Assembly (NCBI GenBank): GCA_025358945.1
Contig: JANYHS010000058.1
Location: forward strand, 1-34,518
Reading direction: 5' to 3'
Source: Acidobacteriota bacterium
GTDB lineage: Bacteria; Acidobacteriota; Vicinamibacteria; Vicinamibacterales; CAVVIG01
Length of the DNA: 34,518 bases
The notes beneath the pieces are model-generated. The model had not been told where the DNA came from. It saw nothing but the letters and a program-made list of their open reading frames with translations, and ran no database searches. Positions 1 to 34,518 of the stretch are shown here, one piece after another. Every line of letters starts with the position of its first letter. Position 1 is the first letter of the stretch. A program made the translations under genes and the position numbers.

Positions 1-2
1 GG

Positions 3-407
3 AAGCGCACGCGCCAGACGATCAATCCGGCGATTGCGCTCAAGGACGGCAAGCCGTGGATCGCCTTCGGCACGCCAGGTTCGGACACGCAGCCGCAGAC
101 GCAGCTGCAGTTCTTCCTGAACGTCGCCGAATTCGGGATGAACGTGCAGGAAGCGCTCGAGCAACCGACCGTGATCAGCAACAGCTTCCAGGACTCGTAC
201 CAGCCGCACGACGTGAAAGGGAAACTCCTCACGCCGGCCATGTTGCCCAGGAGCGTGCAGGAGGCGCTGGCCGCGAAGGGCCACGTGCTCGACATCCGCA
301 ACGTGAAGGGCGTCGGATCGGTGAAGGCGATCCTCATCGATCCGCGCACCGGCGTGCTGATGGGCGGCGTCAGCCCGACCGGCGACAGCTACGTGATGGC
401 ATGGTGA
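3..407 (+). CDS. ggt: Gamma-glutamyltranspeptidase, C-terminal part (cut by window edge)
   Basis: The frame is open from the left edge and ends at TGA 405-407, so only the last 134 residues are visible. The peptide reads INPAIALKDGKPWIAFGTPG, then a stretch about a forthcoming 'EALEQPTV' and a terminal GVSPTGDSYVMAW. This is the usual C-terminal layout of the gamma-glutamyltransferase small subunit, which transfers or hydrolyses the gamma-glutamyl group of glutathione and related peptides in the periplasm. The catalytic threonine and the autoprocessing site lie outside the window, so activity cannot be judged. It lies upstream of a secreted M28-like peptidase on the same strand, consistent with a peptide-scavenging neighbourhood. 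Family assignment is good; substrate is unknown. Confidence 0.85.
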   Translation, partial: KRTRQTINPAIALKDGKPWIAFGTPGSDTQPQTQLQFFLNVAEFGMNVQEALEQPTVISNSFQDSYQPHDVKGKLLTPAMLPRSVQEALAAKGHVLDIRNVKGVGSVKAILIDPRTGVLMGGVSPTGDSYVMAW

Positions 408-410
408 GAG

Positions 411-447
411 TTCAGATGTCAGAGGGTAGATTTCAGATTGCTGAGAG
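411..447. repeat. Short degenerate TTCAG/CAGAT repeat between ggt and the M28 gene
   Basis: The 47-bp spacer contains several copies of TCAGA/TTCAGAT with roughly 7-bp spacing. It resembles the clearer TTCAGAT-type array at 10922-10966. Function is unknown; the peptidase start codon lies 8 bp further on. Confidence 0.4.
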
Positions 448-454
448 ATTCCCA

Positions 455-2047
455 ATGTGCAAAGCGCTGACAATGATCCTGGTCGTCACTGCCGCGGTCG
501 CGACGCTGGTGGCGGACGATAGTCCCGCCTGGTTCGGCACGCCGCTTCCGCCGCCGCTCAGCGATGTGCGCAAGCCGGTGATGAACTACGACGATGCGTT
601 CGCGCCGCTGCCGGCGCAATTCGCCCATCGTCCCGGCAAGTCTGACGAATTGCTCGATGGTGCCGCGCTGAAGGCCGATCAGAAGAAAGTGGTTGGCTTC
701 TCACTCGAGAGCCTCGGCGCCAACGACAAACTCTGGGGGCGTCGCGCGGGGACGCCGTCGTTCATGCACACGATCGAGTGGACCGTGAACGCCTTCAAGA
801 CGGCCGGCCTGAAAGACGCGAAGGTGGAAACGTACGTGGTGCCTGCTCCAATGTGGGTGCCGAAGTCGTGGCAGGTGCAGATTGTCGGCGACGCGGCGTT
901 CGGCGCCGGTACGCAGACGATCACGCTGCAGTCAGCGTTTCCGCAGCCTGGCGGCGTCTCGATTCCCGGCGGCAGTCTGACGGCGCCGGTCGTGTACGTG
1001 GGCCACGGCACCGACGCGGATCTGGCTGGGCGGGACGTCAAAGGCAAGATTGCGATCGTGCGCGTGCGTCCGGAGCCGTCGCTGTTCGGCGCGGGCGAAC
1101 AGGGGGTGGCGGCGCGGCTGGTAGAGAAAGGCGCGGCCGGCGTCATCAACGCGATCGAAGGTCCGGGGAATGCGCAATACGTCGATCCGCGGTTCGCCTG
1201 CGGCAAGTCGCCGTGCTTCATGGTCGGCGGACAGGACGCGTGGTTCCTGCAGACGGTGATCGGCAAGGCTGCAAACGCCGGCATGCTCGACAAGCTGAAG
1301 ATCATGCTCGCGCTGACGTCCGAGGAGCAGGGTGGTCTGACGTCGGCCAACGGCATCGCGACGATTCCCGGGAAGTCTGCGAAGCGGATCATCATCAACG
1401 CGCACGCAGACGGCTACTTTCAGGGCGGCGACGACAACGCGAGCGGCCTCGCGGTCCTCGTCGGGTTGGCGAAATATTTCGCGAAGCAGCCGCAGCCGGC
1501 GCACACGCTGATGTTTGTCGCCAGCGGTGGGCATCACGGTCCGGGCAACGGTCCGACGTCGCTCGTCTCAGCGCATCCCGAGCTGAAGGACGGCACCCTC
1601 CTGATCCTGAACCTGGAGCACGTGGCGTACGCCGACATCGTGCGCGGCAAGGTACGCGCGCCGAACAACATCGGGATGACGTGGGAGACGAGCGTCACGG
1701 AGGCGGCGAAGGCGGTCGGCGTCACCAACGAGTCACCGTTTCTGTTCGATCTCTGGAAGCAGGCATCGCGCTGCTACGGCGTGGCGACGTATCAGTCAGC
1801 CGGGACGACGGTCTCCGGCGATCTTGGCGGCTATCGGCCACTGAACGTGCCGATGACGCAGATGATTCAGTCGGGAACGTTCTATCACGCGTCGGGCGAC
1901 GTACTCGAAGCCGTGCCCGCCGAGGGTCTCGAACGCGCCGCGCGCTTTCACGCGTTCTTCATCGAGCAGGCAGATCAGGCGCCCGAGTCGCTGATTGCCG
2001 CCGGCAAGGGCACGCCGTACCAATCAACGCTGAAGGCGTGCCAGTAG
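455..2047 (+). CDS. Secreted M28-family peptidase-like protein with PA domain, altered active site
   Basis: This 530-residue protein starts best at ATG 455, which gives a hydrophobic signal peptide (residues 6-20); the frame is open further upstream, including an ATG overlapping the ggt stop. Residues about 175-265 look like a protease-associated (PA) insert. The M28 metal site follows: IIINAHADG (H317) and GGDDNASG (D327), then E388 in NLEHVA and H478 in FYHASGD. The normal Glu-Glu pair, with catalytic base and metal ligand, is replaced by SGGHHGPG at residues 357-363. The protein may therefore be a non-classical or inactive M28 homologue, or use a histidine ligand. It is probably exported to the periplasm. 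Family assignment is sound; activity is uncertain. Confidence 0.85.
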   Translation: MCKALTMILVVTAAVATLVADDSPAWFGTPLPPPLSDVRKPVMNYDDAFAPLPAQFAHRPGKSDELLDGAALKADQKKVVGFSLESLGANDKLWGRRAGTPSFMHTIEWTVNAFKTAGLKDAKVETYVVPAPMWVPKSWQVQIVGDAAFGAGTQTITLQSAFPQPGGVSIPGGSLTAPVVYVGHGTDADLAGRDVKGKIAIVRVRPEPSLFGAGEQGVAARLVEKGAAGVINAIEGPGNAQYVDPRFACGKSPCFMVGGQDAWFLQTVIGKAANAGMLDKLKIMLALTSEEQGGLTSANGIATIPGKSAKRIIINAHADGYFQGGDDNASGLAVLVGLAKYFAKQPQPAHTLMFVASGGHHGPGNGPTSLVSAHPELKDGTLLILNLEHVAYADIVRGKVRAPNNIGMTWETSVTEAAKAVGVTNESPFLFDLWKQASRCYGVATYQSAGTTVSGDLGGYRPLNVPMTQMIQSGTFYHASGDVLEAVPAEGLERAARFHAFFIEQADQAPESLIAAGKGTPYQSTLKACQ

Positions 2048-2054
2048 GTCGAAC

Positions 2055-2290
2055 GCGCCACAGAGTCACAGAGCCACAGAGCGTGCGACGGCCCGCAACG
2101 CGGGCCGCGAAATGCAAAGAGCGCGTCAAACACAAGCGGTAGCCTCTTGGTCGCTTGCGTCTGTCGCGCTATTTTCGTTTCGCGTCGGCCGGCTTCGCCG
2201 GCCCCGTCGCACGTCAGACTCTGCGAACTCTGCGGTCTCTGCAATGATCGTCGTCTCTGTGACTCTGTGACTCCGTGACTCTGTGGCGCT
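2055..2290. repeat. Nested inverted-repeat element between convergent genes
   Basis: The 280-bp spacer is a large imperfect palindrome. The outer arms are CACAGAGT-type 8-bp tandem units (2056-2081) against ACTCTGTG-type units (about 2253-2288). Inside these are CGTGCGACGG (2082-2091) against CCGTCGCACG (2204-2213), then AGCGCG (2120-2125) against CGCGCT (2165-2170), and CAAGCG (2133-2138) against CGCTTG (2152-2157). Two local hairpins add to it: 2090-2106 (7-bp stem, loop AAC) and 2187-2203 (7-bp stem, loop TTC). No coding capacity is convincing. It may be a MITE-like relic or a folded intergenic element. The pairing is directly visible; the origin is inferred. Confidence 0.7.
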
Positions 2291-2307
2291 CACTCGATCG
2301 ACCCGGT

Positions 2308-2331
2308 CGCACGACTGAAGTCGTGCGCTAC
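2308..2331. repeat. REP-like hairpin overlapping the stop codon of the hydrolase gene
   Basis: Arms CGCACGAC (2308-2315) and GTCGTGCG (2320-2327) are perfectly complementary around a TGAA loop. The stop codon of the minus-strand gene (CTA at 2328-2330) abuts the right arm. Read on the minus strand the element begins GTAGCGCA and has a TTCA loop, the same design as the hairpin at 26401-26424. It could act as a terminator without a U-tract or as an mRNA 3'-end stabiliser. Confidence 0.65.
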
Positions 2332-4334
2332 TTGACCGACCCGGTCGTCGCGAAGTTGTAGTGCTCCACCGCGTGCTTCAGTAAATCCGCCACATCTTCC
2401 TGCAACAGGTAGCCGCGTTCGGCGAGGTCGAGCGCAGCTGCGGCGAACTTCCCGACGTACTCGTCCCGACTGCGATAGCGTTCCTCGATCGACGGCCGCG
2501 GATCGTGTGCGCGATCGCGGTCGGCCTTCGTCCGCGCGAACGGGATGTACGATCCGATTTCTCCCGCGAGTCGATCGGGCGAACCGATCGACGTGTCGCG
2601 GTAGTTCCAGCCGGCTTGCGTCGCCAGCGGCACGGCAATATCCGGCAGACGGATCCCGGCGCGCACGTTGCCGTCGCCATCCACCGCCGGCACGCGGACC
2701 ACGAACGCCGGGCCCACCTCCGGCGGTTCGACGCTGACGATGCCCTTCGCCCAATCCGCGCCGAAATTCAGATGGAACGCGCGCAGCGGCTGCTGTGGAA
2801 ATTGATAGCCGGGGACTGCCGGCCAGCCCGCGCGATCCGGGGTCGTCAGCGTCCCGTCGGCCAGATGCGGAATCGCGCTCGGCGGCGGTGCGACATCGTC
2901 GGTGATCCAGCGATCCAGGGCGCGGAACAGCGCGCGCACGGCGGGCGAGTAGTTGAGCGGGTTGAGCGCCGCGCGACCGACCATGCCGCCGCCGGTGTTC
3001 GACATCGGTGGAAACGGACCCGGCCCGTGCGGCGCGGACGCAATCATGTAGATGCGCGTGTTCGCTGGCAGGTCGGCGTCCTTCGTCCCGGTCGGATCGG
3101 TGTGGACGAGCGATCCTGCGCGGTTGAAATATTCCGAGTTGGTGAGCAGGTGAAAGATCTTCGGCGCGGTGCCGGTCCGCTCGGCGCGGCCCAGCAGGCT
3201 GTCGATCGCGCCGCCTTCCGGATCGGTCTCCGGGCCATCGGTGAACGGAAACAGGTCCACCGGGAACAGGATGTTGAAATACTGCAGCGCGTCACGCGAC
3301 GCCTGGCCGAAGCGATGGTTGAACGACCCACGACCGGCGCCGCCGACCTGATCGAAGACGCCGTCGAACACCTTGCGTCCCTGCTCGTCTTCGTTGAAGC
3401 CCTGATAGAGAAAGTGCCGCAGGAAGCGGCCACTCTGCGACACGCCCCAGCCGATCGCATACCGAAGGCCCGGCATCGGATTCGATGTCGAGGTGTCGTA
3501 CTTCAGGAAGCTGATCAGATCGCGCGTACCCGACAGCCCGATGCCCACGACGCGCGGGTCAGCGGTGCGATAGACCACATCGTAGATGCGGCCAGACTCA
3601 AAGCCGCCGTCAAGGGCGACCGTCCCCGGATCCGTGAAGCGCCAGCGTGCACGCGGGATCATCTGACCTTTCGCCGTCGGGTCGTCGCGCACCGTCATGA
3701 CGTTCTCGGCGCTGTTGGGATCGATCGCGCCGTAGGCTTTGTGCGCGCGGTCGGCGACCGACGCGGTGTTCGCGCGCTCGTTGAGGATGAAGTTGCCACG
3801 GACGACGCCGGTGATCCGTTTGCCGCCCTCCGTCGCGATCGGCATCTCCATGCGCATCGTGCCGGGGCGCTCCGGGACGTCCCACTGCCATCCCATCCAC
3901 AGCAGCGTGAAGCCCTGGCCCATCAGCGCGCCGTCACCGAACTCGGCCTCGGTGGTGGGATCGGGTGAGCCGGTCGCCTTCTGGAAATTCTGCAGCAGCG
4001 ACTTCCCGCCGCGGTTGCCGACTTCGTAGAACAGGCGGCCGTTGCCGCGGCGCGGGTCGACAGGCTTCAGCATGAAGAAGTCGGCGCTCGCTTCGACTTC
4101 GCCGCGCTCGTTTCTTGGCGCCCGCTTCAGATCGACGATGTCGCCGTTGCGGGGAAGGTCGGGGTCGAGGCCGAAGTCCACCTTGCCGACGAGCTTCTCG
4201 TAGGCGCCGGCGGCGCCGAACGCCCGCCCGTTCAGGATCACCTCGCGCCGTTCGATGCGCAGCCGCACGACCCTGGCGTCAGCGGCTGAAGCGACGAAGA
4301 TCAACATCACGGCCGCGGCGGTTGTTCTGAGCAT
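2328..4334 (-). CDS. Secreted alpha/beta-hydrolase-domain protein (Abhydrolase_10 type)
   Basis: A 668-residue protein beginning MLRTTAAAVMLIFVASAADA, a good Sec signal peptide, which fixes the start at 4334. The body matches the large 'alpha/beta hydrolase domain' family. A motif at residues 295-303, GWGVSQSGRF, is the likely nucleophile elbow, with Ser299 the probable nucleophile, followed by RHFLYQGFNEDE. A late APHGPGPFPP segment is a candidate for the histidine region. The family is annotated as putative esterases or hydrolases without a well-established substrate. It lies 34 bp downstream of the M28 peptidase on the same strand, separated only by a CACGAA-type repeat, so co-transcription is likely. 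No lesion is visible. Confidence 0.85.
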   Translation of the reverse strand: MLRTTAAAVMLIFVASAADARVVRLRIERREVILNGRAFGAAGAYEKLVGKVDFGLDPDLPRNGDIVDLKRAPRNERGEVEASADFFMLKPVDPRRGNGRLFYEVGNRGGKSLLQNFQKATGSPDPTTEAEFGDGALMGQGFTLLWMGWQWDVPERPGTMRMEMPIATEGGKRITGVVRGNFILNERANTASVADRAHKAYGAIDPNSAENVMTVRDDPTAKGQMIPRARWRFTDPGTVALDGGFESGRIYDVVYRTADPRVVGIGLSGTRDLISFLKYDTSTSNPMPGLRYAIGWGVSQSGRFLRHFLYQGFNEDEQGRKVFDGVFDQVGGAGRGSFNHRFGQASRDALQYFNILFPVDLFPFTDGPETDPEGGAIDSLLGRAERTGTAPKIFHLLTNSEYFNRAGSLVHTDPTGTKDADLPANTRIYMIASAPHGPGPFPPMSNTGGGMVGRAALNPLNYSPAVRALFRALDRWITDDVAPPPSAIPHLADGTLTTPDRAGWPAVPGYQFPQQPLRAFHLNFGADWAKGIVSVEPPEVGPAFVVRVPAVDGDGNVRAGIRLPDIAVPLATQAGWNYRDTSIGSPDRLAGEIGSYIPFARTKADRDRAHDPRPSIEERYRSRDEYVGKFAAAALDLAERGYLLQEDVADLLKHAVEHYNFATTGSVK

Positions 4335-4368
4335 GTGTGTTTTTTTCGTCTTTTTCGTGTCTTCGTGG
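4335..4368. repeat. CACGAA-type simple repeat in a 34-bp intergenic spacer
   Basis: On the minus strand the spacer reads as degenerate copies of (G/C)ACGAA separated by A-rich units, beginning GCCACGAAGACACGAA. It fills the whole gap between the M28 stop and the hydrolase start. A related sequence, also carrying TAGCCACGA, lies at 6038-6079 upstream of the same M28 gene but on the other strand. Confidence 0.6.
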
Positions 4369-6024
4369 CTATTGCGTGACCGATCGAGTCGACAGGGCTT
4401 TGGGCTTCGCATCAGCATTCGCGATGTCCCAGCTCACCTGATGAATCAAGCGCGTGATCTTCTCCATCTTCACGTAGTTGATCTTCTCGGGCCGGTCGTA
4501 CTGCGTGTGGTAGTCAGGATGCAGACCCGTGATAAAGCCCATGGCCGGCACGCCTCGCTGCAGGAACGGCCACTGATCGCTGCGTCGCAAAAGGTTCGAG
4601 CTGTTGTTGTCGTAGCGCTTTTTCAGATCGAGACCAATGCCGCCGTTCGCCTTCTCGACCATCGCCGTGATGTCGGGCACTTTCGAGAACGCCATCAGGT
4701 TCAGCGCGTTGCTGTTGGACTCGGCCGTCTGCACCTCGAGTCCGGCGAACCTCGGCCCGCCGCCAACGGGGATCTCTTCATTGCGGCCAATCATGTCCAT
4801 GTTCAGCACGGCCGCGATCGTGTTCAAGGGCGCGAGCGGCTGCTCGGTGTACGCCCACGCGCCCAGCAGTCCGCGTTCCTCGGAGTTCCACGAGGCGAAC
4901 AGGATGCTGCGCTTCGGGCGATGACCTTCTTTTGCCGCCAGCGCGTACGCCTCGGCGATTTCGATCAGCGCGACGACGCCGGATCCGTTGTCGTCGGCGC
5001 CGTTGAAGATCTGCGTGCCATCGGCGCCGTTGTGATCGTAGTGCGCCGAGACGATCACCCACTCGTTCTTCAGCCGGGGATCGCTGCCCTCGAGCAGCGC
5101 GACGACGTTGCGATCCGGCACGATGTGACGGTCCACGGCGGTACGCACCGTGACACGGCTCTCGGCCAACGCGACTGGCGTCAAGCCGCGCGCGGTTTCT
5201 GACGCGGCCGCGAGCTCCGCGAATGTCTTGCCGGCTGCGGCGGCCAGCGACGCTGCGACGGCCGGTGAAATCTGCGCCACCGGGATCCGGATGCGATCCG
5301 CCCACGCCGCCAGCGTGTAGCTCAGGAGGTGCGGAGGCTTCTCGGGCCAGTAGTTGCGCGCGGCCGCCTCGAAATTCGTCTCACCCGGGTGGTTGTGGAC
5401 GTCGCTCACGAACAGCACTGCCGCGGCGCCGTGCTGCTGAGCCGCGAGCACTTTCCGCCAGACGGTGGACGGCTCCGACGTGACGACGCCGTCGAACGGG
5501 CTGTTGGGATCGCGCTCACCAGGCTCGTGATCGAGCATGAGCACGACCTTGTCCCGGATGACGCCGTTGTAGTCGTCGTAGTTCAGGTGCGGCGCGCTGA
5601 TCCCGAAGCCAGCGAACACCACCTGTCCGGTCGCAGTGCCGCTTCCGCTGAACCGGTGCGGGTAGAAATCCTGGCCGGTGCGCAGTTGCCGCGTCTGGCC
5701 ATCGCCGCGCGAGATCTCCAGCGCGTTGGCGATGCCAGGCCCGGCCGGCAGGGTCGCCGTCATCAGGTTGTACGGCTGGAAGAACGATCCGTTGGGTCCC
5801 GCGCCTTTCAATCCCATGCGCTCGAATCGCGATCGGATGAAGTCCGCGGCCGCGCGGTTCTCTTCCGTGTCGGTCAGGCGTCCCCGCAGCGAATCGCCGG
5901 CGAGAAAGAACAGATCGGCGCGCAGATCATCCTGGCGGATCGAGTCGTTCTGCGGCGCGCGTTGCTGTGCGGCAACACCGACGGCGGCAGCCAGGCCGAT
6001 GGCGATCAGAAAGCGCTTGGTCAT
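4369..6024 (-). CDS. Secreted M28 zinc aminopeptidase with PA domain
   Basis: A 551-residue exported peptidase. ATG 6024 gives MTKRFLIAIGLAAAVGVAAQ, a signal peptide. Residues about 130-260 form a PA-type insert (GQVVFAGFGI ... VVLMLDHEPG). The complete di-zinc site is visible: H328 in SAHYDH, D344 in NGADDNGSG, E382-E383 in WNSEERG, D410 in NMDMIG and H506 in PDYHTQYD. It should therefore be an active periplasmic aminopeptidase or carboxypeptidase-like enzyme of the M28 family; the exact specificity cannot be read. It is followed after 34 bp by the alpha/beta hydrolase and preceded by a small membrane-protein gene, all on the minus strand. Unlike the 455-2047 relative, no active-site residue is missing. 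Confidence 0.9.
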   Translation of the reverse strand: MTKRFLIAIGLAAAVGVAAQQRAPQNDSIRQDDLRADLFFLAGDSLRGRLTDTEENRAAADFIRSRFERMGLKGAGPNGSFFQPYNLMTATLPAGPGIANALEISRGDGQTRQLRTGQDFYPHRFSGSGTATGQVVFAGFGISAPHLNYDDYNGVIRDKVVLMLDHEPGERDPNSPFDGVVTSEPSTVWRKVLAAQQHGAAAVLFVSDVHNHPGETNFEAAARNYWPEKPPHLLSYTLAAWADRIRIPVAQISPAVAASLAAAAGKTFAELAAASETARGLTPVALAESRVTVRTAVDRHIVPDRNVVALLEGSDPRLKNEWVIVSAHYDHNGADGTQIFNGADDNGSGVVALIEIAEAYALAAKEGHRPKRSILFASWNSEERGLLGAWAYTEQPLAPLNTIAAVLNMDMIGRNEEIPVGGGPRFAGLEVQTAESNSNALNLMAFSKVPDITAMVEKANGGIGLDLKKRYDNNSSNLLRRSDQWPFLQRGVPAMGFITGLHPDYHTQYDRPEKINYVKMEKITRLIHQVSWDIANADAKPKALSTRSVTQ

Positions 6025-6037
6025 GCCGCTGATTATG

Positions 6038-6079
6038 TAGCCACGACACACACAAAAGAGGCGACACACACGAAAAAGA
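6038..6079. repeat. CACGA/CACACA simple repeat upstream of the M28 gene
   Basis: The plus strand reads TAGCCACGACACACACAAAA followed by GAGGCGACACACACGAAAAAG, two imperfect copies of a roughly 20-bp unit. It belongs to the same CACGAA family as 4335-4368 but is inverted relative to it. It occupies most of the 62-bp spacer, leaving little room for a conventional promoter; a possible -10-like CATAAT sits close to the M28 start on the minus strand. Confidence 0.55.
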
Positions 6080-6086
6080 TGCGGGG

Positions 6087-6491
6087 TTACGTGTCGGTGT
6101 ACGTCGCTCGGACTCGCGTGGAGCGCGCAAGATACAGGAGCCATCCGGCGTGATAGGCGAGCGATGCGGCGATGTAATACAGGGTGTCGCCAGGCAGTCT
6201 GTTGTTGGGAAAGTACGGCGTCGAGTAGACGAAGACGTCGGTCGCCGCCGACAGCAGCAGCGCCGCCTTCGCCAGGGTCACGGCGTTGGGCTGCAGATTC
6301 TGCAGCGCGCGTCCGGCGGCCATCCCGAACCCGACGACACCGAGTCGCAGCACCAGAATCAACGCGACCGGCGCGCCGCGTACCGCCAGCGCACCGAGTG
6401 CACCCGCCGCCGTCACCGCGAGACTCAGAGGGTGAAGGACCACCAACACCCGGCTGAGAATCAGCAGCCAGCCGCCTACACGCTCGGCCAT
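6087..6491 (-). CDS. Small multi-pass membrane protein of unknown function
   Basis: A 134-residue protein with about four hydrophobic helices (roughly residues 6-30, 32-58, 68-85 and 103-122) and few charged residues apart from a basic C-terminus. I do not recognise the family with confidence. The start at ATG 6491 is 25 bp from the divergent SixA-like gene at 6517, so the two share a very small promoter region. The stop lies 62 bp upstream of the M28 peptidase start, so it may head that transcription unit. Consistent strand, hydrophobic periodicity and high third-position GC support it being real. Confidence 0.6.
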   Translation of the reverse strand: MAERVGGWLLILSRVLVVLHPLSLAVTAAGALGALAVRGAPVALILVLRLGVVGFGMAAGRALQNLQPNAVTLAKAALLLSAATDVFVYSTPYFPNNRLPGDTLYYIAASLAYHAGWLLYLARSTRVRATYTDT

Positions 6492-6516
6492 GGGTAATAC
6501 TAAGCCGAGCGCCCTG

Positions 6517-6966
6517 ATGCATCTCTTTCTCGTTCACCACGGCGTCGCGGTCGGACCCGACGAAGATGCGCGCCGGCCGCTGTCTGCTGTCGGGCTCGCG
6601 GGCGCTGCGCGTGTGGCCGCACTCGCCGCGGCAAAGGGCGCCAAGCCTGAGATCGTGTGGCACAGCGGCAAGCTGCGCGCGAAACAGACGGCGCAGGAGT
6701 TCTGGCGCGCGTGCAACGCGCTCGCGGAGTTCGCGGTCAGCCGCGACCTGCAACCCGACGACCCGCCGCAATGGATGCGCGATCGCCTGCGCGGCGAGAC
6801 ACGCGACATCGCGATCGCCGGACATTTTCCGTATTTGCCGAGACTGCTGGCGCTGCTGGTCACCGGGGGTGAAGCCGGCGTCGACTTTCCGATCAACGGG
6901 ATCGTCGCCCTCGTCACGGATGACGAGGGCGAGACATGGCGGGAACTCTGGAGGATTAGCGGATAA
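6517..6966 (+). CDS. SixA-like histidine phosphatase with His-His-Gly active-site motif
   Basis: A 149-residue single-domain member of the histidine phosphatase (phosphoglycerate-mutase-like) superfamily, sized like phosphohistidine phosphatase SixA. The N-terminus reads MHLFLVHHGVAVG: the usual RHG is HHG, keeping the phospho-accepting histidine (H8) but replacing the preceding phosphate-binding arginine. The rest of the active site is present: R54 in HSGKLRAKQTA and H103 in IAGHFPYL. SixA removes phosphate from phosphohistidine in histidine-containing phosphotransfer (HPt) domains or phosphotransferase proteins; the target here is unknown. The internal ATG at 6517 is chosen over the upstream ATG because the beta-strand starts there. 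Its 3' end overlaps the convergent beta-barrel gene by 11 bp. Confidence 0.8.
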   Translation: MHLFLVHHGVAVGPDEDARRPLSAVGLAGAARVAALAAAKGAKPEIVWHSGKLRAKQTAQEFWRACNALAEFAVSRDLQPDDPPQWMRDRLRGETRDIAIAGHFPYLPRLLALLVTGGEAGVDFPINGIVALVTDDEGETWRELWRISG

Positions 6967-7534
6967 CGATGCCGATCGACGCGCGCCAGAAGTGCAGGCG
7001 ATCGCCGTTGATGTCGATGCTGCTGACGCCCGTGTTCAGCTCGTGCGTCGCGCGCAGGTAACGCAGGTCACCGCGAACGCCGATGTGATCGGCGAAGTAG
7101 CCCATCACCCCGCCACCGGCATCCCAGCCGAACATGTTGTCTGACGAAGACACTTTCGCGATCGTCCCGCCGTCAATCTGCGTCCGGATCAACCCGATGC
7201 CGCCGACGACATAGGGCCGGATGCCCGCGCCGTGCTGGCCACCGACCGGCACGCCGAGAATCAGGTTGCCCATCAGGTTCATCACGGTGTTGTGGCCGAA
7301 GTCGCTCTGGTTGCCAAAAAAGCTCGGGCTCCAGCCGAAATCCGCTTCGCCCCCGACGATGCCCGCGCCCATGCTGCCGGCGCTGACGCCCACCGTAGTC
7401 TGGCCATTCCTGATATTGCTGCCGAAGGCTGAACCGACCCACGGTGTAAAGAATCCATCCGCCCGCGCCTGAGACGGCGCAAGCACAACGACAATCGCTG
7501 AGAGAAAGATAAGAGAATTCATGATGCGCTTCAT
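6956..7534 (-). CDS. Outer-membrane beta-barrel protein
   Basis: A 192-residue exported protein. MKRIMNSLIFLSAIVVVLAP with a site near QARA-DG is a clear signal peptide, and GAGGAG lies just upstream of ATG 7534. The mature part is glycine- and aromatic-rich with alternating hydrophobic residues, and contains YVVGGIGLIR, DAGGGVMGYF and VRGDLRYLRA. This is the pattern of an 8-stranded OmpA/OmpW-like porin-fold protein, ending in a beta-strand FWRASIGIVIR. Function is unknown; such proteins are often structural or surface proteins. The last 11 bp overlap the convergent SixA-like gene. The frame is clean. Confidence 0.8.
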   Translation of the reverse strand: MKRIMNSLIFLSAIVVVLAPSQARADGFFTPWVGSAFGSNIRNGQTTVGVSAGSMGAGIVGGEADFGWSPSFFGNQSDFGHNTVMNLMGNLILGVPVGGQHGAGIRPYVVGGIGLIRTQIDGGTIAKVSSSDNMFGWDAGGGVMGYFADHIGVRGDLRYLRATHELNTGVSSIDINGDRLHFWRASIGIVIR

Positions 7535-7611
7535 TGGGTACGACTCCTCAGTTTGAAAAAACTGCAAGTGTCGTACCCGTTGAAGGCGAGCGGATGAGCC
7601 GGATGACCGAA

Positions 7612-8157
7612 CTAGCGCTTGTGCGTCTGCGCGTAATCGACGGCGAATTGCTTCAGCGCCGGGTTCGTAAGGCCGAGGGCGTTGGCCTCGGTGTAGGCCT
7701 TGTCGGCATCCCAGTGGTCGATCACCATCCGCTTGATCATCCACATCGCCGACACGCGGTTGCCCGATGCGCAATGGATGTATGCCGGGTTGTTCTCCGG
7801 CGCGGTGATGACCTGCAGGAAGTGATCGGCGACGGCGGGATCCGGCGTCGCGCTGTTGAACGGGATGTGGATGAAATTGATGCCGGCGGTTTTCGCCGCC
7901 GCCGCCTCGCCTTCCACATTCGCGCCAGCCTCGTTCGCCAGGCGCATGTTGACGATGGAAGCGAAGCCCATTTTCTTGAGCTCGGGCACCGCCTCAGGCG
8001 TGGTCGCCCCGCCGCAGGCGATCGTCGTTTCGAGTCTGGCAAAATTGGTGACGCCTGGCACCGCTTGCTTGGTCACCTGCTGTGCGGCGGTTTGGCGGCT
8101 GGTGAAGACGGCGGCGAGAAAGAGGACGGCGACGAGCGGCGATGCATGTAGACGCAT
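7612..8157 (-). CDS. Secreted DUF442-like tyrosine-phosphatase-fold protein
   Basis: A 181-residue protein with a signal peptide (MRLHASPLVAVLFLAAVF) and AGAGGAG about 9 bp before ATG 8157. The C-terminal 150 residues resemble the DUF442 / beta-lactamase-hydrolase-like phosphatase family. They contain a 'GFASIVNMRLANEAG' strand-loop and the active-site loop AYIHCASGNRVSAMW, a C-X4-R arrangement with Cys and Arg retained, rather than the C-X5-R of classical protein tyrosine phosphatases. DUF442 proteins are linked to phosphatase or sulfur-related reactions; the substrate here is not predictable. Export places it in the periplasm. It is downstream of a decayed membrane-protein gene and the toxin-antitoxin pair on the same strand, but with its own leader. 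Confidence 0.75.
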   Translation of the reverse strand: MRLHASPLVAVLFLAAVFTSRQTAAQQVTKQAVPGVTNFARLETTIACGGATTPEAVPELKKMGFASIVNMRLANEAGANVEGEAAAAKTAGINFIHIPFNSATPDPAVADHFLQVITAPENNPAYIHCASGNRVSAMWMIKRMVIDHWDADKAYTEANALGLTNPALKQFAVDYAQTHKR

Positions 8158-8194
8158 AACGTTCAGCTCCTCTGAAAAGCGGGGCCACATCATG

Positions 8195-8497
8195 CTACGA
8201 AAGCCGCCGTTCACGCCACCAGGAGAGAAACTTGCGGGCGCCGCGACGGGCGCCGACGAAAATGAGCAGGCCACTGAACAGCGCGACCGGGATGATCCTG
8301 TAGCCGCCGCGGAGGTCGGCGCCGGGCGAGAGCGGGAACTGCGCGGTCATGCCGACCGGCCACCCGTTGATGAAGTGCACCCCCACGTTGGCCGAAAGAT
8401 CGGCTTCAGCACCGCAATCGCGAAGAAGCAGAACACCGGAGTACGCCTGCGCGACGTGCAGTGGCGGGCCGAGCTCGGCGAGAATCCGCCGGCTGGT
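8195..8497 (-). pseudogene. Decayed small membrane-protein gene with compensating frame changes
   Basis: Directly after the PIN-gene stop, the minus strand keeps strong coding character but in changing frames. The first frame gives LAELGPPLHVAQAYS (about 8435-8480). A +1 frame gives VFCFFAIAVLKPIF (about 8380-8435), a hydrophobic helix with GC-rich third positions. The original frame returns as VGVHFINGWPVGMTAQFPLS, followed by a second helix IIPVALFSGLLIFVGA and a basic tail ending at 8195. The original frame stays open throughout, but no good start exists: GTG 8386 would give 63 residues without the first helix. I read this as a two-helix membrane protein with two compensating indels. Family unknown. 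It could alternatively be a 63-residue real gene. Confidence 0.4.
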
Positions 8498-8941
8498 TCA
8501 GCTCAGCATGGCGGCGAGCAGGGGGTGGGGTTGCGTCGCGAACGGGTTGACGACGGTGACGCCGCTCCAGGTGAACCCGTCCTGCAAATCTTCCGACAGC
8601 AGCAGCCGGCAGCTCGCGTCGGCCGCGGCTGACAGGACGAGCGCATCCCAGAAGGCCAGCTGATGATCGGCGGACAGATCCATCGCCATCAGCTGAACCG
8701 ACGAGGACGTTTCGATGAGCGGAAAGGCGTCGCCCCAGCGAAGTACGGCGTCTCGCGCCTTCGCCCGCGTGCGCCCTGCCTTCCTGGTCAACACACTGAA
8801 GAGTTCGCAGAGGGTCTGCACCGGCAGGAGCGTCGATTCCGGCGCGAGTTGCTCGATGACGGCGCGCGCGCGCTCCTGCATGGGCTTGCCGTTGAGCCCC
8901 TCCGCGTACACGAGGATATTCGTGTCGACCGCGACGAGCAT
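8498..8941 (-). CDS. PIN-domain ribonuclease toxin (VapC-like)
   Basis: A 147-residue PIN-domain protein. Acidic active-site residues are in place: D6 in VAVDTNILVYA, E46 in LCELFSVLTRK, D99 in LAFWDALVLSAA and D118 in LLSEDLQDG. VapC-type PIN proteins are Mg-dependent endoribonucleases that cut tRNA or rRNA and stop growth. ATG 8941 shares its A with the TGA of the upstream antitoxin gene (TGATG), so translation is coupled and the antitoxin is made first. The longer reading upstream of 8941 would run inside the antitoxin and is rejected. It appears intact. RNA target unknown. Confidence 0.88.
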   Translation of the reverse strand: MLVAVDTNILVYAEGLNGKPMQERARAVIEQLAPESTLLPVQTLCELFSVLTRKAGRTRAKARDAVLRWGDAFPLIETSSSVQLMAMDLSADHQLAFWDALVLSAAADASCRLLLSEDLQDGFTWSGVTVVNPFATQPHPLLAAMLS

Positions 8942-9183
8942 CAGTCGCGCTCGTAGAGTTCGTCTCGTGTCCAACGACCGATGTTGATCGCGGGCTGCGC
9001 GCGGAGATGGGCGAAGAGCGTGGTTCGAGCCGCGTCCACCACGCGATCCTCGGCGACGAACGGAATGATTTTCGCGACGGGTGTCCCGTGGTTCGTGATG
9101 ATGAACGAGCCGCCCTTGCGGACGTCGCGCAGCAATTTCGAAAAGTCGCGGTTGGCGTCGGCGGCGCTGACAGATTTGCCCAT
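8941..9183 (-). CDS. Phd/YefM-family antitoxin
   Basis: An 80-residue antitoxin. MGKSVSAADANRDFSKLLRD followed by GGSFIITNHGTPVAKIIPF is the typical Phd/YefM N-terminal DNA-binding dimer fold; the C-terminal tail (about residues 50-80) should wrap the toxin. ATG 9183 is preceded by GAGGAA at good spacing. It overlaps the PIN toxin gene by one base. A TATAAT promoter embedded in an inverted repeat lies 22-30 bp upstream, as expected for auto-repression by the toxin-antitoxin complex. Pairing of Phd-type antitoxins with PIN toxins is common. Confidence 0.88.
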   Translation of the reverse strand: MGKSVSAADANRDFSKLLRDVRKGGSFIITNHGTPVAKIIPFVAEDRVVDAARTTLFAHLRAQPAINIGRWTRDELYERD

Positions 9184-9197
9184 GTGGGTTTCCTCGA

Positions 9198-9234
9198 TGT
9201 AGTGATTATAACTACATTTCAGATATGCGCACAA
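9198..9234 (-). promoter_or_regulatory. Toxin-antitoxin promoter with overlapping operator
   Basis: On the minus strand a perfect -10 TATAAT (9205-9210) lies 18 bp downstream of TTGTGC (9229-9234). The -10 sits between inverted arms TGTAGT (9198-9203) and ACTACA (9211-9216). A repressor bound to the palindrome would cover the -10. The start codon of the antitoxin is about 21 bp downstream, leaving a leader just long enough for its GAGGAA site. Confidence 0.65.
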
Positions 9235-9269
9235 GGGTTATTCACGACGATCCCGCAGACACCGCTGAA

Positions 9270-10310
9270 TTACTTGTTGTCGGTCGTGACGGTGACGGGC
9301 TGAAGAATCCGGACGGTCATCGCCGTGCCGGCCGGCAGCGTCGCGGCGCTCCGGTCGCCCGCGGCGACGAAGGCGCCACCCGCGCCCGCGCCGGCTGCGG
9401 CGCCGATCGCCGCGCCCTTCCCGCCGCCGAGAATCGCGCCGAGAATCGCGCCGCCCACGGCCGCGCCGCCGACTTTGGCGCGGCTGCTGTTGCCGGGCGC
9501 CTCGCCGTCGCGATAGATCGTGTCCGTGGAAATCAAGAGCTTGGTGCCGTCGGCCAACACCAGCGTGTGGAAGCGGATGCCGAGCCGCGCGCGCTCGCTG
9601 AACTTGCCGCCGCGCTCGACCTGCATCACCGATCCAATCGCTCTCGCGCCAGCGGGAATCGCGACGCGATCGCCCACCCGCACGTCGCGCGTCACGCGCG
9701 CGTCGATGCGATCTTCGACACGCGCAGTTTCACTCGTCACGCGGCCTTCCGTCTGCAGCCCGATCACGGAATCTCTCGAGATGACCAGTTCTTCGAACGT
9801 GTGCGGCGGCGGCTCGGGCGCGCGCGCCGGCTCCGGCGCCACGCGCTCTTCCTGGCGCGTCGCGGCCGGCGGGGCGTCGGCGCTCGGTGGCGCAAACGGA
9901 TACGGCGGCTGCGCAGCTGCGCTGCTCGGCCAGCTGTTGGCGAGCGCGGGCGTCGCTTCCTGCCGCGCGACGGCGGTTGCCGGCCGATTCTCGCGGGCAT
10001 TGTTGCGAGCCGGCGGCTCCACGCGCTTCGCGACGCTCGCCTTCAATGTCGACGCCGCCCGTGCGCTGTTGTTGACGAAGGCCTCGGTTTCCTGAACGGC
10101 TTTGGCCGGCGCCGCAGGCGTCGCGGCGGTGACGCCGGCGGACGCCGAAGAGGCAAGCGCGGGAGCAGGCGTTGCTGCAGCAGACGGCTGAGCCTGTGCC
10201 GATGCGGGCATCGGCACGGTGGTCTGCCGGGACGCCAGGTAACCGCCACCAGCGGCGGCTCCGATACAGGCGATGGCCAATGCCGCAAATGCGAGTCGAT
10301 TCGAAAGCAT
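9270..10310 (-). CDS. Secreted or anchored glycine-zipper protein with Ala/Pro-rich linker
   Basis: A 346-residue protein. An N-terminal hydrophobic segment (residues 8-26) is a signal peptide or anchor. A long Ala/Pro/Ser-rich low-complexity linker follows (about 30-170). Then comes a folded region (about 175-275) with VEDRIDARVTRDVRVGDRV and IPAGARAIGSV, resembling beta-rich domains seen in TrbI/VirB10-like C-termini. Next is a glycine zipper (GGAAVGGAILGAILGGGKGA, about 280-320) and a final strand TAMTVRILQPVTVTTDNK. AAGGAG precedes ATG 10310. Glycine zippers suggest membrane or envelope association. No conjugation genes are nearby, so a secretion role is not supported. Function unknown. 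Confidence 0.75.
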   Translation of the reverse strand: MLSNRLAFAALAIACIGAAAGGGYLASRQTTVPMPASAQAQPSAAATPAPALASSASAGVTAATPAAPAKAVQETEAFVNNSARAASTLKASVAKRVEPPARNNARENRPATAVARQEATPALANSWPSSAAAQPPYPFAPPSADAPPAATRQEERVAPEPARAPEPPPHTFEELVISRDSVIGLQTEGRVTSETARVEDRIDARVTRDVRVGDRVAIPAGARAIGSVMQVERGGKFSERARLGIRFHTLVLADGTKLLISTDTIYRDGEAPGNSSRAKVGGAAVGGAILGAILGGGKGAAIGAAAGAGAGGAFVAAGDRSAATLPAGTAMTVRILQPVTVTTDNK

Positions 10311-10549
10311 TTCTACACTCCTTGGACCCGGTCAGATCCAGAGGCAAGGGATGTACCCGGCGCCACAGCCGATCGCTCCCCCGTAAGTCCGTGGAAAATC
10401 AAAAGCTTACCAGATGGGCTCGCAGGGCGGACTGTCCCTTCCACGTGAATGGTGTCCTGACCCGAGTCCATTGCCCGTCCACGCTAACCCTTGGTTTCCT
10501 GAGAATTTACGCCCGTTCGACTGGCCACCAGGTTGCAATCCAGGCCATC
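10311..10549. other. Divergent intergenic region, no gene found
   Basis: This 239-bp gap separates the glycine-zipper gene (minus) from the small secreted protein gene (plus). It contains no convincing ORF, tRNA or riboswitch consensus that I can recognise. Promoters for both genes are expected here, but no clear -35/-10 pair stands out. Confidence 0.5.
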
Positions 10550-10891
10550 ATGCGCTCCATGATCCGACGAGCCGCTGTTTTCGGCGCCATCACACTGCTG
10601 ATGTGCGGGCGCCCTCTGTCCGCCGCGGCCGTCACAGTGGACCAGATTCTCGCGCTCGCGAAATCCGGCGTCACCGATGTCGTGATTCTCGCGCTCATCG
10701 ATCGCGACCGTTCCATCTTTGCGATCGAGCCCGAGCAACTCGTCACGTTGCAGCGCGAAGGGCTGAGCGAAAAAGTGATCCTCGCGATGCTCAAAAGCGG
10801 CCATGAAGAGGGTGAACGGGCGGCGCATGCCGATGCCGCGTACACCTCGGCGTGGATCACGTCCGCCCTGCCGAATGAGCCGCAGCGTTGA
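10550..10891 (+). CDS. Small secreted protein with two helix-turn 'Q(I/L)LxLxKxG' units
   Basis: A 113-residue protein with a signal peptide ending near LSAAAV (residues 1-27; ATG 10559 is an equally possible start). The mature part has two related segments, VDQILALAKSGVTDVVILAL and QLVTLQREGLSEKVILAML. Each is an amphipathic helix followed by G(V/L)(T/S) and a second helix. Similar repeats occur in many uncharacterised acidobacterial secreted proteins. No catalytic motif is visible. The gene faces away from the glycine-zipper gene and is followed by a TTCAG repeat array. Function unknown. Confidence 0.65.
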   Translation: MRSMIRRAAVFGAITLLMCGRPLSAAAVTVDQILALAKSGVTDVVILALIDRDRSIFAIEPEQLVTLQREGLSEKVILAMLKSGHEEGERAAHADAAYTSAWITSALPNEPQR

Positions 10892-10921
10892 TGCAACCGC
10901 GCGGACGCACGCGCTGATCAG

Positions 10922-10966
10922 AATTCAGATTTCAGGCTTCAGGTTTCAGATTACGATTGCAGATTG
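10922..10966. repeat. TTCAGAT-type heptamer tandem array
   Basis: Consecutive 7-bp units read TTCAGAT, TTCAGGC, TTCAGGT, TTCAGAT, TACGATT, GCAGATT. The array sits between the small secreted-protein gene and the leader of the broken M14 gene, ending about 5 bp before its ribosome-binding site. Confidence 0.7.
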
Positions 10967-10984
10967 ATTTTCAAGGAGATCTGC

Positions 10985-11457
10985 TTGAGTACCCGCATCG
11001 CCGCGCTTGGCCCAGTTCTCGCGCTGGCCGCCGGCTCGAGCTACGTGTTCGTCCCCGTCGCCGCGCAATCCCGGACCGCGAAACCCGCGGCTGCGCAGAA
11101 GGTCGACGAGGAATACACCAGGCTCATCAAGCAGAACCTGCAGGATCCGCGTATCGCGACGGAACTCGTGGATCATCTTCCCGCGTCCGACACCGTGCCC
11201 TCGCCGCTCAAGTTCCTCGGCCGCGCGGTCGGCGCGCCCGGTGAGCTGACCTACGCGAAGGACATCTACCGCTACTACGAGGCGCTGGCGAAAGCCGCAC
11301 CGACGCGCGCGCGCAGCAGTTGCTGCACACCGCGAAGCCGATCTACTACGCGATCAGCGGCTTGCACTCGCCGGAAACAGGCGGACCCGCGATGCTGATC
11401 TTTCCCGAGTACGGCATCACCAGCGGCGGCGGGCGCGGCACGACGGCACCGCAATGA
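10985..11457 (+). pseudogene. M14 carboxypeptidase remnant with internal deletion and frameshift
   Basis: AAGGAG six bases before TTG 10985 and a signal peptide (STRIAALGPVLALAAGSSYV) mark an authentic 5' end. Residues then match the N-terminus of the M14 protein at 21765-24893: VDEEYTRLIKQ, LVDHLPASDTVPSP, GAPGELTYAKDIYRYYEAL and KAAPTR, about half identical by eye. Near 11305-11320 the homology jumps about 50 codons and changes frame. It continues as AQQLLHTAKPIYYAISGLHSPETGGPAML, which retains the zinc motif HSPE, and then loses homology in FPEYGITSGGGRG before a TGA at 11455-11457. The original frame stops at 11398. At least two deletions are needed; all downstream catalytic residues are gone. 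The TGA overlaps the carbonic anhydrase ATG (ATGA). Confidence 0.85.
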
Positions 11458-12065
11458 GTGACCTCTCGCATCTGTTCGACAACAACCGGAAGTGGGCGGC
11501 CAAGGTGACGGCAGCCCAACCGGACTTTTTTCAGAAGCTCGCAGCGCAGCAGGCGCCAGAGTATCTGTGGATCGGCTGCTCCGACAGCCGCGTGCCGGCA
11601 AATGAGATCGTCGATCTCCTCCCTGGCGAACTTTTCGTCCACCGCAATGTCGCCAACGTCGTCGTCCACACCGATCTGAACTGTCTGTCGGTGCTGCAGT
11701 ACGCGGTCGACGTGCTGAAGGTCCGTCACGTGATCGTCTGCGGCCACTATGGCTGCGGCGGCGTGAGGGCCGCGCTCGAGGACTCGAAGCTCGGGCTGAT
11801 CGAGAACTGGCTGCGGCACGTGCAGGACGTCGCGAACGTGCGCGCCGCCGCGCTCGATGGACTGTCAGGTGAAGCGCGCCTCGATCGACTATGCGAACTG
11901 AACGTCGTCGAGCAGGCGCGTCACGTCTGCGAGACGACCGTCGTCCGGGACGCGTGGGCGCGCGGTCAGGTGCTGGAGGTGCACGCGTGGATCTACGGCC
12001 TGACCGACGGACGTCTGACCGACCTCCGGTTCTCTTACCCCGGCGCGGCTGCTCGTCCGGGCTGA
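11454..12065 (+). CDS. can: Beta-carbonic anhydrase
   Basis: A 203-residue cytoplasmic zinc enzyme interconverting CO2 and bicarbonate. The zinc ligands and catalytic dyad are present: C42, D44 and R46 in IGCSDSRVPANE, and H98 and C101 in CGHYGCGGV. The core ends in a typical VHAWIYGLTDGRLTDLRF; the last 10 residues (SYPGAAARPG) are atypical. ATG 11454 overlaps the stop of the broken M14 gene by 4 bp. Expression may therefore depend on transcription, and possibly translation re-initiation, from the pseudogene leader. No independent promoter is obvious. A decayed minus-strand gene begins at its 3' end. Confidence 0.92.
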   Translation: MSDLSHLFDNNRKWAAKVTAAQPDFFQKLAAQQAPEYLWIGCSDSRVPANEIVDLLPGELFVHRNVANVVVHTDLNCLSVLQYAVDVLKVRHVIVCGHYGCGGVRAALEDSKLGLIENWLRHVQDVANVRAAALDGLSGEARLDRLCELNVVEQARHVCETTVVRDAWARGQVLEVHAWIYGLTDGRLTDLRFSYPGAAARPG

Positions 12066-12300
12066 TCCCGAGCGAGATCTTCCCGACGATTTCGTGCGTC
12101 AGCGCCGGGCTCGCCGGGTAAAACCGGCCGGCGCGGCAGTGGCAGAACAGCCGGTCGCGACAACGCGAGGGATGTCTTCCCATTCAGCTGTTCGATCAGC
12201 ACCTCACGCGTCCGGTAGCGTTCCGGCCGTGCGTCGGTGAGAACGTATGCGGAGGTGGCGGAGTACACCTGCGACGCCGGGCGTGCGTTAAGCTGGGATT
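12050..12300 (-). pseudogene. Unidentified minus-strand gene remnant between can and thiO
   Basis: Two minus-strand frames show strongly coding-like third positions but do not join. The first (about 12160-12300) reads ASQVYSATSAYVLTDARPER then YRTREVLIEQLNGKTSLAL. The second (about 12050-12160) reads RLFCHCRAGRFYPASPALTH then EIVGKISLGISPDEQPR. Together they look like a C-terminal part of one gene broken by a frameshift near 12160. No start and no family could be recognised. The plus strand of the same stretch has no plausible gene. Confidence 0.35.
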
Positions 12301-12302
12301 TC

Positions 12303-13421
12303 ATGGGTCGCCCCTCCGACATCATCGTCGTCGGCGCCGGCATTGTCGGGTGCGCCGTGGCGTACGAGCTGGCGTGTCGGGGCGCGTCGGTCGAGATCGT
12401 GGACGAGCGCCCGGTGGGCATGGGCGCGACCCAGGCGTCGGCCGGTGTTCTGGCGCCCTACATCGAGGCGCGTGAAGGGAGTCCGCTGCTGGATCTCACC
12501 GTCCGCAGTCTGGGCCTGTTCGATCACTTCATGGAGCGCGTGTCTGCGGACAGCGGCGTGACGGTTCCGTACCACCGCACCGGGACGCTCGATATCGCGA
12601 CCACGGACGATGAGCTGCGCGCGCTGCGGACGACCGCCGAGGTCCTCGCGCGTCGCGACGTGCCGGCGTTGTTGCTGGACGCGCAAGCCGTGCGCGCCGA
12701 GGAGCCGCAGCTCGGCGACGTGGCGATCGGCGGCCTGCTGATCGGGTCGCATGGCTTCGTCGCCGCGGGCGAACTGACGCGCGCGCTGGTCATCGCGGCG
12801 CGGCGTCGCGGCGCGCAACTGATCGAGCAGAGCCGCGTGCGCCGCATCTCGCGGCTGCACGGCGACATGATTGTCCACACCGACCGCGGGTCGCTGACGA
12901 GCAACGCGGTCGTGCTTGCGGCCGGCAGCTGGTCCGGCAAGATCGCGATCGACGGCGTCAGCGCAACCGTGCCAGTGCGTCCAGTGCGCGGGCAGCTCTT
13001 GTATCTCGGCTGGACCGGCACGCCGCTGCGTCGCGTGACATGGAGCGGTCGCTGCTACCTCGTTCCATGGGACGATGGGACGCTGCTGGTGGGCGCGACG
13101 GTCGAGGAGGCGGGCTTCGACGAGCGGACGACGGTGGCCGGGGTCAGCGAACTGCTCGAGGCGGTGTGTGGGATCGTCCCACACGCGCGAGACGCTGGGT
13201 TCCGGAGCGCCCGCGTCGGCCTGCGGCCGGCGACGGCCGACGATCTGCCGGTGATCGGGCCATCCACCGCAATACCGAACCTGATGTACGCGACCGGGCA
13301 CTATCGCAACGGTGTGCTGTTGGCGCCGCTGACCGCGCAGCTGGTGGCTGACGCGATGCTCGACAACCGGATCGATCCGCAGCTCGATTCGGTGAGCCCT
13401 GCACGCTTTGGTGGCCTATGA
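12303..13421 (+). CDS. thiO: FAD-dependent glycine oxidase
   Basis: A 372-residue DAO-fold oxidase. The dinucleotide-binding motif DIIVVGAGIVGCAVAYELAC occupies residues 6-25, and the C-terminal FAD segment GLRPATADDLPVIGPS ... YATGHYRNGVLLAPLTAQLV is characteristic of ThiO. ThiO oxidises glycine to iminoglycine (glyoxylate after hydrolysis) with H2O2, supplying dehydroglycine for the thiazole of thiamine. Related enzymes also oxidise sarcosine and small D-amino acids. No other thiamine gene is in the window. It overlaps the next small gene by ATGA, so at least those two are co-translated. A glycine-producing aldolase is encoded 1.3 kb downstream on the other strand. ATG 12303 gives the motif at the usual distance. 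Confidence 0.88.
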   Translation: MGRPSDIIVVGAGIVGCAVAYELACRGASVEIVDERPVGMGATQASAGVLAPYIEAREGSPLLDLTVRSLGLFDHFMERVSADSGVTVPYHRTGTLDIATTDDELRALRTTAEVLARRDVPALLLDAQAVRAEEPQLGDVAIGGLLIGSHGFVAAGELTRALVIAARRRGAQLIEQSRVRRISRLHGDMIVHTDRGSLTSNAVVLAAGSWSGKIAIDGVSATVPVRPVRGQLLYLGWTGTPLRRVTWSGRCYLVPWDDGTLLVGATVEEAGFDERTTVAGVSELLEAVCGIVPHARDAGFRSARVGLRPATADDLPVIGPSTAIPNLMYATGHYRNGVLLAPLTAQLVADAMLDNRIDPQLDSVSPARFGGL

Positions 13422-13642
13422 ACGAGATGTCCGAACTCTGGCAGAAATGGCAGCGCGAGCACGCCGCCGCGCTCGAAACGCTGCAGCAGGCACAGCGCGC
13501 GTATCATCGGACCATCGCGGGCAGCGCGTTTGCGAGCCCGACGGATGGACCGACGGCGATCGAGTTGCAGCAGGAGTCGCTCAAAGCCGTTGAAGCGGCG
13601 CGTGTCCGGCTCGACGAGATCCGCTCGAGAATGCCGGCATAG
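13418..13642 (+). CDS. Small coiled-coil protein, unknown function
   Basis: A 74-residue protein whose ATG overlaps the thiO stop (ATGA). It is rich in Glu, Gln, Ala and Arg. Residues 5-30 and about 48-70 are predicted amphipathic helices (LWQKWQREHAAALETLQQAQ; QESLKAVEAARVRLDEI) joined by a Ser/Thr/Pro/Gly loop, suggesting a helical hairpin. No family was recognised. The exact overlap and clean frame support a real gene. It lies 42 bp before the pterin dehydratase. Confidence 0.65.
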   Translation: MNEMSELWQKWQREHAAALETLQQAQRAYHRTIAGSAFASPTDGPTAIELQQESLKAVEAARVRLDEIRSRMPA

Positions 13643-13684
13643 AAATATGCGCCACCGTATCCCCGTCCTGGAGAGGTAGAGATT

Positions 13685-13963
13685 ATGCCCAAGTTGTCGC
13701 AGACCGAGGCCGAGCAGCGGGTCAAGAACCTCAGCGGCTGGACGCTGTACGGCGACGAGATCCGCAAGCAGTACACGTTCAAGGATTTTCTCGCCGCGAT
13801 CGCGTTTGTCGACCGGCTCGCGCCCATCGCGCAGGCTGCGGATCATCATCCGGATATCCTGATCAACTACAAGCGGGTCACACTCACCTACTCGACACAC
13901 AGCGAGGGCGGCCTGACCGTGAAGGATTTCGAGGGCGCGGCCGCCGCGGATCACCTGGTCTGA
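13685..13963 (+). CDS. phhB: Pterin-4a-carbinolamine dehydratase
   Basis: A 92-residue DCoH/PCD protein. The active-site signature is intact: ADHHPDILINYKRVTLTYST followed by HSEGGLTVKD, giving the His-His-Pro, the later His and the Asp at family spacing. The enzyme dehydrates 4a-hydroxytetrahydropterin to quinonoid dihydropterin, recycling the cofactor of aromatic amino-acid hydroxylases. In bacteria without such a hydroxylase a role in molybdopterin metabolism has been proposed. GAGAGG lies upstream of ATG 13685. It follows the thiO pair by 42 bp and is followed by the MerR gene after 2 bp, so these four genes probably form one transcript. No phenylalanine hydroxylase is in the window. Confidence 0.9.
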   Translation: MPKLSQTEAEQRVKNLSGWTLYGDEIRKQYTFKDFLAAIAFVDRLAPIAQAADHHPDILINYKRVTLTYSTHSEGGLTVKDFEGAAAADHLV

Positions 13964-13965
13964 AC

Positions 13966-14472
13966 GTGCGGCTGAAGCAGACGTACAGCTCGCGCGAAGT
14001 GGCGGCGCTCACCGGATTGACGGCGCGGCAGCTGCAGTTGTGGGACGCGGGCGGCCTGCTGTCGCCGACGATTCCGTCGCACAAGACCGACGCGGGCGGC
14101 TACACCGAGCGGCGGTATACGCCGATCGAGCTGTTCGAGTTGCTGGTGCTCGCGGACCTGCGGCGTCGCGGTTTCACGATTTCACAGTTGCACCAGATTA
14201 TCCGGGTTCTGCAGGAACAGTTCGGCGAACGCCTGTACGAGGCCACCGGCGGCGGCGGATCGGTGCAGCTGCTGACGGACGGGGCGGAAGTCTACGCGCG
14301 GACGGCGAGCGGCGCGTTCTTCAATCTGCTGAAGACGCCGGCGCAGCCGCTGCTGGTGATTGGCAATGAAGGTCTGCTGAAAGATCTGAGCGCGTCGATG
14401 CGGCCGCGCCGACGGAAGAAAGCTAGCGGAGCGGAAACACCTTATCGAGGTCGTCGGCCGGACGCGGAATAA
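13966..14472 (+). CDS. MerR-family transcriptional regulator
   Basis: A 168-residue regulator starting at GTG 13966, 2 bp after the phhB stop. The N-terminal MerR winged helix is clear: [20 protein letters not shown] (residues 7-26), then [20 protein letters not shown] and [19 protein letters not shown] as the dimerisation helix start. Residues about 85-145 form a C-terminal part with no cysteine cluster, so metal sensing is unlikely. The tail is very basic ([10 protein letters not shown]). The last 50 bp overlap, tail to tail, the 3' end of the BMC shell gene. It is the only regulator beside the aldolase/BMC pair and a candidate for controlling it, though convergent placement does not prove this. 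Confidence 0.82.
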
Positions 14473-14728
14473 CGTGGACGCCGATCAGCTCGCCGACCTT
14501 GCGCGCGGCGGCGGCGCCGGCGTCGGTCGCGGCTTTCACGGAGCCGACATCGCCGCGAACAATCGCGGTGACCATGCCGGCGTCAACTTTCTGCCAGCCG
14601 ACGAATACGACGTTCGCGGTCTTCACCATGGCATCGGCGGCTTCGATCATGCCGATCAGGCCGCGCGTTTCGACCATGCCGAGCGCGTCCCCGATGTCGA
14701 CGCGCTTGTCTTTTTCTTTATCAGCCAT
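14423..14728 (-). CDS. Hexameric bacterial microcompartment shell protein (BMC-H)
   Basis: A 101-residue single-BMC-domain protein of the PduA/EutM/CcmK type. Residues 14-95 give the full fold: [20 protein letters not shown], then [35 protein letters not shown] and [18 protein letters not shown]. Such proteins form hexamers that tile the facets of a proteinaceous organelle and carry a central pore. The pore loop, GSG in PduA, is DAG here (D49-A50-G51), replacing the pore serine with alanine and adding an acidic residue. An extra charged N-terminus (MADKEKDKR) is present. ATG 14728 is 2 bp after the aldolase stop, so the two genes are co-transcribed. No BMC-P pentamer or BMC-T gene is in the window; those must lie elsewhere if a closed shell forms. 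Confidence 0.92.
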
Positions 14729-14730
14729 TG

Positions 14731-15861
14731 CTACTGGATTCTACCCCGAGCCGCCACCGGCAGCGTGTCAATCACCCGATCGCCGTCCACCAGCCGGACC
14801 ACGTCCACCAGGTTCGACACGACGCACGAATGGTTGGGCACGACGCGGACGCGGTCGCCGGGCTTGAGGCGCGTCTCGCCGGTCACGCGGACGGTCGCGT
14901 GCTCTTCTGACAACCGTTCGATGGTCAGCGTCTCGTCGATCTCGCGCGCGTAGTCGAGGTCGTCTTTGTCGCCGGCAAGCACGGCGCCGTACCCGGTCGC
15001 CGGTGTAATCCCGCGCGCCAGATCGTTGGTCAGCGTCTTGCTGCCGCAGTCGAGGATGATGCGCCCTTCGTGCTTCGCCACGACGGTCGCGAGCACGGTG
15101 AGCGCGCAGTCGTCGAGCGACGCGGCGCCGAGCGCGACCTGCGTGCGATCGAAGTACACGTAGTTGCCAGGCCGCAGTTCGGTGACGCCAGACTGACCCG
15201 CGCTGAAGCGCAACGTGGGTGTGGCGCCGACCGAGATCTCGTCGAGCGCGATCCCTGAACGTGCGGCGCGCGCGCGCAGACCGGCCAGCGTCTCGGCTTC
15301 CTGACGCGCGATCGTCCTCAGCTCATCCTCGGACGCGGCGTGGTACGAATGGCCTGCGTGGCTGAGCAGACCGCGAAGTCTCACGCCCGGCAACGCGGCG
15401 ACCGCCTGGATGAATGCGAGAGGGTCGGCGTTCGGATCAATCCCGCAGCGATGAAACCCGACGTCGACTTTGATCAGCACGTCGAGCGTCCGTCCGGCGC
15501 GCCGCATCGCGTCCGACCAGCCGCGAACGACGTCGAGATGATCGACGATGATCGAGATGGCGGAGCGATCCATCAGCGGGATCAGGCGAGACGCGTTGGA
15601 CGGGTTGACGGGATAGGGCAGGCGGATATCCGTGACGCCGGCGTTGACGAATACTTCAGCCTCGCCAACTTTTGCGCACGCGATGCCGACGGCTCCGGCG
15701 TCAATCTGCCAGCGCGCGACGATCGGCGACTTGTGGGTCTTGGCGTGGGGACGAAGCCGCACGCCCGCGGCGGTAGCCAGCGCCTGCACGCGCGCAATGT
15801 TGTTCATCGCGCGCGTGTGATCGATCAGGACCTGGGGAGTGGGGAGATCAGAAAGAAGCAT
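14731..15861 (-). CDS. PLP fold-type III enzyme, D-threonine aldolase / D-serine dehydratase family
   Basis: A 376-residue alanine-racemase-like barrel enzyme. The Schiff-base lysine lies in [12 protein letters not shown] (K41). The C-terminal beta domain has [10 protein letters not shown] (H344 and C346), the metal-binding His-X-Cys of D-threonine aldolase, D-serine dehydratase and 3-hydroxy-D-aspartate aldolase. Candidate reactions are D-threonine to glycine plus acetaldehyde, D-serine to pyruvate plus ammonia, or 3-hydroxy-D-aspartate to glycine plus glyoxylate. Pairing with a BMC-H gene 2 bp downstream favours an aldehyde-releasing reaction, by inference. ATG 15861 is preferred; TTG 15876 is possible. 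There is no clear Shine-Dalgarno site because an AATTACC repeat array abuts the start. No recognisable BMC-targeting extension stands out. Confidence 0.85.
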
Positions 15862-15962
15862 TGGGTAATTGCGCAATCTGGTAATTGGGTAATTGATTGG
15901 AGATTGTCTGCCAATTCAGCAATCGATTACCAGATTACCCGATTCCCCAATGACCCAATCCT
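15862..15962. repeat. AATTACC/GGTAATT repeat element with inverted symmetry
   Basis: The spacer between the aldolase start and the DUF1501 stop consists entirely of degenerate 7-8 bp units. The left half reads GGTAATTG/GGGTAATTG-like and the right half GATTACC/GATTACCC/CCCAATGA-like. CTGGTAAT near 15879 pairs with ATTACCAG near 15928, so the element can fold back on itself. It is AT-rich relative to all flanking genes and covers the place where the aldolase promoter and ribosome-binding site should be. Confidence 0.75.
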
Positions 15963-15963
15963 G

Positions 15964-17211
15964 TTACGCAAAGAGCCCGGGGAATCGCGCCTCGCTGATC
16001 TGAAATCCGGGGAACACCTGGCGCGCATCCCGGAGACCCAGATGCTTAGTGACGATCTCGCCGAAGACGTCGCGGAAGTCGGTGGTGACGGCGAGGTCGC
16101 GGCCGTCGTAGCGCTTCTCGACCGAGAGCCCCGGCCACGTGCCGTAGACGTGGCCGCCGCGGACGCCGCCGCCGATCACCATCATCGCGTTGCCGTGACC
16201 GTGATCGGTGCCGCGGTTGCCGTTCTCGTTCACCGCCCGCCCGAACTCCGACATCGTGAGCACGACGGTGTCGTCCATGCGATCGCCAAGGTCGGTGACC
16301 AGCGCCGCGATCGATCGCGAGAAGTCGTCGAGGCGCGTGCCGAGTTGTCCCTGTCCCGCACCCTGATTGACGTGCGTGTCCCAGCCGCCGACGTCAGTGA
16401 ACGCGACTTCGAGGCCGACGTTGGCCTTCGTCAATTGCGCGATCTGCCGCAGCGACTGGCCGAACGGGCTGCGTGGATAGTCGGCGCCGTTGGCCGGCTC
16501 GTACTTCGACGGGTCAGCGGTCTTCAGCATCTTGATCGCGCTGAACGCTTCGCGGCCGGTGCCGTTCAGCACGGAGTCGGCCGTGGCGGCGTATTCGGCT
16601 TCGAAGGACGCGCCAACCGCCTCGCTCGCCCCGCCGGCGCGAATGCCGAACTGCGCGAGCTGGCTGACCGCGAGTGCCGGTGCCGTGCCCTGCAGCATGC
16701 GCGGCAGCTGCGACGTCAACGCGACGGCGCGAAACGGCGTGGCGTGCTCGGCGTGCTGATTCTGCAGATAGCGGTTCAGCCAGCCGTCCGCCGTGCTCTT
16801 GACGCCCGGCGTCGCGCTCTCCATGTAGTCCTGCGCGTCGAAGTGCGACCGCGTGCTGTCCGGTGATCCGCACGCATGCACGATCGCCAGCTGACGCGAA
16901 TCCCAGAGCGGCTTCAGCGGCTGCAGCCGCGGGTTGAAGCCGAAGAAGCCGTCGAGGTCGAGCGCCGCATTCTCGCCTGTGTTCGGCCGCGGAATCGCGA
17001 TGCTCGGCCGTGCCTTGTAGTAGTCGCTCTCCCCGAACGGCACGACGACGCTGAGACCGTCAACCGCGCCGCGCTGAAAGATCGCGATCAGCTGTTTCGA
17101 GCGGCCCGACGCCGCCACCGCCGTCCGCGCCATGAACGATGGCGCGAAGCCAAGGCTGACGAACGCGAACGCGCCGTTCTTGAGAAACACTCGGCGGGAC
17201 TGCATGGTCAT
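15964..17211 (-). CDS. DUF1501 family protein with Tat signal
   Basis: A 415-residue member of the DUF1501 family, an alkaline-phosphatase-superfamily-like group common in Planctomycetota and Acidobacteriota. MTMQSRRVFLKNGAFAF is a twin-arginine signal (SRRVFLK), so the protein is exported folded. Conserved blocks include IFQRGAVDGLSVVVPFGE, DVGGWDTHVNQG, TMSEFGRAVNENGNRGTDHG and VYGTWPGL. The biochemical function is not established. ATG 17211 overlaps the TGA of the DUF1800 gene (ATGA), giving translational coupling. The DUF1800-DUF1501 pair is a known recurrent neighbourhood. An alternative ATG lies at 17205. Confidence 0.9.
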   Translation of the reverse strand: MTMQSRRVFLKNGAFAFVSLGFAPSFMARTAVAASGRSKQLIAIFQRGAVDGLSVVVPFGESDYYKARPSIAIPRPNTGENAALDLDGFFGFNPRLQPLKPLWDSRQLAIVHACGSPDSTRSHFDAQDYMESATPGVKSTADGWLNRYLQNQHAEHATPFRAVALTSQLPRMLQGTAPALAVSQLAQFGIRAGGASEAVGASFEAEYAATADSVLNGTGREAFSAIKMLKTADPSKYEPANGADYPRSPFGQSLRQIAQLTKANVGLEVAFTDVGGWDTHVNQGAGQGQLGTRLDDFSRSIAALVTDLGDRMDDTVVLTMSEFGRAVNENGNRGTDHGHGNAMMVIGGGVRGGHVYGTWPGLSVEKRYDGRDLAVTTDFRDVFGEIVTKHLGLRDARQVFPGFQISEARFPGLFA

Positions 17212-18596
17212 CTCCGTTGGAAATCTGGAGCACCGAGATTCAGCGCCGTGACGGATTGCGGATTGCCAATCGACACTCCACGGAGCTGACCGCCGGTGAG
17301 GCGAACGGCGAAATTCATCCGGCTCACGAGCGCGCCCGTGTTGACCCAGGCGTCACCGGTGTCCTTGTAGCCGGTCGGTGGCTGGCACATGTAGAGCGGC
17401 ATGCCGAGCTGCTCCAGTTCGCGAATGAGCGGCCGCGCGTCCTGAACGTCGGCGCCGGTGGCGCGCAGCGCGCTGGCGACGAACTCGAACGGCGTTTTCA
17501 CCTTGGCGCGGTACGCGTCGGGCGACAGGAATTCCGGCGATGTGAGGATCGTCCGCATCACCTCGCGCAGATCGCCGTCGGTGTCGCGGAACCTTGCCGC
17601 CACACGCGCGACCAGCGCCGGCGGTGGCGTGTCGCTGACGAACCGGCGGGTCAGCTTGGTGGCGATGAAGGTCGCCGTCGCCGGCTGCCGCGCGAGGATG
17701 TCGAGCACCTGCTCGCCGTCCGACTCGCCGCCGCCGGCTTTGATCACATGTCCGAGCACGATCTTTTCGCCGGGATCGTGGATGCGCGGATTGAACGTGA
17801 AGCTGCCGCCGCCGCGCGGGTTGTCGAAGGTCCAACCGGTGAGCGCGCGCGCCACTTCAGTGACGTCCTTCTGCGTGTAGCCGCCGTCGACGCCGAGCGT
17901 GTGGAGTTCCATCAGCTCGCGCCCGTAATTTTCGTTCAGCCCCCGTCGCGGGTTATTGGCCGCGCTCATCCAGTTGTCGAGGTAGAAGAGCATCGCCGGG
18001 CTCTTGGCCGTCGCGCCGAGCAGATCGCGGAACTTCCCGAACACGCGCGGCCGGATCGTGTCGCGCTCATACTCGGTGAGAAGAAACCGATCGCGTCCCT
18101 TGCGCGCATCGACGTTGAAATGATTGAACCAGAAGTCGGTGAGCACTTCCTGGAGCTGCCGGTCGCTGAAGACGGCGCGCAGCAGTTTCTGCTCAGCGAG
18201 TTCGGCCATGACGCCGGTGGCCATCAGCTGCATCGCGTTCGGCGGCTTCCCATCGCCCGCGGCCGGGTCGCCGTCCTTCGCGTCCTGCTTCTTCTGCCGC
18301 CGTGCTTCGAGCTGCGGAATCTCGTACTGCTCCGCAATCTGCCGCGTGCTCAGGATCAGCGTCGTCAAACCGGTGAGGTGGGCGGCCATCGATGCGTCCG
18401 CGATACGCTCGGGGTGCAGCTGTTGGTCCAGGTAGCGCTGGATTCCAAGCGCGCGAACCTTCTCGACGTCGCCACGCCTCGGGCCAAACCCCGTGCGGCC
18501 GAGGAGGTGGACGATTGCACGATCGTCAGTCGGAAAGGTCGCTGCTGAGATGGAGACGGCAATACCTGCCACAAAGAGCGCGATGAATCTCGTCAT
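17208..18596 (-). CDS. DUF1800 family secreted protein
   Basis: A 462-residue protein with a signal peptide (MTRFIALFVAGIAVSISAAT). The DUF1800 landmarks are present: IVHLLGRTGFGPRRGDVEKV, LTDFWFNHFNVDA, NENYGRELMELHTLGVDGGY, ALTGWTFDNPRG and a late LTSPEFLSPDAYRAKVKTPF. The function of the family is unknown; it is nearly always beside DUF1501 proteins, suggesting a joint envelope or extracellular role. It is first in the two-gene unit and overlaps DUF1501 by 4 bp. Its start lies 62 bp from the divergent acetyltransferase. The frame is intact. Confidence 0.9.
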   Translation of the reverse strand: MTRFIALFVAGIAVSISAATFPTDDRAIVHLLGRTGFGPRRGDVEKVRALGIQRYLDQQLHPERIADASMAAHLTGLTTLILSTRQIAEQYEIPQLEARRQKKQDAKDGDPAAGDGKPPNAMQLMATGVMAELAEQKLLRAVFSDRQLQEVLTDFWFNHFNVDARKGRDRFLLTEYERDTIRPRVFGKFRDLLGATAKSPAMLFYLDNWMSAANNPRRGLNENYGRELMELHTLGVDGGYTQKDVTEVARALTGWTFDNPRGGGSFTFNPRIHDPGEKIVLGHVIKAGGGESDGEQVLDILARQPATATFIATKLTRRFVSDTPPPALVARVAARFRDTDGDLREVMRTILTSPEFLSPDAYRAKVKTPFEFVASALRATGADVQDARPLIRELEQLGMPLYMCQPPTGYKDTGDAWVNTGALVSRMNFAVRLTGGQLRGVSIGNPQSVTALNLGAPDFQRR

Positions 18597-18658
18597 TGCT
18601 CGGTTAGACAGCCATTCGGCCCGGACGTTAAAGAACTGCCATACAATCGGCGGCTCAC

Positions 18659-19630
18659 ATGGCGATTCTTGTCGACGCTGACGGCCCCATCCTCGACCGT
18701 ATCCTGGACGATACGTACGACACCTGGCACGACGGGCTGACGCGGCCTGCTTACCGCCGGTTCTACGCGGCGCAGGTAGGCCTGCCGTGGGGCCGGGCGC
18801 ATCTTCGCCGGCTGACGCTGATTGAGGGTGATGAGCTGCTGGCGAGCACGAAGGTGTACAGGCTCGAGGCCGTTCTCGACGACGTGCCGATGAAGGTCGC
18901 CGGACTCGGCGCCGTCTTCACGTCGCCGTCGAGCCGCAAGCGTGGCGCGGCGAAAGAGTTGATCGACCAGGTGCTCGCGCGCGCGATTGCCGACGGCGCG
19001 GATCTCGCGCTGCTGTTTTCGGAGATCGGCCCCGACTACTACGCGAAGCTCGGCTTCGTCGCGATTCCGACAACGGATCAGCAGCTCCGCGTCACCGAGT
19101 CCACGCGCTACGGCGCGCCGATGACGATGGTGCGGGGTGGCGACGATCGGGATCTGGCGGCCATCGCATCGATGTGTTTCACGCGGGCGGAGCCGTTCCG
19201 GTTTCACCTGACCCGCGATCGCGATCTGATTCACTTTGCGATCGCCAGAAAACGCCTACTGGCGGGCTTCGGACCTCTGGGTGCGCGCGAGGTGCATTTC
19301 TTTATCGCAGAAGAAGGCGCGTCGGCGGTGGCCTACGTCGTGATCAGCGTGCACGGAAACGCGTGGACGATTGAGGAAGCCGGCGATCGCGATCCGAATG
19401 GCGCACGTCTCGGTGCGATCCTGCAGGCGTTGATCGCGCGCGAGCCGGCGGAGCGACGTCCGTCGATACGGGCCTGGCTGCCGGACGGGTTCCTGCCGCC
19501 GCAGGTGACGATCGTCGGCGAGAATGTGTCAGCGGAACTGATGATGATCAAGCCGCTGAGCGACCGCGCCCGCGCTGCGGCGCCGCTGACCCAGGCAGAT
19601 GTTTGCTATTGGCACGGCGATCTGTTTTGA
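18659..19630 (+). CDS. GNAT-type acetyltransferase, long form
   Basis: A 323-residue protein with an N-terminal GNAT domain: AGLGAVFTSPSSRKRGAAKE (the acetyl-CoA-binding V-x-P-x-x-R-x-x-G/A loop) and LALLFSEIGPDYYAKLGF (residues about 118-136). The C-terminal half (about 160-310) has a second, weaker alpha/beta pattern (VAYVVISVHGNAWTIEEAGD), as in tandem GNAT or Eis-like enzymes. Substrate unknown. ATG 18659 lies 14 bp after TACAAT (18641-18646), a plausible -10, so the mRNA leader would be very short or absent. No clear Shine-Dalgarno site is present. Confidence 0.78.
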   Translation: MAILVDADGPILDRILDDTYDTWHDGLTRPAYRRFYAAQVGLPWGRAHLRRLTLIEGDELLASTKVYRLEAVLDDVPMKVAGLGAVFTSPSSRKRGAAKELIDQVLARAIADGADLALLFSEIGPDYYAKLGFVAIPTTDQQLRVTESTRYGAPMTMVRGGDDRDLAAIASMCFTRAEPFRFHLTRDRDLIHFAIARKRLLAGFGPLGAREVHFFIAEEGASAVAYVVISVHGNAWTIEEAGDRDPNGARLGAILQALIAREPAERRPSIRAWLPDGFLPPQVTIVGENVSAELMMIKPLSDRARAAAPLTQADVCYWHGDLF

Positions 19631-19656
19631 CGCGGTATCATGACCCAGGGTCAGAC

Positions 19657-19839
19657 ATGTCAGACGAACCGACTTTCGCGCGTGATCCCGTCATCGAGGC
19701 CTACAAACAGGATGTCGACCGTACACTCATTCGCAGGAACCTGCGAATGAGTGTGGAAGAGCGGTTCATGCAACTCATGGATCATCAGAAGTTCGCCGAG
19801 GAGTTGCGAGCTGCGGGCCTGAGGGCGCTGAAACCGTGA
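19657..19839 (+). CDS. 60-residue partner protein of the downstream nucleotidyltransferase
   Basis: A small acidic/basic helical protein: DPVIEAYKQDVDRTLIRRNL and SVEERFMQLMDHQKFAEELR. Proteins with this pattern frequently precede nucleotidyltransferases of the AbiEii/DUF6036-like group, where the two form a toxin-antitoxin-like cassette; I infer the same here. Its stop overlaps the GTG start of the nucleotidyltransferase (GTGA). A perfect palindrome with 15-bp arms lies inside codons 23-33, which is highly unusual for coding DNA and might be a hairpin affecting expression. ATG 19657 is the only well-placed start. Confidence 0.7.
   Translation: MSDEPTFARDPVIEAYKQDVDRTLIRRNLRMSVEERFMQLMDHQKFAEELRAAGLRALKP
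19723..19754. repeat. Perfect 15-bp-arm palindrome inside a small gene
   Basis: ACACTCATTCGCAGG (19723-19737) and CCTGCGAATGAGTGT (19740-19754) are exact reverse complements separated by AA. In RNA this would be a long stable hairpin within the coding region of the 60-residue protein. It matches no neighbouring repeat family. Confidence 0.9.
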
Positions 19840-20315
19840 CAGATCTTGCGGCGCTGTTACGTGCGTTGTCCGCAAACGGTGTCGAGTACATCCTGATCGG
19901 AGGCGTGGCCGGGATTGCGCATGGGGCGGCTCGCTTGACGCAGGACGTCGACGTCGTCTACCGGCGCACGCCGGAGAATCTCGGGCGCGTTGTCGGATGC
20001 CTCGCTCCTTACGAGCCATATTTGCGTGGTGCACCGCGAGGGCTGCCGTTCCGGTGGGATGCCGAAACACTGAAGCGGGGGCTGAACTTCACGCTCGACA
20101 CGACCATCGGCCCCATCGATCTTCTCGGCGAGGTAACCGGCGGCGGGAATTACGAGGCGCTGCTCGACGACACCGTGATCCTCGAGGCGTTCGGCGTCGA
20201 GTGTCGTGGCCTGTCGCTGCTGAAGCTGATCCAGGTCAAGCGCGCGGCCGGTCGGCCGAAAGACTTCGAGGCCATTGCGGAACTCGAAGCGATCGCCGAA
20301 GAACGTCAGCGCTGA
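19836..20315 (+). CDS. Nucleotidyltransferase-fold protein, toxin-antitoxin-like
   Basis: A 159-residue minimal nucleotidyltransferase. The motif ILIGGVAGIAHGAARLTQDV (residues 20-38) supplies the GG of the fold, the first two catalytic aspartates are D37 and D39 (QDVDVVY), and a third is D95 in GPIDLLGEV. The C-terminus has LLKLIQVKRAAGRPKDFEAI, typical of the AbiEii/DUF6036-like group. Such proteins transfer nucleotides to RNA or protein targets and often act as toxins in type IV-like or related pairs. The GTG start overlaps the upstream 60-residue gene (GTGA), showing coupling. The active site is intact. Which partner is the antitoxin is inferred, not proven. Confidence 0.8.
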   Translation: MTDLAALLRALSANGVEYILIGGVAGIAHGAARLTQDVDVVYRRTPENLGRVVGCLAPYEPYLRGAPRGLPFRWDAETLKRGLNFTLDTTIGPIDLLGEVTGGGNYEALLDDTVILEAFGVECRGLSLLKLIQVKRAAGRPKDFEAIAELEAIAEERQR

Positions 20316-20430
20316 TCGCGCGTCAAGCCGCTCACGGACAAGGCTCGCGGCAAGCGACGTCGCTTACCTTGTACGGTCAACGCGCCGAGACGAACTCCGG
20401 CTGGAGAGGCAACCATGTTGGGTGACAAGA

Positions 20431-21669
20431 TCACTCCCACAGCGTGCGGATAGGGACAGCGTACATGCCATCGCCAAAGCTTGCGCCCGTCTCTCCGTCG
20501 TAGAGCACCACCCCGGCTGCAAATCGTTTTCCCGCGGCATCCCTCAGCTTCCTGAGACCGCGGAAGTCCGCGGCGGTCACCGTGGCCGACGCCTTCACCT
20601 CGACGCCGGCGACGCGGCCAGCGCCCTCAAGGACGACGTCTACTTCGGCGTTGTCCTTGTCGCGATAATGGTGGAAACGGATCTCCTCCTCGTGCCAGCC
20701 GGCCTGACGCCGCAGCTCCTGGAACACGAAAGTCTCCAGCAGTTGACCGAGCGTCGCGCGGTCTTCCCAGAGCGCGGCGGCATCGAGGCCCAGCAATGCG
20801 CAGGCGACGCCGGTGTCACCCAGGTGAAGCTTGGGCGCTTTGATCAGACGGCTCAGCCGGTTGCTGTGCCATGGCGGAAGTTCCTCGAGCAGGAAGACCC
20901 GTTCCAGCAAGGTCACGTAGTCGCGAATGGTCGGGCGGCTCAACTGGAAGGGACTCGCCAGGTCGCTGATGTTGATGAGCCGCGCCGTTTGGCTGGCGGC
21001 CAGCGCCAATAGTCTGGGCAGCACATCGAGCGAGCTGATGCGCGCCAGGGCGCGGACGTCGCGTTGAACCAGCGTCTCGATGTAATCGCGGCACCAGGCG
21101 GCACGACGATGTGGAGTGGGCCGGGCGAGGGCCGCCGGATACCCGCCGGCGACGATTCGCTCCGCGAGCGCCTTTCCCATTCGGTCGACCTTGCGGCTCT
21201 TGAACGTACCGGCGAGCAAGGCGTCGAGAAAGCGCGGCGCACGGGCGGCGAGTTCACACTGTGCCAGCGGATGCAGCCGGAGGATCCCCATGCGGCCGGC
21301 GAGCGAGTCGGAGAGCGCCGGCACGAGCAGCACATTCGTCGAGCCGGTCAGCAGGAACCGGCCGGGCACGCGCCTCCGGTCCACGGCGGACTTGAGGGCG
21401 GCAAAGATTCCAGGGACCCGTTGCACTTCGTCGAAAATGGCTGGTCCGGTCAGGTCGGTCACGAAACCCCTCGGGTCCGCCGTCGCCGCCGCACACGTCA
21501 CCTCGTCGTCGAAGGTGAAGTAAGTGTAGCCACGCCGCCTGCCCACCGCCTGCGCCTGCGTCGTCTTGCCGCACTGGCGCGGACCGTGAATCAGGACGAC
21601 GGGCGTATCCGCCAGCGCCTCGATCAGGCGGGTTTCGGCGAAGCGGGGATAGGCGCGATCATCCGCCAT
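20431..21669 (-). CDS. AAA-family ATPase with DUF4143 domain
   Basis: A 412-residue protein of the AAA_14 + DUF4143 family. Walker A is IHGPRQCGKTT (residues 27-37) and Walker B is PAIFDEVQRVP (about 75-85). LLTGSTNVLL is sensor-like. The C-terminal DUF4143 part contains LLETFVFQELRRQAGW and FHHYRDKDNAEVDVVLE ... VAGVEVKAS, a PD-(D/E)XK-like nuclease signature with acidic residues and Lys (D-x-E-V-D-V / E-V-K). Family function is uncertain; these are variable accessory genes often moved horizontally. It is surrounded by AT-rich non-coding DNA on its 5' side and convergent with the nucleotidyltransferase gene. The 115-bp gap on the 3' side holds nothing I can identify. Confidence 0.85.
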   Translation of the reverse strand: MADDRAYPRFAETRLIEALADTPVVLIHGPRQCGKTTQAQAVGRRRGYTYFTFDDEVTCAAATADPRGFVTDLTGPAIFDEVQRVPGIFAALKSAVDRRRVPGRFLLTGSTNVLLVPALSDSLAGRMGILRLHPLAQCELAARAPRFLDALLAGTFKSRKVDRMGKALAERIVAGGYPAALARPTPHRRAAWCRDYIETLVQRDVRALARISSLDVLPRLLALAASQTARLINISDLASPFQLSRPTIRDYVTLLERVFLLEELPPWHSNRLSRLIKAPKLHLGDTGVACALLGLDAAALWEDRATLGQLLETFVFQELRRQAGWHEEEIRFHHYRDKDNAEVDVVLEGAGRVAGVEVKASATVTAADFRGLRKLRDAAGKRFAAGVVLYDGETGASFGDGMYAVPIRTLWE

Positions 21670-21688
21670 GCCGTCTGATCGTAACCTT

Positions 21689-21716
21689 GCTATACGTCCA
21701 ATTGCAACGTTGTTAA
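21689..21716 (-). promoter_or_regulatory. Likely promoter of the DUF4143 ATPase gene
   Basis: On the minus strand TTAACA (21711-21716) is followed after 16 bp by TATAGC (21689-21694), about 20 bp before ATG 21669. The surrounding 21680-21750 stretch is distinctly AT-rich. The match to a sigma-70 promoter is fair. Confidence 0.4.
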
Positions 21717-21764
21717 TCGTCTAAATGTAACAATACTGCTCGGACAGATGAAACCCATCTCGGT

Positions 21765-24700
21765 CTACTTCGCGTCGAGCTTTCTTCCCGCGTCGAGCTG
21801 GTCAAAGTTCAGGATCGCGTTGAAGACCAGGAAGTAGCTGCCCTGCGTCTCGCCGCGCCAGATCGGGTTGTTCGAGAACGCGACGACGTGACCCTTGTCG
21901 AGCGGGACGTCGACCACCGCTGCGTGCTGCGCGATTTCGCCGCCGTTCTCCACCAGGCCCGATACCAGAAGGTCGCGCGTGTCCGCGTATCGCAGGATCA
22001 CGCGCGGTCTCGCCGCCGGCGGAATCACGTTGATGCCGTTGCGCATCTGCTCGTCGGTGATCGGCACGCCCTTCCACACGTCGGTCCGCTCCTCGCGCGG
22101 CGCCTCGATGCCCACGCGCCCCTGCGGCACGTCAGGATCGTCCGCCGTCCCCCTCCCCGTCGGCCGGTTCCCGCCATCGTCCGGTCCGAGCCGTCGCCCG
22201 CCGCGCCCTCCGAACACGTTCGAGATGTTGAAGATGGGACCGTTCTCGCACCACAGCGCCAGGTTGTCCGTGTAGCCGTATGCGATCGGGCTCGTCGCGT
22301 CGATCGTTTTCGATCGAACGACGCTGCCGACGATGCGCAGGCGCTGACGGGCGGTGATCGACAGCCCCGGCGTGAAGCCGCTCGACACGGCAAGATCCGC
22401 CGTGTCCATCACGGTGAGGAACAATCCGCCCTTGCGCACGAACGTCTGCAGGTTCGCGATGCCGGTGTATCCGAGGCCCGGACGCATGTCGTCCGTCTGA
22501 TCCTCGGAGCCGAGGTTCGGCGTCTCCGCGGTTTTCTTCCACGGTAGCGCGTTGCCCCACATCGGCATGCCGTTGATGATGCCCTCGGTGCCGCGGCCGA
22601 CCGGCGGAAAGACGATGACGTCGTACTTCGCGTTGAGGTTGGCGTCGTTCGTGATCTGCTGCGTGCTGATGTAGCTGTACGGCACCTGCGCGTTGTCGAA
22701 TGCCTGTCGCCACCAACCTTCTGTCTGCGTGCTGAGCCACGTGTGCAGGATCGCGACACGCGGCGCGCGGACCGGATGCGTCTTCACCGTCGGCGCGGCG
22801 CTGACCGCGGTGATCTGCAGACCGAGATCCGTCGCCGCCTTCTGCATGTCAGCGGCCGGCGCATTCCTGATGATGAACGAGCCTCGGTTGAACTTCTTGT
22901 CCGCGACCTCGAACGGCTCTTCCGCCGCTTCGAACGACGCATCCTTGAACGTGTAGCGCAGGGTCGCCAGCGCGATGTCGGCGTTGTGGTTCACGAGGAA
23001 GATGGATCCCGTGCTGGTGACGCTGCCCTTGGGGAGCAGATTGCCGGTCACTTTCTCGATCGCCGCGTCCAACACCTTCACATCCGCCACGCGGACCGCC
23101 TGCACGTTGAACAACTCAGGAAACGTCCAGCCGGTGTCGTCGTACGGCGTCTTCTGCGGATCGTTGGGACTCCAGTACTGGTAGTCCATCAGTGAATCGG
23201 CGATGCGGCTGTACGGCTGATCCATCCGAACGATGTACGAGCCGGCGGGGAAGGTGCGGCTTACCGGCGCCGGAGGCGTGTTGCGATCCGGACGCTCCTG
23301 CGCGTCCTGCCCCGCACCCGACCCACCAGACCCACTTGACCCACCCGACCCCGTTAACCCACCCGACCCACCCGACCCGTCCGTGGTCGTATTGTTCTGC
23401 CGCGCCGGACCACGTTTTCCAGGCACCATGACCGTGAACGCCGCCGTCGCGCGCGAGATCTCCACACCCTGCTTCTGCAGCACCTTCAGCAGATCCGCCT
23501 GCGCGCCGGGACGCGGATCGTCTGCCGCCAGCACGTACGCGGCTGGGCCTTCGACCTTCGCCTTCAGGATCGAGCGCTTGCTCTTCATGTAGTAGTTGCG
23601 CAGGAACAGCTTGCCGTTGCCGGCGAAGTAGTGAAGCGACGTGAGCAGGCCCGTCTGCTGGTAGTTGTTGTTGTTTCGCTGCGACCACATCGTCTTCGGC
23701 AGAGGCGGATTCTGTTTGTACCAGGTGCGCGCGTACTGATCCGGCGTGAGCGTCCGCTCCACCGTGTCGGCGCCGCCGTTGCCGAACGTTTCATACAGCC
23801 GGCTGATGCCGTTGTGCAGCGCGGCGATGAACATCAGGTAGCCGGGCGACCACGTGTCGAAGTTGCCGTGCGTGAAGACGCCGGGCATCCCGAACTTGGT
23901 CATCTCCGAGACATTGTTCCAGCCGATCATCTCCCACTCGTCCGCCAGGATCGGATCGATCCACGCGTTGTACGGACCGTCACCGACCGTGTTGTCGTAG
24001 AGGTACGCCACCGATTCGTGCAGGTCGTGCAGCACCTGCGGATGCCACTGCATGTAGGTGTTCAGCACGTTCTCGGTGAGCTTCAGTGTGGCGCCCATCG
24101 CGTCGCGGTTGTTGTCGTGCGCGACGTACTTGCCCCAGTAGACGAGACCCGGATAGTTCTGGCCCGGATGGGCGAGGTGCCATTTGTAGACGTCCACCAT
24201 CTTGTCGCGACCGTCCACTTCAATCACCGGCGTGATCAGCGTGATCAGGTTGTTGCGGATCGCCTTGATGTATTCGTGGTCGTCGACGACCAGGCGGTAG
24301 GCGAGTTCCATCAGCGCGGTCGGCGATCCCGTTTCCGGCGAGTGAATCGTACCGGTGATGTAGTAGATCGGCGTCGTCGCGCCCACCAGTGCTTCCGCCT
24401 GAGCATCGTCCATGTTGATGGTGCGGGGATCGCCGAGCTTGGCGAGTCGCGTGCGGTTCTCCTCGAGCTTCGACATGATCGCGTCCGACGCAATCGCGAC
24501 GGCGATCATCTCGCGGCCTTCTTCGGTCCTGCCGATGGTCACCACCTTCACGCGTCCCGGCGCGGCCTTCTCCAGCATGCGCATGTAGGCGTAGACCTCT
24601 GCGGCGTACGGCAGCTTGCCGGGTGCGCCGGCAACGTCCCCGAGCAGGGCCTTGGGCGTCGGCACCGTCTTCGATGCGGGGAGATAGTCCACAAGGGGCG

Positions 24701-24893
24701 AGCCGAAGAACGGCTCGGTCGTGTACTCCTTGATCTTTTTCGTGTATTCCTCGTCGATCGGAATCTTCGGATCCCGGGCGAACGGTGACGAGGGTGACAT
24801 CGGCGACGCAGACGCTTTTGTCTGTTGCGCGGCCAGCGAAGACTGCAGACACACGCCGGCGACGACGAGCGCCAGCGCCACGGACTTCTTCAT
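21765..24893 (-). CDS. Large secreted M14 zinc carboxypeptidase
   Basis: A 1042-residue exported peptidase with signal peptide MKKSVALALVVAGVCLQSSL and GAGG before ATG 24893. The M14 domain (about residues 90-420) has H184 and E187 in GTIHSPETGSP, NNRD (262-265) as the substrate-binding Asn-Arg region, and VLHDLHESVAY (288-298) carrying the third histidine. A middle part follows, including a Gly/Ser linker at about 504-524. The C-terminal part (about 690-1040) contains VAILHTWLSTQTEGWWRQAF and VIVFPPVGRG, resembling a class-I glutamine-amidotransferase-like fold found at the C-terminus of long bacterial M14 proteins. It likely cleaves peptides or cell-wall-derived peptides in the periplasm. 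It is divergent from the M20 amidohydrolase, 49 bp away. The 10985 pseudogene is its degraded paralogue. Confidence 0.88.
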   Translation of the reverse strand: MKKSVALALVVAGVCLQSSLAAQQTKASASPMSPSSPFARDPKIPIDEEYTKKIKEYTTEPFFGSPLVDYLPASKTVPTPKALLGDVAGAPGKLPYAAEVYAYMRMLEKAAPGRVKVVTIGRTEEGREMIAVAIASDAIMSKLEENRTRLAKLGDPRTINMDDAQAEALVGATTPIYYITGTIHSPETGSPTALMELAYRLVVDDHEYIKAIRNNLITLITPVIEVDGRDKMVDVYKWHLAHPGQNYPGLVYWGKYVAHDNNRDAMGATLKLTENVLNTYMQWHPQVLHDLHESVAYLYDNTVGDGPYNAWIDPILADEWEMIGWNNVSEMTKFGMPGVFTHGNFDTWSPGYLMFIAALHNGISRLYETFGNGGADTVERTLTPDQYARTWYKQNPPLPKTMWSQRNNNNYQQTGLLTSLHYFAGNGKLFLRNYYMKSKRSILKAKVEGPAAYVLAADDPRPGAQADLLKVLQKQGVEISRATAAFTVMVPGKRGPARQNNTTTDGSGGSGGLTGSGGSSGSGGSGAGQDAQERPDRNTPPAPVSRTFPAGSYIVRMDQPYSRIADSLMDYQYWSPNDPQKTPYDDTGWTFPELFNVQAVRVADVKVLDAAIEKVTGNLLPKGSVTSTGSIFLVNHNADIALATLRYTFKDASFEAAEEPFEVADKKFNRGSFIIRNAPAADMQKAATDLGLQITAVSAAPTVKTHPVRAPRVAILHTWLSTQTEGWWRQAFDNAQVPYSYISTQQITNDANLNAKYDVIVFPPVGRGTEGIINGMPMWGNALPWKKTAETPNLGSEDQTDDMRPGLGYTGIANLQTFVRKGGLFLTVMDTADLAVSSGFTPGLSITARQRLRIVGSVVRSKTIDATSPIAYGYTDNLALWCENGPIFNISNVFGGRGGRRLGPDDGGNRPTGRGTADDPDVPQGRVGIEAPREERTDVWKGVPITDEQMRNGINVIPPAARPRVILRYADTRDLLVSGLVENGGEIAQHAAVVDVPLDKGHVVAFSNNPIWRGETQGSYFLVFNAILNFDQLDAGRKLDAK
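23320..23382. repeat. Seven tandem 9-bp units encoding a Gly/Ser linker
   Basis: On the plus strand the units read GACCCACCA, GACCCACTT, GACCCACCC, GACCCCGTT, AACCCACCC, GACCCACCC, GACCCGTCC. On the coding strand they give repeated Gly-Gly-Ser-type triplets within the M14 peptidase. The array is in frame and looks like a microsatellite-type expansion between domains. Confidence 0.9.
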
Positions 24894-24942
24894 GGAAACC
24901 TCACAAATTTGCCTCTATGCTATCTCACGAGGAGTTTTCAGA

Positions 24943-26391
24943 ATGCGCAGAAATCCCGGTACCACGCTGCTGATTCTCGGTTTGTCGGTCGCGGCCGTGT
25001 CCGCGCAGTCGCCGTCCGCTGACGACCGCGCCACGTTGCTCAGAGGCATCGAGGCGAAGCGTGAGAAGTACGCCAGCGTCGCCAAGGAAATCTGGGGCTA
25101 CGCGGAGGTCGGCTTTCAGGAGCAGAAAAGCAGCGCGCTCCTGCAGCGGGAGCTGCGCGCGGCTGGATTCACCGTGAAGGCCGGAGTGGCGGACATGCCG
25201 ACGGCGTTTGTCGCCACGTTCGGTTCCGGCAAACCGGTGATCGGTATCGTCGGCGAGTTCGACGCGTTGCCGGGGCTCTCGCAAGAAGCGCAGACGCCGA
25301 ATCATCACGCGATTGAAGACAACACGCCGGGCCACGGTTGCGGTCACAACCTGCTCGGTACGGGATCGCTTGCGGCGGCGATCGCGGTGAAGGAATGGCT
25401 CGCGGCCGGACACGCTGGCACGCTGCGTTATTTCGGCACGCCGGCAGAAGAGGGCGGATCGGGAAAGGTCTACATGATCCGCGACGGGCTCTTCACGGAC
25501 GTCGACGCCGTCGTCGCCTGGCATCCAGGCGATCGCAACGACGCGAGCCCGGCGACGAACCTGGCGGTGATCAACGCCAAGTTCCGCTTTCACGGCATCG
25601 CGGCGCACGCAGCGGCGGCGCCGCAGAGGGGTCGTTCAGCGCTCGACGCCGTCGAGGCGATGGACTACATGGTCAACATGATGCGCGAGCATGTTCCACA
25701 GGAGACGCGCATCCACTACATCATCACGCGCGGCGGCGCGGCGCCGAACATCGTCCCGGATTTCGCCGAGTCGTACTACTACGCGCGTCACCCAGACATG
25801 CGCGTCCTCGACGGCATCTGGGATCGCATCGTCAACGCGGCGAAGGGCGCCGCGCTCGGCACCGGGACGACGATGGATTTCGAGATCGATGGAGCGGCGT
25901 TCAATGTGCTGCCGAACGAAACGCTCGGCAAGGTGATGTACGACAACCTCGAGCGTGTTGGCGGCTTCACCTACACGCCGGAGGAGATCAAATTCGCCTC
26001 AGAGTTGCGCAAGACACTCACCGATCCGCCGGACGTGCAGATCGGATCGCAGGAGCAGGTGCAGCCGATGCGCATCGGCACTGTCGGCGGCGCCTCCACC
26101 GATCTCGCAGACGTCAGCTGGAATGTGCCGACCGTGCAGGTGGTGACGGCGACGTTCGTCCCCGGCGTCCCCGCGCACAGCTGGCAGGCCACGGCCTGCG
26201 CCGGTGGCACGATCGGCGCGAAGGGCATGATGGTTGCGGCCAAGACGATGGCGCTGACGACGATGGATCTGTTCACCGATCCGTCGCACATTCAGAAGGC
26301 GAAGGCCGAGTTCGACCAGAAGCGCGGCCCCGGCTACGTCTACAAGACGAAGCTCGCCGATCGCAAACCGCCACTGGACTACCGAAAGTAA
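24943..26391 (+). CDS. Secreted M20-family amidohydrolase (AbgB-like)
   Basis: A 482-residue metal-dependent amidohydrolase of the M20D group, closest in character to p-aminobenzoyl-glutamate hydrolase subunit B. The signal peptide is MRRNPGTTLLILGLSVAAVSAQ, with GAGGAG 8 bp before ATG 24943. Metal ligands are visible: C133 and H135 in NTPGHGCGHNLLG, E169-E170 in GTPAEEGGSG, and H194 in VAWHPGDRND; a late PAHSWQATAC motif gives the last histidine. It probably removes N-acyl or amide groups from amino acids in the periplasm. Divergent transcription with the M14 carboxypeptidase from a 49-bp gap suggests coordinated expression for peptide scavenging. The longer open frame upstream of 24943 lies inside the M14 gene and is not used. 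Confidence 0.88.
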   Translation: MRRNPGTTLLILGLSVAAVSAQSPSADDRATLLRGIEAKREKYASVAKEIWGYAEVGFQEQKSSALLQRELRAAGFTVKAGVADMPTAFVATFGSGKPVIGIVGEFDALPGLSQEAQTPNHHAIEDNTPGHGCGHNLLGTGSLAAAIAVKEWLAAGHAGTLRYFGTPAEEGGSGKVYMIRDGLFTDVDAVVAWHPGDRNDASPATNLAVINAKFRFHGIAAHAAAAPQRGRSALDAVEAMDYMVNMMREHVPQETRIHYIITRGGAAPNIVPDFAESYYYARHPDMRVLDGIWDRIVNAAKGAALGTGTTMDFEIDGAAFNVLPNETLGKVMYDNLERVGGFTYTPEEIKFASELRKTLTDPPDVQIGSQEQVQPMRIGTVGGASTDLADVSWNVPTVQVVTATFVPGVPAHSWQATACAGGTIGAKGMMVAAKTMALTTMDLFTDPSHIQKAKAEFDQKRGPGYVYKTKLADRKPPLDYRK

Positions 26392-26400
26392 AGGTCAGTT

Positions 26401-26424
26401 GTGGCGCAAGCCTTCAGGCTTGCG
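26401..26424. terminator. REP-like hairpin between convergent genes, overlapping a stop codon
   Basis: CGCAAGCC (26405-26412) and GGCTTGCG (26417-26424) pair perfectly around TTCA. The TCA of the loop (26414-26416) is the stop codon of the minus-strand acetyltransferase. With its GTGG prefix at 26401 the element matches the minus-strand form of the hairpin at 2308-2331. It lies 10 bp after the amidohydrolase stop, so it can serve both genes. No U-tract follows. Confidence 0.6.
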
Positions 26425-27016
26425 ATGCGTGTCGCGAGAGGCGCAGCTCCAGGTGACGCCGGACGTCGGGCCACTCCGTGGCGAGAATGCTGAACATCAC
26501 CGAGTCGCGCACCGTGCCATCGCGCCGTGTGGCGTGGTGACGGAGGACGCCGTCCCGCTTGGCGCCGATGCCTTCGATCGCGCGTTGTGAGCGAAAGTTG
26601 AAGTTGTCCGTCCGCAGACCGACGACCTTGCAGCCGAGCGTGTCGAACGCGTGCTGCAGCAGCAATCGCTTGCAGGTGGTGTTGACGTGCGACCGCTGCG
26701 TGCTGAGCGCGTACCACGTGTACCCGATCTCGACGCGATCAATGGCGGGCACGATGTCGTGGTACCGCGTCGAGCCGACGACTTCGCCGCTCGTGACGTC
26801 GCGCACGGCCCACGGCAGCATATGACCGTCGCGCTGCCCCTTCAGCGCATCTGCGATGTATGTCTGCATACCGCCAGGCGCCGGTACGGACGTGAACCAC
26901 AGCTCCCACAGCTTGCCGTCGGCCGCCGCAGCCTCGAGCGCATCGTGGTGATCCTCGGTCAGCGGTTCCAGGCGGATGCCGCCGCCCTCGATGGTAGCGG
27001 GTTGCACGTTGATCAT
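26414..27016 (-). CDS. GNAT acetyltransferase, RimJ/RimL-like
   Basis: A 200-residue acetyltransferase. It has IRLEPLTEDHHDAL at the N-terminus, WAVRDVTSGEVVGSTRYHDI as the central strands, and DRVEIGYTWYALSTQRSHVNTTCK in the acetyl-CoA-binding region, where the usual QxxGxG/A loop is replaced by QRSHVNTTCK. GLRTDNFNFRSQRAIEGIGA is the typical C-terminal N-x-x-S-x-x-A-I-E motif. This points to an N-terminal or small-molecule acetyltransferase; substrate unknown. ATG 27016 (MINVQPATIEGGG) is preferred over an upstream ATG at 27043 that would almost abut the divergent HAD gene. The stop codon lies in the loop of the 26401-26424 hairpin. Confidence 0.8.
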   Translation of the reverse strand: MINVQPATIEGGGIRLEPLTEDHHDALEAAAADGKLWELWFTSVPAPGGMQTYIADALKGQRDGHMLPWAVRDVTSGEVVGSTRYHDIVPAIDRVEIGYTWYALSTQRSHVNTTCKRLLLQHAFDTLGCKVVGLRTDNFNFRSQRAIEGIGAKRDGVLRHHATRRDGTVRDSVMFSILATEWPDVRRHLELRLSRHASQA

Positions 27017-27048
27017 GATCCACAGGCTACCGCACCCGCGCATGAATG

Positions 27049-27054
27049 TAGAAT
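27049..27054 (+). promoter_or_regulatory. Possible -10 element for a leaderless HAD transcript
   Basis: TAGAAT lies 6 bp before ATG 27061, and no Shine-Dalgarno site is present. If it is the -10, transcription would start at or next to the ATG. No good -35 is visible. Confidence 0.35.
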
Positions 27055-27060
27055 CGCGCC

Positions 27061-27879
27061 ATGCGCATTCCCGTATCGCGTCGTGAGTTTCTCCAGACGG
27101 GTGCGATGGTGATGGCCGGATCGAATGTCGCGGTGCACGCGCAGAGCGGTGCCGGGGGCCGCGCCGAGGCGACGCCGATGGCGGTCAAGGCCCTCGTCTT
27201 CGACACCTTCGGCACCGTCGTCGACTGGCGATCGTCGGTGGCGCGCGAGGTCGCGGCGCTGGCGGCCAAAAAAGGCGCGACGCTGGACGATGCGAAGTTC
27301 GCTGACGCCTGGCGCGCCGGCTACGGCCCGAGCATGAACCGCGTGCGCAGCGGCGAGCTGCCGTGGACGACGCTCGACACGCTGCACCGGATGACGCTCG
27401 ACAAGATCCTCGTCGACTTCAAATTCGGCGGGCTGAGCGATGACGAGAAAGATTCGCTAAACCGCGCGTGGCATCGGCTGACGCCGTGGCCGGACGCGGT
27501 CGCCGGACTCGCGCGGCTGAAGAAGAAGTTCATCATCGCGCCGCTGTCGAACGGCAACATCTCGCTGATGACCGATCTCGCGAAGCATTCGGCCCTGCCC
27601 TGGGATGTGATCCTCGGCGCGGAACTCGTGCACCACTACAAACCCGACCCCCAGGTGTATCAGTCGGCCGCCGACATCCTCGACCTCAAGCCAGCCGACG
27701 TGATGATGGTCGCGGCGCACCTCAGCGATCTGCGTGCGGCGAAGGCGGTGGGCCTGCGCACTGCCTTCGTCACGAGACCGAAAGAGTTCGGGCCGGACGG
27801 AAAGCCCGACCTGAAAGCCGATGGCGTCGACATTTCCGCGACGGATTTCAACGATCTCGCGCGCCAGCTTGGGGCGTAG
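27061..27879 (+). CDS. Tat-exported HAD-superfamily (S)-2-haloacid dehalogenase-like protein
   Basis: A 272-residue protein. The N-terminus SRREFLQTGAMVMAG ending AVHA-QSG is a twin-arginine signal; the HAD domain follows from residue 42. Motif I is VFDTFGTVVDWR with nucleophile D48, motif II is APLSNGNISL (S163), the motif III lysine is in HHYKPDPQVY (K194), and MVAAHLSDLRAAKAVGL (D223) completes the site. The order and spacing match type II haloacid dehalogenases, which replace the halogen of 2-haloacids with hydroxyl through an aspartyl ester. Those enzymes are normally cytoplasmic, so the Tat signal is the unusual feature. The actual substrate may differ. The stop codon lies in a palindrome shared with the convergent chemoreceptor gene. 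Confidence 0.85.
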   Translation: MRIPVSRREFLQTGAMVMAGSNVAVHAQSGAGGRAEATPMAVKALVFDTFGTVVDWRSSVAREVAALAAKKGATLDDAKFADAWRAGYGPSMNRVRSGELPWTTLDTLHRMTLDKILVDFKFGGLSDDEKDSLNRAWHRLTPWPDAVAGLARLKKKFIIAPLSNGNISLMTDLAKHSALPWDVILGAELVHHYKPDPQVYQSAADILDLKPADVMMVAAHLSDLRAAKAVGLRTAFVTRPKEFGPDGKPDLKADGVDISATDFNDLARQLGA

Positions 27880-27891
27880 CCGCGGCTACGC
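27874..27891. terminator. 18-bp perfect palindrome holding both convergent stop codons
   Basis: GCGTAGCCG and CGGCTACGC are exact reverse complements without a spacer. TAG 27877-27879 ends the HAD gene; CTA 27886-27888 is the stop of the minus-strand chemoreceptor. Each half of the palindrome therefore supplies one stop. It may act as a bidirectional 3' end signal. Confidence 0.6.
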
Positions 27892-29406
27892 TGAGGCTCC
27901 CCACCGCAATAGCGGAGTTTTCAACGTCGGCCGCGGCGTCCGCCGAACGCCCCGGACCATCTCCCCGTACGAGGACGTGGTCGTGCCGACCAGCGCTTCC
28001 AGCTGTGCAACCGTCACGAGCGACGCCCGCGCCTGCGTGGTCAGCGCTTCGCCCGCCAGGGAACTGGCCTGCGCCGCCAATGCGTTGCTCTGTGTCATCT
28101 GTTCCATCTCGGTGATGGCCTGTGAGACCAGCGAAAAGCCCTGCGCCTGCTGACGGCTGGCCTCGCTGACCTGATCGATCAGGCCCTTCAGTTTACCGAC
28201 GGTGCCCGTGATCTCTCCCATCGACACGCTGACCTTCTCGACCCTGGCCACGCCACGGTCGGCGCGCGCCATCGCTTCTTCGATCAACTCGGCGGTGCCT
28301 TTCGCCGCTTTCGCCGATCGCTGCGCGAGGCTTCGCACTTCCTCGGCGACCACGGCGAAACCCGCGCCCGCGTCGCCGGCCCGGGCAGCCTCGACGGCGG
28401 CATTCAGCGCGAGAATATTCGTCTGAAAGGCGATCTCGTCGATGGTCTTGATGATCGCCGAGACCTTCCGGCTGCCTTCCTTGATGTTGGCCATCGAGGT
28501 GACCATTTCATCGAGCAGGTGCCGCGCGTTGCCGACTGCTCCCTCGGCGACCGCCATGAGGCGCGCCGCGTTCTGCGCGTGCTCGGCATTCTGTTTCGTC
28601 ATCGACGAACTCTCGTCCATCGACGCTGACGTTTCCTCCAGCGACGCCGCCTCCTGATGGACGCCATGCGAGAGCGTCTGCGCCGAGCTGGCCACCTGCG
28701 CCGCGGCGTTGAGGACCAGTTCGGATCCGCTCCTGAGTTGCGCGGCCGATCGGACCAGCGTGGCGCTGATGCGGCGGACGATGAAGCCGACGAAGACGCC
28801 GATCGCAAGGGTCACCAGCAGCGCCGCGGTCATCGCGCCGCGCACCATGGCGTAGATGGTTGACGCGCTCGAACGATCCTCGACGAATTGGTGCGTCTCG
28901 GTTGCGCCGATCTCGCTCGCCAGCTGTTCAGCTTTGTCGCTGAAGCGCCGGCCGGCGTCGGTCGAGTCGGCGGCGTCGAGCGCGGCGAACGCGACGGCAA
29001 ATTGTTCTGTCTTCGCCCATTGATCCGCCCACGCGGTCATGGCCTCGGAGATGGCGTCGGCGTCGTTTCGTACGTGCACGAGTGACGCCGAGCGGCGAAG
29101 TTCCTCCACCAACGATTGCAGCCGGCCGTAGTTCGTTGTGATCTGGGCCGTCTCTGCGGCCATGACGTCCTTGTCCTGTTTGGCTGTCGCGATCACCACC
29201 AGCCGCTCGCGGGCCTTCAGATCGGTCACTAAAAAACGGATGTCATCGGCCAGCTGCAGCGCGGGTCCGCTGACGCCGGCGAGTTGATCGACGTGTCGAT
29301 TCAGCGTGCTTGCCGCCCAGAGTGCGATCACTCCCATCGCCATGGCGGTGATGACGACGCTGCCAAAGCCGGCGAAGAGCTTCTTGTCGATAGACCAGGC
29401 CTTCAT
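27886..29406 (-). CDS. Methyl-accepting chemotaxis protein
   Basis: A 506-residue chemoreceptor. TM1 is at about residues 10-32, and the periplasmic sensor of about 150 residues is all-helical (four-helix-bundle type), rich in Ala, Asp and Glu. TM2 is at about 188-212, followed by a cytoplasmic coiled coil with a weak or missing HAMP domain. The signalling tip is canonical: [20 protein letters not shown], then [17 protein letters not shown] (about 322-367). Methylation regions flank it ([18 protein letters not shown]). The C-terminus is basic and lacks a CheR/CheB docking pentapeptide. AAGGAG lies upstream of ATG 29406. The small secreted protein gene 33 bp upstream on the same strand may be co-transcribed. 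Ligand unknown; no che genes are in the window. Confidence 0.92.
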
Positions 29407-29439
29407 ACTCGGGGCTCCTTGTGAGCGATGGTGTGATGG

Positions 29440-29784
29440 CTACGAGGCTTTTTTCAGCGCCATCGCGATCGGCGGCACGCGCGCCAGTTCGACCGGCAGC
29501 GTCACCTTGGCCTTGCGCGGGGCGAACCCGTTCTTTTCGAACATGACGTCCCACTCGCCTTTGCCGACGCCGCCAATCGCCCACGCGCCCTTATCGTCCG
29601 AGGCGACAGCGATGGGCGTCGTGCCACCCGACATCACGGCCTTCACGGAGACGCCCGGCAGTGGCGCGCCGGTCTCGTCCGTCACCGTTCCTGCGAAGCG
29701 GCCCATGCCACGCATCTGCGCGCCGGCGATTTCCGGCCCGCTCGCGACGAGTACGATCAGGGCAATTCTGATCAGCCGGCTCAT
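29440..29784 (-). CDS. Small secreted carboxypeptidase-regulatory-like protein
   Basis: A 114-residue protein. Signal peptide MSRLIRIALIVLVASGPEIA with AGAQ cleavage; GAGGAGG before ATG 29784. The mature part is one carboxypeptidase regulatory-like (transthyretin/Ig-like) beta-sandwich: RFAGTVTDETGAPLPGVSVK, SDDKGAWAIGGVGKGEWDVM, FEKNGFAPRK. In Acidobacteriota and Bacteroidota this domain is frequent in surface or TonB-linked proteins and may bind carbohydrate or protein partners; a stand-alone copy gives no specific function. It precedes the chemoreceptor gene by 33 bp on the same strand. An inverted repeat with 8-bp arms lies in its 5' leader. Confidence 0.78.
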   Translation of the reverse strand: MSRLIRIALIVLVASGPEIAGAQMRGMGRFAGTVTDETGAPLPGVSVKAVMSGGTTPIAVASDDKGAWAIGGVGKGEWDVMFEKNGFAPRKAKVTLPVELARVPPIAMALKKAS

Positions 29785-29803
29785 GACGCGCCTCCTCGTT
29801 GAA

Positions 29804-29824
29804 GCGGCGCGCATATCGCGCCGC
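29804..29824. promoter_or_regulatory. Inverted repeat in the leader of the secreted-protein gene
   Basis: GCGGCGCG (29804-29811) and CGCGCCGC (29817-29824) pair perfectly around CATAT. It lies just upstream of the GAGGAGG ribosome-binding site of the gene starting at 29784, so it could be an operator or an mRNA hairpin. The remaining 29825-30080 stretch shows no gene I can support. Confidence 0.45.
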
Positions 29825-30080
29825 TGGTCGAGTGAGCAATCGGCCCGGTACTCAATACATTGAATCTGTCAGGCGGGAAGAACGGCCGATCCGGAACCGC
29901 ACACGCAACCGGCCCGGCCGCACACGTGCCGCGGGCGATTACTTGAGAATGGCCGCCGCCCGATCCAAGAGCGGCGATCAGTCGCGCGCGCTCCGGAGCG
30001 CCAAGCCATCGTCGGCGCGATGGCTGTCGGCGCAATTGCCGCCAGCGTCGTGTCGCGTCGAAAGATGTGACGTCCTTCGC

Positions 30081-31278
30081 TTACGATGGCGGCGGCAACG
30101 GCCCGAACAATGACTCGACGGCGAGAGCCGTGCTGAGCAGTTGTCTATCTGCACCCTCAGGCGCATCCAACTCCATCCCGACCGGCAGTCCCGTGACTGT
30201 CTGTCCGACCGGGAGACTGAGACCTGGAATGCCTGCCAAGGCAATCGGCCGCGTGTCGTGCAGATGGGCGCCAAACGTCGGCACCCTCTTCCCATTTGAC
30301 TCGACCTCGACATCGTCGCCGGTCGGGCGCGCTGGCAGGATGGTCGTGGGGAACGCGATCACGGCGACGTGGTTCGTGCGGAAGTACTCGCGATAGGCAG
30401 ACTGAAGCGCCGGACGGGATTGCCTCATCGCCGCGTCGTAGGCCGCTCGCGTCGGCGCCTGTGGGCCGATGACCGACGTCTCATAGAGCGGTTTGACGTC
30501 CGGGCGTGCGATCTGCGCGACCAACTCCTGAACGGTGAGCGTGAGGCGGCTCTCGCGCAGATACCGAGCGAGATCGTGGAGCATTTCGTAGTACGTGATC
30601 GGCCCCGTGGCAGCGACGTAGAGCTTCTCGAGATTCGGCATGTCGGCTTCAATCAGCACGCAGCCGGCATCACGAAGCGTCGTCAAAGCCTTTTCGATGA
30701 CCGGTCCGAGGCTGGCGCCCAGCCCGTCGAAGAAATATCCCCGCGGGATACCGATGCGCAGGCCTTTCAGCGCCGCTGGCTGAAGCGGCGTGCGCTGTCC
30801 AGTGATGATCGAGTCGAGCAGGACGAGATCGCGCACGGAGCGGGCCATCGGTTCGACGGTATCCCTCGTATGGGAAAACGGGACGATGCCTCTCTGCGGA
30901 TAGCGACCCATCGTGGGTCGCCACTTCCTCCGCTGCCGCCACCGGCAATCAGCGCAGAGTTGTACGGGTTGTGAACGGCTCCGAACGCCGAATTATTGCT
31001 GGCGATGCCCACGGCGAGTTCGTGCCTGTTGGTCTTGCCCAACAGGATGGCGCCGGCCGAAAACAGCGACGCGGCGACGGGCGCATCAGCGCGCGGACGA
31101 TGGTCGCGAAGCGAAGGCGTGCCCGCAGTTGTCGGTGCGTGTGCCGTGTCGATGTTGTCCTTCACCAGAATCGGCAAGCCGTGAAGGGTGCCGACTGTGT
31201 GGGAGGCGCGTCGCTTATCTGCCGCTCGAGCAGCGCCGTCGCGTACTTCTCTACCGACAGATCGCCTGCATCTATCGG
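30081..31278 (-). pseudogene. Amidase-signature gene broken by at least two deletions
   Basis: Three pieces of one amidase-family protein lie in different frames. The N-terminal piece begins directly after the pruA stop and has no start codon: DAGDLSVEKYATALLERQIS. Near 31220 it jumps to ADKRRASHTVGTLHGLPILV followed by KDNIDTAHAPTTAGT, which contains the catalytic lysine. That frame continues to SAFGAVHNPYNSALIAGGGS and fails near 30920. Homology resumes in another frame with GRYPQRGIVPFSHTRDTVEP and runs to 30081. The segment normally carrying the nucleophilic serine (GTDTGGS-like) is deleted. The 276-residue 3' open frame is long but cannot be an active amidase. The full-length ancestor probably hydrolysed small amides. 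Confidence 0.85.
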
Positions 31279-32922
31279 CTATTCCTCACTCATGAACGGG
31301 TAGCGGAAGTCCGTCGGCGGGTTGAAGTTCTCCTTCACCGTCCGCGCGCTGACCCAGCGGGTGAGGTTCAGCTTCGATCCTGCTTTGTCGTTCGTACCAG
31401 ACGCCCGCGCGCCGCCGAACGGCTGCTGACCGACGACCGCGCCGGTCGGCTTGTCGTTCACGTAGAAATTTCCAGCCGAGTGCCGCAGCGCTGACATTGC
31501 GTGGACGATCGCGCGGCGATCCTGCGCAAACACGGCGCCCGTCAGCGCGTACGGCGATGTTGAATCCACGATCTTCAGCGTCTCGTCCCACTTCGCATCG
31601 TCATACACGTACGCAGTGAGGACCGGTCCGAAGATTTCTTCGCACAGCAGTTTGTAGGCCGGGTCGGTCGTTTCGACGAGTGTCGGATGGACGAAGTAGC
31701 CTTTGCTGCCGTCCACCTTGCCGCCGGCGAGGATCTTCGCGTTGCCGCGGCCGTGCTCGATGTACTGACTGATCTTGTCGAACGACTTCTTGTCGATCAC
31801 CGCGCCCATGAAATTGCGGAAGTCGCACGGATCGCCAACCTTGATCTCGTTGATCATCGCGATCGCGCGATCGCGCACACCGGCCCAGATCGACTTCGGC
31901 ACGTAGACGCGGCTTGCCGCGGAGCACTTCTGTCCCTGGTATTCGAACGCGCCACGCACCATCGCCACCGCGAGCGCCTCGACGTCCGCTGACGGGTGCG
32001 CGATGATGAAGTCCTTCCCGCCGGTCTCGCCGACGATACGCGGGTAAGACCGGTAGGAGGACATCGACGCGCCGATCGTCTTCCACATGCCGTTGAAGAC
32101 TTCGGTGCTGCCCGTAAAGTGCACGCCACCGAGATCGCGGTGCGAGAGCAGGATCTTCGAGATCATCGCGGAGTCGCCAGCCACGAAATTGATCACGCCA
32201 GGCGGCATGCCGGCCGCTTCGTACATCTTCATCAGGTAGTAGGCGGAGTACATCGCGGTTGCCGCCGGTTTCCAGATCACCGTGTTGCCCATCAGCGCCG
32301 GCGCGGTCGGCAGGTTGCCGCCGATCGACGTGAAATTGAACGGCGTGACGGCGTAGACGAATCCTTCGAGGCCGCGGTACTCGAGCTGATTCCACATCGT
32401 GTGGTCGCTGAGCGGTTGTTCGTCGAGCAGTTCCTGCGCATAGTGCGCGTTGAAGCGCCAGAAGTCGACGAGCTCGGCGGCGGCGTCAACCTCCGCCTGG
32501 AACGCGGTCTTCGACTGGCCGAGAATCGTTGCGGCGTTAATCGTGTCGCGCCAGGTCGTGGTCAGCAGTTCCGCAGCCTTGAGGATCACGGCGGCGCGAT
32601 CTTCGAACGCCCATCCGGACCACTCGGCGCGAGCGGCGGCGGCGGCGGCGATCGCGGCCACCACGTCCTTCTCACTGGCCTTGTGATAGGCGCCGACGAC
32701 GTGCTGGTGATCGTGCGGCATCACGGACTTGGCGGTGTCGCCCGTCCGGATCTCTTTGCCGCCGATGAACATCGGCATGTCGACGGTCTCGGCGGCCATC
32801 GTCTTCAGGCGCGCCTTGAGCGATGCGCGCTCGGGCGAGCCCGGCGCGTAGGACTTGATGGGTTCGTTGACGGGTGGCGGCACGCGGCGGCGCCCGTTGA
32901 AGACCGCGGAGGATGGGGACAT
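31279..32922 (-). CDS. pruA: Delta-1-pyrroline-5-carboxylate dehydrogenase
   Basis: A 547-residue aldehyde dehydrogenase of the P5CDH class. It oxidises L-glutamate gamma-semialdehyde to glutamate with NAD+, the second step of proline degradation. Signatures: PVNEPIKSYAPGSPERASLK at the N-terminus, YAVTPFNFTSIGGNLPTAPA, VHFTGSTEVF for the NAD site, catalytic Glu in VGETGGKDF, catalytic Cys in YQGQKCSAASR, and QQPFGGARASGTNDKAGS near the end. ATG 32922 is preferred over GTG 32928 because the duplicated copy at 34308 also starts at this ATG. No proline dehydrogenase gene is adjacent. It follows an acyltransferase gene by 58 bp and runs straight into the amidase remnant. Confidence 0.93.
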   Translation of the reverse strand: MSPSSAVFNGRRRVPPPVNEPIKSYAPGSPERASLKARLKTMAAETVDMPMFIGGKEIRTGDTAKSVMPHDHQHVVGAYHKASEKDVVAAIAAAAAARAEWSGWAFEDRAAVILKAAELLTTTWRDTINAATILGQSKTAFQAEVDAAAELVDFWRFNAHYAQELLDEQPLSDHTMWNQLEYRGLEGFVYAVTPFNFTSIGGNLPTAPALMGNTVIWKPAATAMYSAYYLMKMYEAAGMPPGVINFVAGDSAMISKILLSHRDLGGVHFTGSTEVFNGMWKTIGASMSSYRSYPRIVGETGGKDFIIAHPSADVEALAVAMVRGAFEYQGQKCSAASRVYVPKSIWAGVRDRAIAMINEIKVGDPCDFRNFMGAVIDKKSFDKISQYIEHGRGNAKILAGGKVDGSKGYFVHPTLVETTDPAYKLLCEEIFGPVLTAYVYDDAKWDETLKIVDSTSPYALTGAVFAQDRRAIVHAMSALRHSAGNFYVNDKPTGAVVGQQPFGGARASGTNDKAGSKLNLTRWVSARTVKENFNPPTDFRYPFMSEE

Positions 32923-32980
32923 ATCCACTCATGATAGCGTTTCTGGCTATGAGAATCGCGGATCGGCAGATGACGAGGGC

Positions 32981-34117
32981 CTAATACGAGAGTCGATGCG
33001 CGGCGCGGACGAACGGCCGCTCGAAGAAGCGCCACGAGAGCGACGCCACCACCACCGTGACGAACAGGGCGATCAACGCACCGGTCCCGAACGGCAGATC
33101 GTATGGCCGCGGTAGCGCCTTCAGCAGGTAGGCGTTCACCAGGATCAGGGCGGGCATGTGAATCAGGTACACGCCGTAGGCGATGCCCCCGAGGCGTCGA
33201 AGAGGGCCGAACCTCAGCGCCCGGCTGAACGGCGATCCCCGTTGCGTGACGGCAAGCAGCAGCGCCACGGCGTAAAACGAGGCCAGCACGGTGTAGCCCC
33301 AGATCGACATCTGAGGAGACCCGATCATCCATCCGCGCCGTGACATGTACCCGATCAGCGCGGCGAGCCCGAACGCCATCACCCACAGCACGTCGGATCG
33401 GCGCTTCACGATCGTCCGTGCCTGTTCGTCGCGCACGACGATGGCCGCGAGGACGCCTAGCATCAGCGCATCCATCCGGCACGGCGTCAGCACGTACACG
33501 GGCCAGAACAAGTCGGGGAATGACAGGAACAGCATGGTTCGCACAGCGATCGCGACGGCAATCGACGCCACGCAGATCCAGATCAGCGCGCGATTCGACG
33601 CCGCGCGAATCACCAGCGGGAGCGTCAGGTAAAACTGCTCCTCGACGGCCAACGACCACGTGAGCGAGATGAAGCCGGCGCCCAGAGAGTCGTACCAGGC
33701 CATCCAGAAATTCTGAAGGAAGAGCAGATAGGGATACGGCGGGAGGCGGTTCGCGACCAGCGGGCTCGCGTAGTCCGCGTACCCCGCGCGCGTGATTGCA
33801 ATCAGAAGCGCGTAGGCTCCCAGCAGCAGCGAGTAGAGCGGAATGATGCGGGCGAAGCGGCGGCCGTAAAACGTCCCCAATAACCGGGGAGACTGGCGCG
33901 CGTCGATCAGAATGCCGCCGATCAGGAAACCTGACAGCACGAAAAACAGATCGACGCCGCTCCACAGCGGACGAAGCGCCCAGAATTTCAGGGAGACGTG
34001 TGGATCGAGGGAGACGTAATGCCAGATCAGAACCAGCAGAATGGCGACGCCGCGCAGGCCGTCCAGTTCCAGAACGCGGCCGTCGAGTGGCCGTGGCGCC
34101 TCGACCCTGTCTGGCAT
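32981..34117 (-). CDS. Acyltransferase-3 family membrane O-acyltransferase
   Basis: A 378-residue integral membrane protein of the OafA/YrhL-type acyltransferase family with about 10 hydrophobic helices. Conserved blocks are LDGLRGVAILLVLIWHY with the catalytic-type histidine, DLFFVLSGFLIGGIL, FYGRRFARIIPLY, SLAVEEQFYL and YGVYLIHMPAL. Members transfer acyl groups to sugars of lipopolysaccharide, peptidoglycan or secreted products. The target here is unknown. ATG 34117 lies 3 bp after the stop of the chimeric pruA fragment, so translation may be coupled to it. This gene separates the intact pruA from its duplicated 5' fragment, which suggests insertion or rearrangement in this region. Confidence 0.9.
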   Translation of the reverse strand: MPDRVEAPRPLDGRVLELDGLRGVAILLVLIWHYVSLDPHVSLKFWALRPLWSGVDLFFVLSGFLIGGILIDARQSPRLLGTFYGRRFARIIPLYSLLLGAYALLIAITRAGYADYASPLVANRLPPYPYLLFLQNFWMAWYDSLGAGFISLTWSLAVEEQFYLTLPLVIRAASNRALIWICVASIAVAIAVRTMLFLSFPDLFWPVYVLTPCRMDALMLGVLAAIVVRDEQARTIVKRRSDVLWVMAFGLAALIGYMSRRGWMIGSPQMSIWGYTVLASFYAVALLLAVTQRGSPFSRALRFGPLRRLGGIAYGVYLIHMPALILVNAYLLKALPRPYDLPFGTGALIALFVTVVVASLSWRFFERPFVRAAHRLSY

Positions 34118-34120
34118 TCC

Positions 34121-34308
34121 TTACCGTCCGAGATCCAGCAACCGCTCGAGTTCGTCGGGATGTATCGCGCGCGTGAGCGCGTCCACGGTCTCGGCCGCCA
34201 TCATTGTCAGGCGCGCTCGGGTGATCCCGGCGCGTAGGACATGATCGGTTCGTTGACAGGGGGCGGTACGCGGCGGCACGCGTTGAAGACGGCGGAGGAT
34301 GAAGACAT
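34121..34308 (-). pseudogene. Duplicated 5' fragment of pruA fused to another gene's 3' end
   Basis: From ATG 34308 the minus strand reads MSSSSAVFNACRRVPPPVNE then PIMSYAPGSPERA, nearly the N-terminus of PruA. By eye the DNA is about 85-90% identical to 32780-32925. A 16-bp deletion between two GCGCG copies (junction near 34212) then shifts the frame. Homology continues as MAAETVD and breaks exactly after GAC. The frame then reads ALTRAIHPDELERLLDLGR and stops at 34121. The same ALTRA-HPDELERLL coding sequence recurs at 34373-34421. The fragment cannot be functional as a dehydrogenase. Confidence 0.85.
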
Positions 34309-34421
34309 ATCGTTCAATGATACCCAAAGGATCTCAGGATTTGAGAATCTTAGGATCTTAGGATTTTCAACCCAGCAGCCGCTCCAGTTCGTCGGGGTGC
34401 ATCGCGCGCGTGAGCGCGTCC
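34136..34421. repeat. Pair of 49-bp direct repeats
   Basis: 34136-34184 and 34373-34421 differ at about 4 of 49 positions. Both encode, on the minus strand, DALTRA(I/M)HPDELERLL. They are 237 bp apart and bracket the pruA-derived fragment, pointing to a segmental duplication. Confidence 0.88.
34329..34366. repeat. GGATCTTA-type octamer tandem array
   Basis: Units read GGATCTCA, GGATTTGA, GAATCTTA, GGATCTTA, GGATTTT. The array ends against the stop codon of the small ORF at 34367-34462 and lies just upstream of the pruA fragment start. It is another member of the short-period intergenic repeats in this window. Confidence 0.75.
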
Positions 34422-34462
34422 TTGCGGTCGAAGAGCCCTGCGTCACCGAGCGGAAACCCCAT
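34367..34462 (-). CDS. Short ORF, probably a gene remnant (31 residues)
   Basis: MGFPLGDAGLFDRKDALTRA followed by MHPDELERLLG, with AGGAAC before ATG 34462. The last 17 residues are duplicated at 34136-34184. The peptide has no recognised domain. It may be a genuine micro-ORF, or the 3' end of a larger gene whose 5' part lies in another frame near the window edge (a 22-codon frame at 34443-34511 overlaps it). I cannot decide between these. Confidence 0.3.
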   Translation of the reverse strand: MGFPLGDAGLFDRKDALTRAMHPDELERLLG

Positions 34463-34518
34463 GTTTCAGTTCCTCGATTGGCCTCTCGCTCTGCGTCTCC
34501 ATCGTCGACATTCGGGCC

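Follow-up and report, generated by a model that had tools for sequence, protein, structure and literature searches.

Short-junction duplications have been described chiefly as fresh events that arose under selection, and such duplications are expected to be unstable. The closest described examples are the nusG'-'sigH and rplK'-'sigH chimeras of S. aureus, in which a short-junction duplication joined the downstream gene's start to the upstream gene's tail (PMC3486894). A related process is tandem-duplication promoter capture, by which silent or horizontally acquired genes are activated (PMC11111574 and work cited there), and a further point of reference is the family of PilT-type ATPases of type IV pilus systems (PF00437, T2SSE). 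We analysed the whole 34,518 nt stretch of Acidobacteriota DNA (hereafter the window), in which positions 34121-34421 probably bear the scar of an old tandem duplication that had a short junction and spanned the boundary from a pilT-like gene to pruA. As in the S. aureus chimeras, there is a fusion in frame before the later deletion, a short junction, an intact downstream gene that has been kept, and a start codon copied together with its (here putative) promoter. Those chimeras, however, were caught fresh in a selection; their product was functional, and in one clone the junction carried an 8 bp repeat. In the window, by contrast, the event is old and its product decayed, the junction measures 3-4 bp, and there is no sign of selection. 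On this reading the locus preserves, in an uncultured lineage, a short-junction duplication whose parents, junction and later deletion are all readable.

The second pruA start lies on the minus strand at 34322-34181, is about 86% identical with the true one and carries a single 16 bp deletion. A mechanical repeat search of the window returned it as two repeats, 34211-34322 against 32825-32936 (85% over 112 nt) and 34181-34216 against 32779-32814 (86% over 36 nt), and BLAST against the organism's own genome gave E = 2.3e-30 for this copy. Its parent is the intact pruA-type aldehyde dehydrogenase gene at 31279-32922 on the minus strand (PF00171, E 1.3e-101), which is 54-89% identical in relatives and whose true start is probably the ATG at 32922 rather than an upstream GTG. 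The truncated copy (34181-34308, minus strand) corresponds to pruA codons 1-48. When it was aligned with pruA, the only gap was one of 16 nt flanked on both sides by GCGCGC repeats, in agreement with an earlier note on this DNA, which had described a frame-shifting 16 bp deletion; owing to this deletion, the frame from the copied ATG at 34308 now meets a TGA after 33 codons (34308-34207). The similarity extends upstream of the start codon, where a -10-like box, TATCAT, and 8 nt precede the copied ATG (34309-34322, minus strand) in the same layout as at the true pruA (32936-32923).

The sequence joined to this copied start is itself repeated. Positions 34135-34184 match 34372-34421 with 92% identity over 50 nt at a spacing of 237 (mechanical repeat search), and BLAST against the own genome gave E = 4e-13 for the tail copy. 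These two own-genome E values exclude chance as the source of the copies. Both the repeat search and BLAST therefore bear out the claim of the earlier note that a duplicated pruA 5' end is joined, after GAC, to a sequence duplicated 237 bp away. The more upstream of the two tails, at 34370-34440 on the minus strand, encodes a pilT-like C-terminal part (GLFDRKDALTRAMHPDELERLLG plus stop) and is preceded by sequence without a match that extends as far as the contig end.

The earlier note had assigned the tail to the 3' end of another gene, and the parent can now be named as a PilT-type ATPase gene by way of two relatives. The window tail matches the 3' end of pilT with 85% identity over 72 bp in G010 (C76:34021-34092) and 83% over 65 bp in G017; the full G010 gene ends GSFTLEESLTELVKQGLVDRKDAMTRAGHPEELERLLG, contains a T2SSE domain (PF00437) and is in the syntenic position. 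By these matches, ALTRA-HPDELERLL is the C-terminal segment of a PilT-type ATPase. In both relatives (contigs C76 of G010 and C34 of G017), an aldehyde dehydrogenase gene, a dinB-family gene, pilT and then pruA lie on one strand. The loci of Acidobacteria bacterium NC_groundwater_900 (L145, taken as the same contig as that of G017) and Terriglobia bacterium SRVP_36 (L146) have dinB, pilT, a divergent nitrilase gene and pruA. The nitrilase gene adjoining pruA in the congener G001 and at L145 and L146 has no orthologue-level match in the own genome (best 40%). The pruA locus of the own genome differs from these relatives, which have a PilT-type ATPase gene upstream of pruA, in that C-terminal pilT remnants alone were seen there. 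Another join is marked by the last 78 bp of the contig (34441-34518), ahead of the pilT tail; at E < 0.001 this piece matched nothing in the own genome but itself, and G001, G010 and G017 gave no convincing match.

The two repeat families overlap at GGAC (34181-34184, minus strand), a microhomology of 3-4 bp present in both the copied pruA start and the copied pilT tail, the join falling directly after GAC (34183-34181, minus strand). The overlap is counted as 3-4 bp because pruA now reads GTCGAC at this site, where the pilT gene of G010 reads AAGGAC. The pruA and pilT frames agree across the join, so the fusion frame was open before the 16 bp deletion. Since the deletion, 33 codons run to 34207, a restart at 34204 opens a small frame of 27 codons (MMAAETVD-ALTRAIHPDELERLLDLGR; 34121-34204, minus strand) made of pruA codons, pilT tail and a new end, and its TAA, with the stop at 34121, lies 3 nt before the start of an acyltransferase gene at 34117. 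Read along the minus strand from the contig end, the order is the pilT-like tail (to 34370), an octamer stretch, the pruA copy, the join, the second tail (stop 34121), the acyltransferase gene and pruA.

We infer that tandem duplication was the mechanism. A segment of about 253 bp, from the GAC near the pilT end through the intergenic region to the GAC at pruA codon 48, would have been copied in tandem by illegitimate recombination at the 3-4 bp overlap, yielding a pruA'-'pilT fusion frame upstream of a complete pruA. Given the order in relatives, with pilT before pruA and both on one strand, a tandem duplication with its ends in the pilT tail and at pruA codon 48 yields exactly this product, pruA'-'pilT followed by intact pruA. 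The locus has copies in direct orientation, the start of the downstream gene joined to the tail of the upstream gene, and a junction at microhomology (GGAC) with no long repeats; the -10-like box and leader copied along with the pruA start support the same mechanism. Of the flanks of the duplicated unit, pruA is intact and the upstream pilT is interrupted by matchless sequence and the contig end. The spare copy would afterwards have lost 16 bp between the GCGCGC repeats and then decayed, and the acyltransferase gene would have come to sit between the fusion scrap and the true pruA. Against this stands the position of the acyltransferase gene, which, had it lain inside the duplicated unit, would be expected ahead of the pruA copy as well; between that copy and the contig end, just the pilT tail and matchless sequence are seen. 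The acyltransferase gene may have arrived before or after the duplication, given that the window stops at the contig end and that contig C285 (below) carries a second pilT tail with an acyltransferase gene.

This gene, acylT1 (32981-34117, minus strand), belongs to the Acyl_transf_3 family (PF01757, E 1.7e-28). In a search of 60 genomes (59 relatives and the own genome), the sole match below 1e-40 in a relative was in G050, at 37% identity; no close copy was present in 80 named pruA loci, and no relatives were found when the gene was used as a query against GTDB genome contigs or IMG/VR. Because a close copy is absent from 59 of the 60 genomes and from the 80 named loci, the gene is probably lineage-specific and was acquired in this lineage, as the earlier note had allowed in suggesting an insertion. 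That note had further proposed duplication with microhomology joining, to which the GGAC overlap and the same-strand order of pilT before pruA in relatives give support, and had placed the acyltransferase gene between fragment and true pruA, where it lies; its description is correct in all essentials.

The own genome holds one more copy, acylT2 on contig C285, with 79% nucleotide identity to acylT1 (dS 0.60, dN 0.16). Upstream of it are a dinB-family gene and a truncated pilT tail, shortened by about 28 codons between two CTCGAG sites, and the only own-genome copy of the aldehyde dehydrogenase/dinB block is also on C285. This arrangement of dinB-family gene, truncated tail and acylT2 shows that more than one rearrangement occurred, which counts against the tandem-duplication account. 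The first 59 bases of C285 equal window 32970-33028 exactly; such an overlap is what a branch of the assembly graph leaves, and C285 is therefore probably the upstream neighbour of the contig carrying the window, or a strain variant of it. At their other end, the paralogues agree in 59 of the 60 bases surrounding the start. Aligned over their length (C285 1-1172, locus L005, against window 32970-34150), the two thus have near-identical ends of 59 bp and about 60 bp and 79% identity overall; the 59 bp end looks like an assembly overlap and the other end does not. The near-identical start end points to recombination at the ends of the paralogues.

We estimated the age of the copy from substitutions. 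For the codons that pruA and its copy share, dS is 0.44 and dN 0.07, and full-length pruA of the own genome differs from that of the congener G001 by dS 0.50 and dN 0.065, although the first 48 pruA codons alone give a dS of about 0.25-0.29 for the latter pair. The dS of the copy is close to that between own genome and congener, which places the event at roughly the age of within-genus divergence. The copied start groups with the pruA of G000 and G001 against other genera (bootstrap 94), the order within the group not being separated. When the changes were polarised by G001 in a hand count from the sequences, about 14 fell on the copy, including residues conserved in relatives, and 3 on pruA. 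Nonsynonymous changes made up 9 of 19 (a count that includes two in the first codon past the join), fewer than expected for free drift (p = 0.013). The history of the copy may therefore have been partly under selection: part of the deficit comes from the constrained pruA side, and otherwise part of the copy's own history was constrained.

A constrained phase of this kind would be explained by a donor model, the strongest competitor of the tandem duplication yet an unlikely one. Here a relative's pilT tail, acyltransferase gene and pruA start would have entered by homology-facilitated illegitimate recombination, one end by homologous exchange inside pruA and the other by joining at microhomology, and the recipient's own pruA start would have been left as scrap. 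One step would then explain why the pilT tail of the scrap lacks the acyltransferase gene and that of pruA has it. A dS between the copies as large as that between congeners over full pruA (0.44 and 0.50), a low dN as expected of a gene start functional for part of its history, and the near-identical ends of the two acyltransferase copies around a diverged middle all fit this route, and the microhomologous end that it involves is present. However, a donor with the order pilT, acyltransferase, pruA was found neither in the 60 relatives searched nor in the 80 named pruA loci, and the true pruA does not look foreign, having the shorter branch.

A joining of different strains' sequences by the assembler is highly improbable. 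The draft genome is in 372 contigs and is apparently metagenome-derived like the named relatives, and the 59 bp exact overlap of C285 with the window is the mark of a graph branch, but an assembly word is far longer than the 3-4 bp at the join or the 6 bp repeats at the deletion. Nor are the copies one sequence assembled twice, since they differ by 8-15%, and simple duplication by the assembler was rejected on that ground. That the small frame is a functional gene is the least credible of all, for although it is open over 27 codons and ends 3 nt before the acyltransferase gene, the frames tested have no Pfam match, the frame is broken relative to both parents, and relatives that share the gene order but have the fragment gene intact, which by the earlier note would have implied a functional small protein, were looked for and not found, so that a functional small protein, having no conserved counterpart in any relative examined, was rejected.

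The tandem duplication may have had a consequence for the acyltransferase gene, a possible but doubtful extension of the favoured account. The duplication would have placed a second pruA promoter and start before acylT1, selection for expression would keep the scrap, and translation would pass along the small frames (TGA-CA-ATG, 34209-34202, and TAA-GGA-ATG, 34123-34115) into acylT1. The copied box and start, with the two relic mini-frames, might on this tentative account form a transcription and translation leader tying acyltransferase expression to proline catabolism. The exact retention of TATCAT-8 nt-ATG in both copies favours it, although survival of a 14 bp stretch is weak evidence alone; so do the absence of a terminator-like site between scrap and acylT1 and the persistence of the scrap for about as long as within-genus divergence. 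Upstream of pruA in most of the relatives listed (L007-L030), a TANNNT-like box stands 6-8 nt before the ATG, which is a further point in its favour and suggests that pruA transcripts are leaderless or nearly leaderless in the family of these relatives. On the other side, there is no recognisable -35, acylT2 on C285 is without such a leader, and a standard sigma-70 scan of the scrap region returned no full promoter match. Promoter capture by tandem duplication has been shown experimentally elsewhere, and, as there, a native promoter would have been copied, without long homology, to a site ahead of a lineage-specific gene (PMC11111574); activation of the downstream gene would be a prediction in the present case. 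If the copied promoter does drive the acyltransferase gene, the locus would exemplify in nature a mechanism investigated chiefly in the laboratory; without promoter activity, it is a readable yet ordinary genomic scar of a rearrangement type already known in bacteria.

Elsewhere in the window, an amidase-like gene (PF01425; 30081-31177, minus strand) is apparently split over two frames near 30911, either as a pseudogene or through a sequence error. The octamer repeat (34328-34364, minus strand), which separates the pilT stop from the copied pruA start, has 4.6 copies reading ATCCTAAG/ATTCTCAA/ATCCTGAG and is one of the tandem arrays of ATYCTVAR units that are dispersed in these genomes. Three-unit ATYCTVAR matches numbered 360 in G011, 34 in G005, 10 in G001 and 5 in the own genome (reversed control, 0), and most of the octamer arrays at loci L115-L144 lay outside long frames, often within about 10 bp of a frame end.
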